DNA of 32,197 bases, taken from the NCBI GenBank assembly GCA_012839815.1, contig DUMQ01000106.1, positions 1 to 32,197 of the forward strand, given 5' to 3'. Both the position numbers and the translations under genes were made by a program. The notes under the pieces were generated by a model, which did not search any database, was not told where the DNA came from, and saw only the letters and a program-made list of their open reading frames with translations. Of the stretch, positions 1-32,197 are shown piece by piece. Position 1 is the first letter of the stretch; the number at the start of each line of letters is the position of its first letter. This stretch comes from Bacillota bacterium. Its GTDB lineage: Bacteria > Bacillota > SHA-98 > Ch115 > JABLXJ01.

Positions 1-4
1 CTAA

Positions 5-244
5 GTGGCAAGATGCTTTCCAGTGCAGCGAGCAGGTGGTAACTAACTTGCCAGTCTGGTGCGCAGAGTGGTAAGATACTTGCCAGTTCGACGAATGGGT
101 GGTAATTAGCTTACCACTTCAGCGTGTAAAGTGGAAGAATACTTACCACCCCGGCATAGGAAGAGGAAAGATACTTTCCAGCCTGACGCTCAGCTGGCAA
201 ATATGTTACCATCCCGGCGTGAGAAGTGGTAAGATACTTACCAG
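5..244. repeat. Tandem array of eight 19-bp palindromes at 31-32 bp spacing
   Basis: Eight degenerate copies of an interrupted palindrome, GTGGTAAG-N3-CTTACCAC, start at 5, 36, 68, 99, 131, 163, 194 and 226, so the steps are 31, 32, 31, 32, 32, 31 and 32 bp. Copies at 68 and 226 are closest to the consensus. The 12-13 bp between palindromes is also weakly conserved (pyrimidine-rich, then about CNRCG). The period is close to three turns of B-DNA, so every palindrome would face the same side of the helix. The array runs into the window start and is probably longer. Both arms and spacers are degenerate, unlike CRISPR. A protein-binding array (iteron-like, partition-like or nucleoid-organising) is an inference; no gene for a binding protein is visible next to it. 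Confidence 0.85.
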
Positions 245-253
245 CTAAGTTAC

Positions 254-374
254 TGCGCAAGAGACTGTTGATTTTTTCCATATTTTAGCAACTCCGTTTG
301 GTAAAATCCCAGAATACCCTCGTTGCGCCTGGGCAAATTGGTAGCTGGTTGGGAAAGGTCAACAGTCTCGCGCA
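254..374. repeat. 121-bp inverted-repeat element
   Basis: Arms at 254-271 and 359-374 are near-perfect inverted complements (TGCGCAAGAGACTGTTGA against TCAACAGTCTC-GCGCA, with a 2-nt gap). The interior can fold further, with CCCAG/CTGGG flanked by TTTG/CAAA. The left arm begins just after the last array unit and overlaps a GCTAAGTTA-TGCGCAA word that recurs at 23303 and 31982. It could be a small non-autonomous mobile element or a structured RNA. No coding capacity is supported. Confidence 0.6.
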
Positions 375-460
375 AAAACATCCAAACCTCTCGCAGGTGA
401 CAGCTACCAGTGCCGCCCAGTGGCCGGGGAGTCTTGCATCTCTCGGCCAGGCGGACGCGG

Positions 461-659
461 CTAAGTGTAAGTTTGAAGATTACTGATGTTTTGTCATGGG
501 TTGCCGGTGCTTGCGTTCGGGGCCTTTTGAAATTTGGCAGGGCCCTCACGCCAAATTTCAACTGAGGCGCGCCGCAAGCGCGCCGTCCCCGTCACGCAAG
601 CACCGGCAACCCATGGGACATGCTCGTAGACTGGCACAAATTAAGGAACCTACACTTAT
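461..659. repeat. Palindromic MITE-like element, copy A (complete, 199 bp)
   Basis: The ends are CTAAGTGTA (461) and TACACTTAT (to 659), an imperfect terminal inverted repeat. Inside, a perfect 21-bp inverted repeat (495-515 and 595-615, core GGTTGCCGGTGCTTGCG) encloses two hairpins: one built on TTGAAATTTGGC, the other a GGCGCGC/GCGCGCC hairpin. The predicted fold is a cloverleaf or three-way junction. It matches copy C (24561-24758) end to end on the opposite strand. No transposase is present, so any mobility would depend on enzymes supplied elsewhere. A 25-bp block (436-460) abutting the left end recurs next to copy D and, inverted and alone, near 4649. Open frames here are by-products of the repeat. 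Confidence 0.85.
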
Positions 660-668
660 GCGCATGGA

Positions 669-687
669 GTGGCAAGAGTCTTACCAC
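669..687. repeat. Isolated array-type palindrome
   Basis: GTGGCAAG-AGT-CTTACCAC matches the palindrome of the 5-244 array in sequence and arm length, and is followed by a similar spacer (CCTGAGG). It lies just beyond the right end of MITE copy A, as though this element or other insertions had separated it from the array. Confidence 0.65.
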
Positions 688-1221
688 CCTGAGGCTGCGA
701 TCCGGGCAGGAAGGCTGAGAGGCAGACTGGCTGGCAGGCTGGCTGGTTGGCTTGCAGGAACGTCACCATCAGACAGGTCATAGGACTATGGCTAGCCATA
801 GGGCTATAGATGGATGTAAGTAGCCTGTAGACCACAATATCTTACATGCACCCTTAAGAGAGATCCCGATGTTGCATTTCGAATATCTTTGCGATATACT
901 TACTCTCGCAGCTGGAATTCCTCAACGTCTATCCGTAGCTTGAGTAGGAATCCGGTCCCTCCATACGTGTTACTGCCAGGTTTTGGCTGACCTCGGCAGT
1001 AGCATCGTCACGTTCTCAATGGGTAGGATGGGTTTATTTGTGGGAAATTAAAGCGAAATTACGAAGGAAAGCTTTGATGCTGCGTAGAATAGTAGTACAG
1101 TAGATCGGCAAAACTTAGCAGAGGGGCACGGGAGGTTGGTCCGTCGGGCACAGGCTTGATATCCTTAGCTTGCGTGATACGTGCGTCTGCTGGTTATATA
1201 AGGTAGATGAGGTGGGCATAA
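688..1221. other. Non-coding stretch upstream of tig
   Basis: No convincing gene is seen. Recognisable structure: a low-complexity run of GGCTGGC-type repeats at about 721-757, a perfect 16-bp palindrome CTATGGCTAGCCATAG (786-801), and a hairpin with a 10-bp stem carrying one bulge (972-1000, ACTGCCAGGT against ACCTCGGCAGT) that lacks a T-run. The tig promoter should lie at the right-hand end, but no strong sigma-A match could be picked out. Confidence 0.5.
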
Positions 1222-2511
1222 GTGAAGGTAAGCGTGGAGAGAATAGAGAAAAACGTCGTGAGCCTTGAGGTTGAGCTAGAGGAGGAAGCTTTAGATCGAG
1301 CGCTTGAAAGGAGCTATCGCAAGTTAGTCAAGAAAGTGGCTGTGCCTGGTTTCCGCAGGGGTAAGGTTCCGAGAAAGATCTTTGAACTTAAAGTCGGCAA
1401 GGCTGCCCTTTATGAGGATACATTAGATACCCTGGTGCCGGAGGCCTATTTGGACGCAGTCAAGGAGTCCCGGATAGACCCCATCGACCAGCCTAAGTTT
1501 GAGGTCATCCAGATGGAGGAGGGTAAACCCTTTAAATTCAAGGCTACGGTGGAGGTCAGGCCCGAGGTAAATCTAGGGAATTATAAGGAAATAAAGGTTG
1601 AGAAGAAGGTCGAACCTGTTTCCGATGAGGATATTGATAACCAGATTGAGGCTATGAGAAAGGCAAATGCCAGGCTCATTGATGTCCAAGACCGGGACGT
1701 TGCGGAGCGTGGCGATTTCGCTGTTATAGACTTCGATGGTTCCATCGAGGGAGCTCAGGGAAAAGATATGAGCGCGCGTGAATATACCGTCGAGATCGGA
1801 GGCGGGAGGCTGATCCCCGGTTTTGAAGAGCAGCTTGTAGGGCTTAGAATCGGCGAGGAACGGGAGATCGAAACCTCCTATCCGGAGGACTTTCCTGATA
1901 AAGAGGTTGCGGGAAAGAAAGCAAGATTCAAGGTAATGCTCCGGGGTCTTAAGCGCATGGAGCTCCCTGAGCTAAATGACGAATTTGCGAAAAAGGCGGG
2001 CGGCGTGGAGACGGTGGAGGAGCTCCGGAAGAGCGTGGCATCATCCCTGGAGAGATCGAAAGAGAAGCTGGCTGAGCTGAAACTTCGCAACGAGATCATC
2101 GATCGCGTTGTTAAAGATGCCCAGGTGGAGTTGCCTGAGAGTCTCGTAAACCGGCAGATAGATTCGATGGTCGCGGATTATAGCTACAATCTTTCTCAGC
2201 AGGGTATGACTCTGGATAAATACCTGGAGGCCGTTGGCCAGGATATCCAGAGTTTTCGCGAGCAGTTCAGGGAGGAAGCTCAAAACGTAGTCAAGAGGGA
2301 TCTTGTGTTGCGCGAGATCGCAAAGCTGGAGAATATCCAGGTCACTGACGATGATGTCACCGCCAGGCTGGAGGAGATATCTCAGAAGACGGGGCGTGAT
2401 ATGGATTCGGTGCGAAAGGCTTTTACCATGGGGACGGGGGAGGAACGCCTCAGGGATATGATTATGATAGATAAGACCATTGATTTTCTTGTCAAGGAAT
2501 GTAGCGCTTAG
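1222..2511 (+). CDS. tig: Trigger factor, ribosome-associated chaperone and prolyl isomerase
   Basis: Trigger factor binds the ribosome at the polypeptide exit and shields nascent chains in the cytoplasm. The 429-residue protein has the family's length and order: an N-terminal ribosome-binding domain with the signature GFRRGKVP at residues 43-50, an FKBP-type peptidyl-prolyl isomerase domain at about 155-245 (RGDFAVIDFDG through LIPGFEEQLVG), and a long helical C-terminal chaperone region. It starts at GTG, preceded by a GAGGTGG ribosome binding site (about 1209-1215). clpP and clpX follow on the same strand, the classical Firmicutes arrangement linking folding to degradation. The 117-bp gap to clpP shows no clear terminator. 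Confidence 0.97.
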   Translation: MKVSVERIEKNVVSLEVELEEEALDRALERSYRKLVKKVAVPGFRRGKVPRKIFELKVGKAALYEDTLDTLVPEAYLDAVKESRIDPIDQPKFEVIQMEEGKPFKFKATVEVRPEVNLGNYKEIKVEKKVEPVSDEDIDNQIEAMRKANARLIDVQDRDVAERGDFAVIDFDGSIEGAQGKDMSAREYTVEIGGGRLIPGFEEQLVGLRIGEEREIETSYPEDFPDKEVAGKKARFKVMLRGLKRMELPELNDEFAKKAGGVETVEELRKSVASSLERSKEKLAELKLRNEIIDRVVKDAQVELPESLVNRQIDSMVADYSYNLSQQGMTLDKYLEAVGQDIQSFREQFREEAQNVVKRDLVLREIAKLENIQVTDDDVTARLEEISQKTGRDMDSVRKAFTMGTGEERLRDMIMIDKTIDFLVKECSA

Positions 2512-2670
2512 TTTCTATCCGGTCTGGTCTTAAATCCGGTTTGTCACCGATATTATTAGGTTTCAGCGGATTTCATCGGATTCAAGAAGGCTATGCGATT
2601 CCTATAAATGTAAAGGGGCGTGTGACCCGTGAGCGATTACGTGGCAGAGCAAAGTGGGAGGGAGTATACC

Positions 2671-3258
2671 ATGAATCTTGTTCCGATTGTTGTCGAGCAA
2701 ACGAACCGGGGCGAACGGGCTTATGATATTTATTCGAGGCTTCTAAAGGACAGGATCGTTTTCATCGGTGGTCCCATAAATGACGATGTGGCAAACCTGG
2801 TCATAGCCCAGCTGTTATTCTTGCAGGGGGAGGACCCTGATAAAGACATTAACCTTTATATTAACAGCCCGGGTGGTGCTATATATTCAGGATTGGCTAT
2901 TTATGATACAATGCAGTATATAAAGCCGGATGTGGCGACTACATGTATAGGAATGGCTGCGAGCATGGCAGCGTTGCTGCTTGCCGCCGGTACAAAAGGG
3001 AAGCGCTATGCCTTGCCCTATTCAAGGGTGGTTATTCACCAGCCGCTTGGTGGGGCACAGGGGCAGGCGACTGATATCGAGATACACGCAAAGGAAATAT
3101 TGAGGTTGAAGGAGATCAGTCAGAACATCCTTGCCAAGCATACAGGTCAGCCGATAGAAAAGATCGCGGTGGACACAGAGCGTGACTTCTTTATGTCGGC
3201 AGAGGAGGCCAAGGCGTACGGGATCGTGGACGAGATCTTCACAGGTAAAAAAAAGTAA
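2671..3258 (+). CDS. clpP: ATP-dependent Clp protease proteolytic subunit ClpP
   Basis: ClpP forms the double-heptameric serine protease chamber that degrades substrates unfolded by ClpX or ClpA/C. From the ATG at 2671 the protein is 195 residues and begins MNLVPIV, as in canonical ClpP. The catalytic triad falls at the standard numbers: Ser98 (GMAASMAA), His123 (VVIHQPLGG) and Asp172 (ERDFF). This start has a GGGAGGGAG ribosome binding site at 2656-2664. An in-frame GTG at 2629 would add 14 residues but has only a weak upstream site, so it is not preferred. clpX starts 12 bp downstream, so the two are very probably co-transcribed. Confidence 0.97.
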
Positions 3259-3270
3259 AGGGGTGATAAG

Positions 3271-4536
3271 ATGTTCAAATTCGGCGATGAGAAGGGTCAG
3301 CTAAAGTGCTCCTTTTGTGGCAAATTGCAGGAACAGGTGAAGAAGCTCATTGCAGGCCCTGGCGTTTACATCTGCGATGAGTGCATCGAGCTCTGCAATG
3401 AGATCATTGAGGAGGAGCTAGGCGAGGAAGTCGACGTCGAATTGGGCAACATCCCCAAGCCTAAGGAGATCAAGGAGATACTTGATCAGTACGTCATAGG
3501 CCAGGAGGAAGCCAAGAAGACCCTGTCGGTTGCGGTTTACAACCATTACAAGCGCATAAACTCCAATCTCAGGGTGGACGATGTGGAGCTCCAGAAGAGC
3601 AATATCCTGCTTCTTGGTCCTACAGGAAGTGGGAAGACGTTGCTGGCTCAGACACTCGCTAAGATTCTAAATGTTCCATTCGCGATCGCCGATGCTACAT
3701 CGTTGACAGAGGCAGGTTACGTTGGGGAGGATGTCGAGAATATTCTTTTGAAATTGATCCAGGCCGCTGACTATGATATAGAGAAGGCCGAGAAGGGAAT
3801 AGTTTATATAGACGAGGTCGATAAGATCGCCCGGAAGTCCGAAAACCCCTCCATAACCCGCGATGTCTCGGGTGAGGGTGTACAACAGGCGCTTCTCAAG
3901 ATCCTCGAGGGTACGGTCGCGAGCGTGCCCCCGCAGGGCGGACGCAAGCACCCGCACCAGGAGTTCATCCAGATAGACACGACGAACATCCTGTTCATAT
4001 GCGGCGGGGCATTCGATGGGCTCGAGAAGATCATTCAAAACAGGATAGGGAAGAAGGCTATCGGTTTTGGGGCAGAATTGCGGCCCAAGGTCGACCTCAA
4101 TGTCGGTGAGCTCCTGCGGCAGGTTATGCCTGAGGACCTGCTCAAATTCGGTTTAATCCCGGAGTTTATAGGACGCTTGCCCATAGTCGTTCCTCTAGAC
4201 GCCCTGGACCGGGATGCGCTGATCCGAATCCTTACCGAGCCCAGGAACGCCCTTGTGAAGCAGTATAAGCGGATATTTGAGCTTGATGGGGTTGAGCTCG
4301 AATTCACCCAGGATTCGCTTAGCGCTATAGCGGATAAGGCCATTGCGCGTAATACGGGTGCACGGGGGCTCCGGTCGATAATCGAAAAGTTGATGCTCAA
4401 TGTGATGTTTGAAATTCCATCGCGAAACGACGTAAAGAAGTGCGTGGTAACACGCGAGGTCGTCGAAGGAGTCAGCGAGCCTACGCTAGTCCTGGCTGAA
4501 AAGAAGGGTTCGCGTAAGAAAGAGGAGACAGCTTGA
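3271..4536 (+). CDS. clpX: ATP-dependent Clp protease ATPase subunit ClpX
   Basis: ClpX is the hexameric AAA+ unfoldase that feeds tagged proteins to ClpP. The 421-residue protein opens with the C4 zinc-binding domain (Cys13, Cys16, Cys35, Cys38), followed by Walker A GPTGSGKT (about 116-123), Walker B with IDEVDK (about 180-185), a sensor/arginine-finger region around EFIGRLP, and the C-terminal small domain ([13 protein letters not shown]). It starts at ATG after an AAAGGGGTGATAAG ribosome binding site. It lies 12 bp after clpP and is followed by a strong terminator, so the clp unit ends here. Confidence 0.97.
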
Positions 4537-4557
4537 GGCTAAGTCAAGGCTAGGTTG

Positions 4558-4613
4558 ACGCTAAGTCAGCTAAGTTAGCGTGAAAAGAGAGGTCCGGGTG
4601 GGCCTCTCTTTTA
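4558..4613 (+). terminator. Rho-independent terminator after clpX
   Basis: The stem AAGAGAGGTCC (4585-4595) pairs with GGGCCTCTCTT (4600-4610) around a GGGT loop and is followed by TTTTATT. Just upstream is a second hairpin, ACGCTAA/TTAGCGT (4558-4564 and 4575-4581). It belongs to a run of CTAAGT-type words resembling the repeat module at 23303 and 31982. Confidence 0.88.
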
Positions 4614-4648
4614 TTATCGGCCGAAGATTACGGAGCGGCCTGTCCCTG

Positions 4649-4684
4649 GCCGCGTCCGCCGGGCGGAGAGATGCAAGTCCCCTC
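4649..4684 (-). repeat. Solitary copy of repeat module II
   Basis: Read on the minus strand, this block contains GCATCTCTCCGCCCGGCGGA followed by CGCGGC. It closely matches the blocks that directly abut MITE copies A (436-460) and D (32035-32060). The match to copy A also includes the preceding CTTGCATC context. Here the module stands without a MITE, between the clpX terminator and lonB. Confidence 0.65.
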
Positions 4685-4785
4685 ACATCTCACATACGCG
4701 CTTGATTTGAGGATAAGTGAAAACGGCGTGGAAATACTAGAGGTATGGGGTACCTGAGAGCTTTTCCCGGCGATGAGGAGGAAGG

Positions 4786-6465
4786 ATGAGCTTGAATACA
4801 ACAACGAATGTAATCGGGTTGATAAATCTCTTTTTCGCCGTTGTGATTGGTCTCTACTTTTGGAATTTACTGAGGACGCAGCAAACAAACAAGATCGCTG
4901 TGGATAGAGAATCACGCAAGGAAATGGAAAAACTCCAAAAATTGCGGAGCATCTCGCTTTCCGAGCCTCTCTCCGAGAAAACCCGGCCCTCTACCCTTAA
5001 CGAGATTATCGGCCAGGATGAGGGGCTTAAGGCATTGCGAGCGGCACTATGCGGACCTAATCCTCAACACGTTATAATCTACGGGCCCCCTGGTGTCGGC
5101 AAGACCGCTGCGGCTCGTGTCGTTCTCGAAGAAGCGAAGCGAAATCCGCTTTCCCCTTTTCGCGAATCCGCAAAATTCATCGAGATGGACGCGACGACGG
5201 CCAGGTTTGACGACAGGGGGATAGCCGACCCGCTTATAGGTTCTGTCCACGACCCAATATACCAGGGAGCCGGCCCCCTGGGCATAGCTGGTATACCCCA
5301 GCCAAAGCCCGGGGCCGTCACCAAGGCCCACGGAGGGATCCTATTCCTGGATGAGATAGGGGAGCTCCACCCTGTTCAGATGAATAAGCTGCTCAAGGTC
5401 TTGGAGGATAGGAAGGTATTTTTTGAAAGCGCCTATTATAGTTCAGAGGACTCTAACATTCCCCAGCATATACACGATATATTTCAGAATGGGCTTCCGG
5501 CTGATTTCCGGCTGGTTGGCGCCACAACCAGGATGCCTCACGAGATACCAGCGGCCATACGGTCACGCTGTATCGAGATATTCTTCAGGGCACTTACGCC
5601 CGATGAGGTAGGGGTGATAGCGGCCAATGCGGCTAAAAAGGCCAGATTTGAGCTTGGTGAAGGAGCTCTTGAAGTTATTAAGAAGTATGCTACCAATGGG
5701 CGCGATGCTGTAAATATGATCCAGATTGCAGGTGGGATAGCATTGACCGAAAGGCGTTACAGGATTACTTCTCAGGATGTTGAATGGGTGGTAAACAGCG
5801 GCCAGTATGCGCCCAGGCCTGAGAAACGGGTGCCGGAGGAGCCCCAGGTTGGCTACGTAAACGGGCTTGCGATCTACGGGCCCAACATGGGCACCATAGT
5901 TGAGATAGAGGTCATAGCGATACCGGTGGCGAGAGGCACCGGGCGCGTCACTACCACGGGCGTGATAGAGGAGGAGGAGATGGGTGACGGGGGAAAAGTC
6001 GTACGCCGCAAGAGCATGGCAAAGGGGTCGATCGAGAATGTCCTTACGGTATTGCGCAAGTATCTCGGCGTGGACCCCTCAGATTATGACCTGCATATTA
6101 ATTTCCCGGGCGGGGTCCCCATCGATGGGCCATCGGCTGGTATTGCTCTGGTAACAGCGATCTACTCGGCCATAACAAACGAGCTCGTAAATAACAAGGT
6201 GGCAATGACCGGTGAGATCTCGATACGTGGATATGTAAAGCCAGTGGGTGGTATTGTACCAAAGATCGAGGCTGCGATAAGGGCAGGTGCCAAAAAAGTT
6301 ATAATACCCGGAGATAACTGGCAGGACATCTTCAAGACTATAGAAGGAATCGAGATCTTGGGGGTGAACCGTATAGAGGATGCAGTAAGGTCGGCTCTGG
6401 TAAATAGCGGGGGGCCGGCACGGAGGATACCGACAATAGGGGTCCTCACCCCTGTTAGCACGTAA
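4786..6465 (+). CDS. lonB: Membrane-anchored ATP-dependent protease LonB
   Basis: LonB is the Bacillus-type Lon paralogue, associated in Bacillus subtilis with the forespore. The 559-residue protein has an N-terminal hydrophobic segment (about residues 9-29), then an AAA+ domain with Walker A GPPGVGKT and Walker B ILFLDEIGEL, and a C-terminal S16 peptidase domain. The Ser-Lys dyad is Ser450 (GPSAGIAL) and Lys493 (GGIVPKIEAA), 43 residues apart as in Lon proteases. It lacks the large N-terminal substrate domain of LonA, as expected. The ATG start has a GAGGAAGG ribosome binding site. It is separated from lon by a terminator and a new promoter, so the two are probably independently transcribed. 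Its presence suggests a spore-forming ancestry. Confidence 0.94.
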   Translation: MSLNTTTNVIGLINLFFAVVIGLYFWNLLRTQQTNKIAVDRESRKEMEKLQKLRSISLSEPLSEKTRPSTLNEIIGQDEGLKALRAALCGPNPQHVIIYGPPGVGKTAAARVVLEEAKRNPLSPFRESAKFIEMDATTARFDDRGIADPLIGSVHDPIYQGAGPLGIAGIPQPKPGAVTKAHGGILFLDEIGELHPVQMNKLLKVLEDRKVFFESAYYSSEDSNIPQHIHDIFQNGLPADFRLVGATTRMPHEIPAAIRSRCIEIFFRALTPDEVGVIAANAAKKARFELGEGALEVIKKYATNGRDAVNMIQIAGGIALTERRYRITSQDVEWVVNSGQYAPRPEKRVPEEPQVGYVNGLAIYGPNMGTIVEIEVIAIPVARGTGRVTTTGVIEEEEMGDGGKVVRRKSMAKGSIENVLTVLRKYLGVDPSDYDLHINFPGGVPIDGPSAGIALVTAIYSAITNELVNNKVAMTGEISIRGYVKPVGGIVPKIEAAIRAGAKKVIIPGDNWQDIFKTIEGIEILGVNRIEDAVRSALVNSGGPARRIPTIGVLTPVST

Positions 6466-6639
6466 GAGCAAGGAACAGGAGTAGAAAGCGATAAGATTAG
6501 AGCAGCAGGAGAGAGCAGCAAGAGCAGGTGGATCATTGAGATGGATGCAGGCATGGATTAAGATGGATGCAGGTATGGATGGGTAAGGATAGATAGAAGC
6601 CAGATATAATATATTATTGAAGCATTATTACAATATTAT

Positions 6640-6687
6640 CCCGTTTTTGGCTGAAGTTTATTTAGGCAGCTAAACGGGTTTTTTTAT
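6640..6687 (+). terminator. Rho-independent terminator after lonB
   Basis: CCCGTTT (6640-6646) pairs with AAACGGG (6672-6678), with GCTG/CAGC as a possible inner stem. A run of seven or more T residues follows. It lies in the 407-bp lonB-lon gap, whose first half (6466-6639) shows only A/G-rich sequence with no gene. Confidence 0.8.
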
Positions 6688-6694
6688 ATCAATC

Positions 6695-6723
6695 TTGCCT
6701 GCTTACCTCAAAAAAGCTATAAT
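6695..6723 (+). promoter_or_regulatory. Sigma-A-type promoter for lon
   Basis: TTGCCT (6695-6700), a 17-bp spacer, then a perfect TATAAT (6718-6723). It sits directly after the lonB terminator and about 150 bp before the chosen lon start. No CIRCE-type inverted repeat was seen in the leader. Confidence 0.75.
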
Positions 6724-6872
6724 TTCATTGTAGAGAACTAGCCGCATAGGTTATCTGGAGTACAATTCGGGATCCTCTATCCGCCCTCGAGGGGTCATCT
6801 GAACTACCGGATGTTTTATGCTACTTGATAATCAGCTCTGTGGGCCCATTAGTCAGGAGGTGTGGGAGAGGG

Positions 6873-9353
6873 ATGGCTACGGCGAATGTGGGAGAGGCAG
6901 AACTCAAGGCTCAGGCCCAGGATATCTTACCATTGCTTCCCTTGCGCGGTGTTTTGGTCTTTCCATATATGACAATACCCCTTGAGGTCGGGAGGGATAA
7001 GTCTGTCAGTGCGCTTGAGGAGGCAATGATGAATGACCGGCTCATACTGTTAACTGCGCAAAAGCAGGCCAGGGTAAATGAGCCCACGCCAAACGAGATT
7101 TATAGGGTTGGTACAATCTCAGAGATCAAGCAGCTCGCTAAGCTCCCGGACGGCACTATAAGGATCTTGGTCGAGGGTATTGTGAGAGCCAGGATCGAGG
7201 AGTATGTTCAATCGGAACCCTGTTACAAGGTGCGGGTTACCAGGCTCGAAGAGCACGAGGAGAAGACACCTGAAATCGAGGCCTTGATGAGGAGCACTGT
7301 CAGCGAGTTTGAACAGTATGTAAAGCTGAGCAAGAAAATTCCTCCGGAGATTTTGATCTCCGTTGCTAACATCGATGACGCGGGCCGCCTGGCCGATGAC
7401 ATCGCATCTCACCTGCCTTTGCGGGTGGAGGATAAGCAGGGTATATTAGAGGCCGGGTCGCCGAAAGCCAGGCTCGAGACACTTTGCCAGATATTGGGCA
7501 GAGAGATGGAGATCCTGGAGATCGAGAGGAAGATACACGTACGGGTCCGGAAACAGATGGAGAAGACCCAGAAGGAATATTATCTCAGGGAGCAGATGAA
7601 GGCCATCCAGAAGGAACTCGGTGAAAAGGACGAACGCATGGCCGAGGTTGATGAATACAGGGAGAAGATAGCGGCGGCAAAGTTGCCCAAAGACGTGGCC
7701 GAGCGAGCCGCGCGCGAGGTCGAGAGGCTTGAGAAGATGCCCCCGATGGCCGCGGAGGCTGTTGTCGTGCGCACTTACCTCGACTGGCTCCTGGCGCTCC
7801 CCTGGACTCAAAAGACCAGGGACCGGCTGGATGTAGATGCCGCAGCCAGGATCCTGGATGAGGATCATTACGGCCTGGAAAAGGTGAAGGAGAGGATTCT
7901 GGAGTTCCTGGCTGTTCGCCAGCTATCTAATAAAATGAAGGGGCCGATACTGTGCCTCGTGGGACCCCCGGGTGTAGGTAAGACATCACTTGGAAAATCC
8001 ATAGCTCGCGCCCTCGGGAGGAAATTTGTCCGGTTCTCCCTGGGAGGCGTGCGGGATGAAGCGGAGATCAGGGGGCACAGGCGGACTTATGTCGGCGCCC
8101 TGCCTGGTAAGGTCATACAGGCTATGCGGCAGGCGGGGTCGAAGAACCCTGTGCTGTTGCTGGATGAAATCGATAAGATGAGTTCGGACTTCAGGGGAGA
8201 CCCCGCAGCAGCGTTGCTCGAGGTGCTGGACCCCGAACAAAACTGCGCCTTTGGCGATCACTATATAGAGGCGCCGTTTGACCTATCGGATGTCATGTTC
8301 ATAACTACGGCGAATGTCATGCACGCTATACCGCGTGCGCTCCTGGACAGGATGGAGGTCATATCGATCCCGGGCTACACAGAAGAGGAAAAGGTTCAAA
8401 TTGCCCAGAAATTCCTTTTCCCCAAGCAGATAAAGGAGCACGGGCTCGAAGACCGCGGCGTGACCATCAGCGAGGGCGCGATCCGCAAGATCATCCGGGA
8501 GTACACGCGCGAGGCCGGAGTCCGAAACCTGGAGCGGGAACTATCTGCCATATGCCGGAAGGTTGCGCGAGAGGTTGTCAGTGGCTGCGAGGGGCCTATC
8601 TCAGTTGACGAGGACCAGGTTGAAAAATACCTTGGCATACCTCAGTACAGGTATGGGGTCGCCGAGATGGAGGACAGGGTTGGGGTTGCAACGGGCCTGG
8701 CCGTGACTGAAGCGGGCGGTGATATCCTCGCCATTGAGGTTTCTGTGATGAAGGGCACGGGAAAGCTCACTCTCACGGGCAAATTAGGGGAGGTCATGAG
8801 GGAGTCGGCACAGGCGGGCTTCACCTATATCCGCTCGCGTGCTAACGATCTCAAGATAAACGAGACCTTCTATCAGGACTCGGATGTGCACATCCACGTG
8901 CCAGAGGGGGCAATACCAAAGGACGGGCCCTCGGCGGGTATTTCAATGGCAACTGCTCTGGCATCGGCCCTAACAGGGCGCGCCGTTAAAGGCGATGTGG
9001 CAATGACCGGCGAGATCACGCTTCGTGGCCGTGTGCTCCCCGTCGGCGGGATAAGGGAAAAGGTGCTCGCAGCACATAGAGCGGGCATCCGGACGGTTAT
9101 CTTGCCGTCGGAGAATAAAAAGGAGCTTGAAGAGGTCCCCCAAAATGTCAAGGATAAGCTTGAATTTATCCTCGTCGACCATATGGACCAGGTATTGAGT
9201 GTTGCCCTGCTACCTGAGGAGGTAGCGTCCACCGCAGGACCCCCCGAAGAGGATGCCCGCGAAGAATCGCCGGGCGAGGGGAATATGGACGGGGTCCCTA
9301 TCATACCGAGCGACGGACACGTGGGAGGCGAACAAGTGCCTTATATCGCCTAG
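6873..9353 (+). CDS. lon: ATP-dependent protease La (LonA)
   Basis: Lon is the cytoplasmic AAA+ protease for misfolded and short-lived regulatory proteins. From the ATG at 6873 the protein has 826 residues. In order it has the N-terminal LAN domain ([19 protein letters not shown]), a coiled-coil region (about 220-290), Walker [10 protein letters not shown] (about 363-371), Walker B LLLDEIDK, and the S16 domain with the dyad Ser687 (DGPSAGIS) and Lys730 (43 residues apart). The C-terminal tail of about 45 residues after the protease domain is acidic and low-complexity. An in-frame TTG at 6825 would add 16 residues. The ATG is preferred because an AGGAGG lies 12 nt upstream, followed by a GGGAGAGGG, and because the protein then begins near the conserved domain. 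Confidence 0.97.
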
Positions 9354-9369
9354 AAAGATAGTAAGCCAG

Positions 9370-9420
9370 GCCAGGGTCGGCCCGCATTAAACATTTCGAG
9401 CTGCCCTGGCTCCTTTGTTT
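9370..9420 (+). terminator. Probable terminator after lon
   Basis: GCCAGGG (9370-9376) pairs with CCCTGGC (9404-9410) around a long loop. TCCTTTGTTTTT follows. The hairpin overlaps the 3' end of the convergent PP-loop gene. The stem is short for its loop, so confidence is moderate. Confidence 0.5.
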
Positions 9421-10274
9421 TTGAAAAACGCCCGGTGCTTCCGGTAGAGCTCCTCTCTGGATGGGACTGGTGGCCACAATTCGATGACGGCGTCCATTCT
9501 CAAAGCAGCCGATAGTTTGTCGTAGATACTACGGTCCTTCCTGGTGAGTTCGCGTATGAGCGCCTTGATCTCGGCGCGCTTGCTCCTGCCATTCATTGGG
9601 CAGGGGCTTGGAGCCGGTTCAAATCCCGTAAATCTGGTGGCCGATTTGATCTCGCATTCCCTGAAATAGACTAGGGGTCGTATGACCGTAAGCCCCGTCC
9701 GGTCCAGGTAAGTCCTGGGCAGGAAGGTTCTGATCTGGCCGGAATAGATGATGCTCATCAATAGGGTTTCAATGGCATCGTCATGGTGATGTGCCAGCGC
9801 AATCTTGTTATACCCATTTTCGAGAGCGAAGTTGTTCATGGCGCCGCGTCTGTGGTATGCACAGACTGCGCACGGGTTTTGCCCGGCGCCGGGCGCCAGG
9901 GCCATGGTAGCTATGTCTGTATGTTTCAGGTAAAACGGTACATCAAGGGCTTCACAGAAGGCCTGTAGGCGCTCAGCTTCCAGACCTCCGAAGCCGAGAT
10001 CCACCGTAAGCGCCCCCACCTCAAAGGGGACCGGCGAGTACTCCCTTATCGCGGCGAGCGCGTAGACCAGAAACGAGCTATCTTTCCCGCCGGAGAAACC
10101 AACCAGTATCCGGTCATCCGGTGATATAAGATCAAACTCGCATATGGCACGCCATAATTTACGTGCATACGGCCGCGGGAGAGATACGCTGTTGCCCCTG
10201 TTGCCCCGGTTTCGCTCCCGGCAGTCCATGTCCTGGTAGTCTACGATGGTCGGCTGATGTATTTCCAGCGGCAA
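9387..10274 (-). CDS. TtcA-like PP-loop ATPase (tRNA 2-thiocytidine family)
   Basis: This is a 295-residue N-type ATP pyrophosphatase. The PP-loop SGGKDS is at 61-66, AHHHDD at 161-166, a CxxC pair at Cys135/Cys138 (NPCAVCAY) and a third cysteine at Cys225 (PSPCPMNG). TtcA proteins adenylate C32 of tRNA and insert sulfur using a cluster held by three such cysteines, so the key residues are present. It is the last gene of the minus-strand series and overlaps the permease end by 34 bp if started at the TTG at 10274. The ribosome binding site AAAGGAGGG is only 1-2 nt from that TTG. A CTG at 10268 or the ATG at 10229 is better spaced or starts after the permease stop, so the start is uncertain. 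Its role beside a transporter is unknown; many such paralogues act on substrates other than tRNA. Confidence 0.85.
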   Translation of the reverse strand: MPLEIHQPTIVDYQDMDCRERNRGNRGNSVSLPRPYARKLWRAICEFDLISPDDRILVGFSGGKDSSFLVYALAAIREYSPVPFEVGALTVDLGFGGLEAERLQAFCEALDVPFYLKHTDIATMALAPGAGQNPCAVCAYHRRGAMNNFALENGYNKIALAHHHDDAIETLLMSIIYSGQIRTFLPRTYLDRTGLTVIRPLVYFRECEIKSATRFTGFEPAPSPCPMNGRSKRAEIKALIRELTRKDRSIYDKLSAALRMDAVIELWPPVPSREELYRKHRAFFKNKGARAARNV

Positions 10275-11077
10275 ACCCTCCTTTCAATGGCGTCCAGAAT
10301 TGCAAATAATGTAAACCCGAGGGTGCTCAATGCTACAATGCCCGCGAACATTTCATCGTATGCGGCCCGAGACCAGGCATCCATAATGAAGTACCCCAGG
10401 CCGTGAAAGGTGGCGAAAGTCTCGGTAAAGAAGAGGGTCGCCAGGCCCGTGCCGAGGCCGATGCGCATGGCAGTGAAAACCTCGGGGAGAATCGCAGGTA
10501 CTATGGCGTGTATGTATATATCGCGCGGAGTTGCTCCCAGAGCCTTTACAGAGTAAACAAGGCCCGGGGGGAGGTTTCTGGCCGCATCCCTGGTCGTAAC
10601 GAAGATTTGAAAGAATACCAGGAGGACTATGATGAATATCTTGGAGGCGTCGCCCAGGCCGAGAAACAACAGCACCACGGGGAGAAAGGCTATCTTGGGC
10701 ACAGGATAGGCAAGGTAAGCCATGGGTGCGACGACCCTGTCGAGGGTATGGTTTCGCCCAACGAGGCACCCAAGGGGGGCCCCGAGCCAGAGAGCGATGA
10801 GCGAGCCGGCGATCACGCGCCACGCGCTTATGAGCATGTGGGAACCCAGATCTGGAGCCACATGCCTGATGGCAAGGGCGACATCATATGGCCCCGGGAG
10901 AGCCGGAATATTTACGGCCGCGGAGAGCCCCTGCCATATCGCTATGGTTGCCATAATTGTCACGATCATGGTCCGTGTGCTATTCCTTCTACTATTATTC
11001 ATAGCTATATTGGATATATTGCCTGATATATTGCCCGTGTTGCCGGCCACTATCTCGTCCCGTTTTACCTTGCTCAT
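10241..11077 (-). CDS. ABC transporter permease, NitT/TauT (SsuC/TauC) type
   Basis: This inner-membrane permease has about six hydrophobic segments and the cytoplasmic EAA loop (DAARNLPPGLVYSVKALGAT, about residues 165-184), which docks the ATPase. Length (278) and pattern match the BPD_transp_1 domain of sulfonate, nitrate, taurine and pyrimidine importers. The N-terminus carries an odd Asn/Ser/Gly-rich stretch (GNTGNISGNISNIAMNNS), similar in flavour to the low-complexity N-terminus of the UbiA protein in the same series. It starts at ATG with GAAGGGGATGA upstream. It lies 54 bp after the ATPase gene and overlaps the PP-loop gene. Substrate cannot be read from sequence. Confidence 0.92.
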   Translation of the reverse strand: MSKVKRDEIVAGNTGNISGNISNIAMNNSRRNSTRTMIVTIMATIAIWQGLSAAVNIPALPGPYDVALAIRHVAPDLGSHMLISAWRVIAGSLIALWLGAPLGCLVGRNHTLDRVVAPMAYLAYPVPKIAFLPVVLLFLGLGDASKIFIIVLLVFFQIFVTTRDAARNLPPGLVYSVKALGATPRDIYIHAIVPAILPEVFTAMRIGLGTGLATLFFTETFATFHGLGYFIMDAWSRAAYDEMFAGIVALSTLGFTLFAILDAIERRVCRWKYISRPS

Positions 11078-11131
11078 GTTGTCTCATCCCCTTCAGTCCA
11101 GGCCGGGCCAGGTTAGGTTGGGTCAGGGCAG

Positions 11132-11923
11132 TCAGGGCAGGGCAGGAGCGGGATAGCCCCGCGCCGGTCCGGTGGCTCCAGGGGCGGGGCCAAGCAGAGC
11201 CCTAAGCTCCTTGCATATATCATAGAATTCCGGCAGGTACCGTGCGCCTGGTCGCCCGAAGCACGGGTTTTCCACCTCGGCGACTAGCCGTCCTGGCTGC
11301 CCCGAGAGGATTATGATCTTATGGCCAAGGAACACAGCCTCCTCTATGGAGTGCGTCACGAGCACGGTGGTGATCCGTAGCCTCGTCCACACGTCGAGAA
11401 GCGTTTCCTGGAGCTTCTCTCGTGTGAGCGCATCAAGCGACGAGAAAGGCTCGTCCAGGAGAAGGACGTCAGGGTCGAGGACCAGGGCACGGGCTACTGC
11501 CACCCGCTGGGCCTGGCCGCCGCTTAACTGGGCAGGGTACCGGTCGATGGTTTCACCCACGCCCAGCCGTTCGAGCATGTCCTCCACCTTTTGACGTATT
11601 ACAGGCGCAGGCATCCTCCTGAGCTTGAGCCCGAGAGCCACGTTATCCCGCACCGTTTTCCATGGGAGGAGGCCATAATCCTGCGGGACGAGCGCAATCC
11701 CCGGCCGTCCCGCACGGGGTGGCCGGCCTTTGATGAGCACCTCGCCGGCCGATGGCGGAAACAGGCCTGCCAGGATGTAGAGCAGCGTGGTCTTGCCGCA
11801 ACCCGACGGGCCGATGATGGCAGTCATAGAGTTACCAGGCATATCGACTGATATGCTGGCGAGGGCCTCAACCCTTGAATTTGCTTGCTGGTAGGTAAAA
11901 CCCAGGTTCTTTACAGTGATCAT
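11132..11923 (-). CDS. ABC transporter ATP-binding protein, NitT/TauT (SsuB/TauB) type
   Basis: This is the ATPase that powers the adjacent permease. The 263-residue protein has Walker A GPSGCGKTT (38-46), the Q-loop glutamine at 81, the signature LSGGQ (133-137), Walker B VLLLDE (153-158) and the H-loop His191. The C-terminal tail is Pro/Ala/Gly-rich (PAPGATGPARGYPAPALP) and continues into a low-complexity GGGCAGG-rich intergenic stretch. It lies 40 bp after the binding-protein gene, so the three form one importer operon. Confidence 0.95.
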   Translation of the reverse strand: MITVKNLGFTYQQANSRVEALASISVDMPGNSMTAIIGPSGCGKTTLLYILAGLFPPSAGEVLIKGRPPRAGRPGIALVPQDYGLLPWKTVRDNVALGLKLRRMPAPVIRQKVEDMLERLGVGETIDRYPAQLSGGQAQRVAVARALVLDPDVLLLDEPFSSLDALTREKLQETLLDVWTRLRITTVLVTHSIEEAVFLGHKIIILSGQPGRLVAEVENPCFGRPGARYLPEFYDICKELRALLGPAPGATGPARGYPAPALP

Positions 11924-11963
11924 ACGGCATTCTTATGGCACCCGCCAATGCTTAGCCAGCGCT

Positions 11964-13088
11964 CTATTTGATATCCTTGATAAGCGTATCAGTTACGAGA
12001 TCCTGGTAAGCGGGGACCTGGTCCTTGTCTATCAATTCCTTCCGGATCATCCAATTTAAAACCTTTTCGACATCACCCGGCGCCGGGACGGACGGCCTGT
12101 GGTAATGTGGGAAAACGAGAACATCCCTGACGATCTCGGGGAAGCCGGCCTTCTCGACGAGAAGGTGCCTCACCGAGCCCGGATCCTTGTTTATCTTCGT
12201 GATCGCCCTATCATAGGCTTCATACAGCCTGCGGAGCTCAATTGTTTTCCTTTTTATGGCATCTGCTGTGAAGATCATCACGCCGGGAGCCAGGCCCATC
12301 GAGTCGCTGTCGGCGATGAGGGAGGCGCCCCTGAGCCTCGCCACCGTCGCCAGGGGCTCGGGCAGGCACGCAGCCTTGATCTTACCAGATTCCAGCATCT
12401 GAAGCCTGATGGGAATCTTGGGTATAGCTATCTTGGCGACCGAGCCGGCCGGGAGGCCGGCGCCAGCCAGGAGCTGGTCGGTTATATACTCTATAATGGT
12501 ATTTGTAGAAAGTCCAATCGGGACGTTTTTAAGATCATGAAGCGACTTGATGTTGGATTTGGGCGATGTAAGTATGGCATAACGGCCATTTGTTATCGAC
12601 GTGATTTTAACGTCAAGGCCGTTCGTGCGCGCAAATACGGCTGCGAGGGTGTCAGCGACCTCGCCGTCGATGGCCCTTGCCTGGAGGGCGCTATCCCTTT
12701 CTATCGGGTTCTGAAAGGGGATCAGCTTCACATTTACACCGGCATCCTTGAAGAACCCGAGTTCCTGCGCTACGATGAACGGGAAGGAATCGACATCGGG
12801 AAGAATTCCTATTTTGACAACATTTGCGGCATCAAGGGAACCGGTTGAGGCCTCCACCGGCGGCCGAGGCGTCAGCGCAGGGGGCAATAGAATGGAGGCG
12901 AACAGTAGAAGCGGCAGCAAGGCCAGGGCTACGCGAAGCCTTCCCCGGTCCGGCTCCCATTTACGCGCCCACCTGCAACCCCTGCTCGCACCACCTGCTG
13001 GCCTTGCACCTGGCCCCGCCGCGGCTGTCGCTGGTTTTTCTCGAAACAGCAAGCCTCTATGTCGCATCTTTTTCTTTTGATGTAGCAT
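11964..13088 (-). CDS. ABC transporter substrate-binding protein, NMT1/THI5-like (NitT/TauT family)
   Basis: This is the extracytoplasmic receptor for the downstream ATPase and permease. The mature part starts near VVKIGILPDVDSFPFIVAQE and has the family's features: the early GFF-DAG-V motif, and a TNTIIEYITDQLL-type hinge region. From the ATG at 13088 the protein is 374 residues. This start has GGGAGG 9-10 nt upstream, while an upstream in-frame ATG at 13184 would only add an unlikely hydrophilic extension. Even so, about 45 basic residues precede the hydrophobic signal segment (LRVALALLPLLLFASILLPP), which is long. Relatives bind thiamine precursors, riboflavin (RibY-type), sulfonates or nitrate. 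The flavin and quinone context makes a flavin or aromatic precursor worth testing, but this is inference. Confidence 0.9.
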   Translation of the reverse strand: MLHQKKKMRHRGLLFREKPATAAAGPGARPAGGASRGCRWARKWEPDRGRLRVALALLPLLLFASILLPPALTPRPPVEASTGSLDAANVVKIGILPDVDSFPFIVAQELGFFKDAGVNVKLIPFQNPIERDSALQARAIDGEVADTLAAVFARTNGLDVKITSITNGRYAILTSPKSNIKSLHDLKNVPIGLSTNTIIEYITDQLLAGAGLPAGSVAKIAIPKIPIRLQMLESGKIKAACLPEPLATVARLRGASLIADSDSMGLAPGVMIFTADAIKRKTIELRRLYEAYDRAITKINKDPGSVRHLLVEKAGFPEIVRDVLVFPHYHRPSVPAPGDVEKVLNWMIRKELIDKDQVPAYQDLVTDTLIKDIK

Positions 13089-13214
13089 CTCTTGATGCCT
13101 CCCGTCTTTTTGTTTCCAAGTTGGTTCTCTTTGGAGCCGCATCAGGGCATGAGCCGCACCAGAGTATGGGGGTCTGCCCTGCACCCTAAATATTTATGCC
13201 TTATGAGGTATCTA

Positions 13215-14168
13215 TTATAACCTTATGAGGCGATCGATAACGGCAGCCGTAAATAGCACCGGCGCTATGATCTGATTTATGGTGTATGAAGCGGTGTCAA
13301 TCCTGCTCAGGTCAGCACCGGAGACGAGGCGGTGCTCGTACCAGAGGAGGGTTCCGGAGATGGCCACCCCGATCATGTAAGCGGCGCCCAGGTGCAATTC
13401 AAGGTATAGCCCCAGGAGAGCCATGAGGGTCACGATATGAAGGAGTGACGAGATCCTGAGCGCTGTATCTGCGCCAAACTTCGCCGGCACGGAATACAGC
13501 CCTTCCTTCCTGTCGAAGTCAATATCCTGGAGCGCGTAAATTATATCAAAGCCGGCCACCCACGACCCTGCAGCCAACCCCAGGAGTATAGTGGCGAGCT
13601 CGATGGAGCCGCGTACCGCTATCCAGCCGCCCATTGGAGCCATGGCTACGGCAAATCCCAAGACGAAGTGGGAAGCCCACGTAAATCTCTTGGTATATGA
13701 GTAAGCGATCATAACGGCGAGGGCGATGGGAAGAAGTCTGACACAAAGGGTGTTGAGTTGCCACGCACTCACGGCGAAAAGGACAAAAGCACCTATTGAA
13801 AACGCCAACACCTCGCGCCGTGAAACAACCCCGCGCGGAAGGTGCCTATTTGCCGTCCGCGGATTTCGAGCATCTATCTCGTGGTCCACGAGGCGGTTGA
13901 GGGCATTGGCACCGTTTCTCGCCCCCAGCATCGCAAGGGTGATCCATAGGATATCCCGCCAGGCCGGCCAGGCTGGCATGCCACGTGTAGCCAAGAGGGC
14001 GCCCAGGTAGGCAAAGGGGAGGCCGAAGAGGGAATGCCCAAACATCACAAGATCAGCATAGGTCTTGATTTTCCCGCTACCTACTCCACCTGCTCCATTT
14101 GCCCCATTATTCGATTTATTGCCCGGTGTGCTGTTCGTGCTCGACGCACTATTCGATACCATATTCAT
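13215..14168 (-). CDS. ubiA: UbiA-family prenyltransferase (demethylmenaquinone/menaquinone-type; DmkA or MqnP-like)
   Basis: This integral membrane enzyme would attach a polyprenyl chain to an aromatic quinone precursor. Two Asp-rich Mg-diphosphate sites are visible: NRLVDHEID (about 91-99 from the chosen start) and GFDIIYALQDIDFDRKEG (about 207-223), separated by about eight hydrophobic helices. The ATG at 14168 gives 317 residues and overlaps the ubiD stop region by about 20 bp, implying translational coupling. Another ATG at 14219 lies further inside ubiD. Before the first helix is a Ser/Asn/Gly-rich stretch (SNSASSTNSTPGNKSNNGAN) absent from most relatives. Pairing with UbiD and a prenyl synthase points to respiratory quinone synthesis. 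Confidence 0.92.
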   Translation of the reverse strand: MNMVSNSASSTNSTPGNKSNNGANGAGGVGSGKIKTYADLVMFGHSLFGLPFAYLGALLATRGMPAWPAWRDILWITLAMLGARNGANALNRLVDHEIDARNPRTANRHLPRGVVSRREVLAFSIGAFVLFAVSAWQLNTLCVRLLPIALAVMIAYSYTKRFTWASHFVLGFAVAMAPMGGWIAVRGSIELATILLGLAAGSWVAGFDIIYALQDIDFDRKEGLYSVPAKFGADTALRISSLLHIVTLMALLGLYLELHLGAAYMIGVAISGTLLWYEHRLVSGADLSRIDTASYTINQIIAPVLFTAAVIDRLIRL

Positions 14169-15591
14169 TCCATCTCTCGTCCACCAGCTTTTTGATCTCG
14201 GGCGCCATGCGTATTTCATCCGGCCATTCCCGGGGGTGTCCTTCTTCAGGCAACTTCTTCGTGGCGTCTATTCCCATCTTCGAACCGTATCTTGGCTGGG
14301 GGGACGCGTGATCCAGGATATCCAGGGGGCCTTCAACCAGCACAACATCCCGCCTCGCATCGATGTTATTGAAGACCTTCCACATCACGTATGATAGATC
14401 ATGGACATCCACATCATGGTCAACGACGATTATAAGTTTAGTATACATCATCTGGCCAAGTCCCCATAAGGCATGCATAACCTTTTTTGCCTGCCCCGGG
14501 TAGGTTTTCTTGATGGATACTATCGCACAGTTGTGAAAAACCCCTTCAATCGGGAGATTCATATCCACTATCTCAGGGAGCTGGAGCCTGATCAGCGGGA
14601 GGAATATCCTCTCAGTGGCCTTGGCTATAAAGCAATCCTCCATCGGCGGCCTCCCGACTATAGTGGCGCTGTAGACCGGGAATCGCTTCCTCGTAATGGT
14701 GGTAACATGGAAAACGGGGTAGTGGTCGGGGGCGGAATAGTAGCCTGTATGGTCGCCGAATGGTCCTTCCAACCGCAGCTCAAGAGGATCGACGTAGCCC
14801 TCCAGCACGAACTCAGCATGGGCCGGGACCTCGATATCTATGGTTTTGCACTTGACCATCTCTACAGGTTCGTGCCTTAGAAAACCGCTAAATAAGATCT
14901 CGTCGATGCCGTAGGGTAGGGGGGCAGTGGCGGCGTAGACCGTCGCCGGGTCGCACCCTATGGCGACGGCGACCTCCATCCGCTTGCCCTGGGATTTGTA
15001 TATCTCGAAGTGCCGTGCCCCGTCCTTGTGAACATGCCAGTGCATCCCTGTGGTACGGCTATCGTAGACCTGCATCCGGTACATCCCGACATTCTGGCGG
15101 CCGGTCACGGGATCCTTTGTGAAGACCAGCGGCAGGGTGATGAAACGTCCCCCATCCCCGGGCCAGCACTTTAAGATCGGGAGGGTGCTGAGATCTGGTT
15201 CGTTCTCAATGACCTCCTGACACGGGGCCGATTTAACCGTCCTGGGGAAGGCATCGGCAATCTTCTTGAGCGCCGGGAGGGCCTTCAGCCTGCTCATGAA
15301 ACCGTCCATCTTTGGGATATCCAGTAGCTTGATGATCTCGTCGCCGATAGCGTCCAGGCTCTCAACACCCAGGGCGAGCTTCATTCTTTCATAGGAGCCG
15401 AATGCATTTGTCAACACCGGGTAGTTTGACCCCTTTACATTTTCAAACAGGAGGGCGGGTCCTCCCTTCCTGCACACCCTGCTCGTTATCTCCGTTATCT
15501 CAAGGACAGGGTCGACCGGAACCCTTATTCTTTTTAGCAGCCCTCTGGAGTCGAGGCATTCTATGAATTCTCCGAGATCACGGTAGCTCAT
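14149..15591 (-). CDS. ubiD: UbiD-family prenylated-FMN-dependent decarboxylase (MqnL-like)
   Basis: UbiD enzymes decarboxylate aromatic acids using prenylated FMN made by UbiX. The 480-residue protein has the family's length, the cofactor and metal region NVGMYRMQV (about 167-175), MHWHVHKDGARHFE (about 183-196) and the catalytic region EGPFGDHTGYY (275-285). The ATG has an AGGAGA ribosome binding site about 9 nt upstream. It overlaps ubiA, and a ubiX lies in the same window at 22244-22810, giving the full decarboxylase/cofactor pair. In the futalosine menaquinone route a UbiD/UbiX pair acts on 1,4-dihydroxy-6-naphthoate derivatives. No mqnA-D gene is in view, so the exact substrate is not established. 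Confidence 0.93.
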   Translation of the reverse strand: MSYRDLGEFIECLDSRGLLKRIRVPVDPVLEITEITSRVCRKGGPALLFENVKGSNYPVLTNAFGSYERMKLALGVESLDAIGDEIIKLLDIPKMDGFMSRLKALPALKKIADAFPRTVKSAPCQEVIENEPDLSTLPILKCWPGDGGRFITLPLVFTKDPVTGRQNVGMYRMQVYDSRTTGMHWHVHKDGARHFEIYKSQGKRMEVAVAIGCDPATVYAATAPLPYGIDEILFSGFLRHEPVEMVKCKTIDIEVPAHAEFVLEGYVDPLELRLEGPFGDHTGYYSAPDHYPVFHVTTITRKRFPVYSATIVGRPPMEDCFIAKATERIFLPLIRLQLPEIVDMNLPIEGVFHNCAIVSIKKTYPGQAKKVMHALWGLGQMMYTKLIIVVDHDVDVHDLSYVMWKVFNNIDARRDVVLVEGPLDILDHASPQPRYGSKMGIDATKKLPEEGHPREWPDEIRMAPEIKKLVDERWNEYGIE

Positions 15592-15788
15592 TCTGGTATA
15601 TCTCCTGCCAATCCTTCGATATTCATAATTTCATAAGCTTATTCTTCTATTTCTTCTCCATTATAAAGATAAGTTTCTCTCACATCTCATTTGGCCTATC
15701 TCATCCCGCACCCCGCCAGCCCGCCGGTAGCCAGCCAGTCGGCAATCCCTCCCGGTTGGCACGGTCTGGCATAATTCAATACCCTCTA

Positions 15789-16793
15789 TTAATATCCTCT
15801 ATCTTGAACAAAATCTATAAGATCAGCTAGCAGGTATTTCTGGGGCACATCTGGCAAGCCTGAAAGAGCCTCACGAGCGAGCGCCGCCATCTGACCGGCG
15901 ACAGCCCTGGCGTGATCCAGGCCTCCCGCCTCCCTGACAATCGCGGCGACCGTGCCAGCGTCGCAGCTTGGCCTTTCGTCTTGCGCCCCAACCCCGGGCC
16001 GGAGATGGGGTTCCAACCTTGCTCGGAATCCCCCCACACCCAGGCTGTAAATAATGGGGAGAGTGTAAATCCCCTCTTCAAGATCCCTGCCCGTTGGCTT
16101 GCCGATCTTAGTTTTCGAGCCGTAGAGGTCCAGGATGTCATCTATAAGCTGAAATAGCATCCCAAGGTGCGTTCCATAGACTTGAAGCGAATTCACCACA
16201 GGGGGAGGGGCTTCGGAGATTGAGGCGCCAGTAGAACATGCTAGCGAAAAGAGCGATGCCGTCTTTTTCCGAATTATGCCCAGGTGTTCATCAACTGAGA
16301 TGTCAAGGTCATAGCGGTGCGCGAATTGCTCGATCTCTCCCAGGCAGAGTGATTTGAGGGAGTCCGAGACCCTGTCAAGAAGCTCCGGCGGCAGGCATGG
16401 CACGAGCATTGAGAGGGCCTGGCTCAGGAGGTAATCCCCGGCGAATACAGCGATTTCCTTGCCAAAACGCTCCTGTAGCGCGGGCACTCCGCGCCGCACG
16501 GGGGAATCATCGATGATGTCGTCATGGATGAGCGTGGCAAGGTGAATTATCTCGATTGCTGCAGCTGCCTGGAGAATCTGATCCTGCCGCTGGTCTTTCT
16601 TGGCGCCGAAATAACTACAGGCTATAACCAGGGCCGGCCTCAGCCGTTTGCCCCCCGCATTGATCATGTCCCGCACCGCCACCCAGAGCGGCTCGGGAGA
16701 GACGCCGGCCAGATCTCGTAAGAGGCTTTCTACTTTATCGATTTCGGCCTGAATGAGATCAAACCCCTGGAATTTTTCATTAATCGACATCAT
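15789..16793 (-). CDS. Trans-polyprenyl (heptaprenyl-type) diphosphate synthase; DmkB-like
   Basis: This enzyme condenses isopentenyl diphosphate units into the side chain of menaquinone-type quinones. The 334-residue protein has GGKRLRP (47-53), the first aspartate motif DDIID (91-95) and the second, DDILD (218-222), with the usual spacing. No bulky aromatic blocks the positions just before the first motif (LIH), consistent with a long-chain product. Its ATG overlaps the eetB-like stop by 4 bp (ATGA, 16790-16793), implying coupling. Some Firmicutes synthases need a small partner subunit; none is seen, although the neighbour is of the family once misnamed heptaprenyl synthase component I. Confidence 0.93.
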   Translation of the reverse strand: MMSINEKFQGFDLIQAEIDKVESLLRDLAGVSPEPLWVAVRDMINAGGKRLRPALVIACSYFGAKKDQRQDQILQAAAAIEIIHLATLIHDDIIDDSPVRRGVPALQERFGKEIAVFAGDYLLSQALSMLVPCLPPELLDRVSDSLKSLCLGEIEQFAHRYDLDISVDEHLGIIRKKTASLFSLACSTGASISEAPPPVVNSLQVYGTHLGMLFQLIDDILDLYGSKTKIGKPTGRDLEEGIYTLPIIYSLGVGGFRARLEPHLRPGVGAQDERPSCDAGTVAAIVREAGGLDHARAVAGQMAALAREALSGLPDVPQKYLLADLIDFVQDRGY

Positions 16794-17431
16794 TTTGCGA
16801 CCTGCCCTGCTGTAACCTGGCGGGCGGTGTTTTCCCTCTCCCGGCGGTTGCCTGGATAGGGTGTTTGTATATGTTGATGGCCCGCTTGCACATCTTTCAT
16901 ATCTTGCGCATCGTGCATATAAAGAGGGAATACCGGGTTGCTTCGCATTGCCTGAATGATGAGGCTGGCCGCGAGGCCCACGAAATACCCTGTGCAGGTG
17001 CCGGCAACCAGCAGAAGCGGCAAGTATGAATAGATACCGTAAGTGCCGACGACGATGCTTGCTACGAACAGTTGACCGATATTGTGGAAGATGCCGCCGA
17101 GGATGCTTATCCCGGCAAGGCTGAATGCCTCCCTGAAGCGGATATAGGCAAGGGACATGACGAGGGTGCTCAAAATGGCCCCGGCAAGGCTGAACCAGAA
17201 ACTGGTTAGGTTGCCAGTAATGAGGGATGCGAGAAAGGTACGTAGCGTTACGATGACAAAGGCGTCCCTCGGTCCAAGCATCGCAAGGGCCACGACGGTG
17301 ACGATGTTGGCCAGGCCCAGCTTGGCGCCGGGGACGATAAATGGGACCGGTATGAGCCCCTCGACGATATATAAAACCAGGCTTAACGCGACCAAAAGGC
17401 CGCCTCGCGCAAGCCTTGATGTGGTAAACAT
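16790..17431 (-). CDS. eetB: EetB-like Gx transporter family membrane protein
   Basis: This 213-residue protein is strongly hydrophobic, with five to six membrane segments. It begins with the family's typical N-terminal pattern (LIPVPFIVPGAKLGLANIVT), a Gly-rich conserved loop. The family (older name heptaprenyl diphosphate synthase component I) includes EetB of the Listeria flavin-based electron-transfer locus, where it works with EetA. The C-terminal 35 residues are hydrophilic. The ATG has a TTTGGAGG site 8 nt upstream. It lies between eetA-like and the prenyl synthase, as expected for a FLEET-type locus. The biochemical activity of this family is not settled. Confidence 0.88.
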   Translation of the reverse strand: MFTTSRLARGGLLVALSLVLYIVEGLIPVPFIVPGAKLGLANIVTVVALAMLGPRDAFVIVTLRTFLASLITGNLTSFWFSLAGAILSTLVMSLAYIRFREAFSLAGISILGGIFHNIGQLFVASIVVGTYGIYSYLPLLLVAGTCTGYFVGLAASLIIQAMRSNPVFPLYMHDAQDMKDVQAGHQHIQTPYPGNRRERENTARQVTAGQVAK

Positions 17432-17445
17432 CCTGAAGCCTCCAA

Positions 17446-17481
17446 ACTTACGTGAATCTCATGACTTACGTGAATCTCATG
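17446..17481. repeat. 18-bp tandem duplication upstream of eetB
   Basis: ACTTACGTGAATCTCATG occurs twice in tandem without interruption, 15 bp before the eetB-like start on the minus strand, in the 126-bp gap after eetA. It may be a simple slippage product or part of a leader. Confidence 0.8.
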
Positions 17482-17557
17482 TGCTCACTCGGATCCGGAA
17501 CCAGGAGCTCAGAAAGCAAGCAGCCCGGAAGATCTATGCGCGCCAACTTAGTAGCAC

Positions 17558-17953
17558 TTAGTAGGCCACAACATCCACCCCATCCCCGCTTCCATCTATA
17601 TATACCATAACCCGGTTAGGAACGCAAATTATCGATTGACCCGGCCTGGAGATCCACCCCGTCCTGACACATACCTGCTCCGGGCAATTGGATTCGGCTA
17701 TCCGGACCTTTCCATCCTGTATTTCCAGGAGCTCATAGCCTCCGCGCCTCGTCCGGATTGTAAAGGTCCTCCGGCCCTTGAGCTCCAGGGGTATGGTGCG
17801 GTATATCTTACCGTCGACCCTGATCACGATAGCCGGTTTGGACGCGCCATCACCGCCGGTACCGCTCCTGGGGGTGGCAAGCTGTCCAATGGCAAACGTT
17901 AGAATTATAGCGATCGCTATGGCGATTAAGAGGAGCCTGTCTCCCTTCTTCAT
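17558..17953 (-). CDS. eetA: EetA-like NusG domain II protein
   Basis: This 131-residue protein has an N-terminal membrane anchor (LLLIAIAIAIILTFAIGQL, about residues 8-26) and an extracytoplasmic NusG domain II. Its signature is well conserved: SNCPEQVCVRTGWISRPGQ and then CVPNR, including the C-x4-C pair. Such proteins (EetA in Listeria, and many neighbours of ApbE and Rnf genes) accompany EetB-type membrane proteins in flavin-based electron export. The ATG overlaps the apbE stop by 4 bp (17950-17953), so translation is probably coupled. The cysteines and their outward location are compatible with a redox role, but this has not been shown from sequence. Confidence 0.88.
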   Translation of the reverse strand: MKKGDRLLLIAIAIAIILTFAIGQLATPRSGTGGDGASKPAIVIRVDGKIYRTIPLELKGRRTFTIRTRRGGYELLEIQDGKVRIAESNCPEQVCVRTGWISRPGQSIICVPNRVMVYIDGSGDGVDVVAY

Positions 17954-19041
17954 GGTGTAAGCCTGTACTCCTTGCTGGTTATGGTCAAGGCCCCGCTCTT
18001 AGACAGGCCCTTTGAGACAAGAATCCTGCGATCCGTCGTGATAACAACAGCCTCGATCCCAGGTAGCCTGTTAACGAGTTCAAGGCCTTTCTCAGGCCCC
18101 AGGATGAACACGCTCGTGGATAGAGCATCGCCATCAATGGAGCGATCTGATATGATAGTAGCGCTCATGATGCCTGAGTTTGACGGCCACCCCGTGGCTG
18201 GATCGAAGATATGATGATACCGCTTGCCATTCACCTCGAAATAGCGTTCGTAATCCCCTGAAGTGACTATGCTCTTATCCCTGGCCTGGATAACCGCTAC
18301 GTAGAAACCGCGCTCCTTTCTAGGATCCTGGATCGCAATGCGCCAGGGCCTGCCATCGGGGCGCGACCCGACGACCAGTATATTGCCGCCCAGGTCCACA
18401 TATGCGCTCTTTACGCCCTTCTCTCTAAAAATACGGGCGACTTCATCCGCAGCGTAGCCCTTGGCTATGCCTCCGAAATCGAGCATCATGCCCCTTCGCT
18501 TGAGCATGATCGAGCGCTGGTTGGAATCAAGCGACACATCCTTATAGTTTACGAGCGAACGCTTTGCCGCAAGGATGCCCGGGTCCGGAACCCTGACATG
18601 GTCCGTGCCGATCCCCCAGAGTTTGACAACGGGGCCGATGGTCGGGTCGAATTTACCTGACGTCAAGGCGGCGTATTTTAGAGCGCTTTGGGCTATATCA
18701 AATGCGTCCTTGCTGACACGCACCGGGCGTAGGCCAGCTTCATCGTTAACCCTGGATATCTCGCTGGCCTGGATATTGATACTCACTTTATTTTCGAGCT
18801 CCTTAACGCGGGCGAAGCCCTCCTTCACCGCGGCTGCAGCCCCGGGCCCGTAGGCCTTCATAGTGACGACGGTTCCCATCATAAACCTGGTCTCGGTTAC
18901 TGGTTCGTTGCTGTTCCCCGCCGGGCTGGAATCGTCAGCGTTGCCAAGGCGAACGGAAACCGCGAGGGCAAGAAGGGTAAACAACACTGCCGCCGCATAG
19001 AAACAGAATACTTTAAATCCTTTTGACCCGGTGCCCTTCAA
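17950..19041 (-). CDS. apbE: ApbE-type FAD:protein FMN transferase (FmnB-like)
   Basis: ApbE cleaves FAD and attaches FMN to Thr in target proteins outside the membrane. The 363-residue protein has an N-terminal signal or anchor (about 10-32), MGTVVTMKAYG (55-65), GIAKGYAAD (191-199), DLGGN (216-220), HHIFDPATG (276-284) and the Mg-binding D-G-D-ALSTS segment (303-310). No lipobox cysteine is well placed. The TTG start is supported by a GGAGG 9 nt upstream. The likely substrate is the double FMN-binding protein encoded just upstream. The 4-bp overlap with eetA shows they form one unit. Confidence 0.95.
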   Translation of the reverse strand: MKGTGSKGFKVFCFYAAAVLFTLLALAVSVRLGNADDSSPAGNSNEPVTETRFMMGTVVTMKAYGPGAAAAVKEGFARVKELENKVSINIQASEISRVNDEAGLRPVRVSKDAFDIAQSALKYAALTSGKFDPTIGPVVKLWGIGTDHVRVPDPGILAAKRSLVNYKDVSLDSNQRSIMLKRRGMMLDFGGIAKGYAADEVARIFREKGVKSAYVDLGGNILVVGSRPDGRPWRIAIQDPRKERGFYVAVIQARDKSIVTSGDYERYFEVNGKRYHHIFDPATGWPSNSGIMSATIISDRSIDGDALSTSVFILGPEKGLELVNRLPGIEAVVITTDRRILVSKGLSKSGALTITSKEYRLTP

Positions 19042-19076
19042 CCCGTCCGACCTCCGAAATTAGAATCACATAATTC

Positions 19077-19149
19077 AAGCACATGTATCATGTATCAAAG
19101 CATGCGTATCCAAGCAATCGAAATTCGAAGCATCTAAGCACATGTATCA
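19077..19149. repeat. Direct 14-bp repeats upstream of apbE
   Basis: AAGCACATGTATCA occurs at 19077-19090 and again at 19136-19149, with partial copies (ATGTATCA, GCGTATCCAAGCA) between them. It lies in the 281-bp leader between the FMN-binding gene and apbE. Function is unknown; it could be degenerate slippage or regulator half-sites. Confidence 0.6.
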
Positions 19150-19224
19150 GGAAAGTAAGACATATAAATTAAAGCATACATTTTATTTTAGAAGACTTTA
19201 AAGAAGAACGAGAATAAGCGCGGA

Positions 19225-19259
19225 GAAGTCCCGGGCGCCTCGTGTGAGGCTGGGACTTC
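19225..19259 (-). terminator. Strong hairpin downstream of the FMN-binding gene
   Basis: GAAGTCCC (19225-19232) pairs with GGGACTTC (19252-19259), with GCCTC/GAGGC as an inner stem. It lies about 64-98 bp after the FMN-binding gene stop. There is no good T-run on the minus strand, so it could be a leaky terminator or an mRNA-stabilising hairpin that sets different levels of carrier protein and apbE. Confidence 0.45.
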
Positions 19260-19322
19260 CCGCAGTAAATCTTCTTCTCCTTCCTACGCGTCCCACGTTA
19301 TGGATTCAACTACTCACTCGGC

Positions 19323-20012
19323 TTACTCGGCCTGCTTTAGCGCATGGCGGACGGCCTCCATATATTTCTTGCTGCTTCCCGTCGCCTTCGTGTAAACGTC
19401 GACATCAGGGGATTGAGCGGCAAGGATCCTCTTGGGGATTTCCTTATAAGCCTCTTTGCCAGGTTCATACTTGTAATTTTTGATATATTCGGCCGTTGGT
19501 GCGATCACGTTGACTTCCTTTATTTTCCCGCCCTTTATCACAACCTCGACGACGCAATCACCATGTTGGGGATCCCTCACGAGGCCGGCGTAAGTGCCAT
19601 CGTGCCACTTTACGCCTGCGGGAAGCTTATCCGTCTTGGGCTCAGCATTGGCGAGAGCCATCTTCACCGCTTCGATGTACTTTTTGGAGCTCCCCGTCGC
19701 CTTGGTCACTACGTCGACGTCGGTTGACTGCTTCGCCACGATCTGTTTGGGGATGTTTTTGAGCGCTTCGAGCGCTGGGGGATAGTTCTCCTTCTTGACC
19801 TCCTCCTCGGTCGGCATAACGACGTTGACCTCGGCTATCTTCCCGCTTTTGATGACGACTTCGACGACAGTATCCCCGCGTTTTACGTCCTTGACGACAC
19901 CGATAAACGAGCCATCGCGGTATTTAGGGCTCGCAGGCATGGCGGGTATGGTGCCAATGATAAGCGCTGCTAGACAAAGCAGGGCAACCAGTATAAGGCT
20001 TTTGGTTTTCAC
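19323..20012 (-). CDS. Secreted protein with two FMN-binding domains (PplA-like electron carrier)
   Basis: This 229-residue protein has an N-terminal signal peptide (LILVALLCLAALIIGTIPAM, likely cleaved after AMPA) and two tandem FMN_bind domains (about 30-120 and 135-225). Each starts Y/W-x-DG-x-F/Y-G and carries the same flavinylation-type segment, DVVTKATGSS (candidate Thr106) and DVYTKATGSS (candidate Thr211). The usual motif is about D-x-x-[ST]-G-A-T, so a Lys replaces the Gly in both copies. Listeria PplA has the same double-domain design but is a lipoprotein; no convincing lipobox is seen here. ApbE, the flavinylating enzyme, is the next gene. The GTG start has AGGAG 12 nt upstream. 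It is the first gene of the minus-strand series. Confidence 0.9.
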   Translation of the reverse strand: MKTKSLILVALLCLAALIIGTIPAMPASPKYRDGSFIGVVKDVKRGDTVVEVVIKSGKIAEVNVVMPTEEEVKKENYPPALEALKNIPKQIVAKQSTDVDVVTKATGSSKKYIEAVKMALANAEPKTDKLPAGVKWHDGTYAGLVRDPQHGDCVVEVVIKGGKIKEVNVIAPTAEYIKNYKYEPGKEAYKEIPKRILAAQSPDVDVYTKATGSSKKYMEAVRHALKQAE

Positions 20013-20207
20013 TTGCTACGTCAGCTCCTTTTTTAATCTTACTTACTTGAGTCGGGTCGGCAGTTTTGCCTTCCTCGAGCTTTGCCTTACTCGGCTCACT
20101 AGTTTTGCGGCCCGGCTCTTGGGGTCGCCGCGCTCCGCTTATCCGGTTGTTATCCGGTTGTTTGGGTCGCTTTTACTTTAACCGTGGTTGCTTTTAACTG
20201 GTTGTTT

Positions 20208-20237
20208 ATTTTATGTAGAAACCGGGTGGCCACCCAA
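20208..20237 (-). promoter_or_regulatory. Promoter of the FMN-binding gene with a 12-bp operator-like palindrome
   Basis: On the minus strand, TTGGGT (20237-20232), an 18-bp spacer and TAAAAT (20213-20208). The perfect palindrome GGGTGGCCACCC (20224-20235) overlaps the -35 box and the spacer, a classical repressor position. No regulator gene is nearby. The rest of the 363-bp gap to ndh2 (20013-20207) shows no gene. Confidence 0.55.
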
Positions 20238-20252
20238 AAAAATATTACTGTA

Positions 20253-20279
20253 TAAACCCGATAAATGCAATAGGGTTTA
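20253..20279. promoter_or_regulatory. Inverted repeat in the divergent FMN-binding/ndh2 control region
   Basis: TAAACCC (20253-20259) and GGGTTTA (20273-20279) form an inverted repeat with a 13-nt centre. It lies between the two divergent promoters, just upstream of the ndh2 -35 box, and is a candidate site for a regulator acting on both directions. Confidence 0.45.
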
Positions 20280-20302
20280 GATAGGAATCGCAGTATGCCA
20301 TG

Positions 20303-20332
20303 TTGTCAATTATGTATTCAAAGTGATATAGT
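20303..20332 (+). promoter_or_regulatory. Sigma-A-type promoter for ndh2
   Basis: TTGTCA (20303-20308), an 18-bp spacer, TATAGT (20327-20332). It is about 45 bp before the ndh2 start, which has a GGGAGGG ribosome binding site (20361-20367). Confidence 0.6.
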
Positions 20333-20375
20333 GTCTTTTGTGAACCAATTTCTTTAGCTTGGGAGGGAAACGGAA

Positions 20376-22109
20376 GTGCAACCTGAAAAGGAAATAGTAA
20401 TAGTGGGAGGTGGCTATGCAGGAGTTCACGTTGCGCAGAAGCTTGACAGGCTCGTCGGGGGAAAGGATGCTAAGATAACTTTGATAAACGATGGCCCGAG
20501 CCATGTGCTATTGACCGACCTTCATGAGGTGGCCGGTAACAGGATCAGGCCTGAGGCAGTTGAGATACCCCTTGAACGCGTTTTTTCGGGAACGAGCGTT
20601 AGAGTAGTGAATGATAGCATTATCAAGATCGACCCTGAAAACCATGTCCTTTCATCCGCCAGGGCCGAGTACCACTACGACTATGCGATCCTGGCTTGCG
20701 GCAGCGAGCCGGCATACTATGGGATACCTGGGATGCAGGAAAACGCATTTACGCTCTGGTCGCTGGAGGACGCGCTCGAGATCAAGCGCCAGGTGAGCGA
20801 GATGTTCAGGCAGGCCCGGTCCGAGCCTGATGCAGTAAAACGCCAGGAACTCCTCACTTTCGTGGTGGGCGGCGGGGGGTTCACAGGTGTCGAGATGGTC
20901 GGGGAGCTGGTTGAATGGCTTCCTGATCTATGCCGCGAGCATGAGATATCCCCCCACGAAGTCCATGTTATCCTCGTAGAAGCGCTCCCGACCATCCTGC
21001 CCAATCTGAGGCCAAGCCTCAGGGAGAGGGCTATGGCGTTCATGAAGCGCAAGGGGGTTACGGTACTTACGAATTCGCCCATAACGGAGGTGAGCGAGGA
21101 TCATATAACCTTGAAATCGGGCACGATCCTGAAGACCCGCACCCTAATATGGACCGGCGGGGTTCAGACTAAGAGCAATGTGAAGGAACTCGGCTTCTCG
21201 TGCGGCCACCGGGGTCGCATCCTTGTAAACGAATGCATGCAGACGGAGAAGTACCCGGATGTCTACGCGATAGGAGATAACGCCCTATTCGTCAACGAAA
21301 ACGGGGAGCTCCCCGCCCTTGTTGAGGCCGGATTGCAGGGCGCCGACTTTGTAGCAAAGGCTATAGCATCGGCGATACATGGTAAACCCCAGGGCAAATT
21401 CAAACCCAAGCTTCATGGCGTCATGGTATCCATCGGCAGTCATTACGCTGTGGCCGATATCGGTGGGGTACCGCTTTGGGGCTTCCCGGCAATGGCTATG
21501 AAGCACCTTGTCAACCTGCATTATCTTTTCGGCGTCGGAAAGCTATGGCTCACGGTAAGGTATTTAAGAGAGGAATTCCTCAATGAGAGGGGAGGTTTAT
21601 CAGGTTTGTACAGGCATTTGAATGTAAAGACCAGCATGTTCTGGCTCGTGATCCTCAGGCTTTTCCTTGGCTATCAGTGGCTAGCATCAGGTATCGAAAA
21701 GGTGCAGGCCGGATTCCTGGTATCCGGGGATAAGCTGGTTTCAGGATCGTCCCTCGTGCCAATGGGGCCCGGCACGCCAGCCTGGTATTCCGCATTTATG
21801 GAAAAGGTGGTTTTCCCACATGCGCTACTTTTCCAGAGGATGATTACCCTGGGTGAGCTGGCTCTCGGGATCGCATTTATATTCGGGTTGTTTACGGTCT
21901 TGGCAGCACTCGGCTCTATATTCATGAATATCAATTTCATGCTCTCAGGTACCGGAAATATATGGTTCCTCGTGGCCTCCATACCGATGCTGGGAGGGGC
22001 GGGCAGGGCTTTTGGGCTCGATTATTATGTGATCCCCTATCTCCAGGCCCTGCTGTGCCGGAGCCGGAGGGGCTCGGCGTCTGAGGTAAGGAAGGCTGCC
22101 GATGTTTAG
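20376..22109 (+). CDS. ndh2: Type II NADH dehydrogenase fused to a DoxX-like membrane domain (Ndh2)
   Basis: The N-terminal part (about 1-400) is a two-Rossmann flavoprotein of the NDH-2 family: FAD-binding VGGGYAGVHVAQ (10-21), NADH-binding VVGGGGFTGVE (163-173) and the second FAD motif DVYAIGDNA (295-303). It would oxidise NADH without pumping protons and reduce a membrane quinone. The C-terminal part (about 418-560) has about four hydrophobic helices of DoxX type, giving firm membrane attachment. The Ndh2 of Listeria FLEET also carries an extra C-terminal membrane region. The GTG start has GGGAGGG 8 nt upstream. It is divergent from the FMN-binding/apbE/eet series and shares its control region. 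Confidence 0.92.
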   Translation: MQPEKEIVIVGGGYAGVHVAQKLDRLVGGKDAKITLINDGPSHVLLTDLHEVAGNRIRPEAVEIPLERVFSGTSVRVVNDSIIKIDPENHVLSSARAEYHYDYAILACGSEPAYYGIPGMQENAFTLWSLEDALEIKRQVSEMFRQARSEPDAVKRQELLTFVVGGGGFTGVEMVGELVEWLPDLCREHEISPHEVHVILVEALPTILPNLRPSLRERAMAFMKRKGVTVLTNSPITEVSEDHITLKSGTILKTRTLIWTGGVQTKSNVKELGFSCGHRGRILVNECMQTEKYPDVYAIGDNALFVNENGELPALVEAGLQGADFVAKAIASAIHGKPQGKFKPKLHGVMVSIGSHYAVADIGGVPLWGFPAMAMKHLVNLHYLFGVGKLWLTVRYLREEFLNERGGLSGLYRHLNVKTSMFWLVILRLFLGYQWLASGIEKVQAGFLVSGDKLVSGSSLVPMGPGTPAWYSAFMEKVVFPHALLFQRMITLGELALGIAFIFGLFTVLAALGSIFMNINFMLSGTGNIWFLVASIPMLGGAGRAFGLDYYVIPYLQALLCRSRRGSASEVRKAADV

Positions 22110-22217
22110 ACATTCATAATTTAGACCTTCATATGCATATGGAATGCATATATGTAGGTTGAGATTCTTGTTTGTACGTTAGATGTTCTCGTTCCGTATG
22201 TGGGGCGGAACGGTTTC

Positions 22218-22239
22218 GGGGCTCCTCTACAGGAGCCCC
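22218..22239. terminator. Perfect hairpin between convergent ndh2 and ubiX
   Basis: GGGGCTCCT (22218-22226), loop CTAC, AGGAGCCCC (22231-22239): a perfect 9-bp stem ending 4 bp before the ubiX stop codon. It could end transcription from both sides, although neither side has a strong T-run. Confidence 0.6.
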
Positions 22240-22243
22240 CTAC

Positions 22244-22810
22244 TTATAAATCTGCACTCTTGCCCCAAGGGGACACGAGGTCGTGCTCGATCCGGAGCTG
22301 GTCGAGGATTTTTCCAACCGTTGCCCTGACGATATCTTCTAGCGTCGATGGCCGTTGATAAAAGGATGGCACCGGGGGCAGGATGACGACGCCTGTTTGC
22401 GCGAGCTTAAGCATGTTTTCGAGATGGACCGGGGATAGGGGGGTCTCGCGGACCACGAGCACGAGGGGACGCCGCTCCTTGATCATCACATCGGCCGCCC
22501 TCGTAAGAAGATTATCCGAATAGCCATTTGCGATCGCTGCAAGCGTTTTCATGCTACACGGGACGATTACCATTGCGTCCGTATGGTAGGTGCCGCTTGC
22601 AATCGGGGCCGCCAGGTCGCCGGGGTCATAGACATAGGTGCTAAGGCCCATCACCTCTTCGGGTGAGTAGTCGGTCTCCGCCTTTATGGTGGCTTCGGCC
22701 CATGGGGTAAGAACCAGGTGCGTCTCAATCCCAAGCTTCCTTAAGATCTTTAAAAGCGTTATGCCGTAAATCGCGCCGGTTGCGCCGCTTAATCCAACAA
22801 TGATTTTCAC
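22244..22810 (-). CDS. ubiX: UbiX flavin prenyltransferase
   Basis: UbiX joins dimethylallyl phosphate to FMN to make prenylated FMN, the cofactor of UbiD. The 188-residue protein matches the family: GLSGATGAIYG (6-16, flavin binding), the middle segment VIVPCSMKTLAAIANGYSDNLLTRAADV, and RRPLVLVVRETPLSPVHLENM with the conserved RETPL. The GTG start follows an AAAGGTGA site. It is on the same strand as the ubiD/ubiA series but separated by ndh2, with its own 5' region. With ubiD (14149-15591) it makes a complete enzyme/cofactor pair. Confidence 0.95.
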   Translation of the reverse strand: MKIIVGLSGATGAIYGITLLKILRKLGIETHLVLTPWAEATIKAETDYSPEEVMGLSTYVYDPGDLAAPIASGTYHTDAMVIVPCSMKTLAAIANGYSDNLLTRAADVMIKERRPLVLVVRETPLSPVHLENMLKLAQTGVVILPPVPSFYQRPSTLEDIVRATVGKILDQLRIEHDLVSPWGKSADL

Positions 22811-23061
22811 ACCACTTCACCTTTCTGTTTTTGAAAAGTAAGTCCGCCCACGGTATCCTCAAGCATCCTTGAGGACCTTTAACATCCTTGTGTCATCAAA
22901 ATACCAAAAACGGCTCCCGAGATACTGTATAACCACATAGCTATACTGGTTGTCCTTGGTTTACTTCATGATTTATTTCAATGATACTAACTAGATTCCC
23001 TCCTTTCCTCTGCAAACTGGTTTTTAGACATTACCATATGTCAAGCTAACTATGGATTTGA
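22811..23061. other. Non-coding stretch upstream of ubiX
   Basis: No gene is seen between ubiX and the MITE fragment at 23062. The only clear structure is a stem-loop TCCTCAAG-CATC-CTTGAGGA (22856-22875). The ubiX promoter must lie here on the minus strand, but no confident match was found. Confidence 0.4.
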
Positions 23062-23132
23062 TGCCAATTTACCAGCATGCCCTAAGGGTTGCCGGTGCTT
23101 GCGTGACGGGGCCTTTGAAATTTGGCAGGGCC
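23062..23132. repeat. MITE-like element, truncated copy B
   Basis: TGCCAATTTACCAGCATGCC leads into GGGTTGCCGGTGCTTGCGTG and then GGGGCC-TTTGAAATTTGGC, matching about a third of the family, after which similarity stops. The outer end is of the copy C left-end type, but the core begins with the TTGAAATTTGGC hairpin, the reverse of the order in copy C. Confidence 0.75.
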
Positions 23133-23302
23133 AGTCTTCACGAACGACACTTAAGGTGGTATTCTATGGCACCTTGTGTCAAAGGTCAAGTCTAAAATAT
23201 GGTAGAGACTTTTGCGTGATTACACAGATGAAATGATGAAAGTATGGCAAAAAATTGTATAGAAAGAATGGAGGAGTATCGGCTCAAGTGGAGAAGGGAA
23301 TA

Positions 23303-23345
23303 TAAGTTAGTGCGCAAAAATCTCTTCCCTTTTGGGCACTCGCAT
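23303..23345. repeat. Repeat module I, copy 1
   Basis: TAAGTTAGTGCGCAAAAATC followed by TCT-CCCTTTTGGGCACTCGCAT matches 31982-32024 almost base for base over 43 bp. Here it lies 86 bp before the proC start, in the proC leader. Fragments of the same word (GCTAAGTTA-YGYG) occur at 245 and 4569. Confidence 0.75.
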
Positions 23346-23430
23346 ATAGGATGGGGAAGCATGAGAGGCTTATAGATTATGTTAAGACCAGGGGAAGATT
23401 GAGAAGAAGTTAGAAGGGGTGAACGGGGTA

Positions 23431-24255
23431 TTGTTTCGTAAACTAGGTTTTATTGGTGCTGGCACGATAGCTGAGGCTTTAATAACAGGCCTGATCCGTT
23501 TCGCGCATGTAGACCCTTCCAGCATAGTTGCGAGCGATGCTAACCGCGAGAGGCTCATATCCGTTACCAGCCGCCTTGGCGTAACCGCCGGAGCCGGGAA
23601 TATAGATGTGGCCCGGCAGGCAGATGTCTTGTTCCTCGCTGTCAAGCCGCAGGTTATGCCGGATGTGCTTTCTGAACTCCGGGGGGCAGGCAAGCCCGGG
23701 AGCATAACTGTGACGCTGGCCGCTGGCGTTGAATTAAGCTATGTGGAGGCCATGCTCGGTGAAGATGCGAGGGTGATGCGGATCATGCCGAACACGCCGT
23801 GCTCGCTCGGCGCCGGGTCGATCGCTTTTTGCCTTGGGAAACGCCTTGATGTTGCGGATGTTGACTGGCTCCTGGAGCTTTTCAGGAAGATGGCCGTGGT
23901 TATAGAGATCGACGAGTCATTGATGAATAGCGTGACGGCCCTGAGCGGGAGCGGGCCCGGGTTTGTTTACACGGTTATCGAGGCCCTGGCCGATGGGGGG
24001 GTGCGAATTGGTTTTCGGAAGGATCAAGCTCTTGCTCTGGCTGCCCAGACGGTCCTGGGCGCGGCAAAGATGGTCCTCGAAACAGGTGAGCATCCCGCAA
24101 AGCTTAGAGACATGGTAACCTCGCCGGGAGGGACCACTATAGCAGGCCTCCACGCTATGGAGAAGGGCGGGGTAAGGGGGGCCCTGATCGATGCCGTGGT
24201 CGCCGCGGCCGAGCGGGCCAGGAGTCTGGGTCCCACGCCTGCGAAGAAGGTATAA
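23431..24255 (+). CDS. proC: Pyrroline-5-carboxylate reductase
   Basis: ProC reduces 1-pyrroline-5-carboxylate to proline with NAD(P)H in the cytoplasm, the last step of proline synthesis. The protein has the N-terminal Rossmann motif KLGFIGAGTIAEAL, the central MPNTPCSLGAG, and the C-terminal family signature around LRDMVTSPGGTTIAGLHAME. From the TTG at 23431 it has 274 residues, with an AGAAGGGGTGA ribosome binding site ending 8 nt upstream. The GTG at 23419 lies within that site, so it is a poorer start. A 73-residue Cys-rich gene follows after 71 bp. Confidence 0.95.
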   Translation: MFRKLGFIGAGTIAEALITGLIRFAHVDPSSIVASDANRERLISVTSRLGVTAGAGNIDVARQADVLFLAVKPQVMPDVLSELRGAGKPGSITVTLAAGVELSYVEAMLGEDARVMRIMPNTPCSLGAGSIAFCLGKRLDVADVDWLLELFRKMAVVIEIDESLMNSVTALSGSGPGFVYTVIEALADGGVRIGFRKDQALALAAQTVLGAAKMVLETGEHPAKLRDMVTSPGGTTIAGLHAMEKGGVRGALIDAVVAAAERARSLGPTPAKKV

Positions 24256-24326
24256 AAGGTATATAAGGGTATGGAAGAAGACGCGGATTCTGCAAGGATT
24301 AAGATGAAAATGCGGAGGCGGTTATT

Positions 24327-24548
24327 TTGCAGAATGCTTCGTCAGATCGAGAAGTCTCGGGCAAGTATTTCAAAGACTGCCGCGCAATCCGCGGCTGCCC
24401 CGCAAGTTTGTATCTGAACTGCGAAGTTCACGCACGTGGGCTCAATTGTTGGGAGACGGAGGAGGGTTGCATGGATTGCGATGGGCACTGCGAGGAGTGC
24501 GAGGTCTTACGAAAGGCCAGAGAGCTCGGACTCGTCGCCGGCACATGA
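24327..24548 (+). CDS. Small cysteine-rich protein of unknown function
   Basis: This 73-residue protein has eight cysteines (18, 24, 32, 41, 48, 51, 55, 58), with CxxC-type pairs at 48/51 and 55/58. Recognisable words are GCPASLYLNC, NCWE and CMDCDGHCEEC. No signal peptide or membrane segment is seen, so it is probably cytoplasmic and binds zinc or an iron-sulfur cluster. Short CPA/NCWE-type cysteine motifs occur as appendages on some bacterial signalling proteins, but no firm family is recognised. The TTG start is supported by GGAGG 8 nt upstream, and the frame ends just before MITE copy C. Confidence 0.7.
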   Translation: MQNASSDREVSGKYFKDCRAIRGCPASLYLNCEVHARGLNCWETEEGCMDCDGHCEECEVLRKARELGLVAGT

Positions 24549-24560
24549 TCAGAGATATGA

Positions 24561-24758
24561 CTAAGTGTAGGTTCCTTAATTTGTGCCAGTTTACCAGCAC
24601 GTTCCAGGGGTTGCCGGTGTTGCGTTCCGGGGACGGCGCGCTTGCGGCGCGCCTCCGTTGAAATTTGGCGCGAGGGCCCTGCCAAATTTCAAAAGGCCCC
24701 GTCACGCAAGCACCGGCAACCCCCGGAAAAACGGCGGTAATCTCGAAGTTACACTTAG
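24561..24758. repeat. Palindromic MITE-like element, copy C (complete, 198 bp)
   Basis: Perfect 9-bp terminal inverted repeats, CTAAGTGTA (24561-24569) and TACACTTAG (24750-24758), bound the element. Inside, the inverted arms with core GGTTGCCGGTG (24607-24624 and 24705-24724) enclose a GGCGCGC/GCGCGCC hairpin (24635-24653) and a TTGAAATTTGGC/GCCAAATTTCAA hairpin (24658-24692). It is the best-preserved copy and lies 12 bp after the Cys-rich gene, where it could also affect the 3' end of that transcript. No target-site duplication is obvious. Confidence 0.88.
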
Positions 24759-24822
24759 ACGTATTGAGGAATAGAGCTTTCCGCGGACAACATCTCTATG
24801 CTAAAATCATTCGAAAGTTTTA

Positions 24823-24851
24823 TTGACATTTATGGAATATGATGGTATCCT
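24823..24851 (+). promoter_or_regulatory. Probable sigma-A promoter of the beta-rich exported protein gene
   Basis: A perfect TTGACA (24823-24828), a 17-bp spacer and TATCCT (24846-24851). Transcription would begin near 24858, inside the longest open frame, so the true translation start should be downstream of 24839. Confidence 0.6.
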
Positions 24852-26233
24852 GGGGTTGCATGCTTGTATACAGGCTCGAGCTGTGGATGACTTCTGGAGG
24901 GATCGTCCTGGGGTACCAAAGGAACTTCTGGATCTGTGTATGGATATGGGTCATGACGCTCGGGAGCATGGTTGCCGGCTCTCAAACGGTGGGTGCCATG
25001 TCGCTGGAGGACACTGGTGAACCCGCCAATTTGAACAGAATTATGACCCCCCGCAAAGATGTTTTGCAGGTGCATGTCCGCGGGAAGTTCAATATGGGTA
25101 TCTCCGGCCGGTTAACGAGCGGGGATAGCGGGTATTCAGGAAGACTCAAGGATGAATCCGGCCTCGTTGTCGAGGTAGACTTCGATGGGAGCAGGGTGGT
25201 GGATGCGAGCGGTAGCTTAAACGTCAAGGCTCCGGACCTGCACAGGTTCACGGCTGATACGTCTGCGGGGATCAACTTAAAGTATACTCCTGAAAAACGA
25301 TTTTCGCTGGAGGCTGGGTACAGGATAAAGAACGTCCTCGAAGATGAGGGTGAAGGAGATTGTATAAACCTCCAGAGAGCCCAGAGCCTCAAGATGAGGT
25401 GGGAGCCTGTCCCCAAGAGTCTTTATATAACATGCACGTTTAAGTCCGATGACAGCTTATACGATAGCAAGCCATACAGGGATTACAATACAAGGGAGAT
25501 AGCCCTTGGCTTGACTGCCAGGCCAGCCAATATCGCCAGTATATACAGGGTAACGGGGGATTTCTCCAAGATCGAGAAGAGATTTTACGAGAATACATTG
25601 AGCGATTCCATCACCGAGCTTGTAGCGGTCTCCGCTAGGAGCCCCTATAGGAGACGTATTGGCGGCGGGATAGAGATAGAAAGATTATTTAAAAACTATA
25701 TCAACGCGCCTGATAAGACCTATGTACGTCATTTGGTCTCGCTGGAAGGGGAATACAGGCCGACGGCCAGGTTGGCTATTAAGGGAGTGCTTGAGAGAAC
25801 GTACCGCGCCTTCATAACGGCTGTTGACAAGAGTTCTTCAGGCGGAAGCATCAGGGTTGAGATAAGCGGGAAACGGCCGGACAACGTCGCTTTCGAGTTC
25901 ATCGGCGAGATAGGTCATGTGGTATTCCCGCATGCCCTTGAATTTGAAAGCGGCACCAGGCTTCTTTCGGCCAGGGCGGAGCTGCCATTGGGGCAAGGCC
26001 CCGTCTTGAGTATTAAGATTGGGTCGCAATATAAGGGATACATGGATGAGGAGCTAATGGACGGGAATTATGATAAGCGTATGCTGGAGATCAAGTTCTC
26101 CGAAGAGTTGGACGATAGCAGGAAAATCGTCGTTGAAATGGGATATTCAAGGAAGGTGTATGTCCACGATCCATCATGTGGTGATGATACAGCCACAACC
26201 TTTGGTTTGAGTTTCACCCAGGAGTTTGATTAG
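24839..26233 (+). CDS. Exported beta-rich protein of unknown function (possible outer-membrane barrel)
   Basis: No family is recognised. The limits given are the longest open frame (464 residues). If the TTGACA promoter is real, translation starts later: ATG 24860, ATG 24887, or a CTG at 24908, 6 nt after GGAGGG. From the CTG the protein would open with a clean signal peptide (GYQRNFWICVWIWVMTLGSM, then AGSQTVGA). The rest is built of short alternating hydrophobic/polar strands with turns, such as GINLKYTPEKRFSLEAGYRI and RMLEIKFSEELDDSRKIVVE, and ends GLSFTQEFD, close to the aromatic end of outer-membrane barrels. A diderm Firmicutes host or a surface-anchored beta protein are both possible. 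Monocistronic, flanked by its own promoter and that of the EF-G gene. Confidence 0.7.
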   Translation: MMVSWGCMLVYRLELWMTSGGIVLGYQRNFWICVWIWVMTLGSMVAGSQTVGAMSLEDTGEPANLNRIMTPRKDVLQVHVRGKFNMGISGRLTSGDSGYSGRLKDESGLVVEVDFDGSRVVDASGSLNVKAPDLHRFTADTSAGINLKYTPEKRFSLEAGYRIKNVLEDEGEGDCINLQRAQSLKMRWEPVPKSLYITCTFKSDDSLYDSKPYRDYNTREIALGLTARPANIASIYRVTGDFSKIEKRFYENTLSDSITELVAVSARSPYRRRIGGGIEIERLFKNYINAPDKTYVRHLVSLEGEYRPTARLAIKGVLERTYRAFITAVDKSSSGGSIRVEISGKRPDNVAFEFIGEIGHVVFPHALEFESGTRLLSARAELPLGQGPVLSIKIGSQYKGYMDEELMDGNYDKRMLEIKFSEELDDSRKIVVEMGYSRKVYVHDPSCGDDTATTFGLSFTQEFD

Positions 26234-26286
26234 GTGAGCGGGGGAGGGCGTGCAGGAGAGGGTTGTGAAATAGCCGGGAAATATCC

Positions 26287-26315
26287 TTGAACTTAGGCAT
26301 CGGCAAGTGTAAAAT
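26287..26315 (+). promoter_or_regulatory. Sigma-A-type promoter of the EF-G-like gene
   Basis: TTGAAC (26287-26292), a 17-bp spacer and TAAAAT (26310-26315), about 50 bp before the start codon at 26364. Confidence 0.6.
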
Positions 26316-26363
26316 AATATAAGCGAGAATTATGCCCGTAGAACGTTCAAGGAGGAGATTTGC

Positions 26364-28451
26364 TTGGGGAAATACAAGACAGAGCAACTGAGGAACGTGG
26401 CCTTGGTTGCCCACGGCGGGGCTGGCAAGACGAGCCTCGCTGAGGCAATCCTGTATAACTCAGGGGCAGTTGAGCGACTGGGCAAGGTTGATGATGGCAC
26501 GGCTACAACCGATTACGATCCCGAAGAGATTAAACGAAAGATATCGATTAATACGGCAATTGCACCGTGCGAGTGGTCCGGCAATAAGATTAATATAATT
26601 GATACGCCCGGATTTGCGGATTTTGTAGGAGAAGTAAAGAGCGGGCTCAGGGTGGCCGATGCGGCCGTTGTGGTCTTCTGCGCAGTATCCGGCGTTGAGG
26701 TTGGCTCGGAGAATGTCTGGAGTTTCGCAGACGAAAGGGGCCTGCCACGCATCGCCTTCATAAATAAGATGGACCGCGAGAATGCGGATTTCTATAAGGT
26801 CGTTGACGCTATCCGGAGCCAGTTTGGCCAGCATGTTGTCCCCGTTCAAATCCCCATCGGGTCTCAGGAATCGTTTGAAGGAGTCGTCGACTTGATCAGC
26901 ATGAAGGCCATTCTCCCCGATGCCGGGGGGCGCAAGATCAAGACGGCTGATATCCCTGCAGACCTGCAGGATAGGGCAAAGAGTTACCGGGACATGATGC
27001 TCGAGGTTGCTGCTGAAAATGATGACGAGTTAATCGAAAAATACCTGGACGGCCAGGAATTAACAGAGGACGAGATCCGGCGGGGCCTGGCAAAAGGAGT
27101 CAAAGCCGGCAAGGCTGTCCCTATCTTTTGCGGCTCCAGCCTTAGGAATATTGGGATCCAGCCGTTAATGGACGCGCTTGTGAGTTACCTGCCATTCCCT
27201 GGCGAACTTGGGGGCGTCGAGGGGGTAAATCCTGTCTCCAAGCAAAGGGAGACGAGGGAGTTAAAGGCGGGTCAACCGTTTTCAGCCTTCGTCTTCAAGA
27301 CCATGGCTGACCCCTATGTGGGCAAGCTGACATTCTTCAAGGTTTATTCGGGCACGATAAACTCAGACTCCCAGGCCTATAACGCGAATAAGGATAGGCA
27401 GGAGAGGATCGGGCAGATTTTCTTCATGCGCGGGAAACAGCAGGAGCCCACGCAGGAGGTTATAGCCGGCGATATAGCAGCTGTTGCAAAGCTTCAGGAG
27501 ACGTCGACCGGGGAGACGCTCTGCGATAAAGAACACCCCATTATCTTTGACGGCATAGCTTTCCCTGAACCTGCGCTTTCCATGGCGGTTGAGCCTAAAT
27601 CCAAAGGGGATGAGGATAAGATTAGTGCAGGGCTTGCCAGGCTGGCGGAGGAAGACCCGACCTTTAAGGTCAAGAAGGATGCCGAGACCGGGCAGACGAT
27701 CATATCCGGTATGGGCGAGCAGCACCTGGAGGTCATAGCTGACAGGCTCAAGAGGAAATTTGGGGTCGAGGTAACTCTTGATACCCCAAGAGTGCCTTAC
27801 AGGGAGACTATCCGGGGTTCCGTCAAGGTAGAGGGCAAGCATAAGAAACAGACTGGGGGCCGCGGCCAGTATGGCCATGTGTGGCTTGAGCTCGAGCCCC
27901 TGCCCCCGGGTGGCGACTTCGAGTTTGTTGACAAGATTTTTGGCGGCGCGGTTCCGCGCCAGTATATCCCCGCCGTGGAGAAGGGCGTGCGAGAGGCCCT
28001 CGCGGAGGGTGTGCTGGCTGGCTATCCGTTGGTTGACTTGAGGGTTACCCTCTACGACGGCTCGTACCATCCAGTGGATTCATCGGAGATGGCGTTTAAG
28101 ATAGCCGCCTCCATGGCCCTCAAGAAGGGTGCTATGGACGCGAAACCTGTGCTGCTCGAACCCATAATGAATGTGGAAGTAGTTGTCCCCGAAGCCTACA
28201 TGGGCGATATTATGGGAGACCTGAATAAGAGGCGCGGTAAGATTCTCGGGATGGAGCCGAGCGGCAAGAACCAGGTTATCAAGGCTTTAGTACCTATGGC
28301 CGAGATGTTTAAGTATGCTATCGACCTGCGATCCATTACGGGAGGCAGGGGGCATTACAGCATGAGTTTCGACCACTATGAAGAGGTGCCGGCCCAGATA
28401 AGCCAGCAGATTATCGAGGCCGCAGCCAGAGAAAGAGAGAAAGAGAAATAG
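26364..28451 (+). CDS. fusA: Elongation factor G-like GTPase (EF-G2 type)
   Basis: This is a translational GTPase of 695 residues with all five EF-G domains: G1 AHGGAGKT (16-23), G3 DTPG (80-83), G4 NKMD (134-137), domain II at about 300-390, domain IV with GGRGQYGHV, and domain V ending RGHYSMSFDHYEEVP. Canonical EF-G has AHIDAGKTTT at G1. The HGGAGKTSL form seen here is typical of the second EF-G subfamily found as an extra copy in many bacteria. The main EF-G would then lie elsewhere, with rpsL/rpsG/tuf, which are absent here. The TTG start has an AAGGAGGAGA site. A strong terminator follows. Its role in elongation, recycling or neither cannot be decided from sequence. Confidence 0.93.
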   Translation: MGKYKTEQLRNVALVAHGGAGKTSLAEAILYNSGAVERLGKVDDGTATTDYDPEEIKRKISINTAIAPCEWSGNKINIIDTPGFADFVGEVKSGLRVADAAVVVFCAVSGVEVGSENVWSFADERGLPRIAFINKMDRENADFYKVVDAIRSQFGQHVVPVQIPIGSQESFEGVVDLISMKAILPDAGGRKIKTADIPADLQDRAKSYRDMMLEVAAENDDELIEKYLDGQELTEDEIRRGLAKGVKAGKAVPIFCGSSLRNIGIQPLMDALVSYLPFPGELGGVEGVNPVSKQRETRELKAGQPFSAFVFKTMADPYVGKLTFFKVYSGTINSDSQAYNANKDRQERIGQIFFMRGKQQEPTQEVIAGDIAAVAKLQETSTGETLCDKEHPIIFDGIAFPEPALSMAVEPKSKGDEDKISAGLARLAEEDPTFKVKKDAETGQTIISGMGEQHLEVIADRLKRKFGVEVTLDTPRVPYRETIRGSVKVEGKHKKQTGGRGQYGHVWLELEPLPPGGDFEFVDKIFGGAVPRQYIPAVEKGVREALAEGVLAGYPLVDLRVTLYDGSYHPVDSSEMAFKIAASMALKKGAMDAKPVLLEPIMNVEVVVPEAYMGDIMGDLNKRRGKILGMEPSGKNQVIKALVPMAEMFKYAIDLRSITGGRGHYSMSFDHYEEVPAQISQQIIEAAAREREKEK

Positions 28452-28483
28452 CTACGGGCCAAGGCCCAAGGCAGGGTGGCCCG

Positions 28484-28521
28484 CTCCCTTCGCCCTTCCG
28501 GTGGCGAAGGGAGTTTCTGTT
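28484..28521 (+). terminator. Rho-independent terminator after the EF-G-like gene
   Basis: CTCCCTTCGCC (28484-28494) and GGCGAAGGGAG (28503-28513) form a perfect 11-bp stem with an 8-nt loop, followed by TTTCTGTT. Confidence 0.9.
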
Positions 28522-28554
28522 ACCAGGTAAGGCATTAATGTTGTATGTCCATCA

Positions 28555-31293
28555 ATGTTCTATGTCAAGATGGGGTTGGTGAGTTGTTTGGAAGCGATAG
28601 GAAAATCCGATATTCCAAGTGTATATAACCCGCACAAGTTGGAGAGGAATATTTACCAGTTTTGGCTGCAGGGTAATTACTTTCATGCTGAGGTCGAGAA
28701 GGATAAGACTCCTTTTTGCATAGTCATCCCGCCACCGAACGTAACCGGGTCGCTGCATATAGGACATGCCCTGGACAACTCCCTCCAGGACATCCTCATA
28801 AGATGGCGGAGGATGCAGGGGTATAATACCTTGTGGGTTCCAGGCACCGACCACGCAGGCATAGCAACCCAGGTGAAGGTCGAGGCCGACCTGGCGAAAG
28901 AAGGCCTTAGCCGTTACGACCTGGGCAGGGAGAGGTTCCTTGAACGCGTCTGGGCCTGGAAGAGGAAATATGGCGGCCAGATAATAAGCCAGCTCCAGAG
29001 GCTCGGGGCATCATGCGACTGGCAGCGTGAGAGGTTTACTATGGACGAAGGGTGCTCCCGGGCTGTGCGCGAGGTTTTCGTCCGTCTTTACGAAAAGGGT
29101 CTGATCTACCAGGGCGAGTATATCATAAACTGGTGCCCGCGCTGCAAGACCTCTCTCTCTGACCTTGAGGTCGAGCACAAAGACGAGCGGGGTGCCCTGT
29201 ACTACATCCGGTACCCATTCAAGGACGGGGAGGGCGCTATAACCGTCGCCACGACCAGGCCTGAAACCATGCTGGGCGATGTCGCGATTGCAGTCAACCC
29301 TCATGATGAGCGTTACGCCGGTTATGTCGGGAGGACGGTGATACTCCCGATAATCGGGAGGGAGATCCCGATTATCGCCGATGAATACGCAGACCCACAG
29401 TTTGGCACGGGCGCGGTTAAGGTCACCCCTGCCCACGACCCGAATGACTTTGAAATGGGCATGCGGCACAAACTCCCGAGCATAACGGTTATAGGCGAGG
29501 ATGGGACCATGACCGCTGCGGCGCAGAAGTACGCAGGTCTCGACCGGTATAAGTGCCGTGAAGCCGTAGTAGCCGAGCTGAAAGAAAAGGGGCTCCTGGT
29601 TAAGGTTGAGGATCATGATCATGCGGTCGGTCATTGCCAGCGGTGCCATACGGCCGTCGAGCCTCTCCTGTCCAAGCAGTGGTTTGTGAGGATGAAGCCC
29701 CTGGCCGAGCCTGCCATCCGGGCGGTTGAGGAAGGAAGGATCAGGTTCATCCCTGAGCGGTTTACAAAGATATACCTCAACTGGATGGAAAACGTCCACG
29801 ACTGGTGTATCTCGCGCCAGCTATGGTGGGGTCACCGCATCCCGGTCTGGTACTGTCGCGACTGCGGTGAGGTCATTGTATCGAGGGTTGACCCTGAGAG
29901 CTGCACCAGGTGCGCGGGGTCCAATATCGAACAGGATCCCGATGTCCTGGATACTTGGTTTAGCTCTGCGCTCTGGCCGTTCTCGACCCTGGGGTGGCCC
30001 GATGATACGCCTGAGCTGCGCCACTTCTATCCGACTTCGGTGCTTGTCACGGCCTACGACATAATCTTCTTCTGGGTTGCGCGGATGATATTCATGGGCC
30101 TCGAGTTCATGAAGGAGGTCCCGTTCCGGGAGGTGTTTATCCATGGGCTCGTAAGGAACCCAGAGGGACGGAAGATGAGTAAGTCCCTGGGGACAGGGGT
30201 TGACCCGCTCGATTTTATCGACCAGTACGGCGCGGACACCCTCAGGTTTACCCTGGTTACAGGAAACACCCCCGGGAATGATATGCGATTCCGGGATGAG
30301 AGGGTCGAGGCCAGCCGAAACTTTGCGAATAAAATATGGAACGCCTCGCGCTTCGTTATGATGAATCTCCATGATTTCGACCCCCGAGATTTCGCTGCGG
30401 TTATCCCGGGGGATGATGGCTCTTCTGGCAACGGCCCGAACTCCGACCTCCAATTGCCAGACAGGTGGATACTGAGTAGGGTTAACGGAGTAGCCCGGGA
30501 GGTTACGAGATTCCTCGAAAAGTACGAGATCGGCGAGGCCGCCCGCCTGCTCTACGATTTCATCTGGGGCGAGTTCTGCGACTGGTATGTGGAGCTGGTA
30601 AAACCACGACTATATAGCAGCGAGGGCGGTGAGGAGGAAAAGAGGTCAAGGAGGGTTGCCCAATATGTCCTGTGGTATTCGTTGCAGCAGATATTGAAGC
30701 TATTGCACCCTTTCATGCCGTTCATAACGGAGGGGATATGGCAGGCGTTGCCCGGGACGGAAGGTAGCATAATGGTGAAACCGTGGCCTCGCTATGACGA
30801 AAGACTGAATGATGGGGACGCTGAGGCAAGGATGGGGCTCATCATGGAGGTAGTAAGATCGACTCGAAACCTCCGCGCCGAGCTGAATATAACACCTCAG
30901 AGCAAGATCAGGGCCGTGATGATCGCTCACGGAGAATCTCGCGAGGTATTGGAGGCTAATAGTGGCTACGTGTCGCATTTGGCTGGCCTCTCAGAGCTCG
31001 TGCTCGCGGAGGAGCGATCCGGTCACCACGGCAAGGCCATCTCAGCCATTGCAAAGGACGTCGAGATATTTGTGCCCGTCGAAGGCCTTATAGACGTAGA
31101 GAGGGAAGTGGAGAGGCTTCGAAGTGACCTGTCTGCGGCGCAGGAGGCGCGCGCGGCGTCCGAAATGAAGCTCCGGAATCCTAATTTCGTAACCAGGGCC
31201 AATCCGGATGTAGTCGAGCGTGAGCGGGTGCGCCTGGCCGAATATAGCGAGCGCATAGAGAGGCTGGAGAAACGGCTGAGGGAGCTCAGCTGA
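28555..31293 (+). CDS. valS: Valyl-tRNA synthetase
   Basis: ValS charges tRNA-Val and edits mischarged threonine. The 912-residue class I enzyme has the HIGH motif (68-71, in [16 protein letters not shown]), the editing domain (about 190-345, with [17 protein letters not shown]), the KMSKS motif (540-544), the anticodon-binding domain (WILSRVNG onward) and the C-terminal coiled-coil arm (about 845-912). Two Cys clusters (CPRCKTSL and CRDCGEV with CTRC) resemble zinc sites. The first ATG is used, but no good ribosome binding site precedes it. ATG 28570 and TTG 28588 are alternatives that still leave the conserved start intact. The roughly 100-bp leader is too short for a T-box and contains mainly the upstream gene's terminator. 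Confidence 0.97.
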
Positions 31294-31312
31294 GGGAGTT
31301 TGATCAATCTAA

Positions 31313-31978
31313 ATGGTTCGGCGCATTCGCAGGATCAATGAGCTTTTAAAGGAGATGTACGGCCCTAAGGTGCGGGAGGATGAGGATCCCCTCGATGCGC
31401 TTATCATGACGATCCTCTCCCAAAACACGTCAGATATAAATTCACACAGGGCGTTCGCAAACCTAAAAGAGCGCTTCCCCAGCTGGGATGACGTGCGCAG
31501 GGCGAGTGTGAGCGAGATAAAGGACGCTATCAGGGTTGGGGGCCTCGCCGGGGTTAAGGCCGGGCGTATCAAGCGGGCCCTTGAACAGATACAGAGCGAG
31601 CGCGGATACACGGACCTGGGGTTCTTGAGGGACCTGGATGTGGGGGATGCCCTTAAATATCTTCGCACATTTGAAGGTGTGGGGCCCAAGACAGCTGCCT
31701 GCGTCTTGTTATTTGGATGCGGGCGGCCTGTCTTCCCTGTAGATACCCATATCCACCGGATAGCGAGACGTTTGGGGCTAATAGGGAAGGATATCGGGCC
31801 CGATGAGGCCCATGAGGTCCTGGGTGCACTGGTCCCGCATGATATCGTCTATGAATTGCATGTGAATATGATCGCTCACGGGCGCATGCGTTGCAGGCCG
31901 CATAACCCGCGATGCGACGATTGCCTCCTCGCTGGGGACTGCTGGTATTACAGGGGTAACAGGTTAGATCGTGAATGA
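31313..31978 (+). CDS. nth: Endonuclease III-family DNA glycosylase/AP lyase
   Basis: This 221-residue base-excision repair enzyme removes oxidised pyrimidines. The helix-hairpin-helix FEGVGPKTAACV (120-131) carries the catalytic Lys126, and the essential Asp144 lies in FPVDTH (141-146). The 18-residue spacing is the same as in Escherichia coli Nth (Lys120/Asp138). A C-x6-C-x2-C-x5-C cluster (Cys194, 201, 204, 210) would bind [4Fe-4S]. The N-terminal helices diverge from standard Nth, and the form resembles the 'endonuclease III domain' proteins of thermophiles. It starts 20 bp after valS, so co-transcription is likely. The ribosome binding site (GAGGGAG) is far upstream (about 15 nt). Confidence 0.93.
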   Translation: MVRRIRRINELLKEMYGPKVREDEDPLDALIMTILSQNTSDINSHRAFANLKERFPSWDDVRRASVSEIKDAIRVGGLAGVKAGRIKRALEQIQSERGYTDLGFLRDLDVGDALKYLRTFEGVGPKTAACVLLFGCGRPVFPVDTHIHRIARRLGLIGKDIGPDEAHEVLGALVPHDIVYELHVNMIAHGRMRCRPHNPRCDDCLLAGDCWYYRGNRLDRE

Positions 31979-31981
31979 TGC

Positions 31982-32059
31982 TAAGTTAGTGCGCAAAAAT
32001 CTCTGCCCTTTTTGGCACTCGCATGGGGTGCCTCGCATCTCTCTGCCCGGCGGACGCGG
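31982..32059. repeat. Repeat modules I and II abutting MITE copy D
   Basis: Module I (31982-32024) matches 23303-23345. Module II (about 32035-32060) matches 436-460, where it also abuts a MITE end, and the solitary inverted copy at 4649-4684. It starts just after the nth stop codon. No gene is supported here. Confidence 0.75.
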
Positions 32060-32197
32060 CTAAGTGTAAGTTCGAAGATTATCGCCGTTTTGCCAGGGGG
32101 GATGCCGGTGCTTGCGTTCCGGGGACGGCGCGCTTGCGGCGCGCCTCCGTTGAAATTTGGCGCGAGGGCCTTGCCAAATTTCAAAAGGCCCCGTCAC
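32060..32197. repeat. MITE-like element, copy D (cut by window end)
   Basis: The left end CTAAGTGTAAGTTCGAAGAT is of the copy A left type (equal to the copy C right end read backwards). The core then runs GGCGCGC hairpin first and TTGAAATTTGGC hairpin second, the opposite of copy A. The element stops at the window end within the right arm (CCCCGTCAC). Confidence 0.8.

Follow-up and report, generated by a model that had tools for sequence, protein, structure and literature searches.

On sequence grounds, the array of phased palindromes found at the start of the analysed DNA forms the interior of a mobile element that is scattered through the genome and lacks a transposase gene of its own. The explanation favoured here as a whole, and considered probable, is that the array constitutes the core of this element, and that mobilization occurs in trans via a transposase of the ISKra4 family (Mutator-like). 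The order of parts would be an inverted repeat, up to ~400 bp of sequence, 10 to 15 dyads and a second inverted repeat. Insertion, to judge from the sequences of the various copies, would place the right end 15–18 bp upstream of σA −35 boxes, with duplication of 9 bp of target.

The window, by which we mean the whole stretch of 32 197 nt analysed herein, is an entire contig (C94 of genome G000) that starts within the array. Eight dyads of 19 bp, with the form GTGGTAAG-N3-CTTACCAC or similar, begin at positions 5, 36, 68, 99, 131, 163, 194 and 226, with steps of 31, 32, 31, 32, 32, 31 and 32 bp. All read on the forward strand, as GTGGCAAGATGCTTTCCAG (5–23), GTGGTAACTAACTTGCCAG (36–54), GTGGTAAGATACTTGCCAG (68–86), GTGGTAATTAGCTTACCAC (99–117), GTGGAAGAATACTTACCAC (131–149), GAGGAAAGATACTTTCCAG (163–181), CTGGCAAATATGTTACCAT (194–212) and GTGGTAAGATACTTACCAG (226–244). 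The eight palindromes with steps of 31 or 32 bp described in the original prediction are thus genuine, as the core TGGTAAGATACTTACCA, when up to three mismatches are allowed, matches the window at 11 sites; shuffling predicts 0.06, and no single shuffle produced more than one. Equally, the array does run off the start of the window, as proposed, because the contig ends inside it; complete copies elsewhere contain 12–15 units. A ninth dyad (GTGGCAAGAGTCTTACCAC, 669–687, forward strand) is also present, but the suggestion that it is an isolated unit does not stand, as this dyad represents the array's terminal unit, parted from the remainder by nested repeats, including one at 461–659. In another copy (contig C139), this terminal unit lies in phase, 33 bp from its neighbour. 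Nor does the GGAAAG/CTTTCC unit at 163 represent a recent change of both arms in step, since nearly all copies carry GTGGAAAG/CTTTCCAG there, with other copies of this unit reading GTGGAAAGATACTTTCCAG. The spacers were described as semi-conserved, and prove to be so across copies as well, as do the dyads. A CRISPR array was considered and set aside, as the spacers are not unique, with dyads and spacers both semi-conserved and common to the copies. A search of the window against Rfam returned no match, such that the array is not a known RNA family, in agreement with the earlier view that it does not fit CRISPR, rRNA or known riboswitches.

The right part of the array element occupies positions 1–853 of the window (forward strand), is repeated in the genome and contains no transposase gene; the left part lies past the contig end. 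Its right terminal inverted repeat (832–853, reverse strand, GGGTGCATGTAAGATATTGTGG) is of the same type as the right ends of ISKra4 elements in relatives, with the inverted-repeat match itself spanning 842–853. The 9 bp target duplication expected of this copy would be TTAAGAGAG (854–862, forward strand), for which the partner copy was not found. Two further elements are nested within, both on the forward strand. Nested element A (261–369) is 109 bp long, with inverted repeats of 20 bp (GAGACTGTTGA) and a 6 bp target duplication, GCGCAA, at 255–260 and 370–375; it has inserted into the array element, with the empty site preserved at another locus (L045). Nested element B (461–659), situated between dyad unit 8 and the terminal unit, is ~200 bp in length, with terminal inverted repeats of CTAAGTGTA that extend as CTAAGTGTA[AG]GTT, and an inner inverted repeat of 22 bp. 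Forty or more copies of element B exist in the genome, with those in the window located at 461–659, 24559–24764 and 31978–32197, such that the other end of this contig also falls inside a copy.

Genome-wide, 209 dyads are found, compared to three for a reversed control. Matches to the window array, at 89–100 % identity, number 19 across the genome, its own locus included, and a motif scan of the genome places arrays on more than 30 contigs, most of which end inside the array. The element also accounts for many of the points at which the assembly is broken. A copy internal to its contig (C85, L042) has 15 units. At least 20 distinct left flanks were recovered, placing the array element at a minimum of 20 loci, and the flanking genes are unrelated, including those for serine hydroxymethyltransferase, a ParB-family protein, sugar kinases, a pyruvate formate-lyase-like protein and others. 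The ends of the element are inverted repeats (GGGTGCATGTAA...) with 9 bp target duplications. Reading outwards, the left end GGGTGCATGTAATTTTTGTAATGTGG is common to ~13 copies and the right end GGGTGCATGTAAGAATTGTGG to 12, each adjoining unique DNA. Because contigs break inside the element, left and right ends were paired via their target duplications. Two pairs agree at 9/9 positions (C27/C91, GAGCCAAAG; C72/C145, TTCCCCAGA) and two more, C29/C80 and C88/C3, at 8/9, giving four pairs at 8–9 of 9 positions against a mean of 0.023 expected from shuffles. In the left arm of many copies (e.g. L044, L048 and L061), a variable run of tandem ATGCTCATGATCGA-like repeats separates the inverted repeat from the first dyad.

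Positioning of the element relative to promoters is markedly one-sided. The TTG of a σA −35 box lies 15–18 bp outside the right end in 9 of 12 copies, and at that distance outside the left end in none of 13. In the window, a σA-type promoter (TTGCAT-N17-TATACT, 872–900, forward strand) is found 18 bp beyond the element end at 853, within the 47 bases that follow this end, and is the likely promoter of tig–clpP–clpX–lon. The first gene downstream is tig, encoding trigger factor (1222–2511, forward strand), followed by clpP, clpX, a lonB-like gene and lon; the two Lon-type protease genes stand in tandem downstream of tig–clpP–clpX, at 4786–6465 and 6825–9353. In a sister species (G001), for which trigger factor is 82 % identical and in which copies are few, the same −35 and −10 boxes are kept and the element is absent; the window copy is thus an insertion. 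Oriented insertion that targets promoters has been reported for elements of the ISKra4, ISLre2 and TnGBS types (PMC3942029), with the ISKra4 group reportedly inserting in fixed orientation 13–17 bp upstream of σA promoters (PMC3942029). The spacing of right ends seen herein, as read from sequence, matches this reported behaviour.

The connection to ISKra4 transposases is made both by linkage and by shared ends. In contig C139 (L177), an array directly follows the gene for a 449 aa transposase (L177, 2437–3786), which falls within the ISKra4 family (303.9 bits against NF033572, cutoff 205) and begins at a left inverted repeat of the array-element type. As this array faces the opposite way from those of the other copies, and a right inverted repeat is missing, the pairing may be a chance fusion. 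The transposase element itself interrupts an IS3-type orfA-like gene (L177, 2063–2302). Related transposase elements are found in G003 (61 %) and G235 (58 %), with remnants in G005 (70 %) and G002 (73 %); all have the same ends and no array. Ends beginning GGGTGC[AG]TGTA are common to the array elements and to transposase-bearing loci (L183, L202, L194 and L207), right ends of array-free ISKra4 elements in relatives match over ~21 bp, and one such relative (L207) likewise displays a 9 bp target duplication. That the array was an original part of every ISKra4 element can be dismissed, as L183 and L202 have none, and, because the elements of G003 (at 61 %) and G235 are array-free, ISKra4 transposition does not in itself depend on an array. 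A search of plasmids returned only distant ISKra4 transposases, cyanobacterial in origin and at ~30 % identity. Neither the window copy nor a complete 728 bp element from a relative (L242) contains a transposase ORF, and so the array element is filed as an ISKra4 derivative, rather than as an insertion sequence.

Arrays beyond this genome were sought with a sequence-only, two-unit profile. Arrays were found in G001 and G002, and in relatives of the same class (G006, G008, G009 and G014), with none in G003 or G005, nor in other sampled genomes of the phylum under strict filters. The complete 728 bp element, repeat–array–repeat within one contig (L242), belongs to G008, a member of another family of the class, and its right end matches that of the G002 transposase remnant over ~36 bp. 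By eye, its left flank ends in the nonamer CCGGCTGTG, which recurs 18 bp beyond the right end, the recurring CCGGCTGTG being 16 bp upstream of a TTGACA box. No clear inverted repeats bound the arrays of G006, G009 and G014, which counts against the favoured explanation; these arrays are probably of greater age, or truncated. One of these (G009, L239, 1735–2195) contains 13 dyads with steps of only 32, 41 and 52 bp, directly upstream of a gene; having no recognizable inverted repeats, it could be domesticated or end-less. Scans for the exact core in genome and viral collections that do not include the source genome produced isolated single sites and no arrays.

The helical phasing that was anticipated for the window holds in two lineages. 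Steps are mostly 31–33, 40–42, 52–53, 73–74, 84 and 106 bp, equating to 3, 4, 5, 7, 8 and 10 turns, with the few exceptional values (36, 38, 39 and 50 bp) lying in several cases at array edges. Pooling 90 steps from the arrays of seven genomes gives R(10.5)=0.77, and R=0.72 (P about 1 × 10−6) for the 26 steps that exceed 34 bp. Common descent accounts for part of the agreement amongst steps within one genome or array; independent evidence for phasing is provided by the arrays of different genera, in which the steps follow different orders. The dyads are also constrained in sequence. Across ~30 aligned copies, variation affects 1.1 % of cells in the arms, 4.0 % in the centres and 4.2 % in the spacers, such that arms vary 3.7-fold less than spacers, and any shift of the unit mask out of register raises the arm rate from this minimum (per-column P=0.0004, or P=0.009 without CpG). 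Between arrays that are 70–77 % identical, arms are 80–90 % alike and spacers 58–74 %. Among variants present in at least two copies, those in arms show a five-fold deficit (P=0.0004), whilst single-copy variants are not significantly depleted there (0.13 vs 0.19 per column, P=0.16), although collapse of contig ends in the assembly may blur this pattern. Constraint that is strong for shared variants and weak for single-copy ones suggests that it is chiefly the spreading lineage that is under selection, a pattern more in favour of a function in transposition than of one for the host at individual sites. Selection for symmetry, as originally proposed, is upheld insofar as the arms are constrained (1.1 % vs 4.2 %), but not in the sense of arms changing in step, as no covariation was found over 87 distinct units, with only position 5 being marginal (P=0.048). 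Independent change of the arms over these 87 units is what would be expected of a site for a dimer, rather than of a hairpin.

Each dyad (TGGYAA-N5-TTRCCA) is a putative homodimer site. With dyads separated by whole helical turns, dimers would be aligned on one face of the DNA, forming a cooperative row or filament; the phasing and arm constraint are directly visible in the copies, and from these we infer cooperative binding on a single face. Occupancy by the transposase near the ends would increase as dimers load on to the dyads, which would help the ends to pair, and selection would thus retain the sites in copies that spread. That the binder is the ISKra4 transposase itself is a reading that we lean towards by a modest measure. 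TGGYAA/TTACCA sequences that resemble half-sites occur 18–37 bp inside the ends of array-free transposase elements (left end of L207, right ends of L187 and L194); noticed afterwards, and not seen in every end, this resemblance is suggestive only of the transposase as binder. The broader proposition, of a promoter-targeting family present throughout the class, whose ISKra4-type transposase forms a long, one-faced filament of dimers on 10–15 phased dyads, is put forward tentatively, and is rather less likely to be correct than not. On this view, every insertion would set a platform of phased binding sites ahead of a host promoter, and might also control the gene concerned.

The principal competitor accepts the same mobile element, but has the dyads bind a regulator of the host, or one otherwise independent of the element, so that a mobile upstream regulatory array would recruit or block transcription factors beside the promoter at which it lands. 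We view this as unlikely. In its favour, the right end usually faces a σA promoter, the arrays of G006 and G009 stay well phased upstream of genes despite having no recognizable inverted repeats, and closely related, array-free ISKra4 elements show that the transposase manages without an array. Conversely, the flanking genes have no common function, there is little constraint on single-copy variants after insertion (P=0.16), and the window array ends several hundred base pairs from the promoter. An operator array was similarly rejected, due to the lack of a common function amongst neighbouring genes.

Much less probable is that the array is a passive tandem repeat, or minisatellite, carried along by a transposon and bound by no protein. 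Whilst the basic unit is indeed a 31/32 bp tandem repeat with semi-conserved spacers, the arms are constrained, dyad and phase are kept in lineages otherwise different in sequence, and spacings change by whole helical turns. An origin of replication, a centromere or a nucleoid-organizing array, as had been raised for the window, was not borne out and now appears very improbable; phased dyads do resemble partition sites and a ParB-family gene lies near one array, yet near-identical copies, numbering 20 or more and bounded by inverted repeats and 9 bp duplications, are dispersed amongst unrelated neighbours, the orthologous tig locus of G001 is empty, and G001 has few copies. Finally, each unit could form an 8 bp stem with a 3 nt loop, but the absence of arm covariation over 87 units, the mismatched arms in many of them and the lack of an Rfam match leave RNA or cruciform hairpins with a negligible likelihood.

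With the transposase-mobilized element as the preferred explanation, the array has value as an experimental system. To our knowledge, the assembly of bacterial Mutator-like transposases on their ends, and the manner in which they find σA promoters, are poorly known. Up to 15 natural, phase-locked dyads represent a ready-made substrate for cooperative assembly, and the element offers a means to ask if promoters, that of tig–clpPX–lon for example, can receive a regulatory platform from a transposon.

With regard to known systems, searches of the open-access literature, themselves weak evidence of absence, revealed no described insertion sequence or ISKra4 derivative with such an array. The element resembles the ISKra4 family (p-MULT4, Mutator-like DDE; PMC3942029) in its inverted-repeat ends, 9 bp duplication, oriented insertion upstream of σA promoters and a linked transposase above the NF033572 cutoff, but differs in that array copies have no transposase gene and possess a 0.3–0.5 kb phased dyad array that is missing from array-free relatives. 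It is also similar to MITEs and non-autonomous IS derivatives, which are non-coding, multicopy, bounded by inverted repeats and target duplications, and mobilized in trans. The array element is likewise non-coding, with inverted repeats and at least 20 array copies; at ~0.7–1 kb it is, however, larger than the MITE yardstick of roughly <600 bp, and has a constrained, phased internal array. REP, BIME and REPIN sequences are also dispersed, intergenic palindromes in clusters, but these are single palindromes associated with a Y1 transposase, whereas here a whole array moves, with inverted repeats and a DDE family. Tn7, Mu and hAT elements (Ac/Ds, Hermes) similarly have many internal transposase sites near their ends, although these are fewer or irregularly spaced (general knowledge and PMC6188088). 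In IS1535, from the IS607 family, the TnpA motifs are likewise helically phased and subterminal, and a filament of dimers builds up cooperatively on them (PMC6188088), in the manner suggested herein for the array. There, four 9 bp direct repeats lie 20–60 bp from one end and the transposase is a serine enzyme (PMC6188088), compared to 10–15 dyads over 300–500 bp and a DDE transposase family in the present case. The array element is best regarded as a promoter-targeting, ISKra4-derived element of a known kind, with an unusual and testable phased-array architecture.
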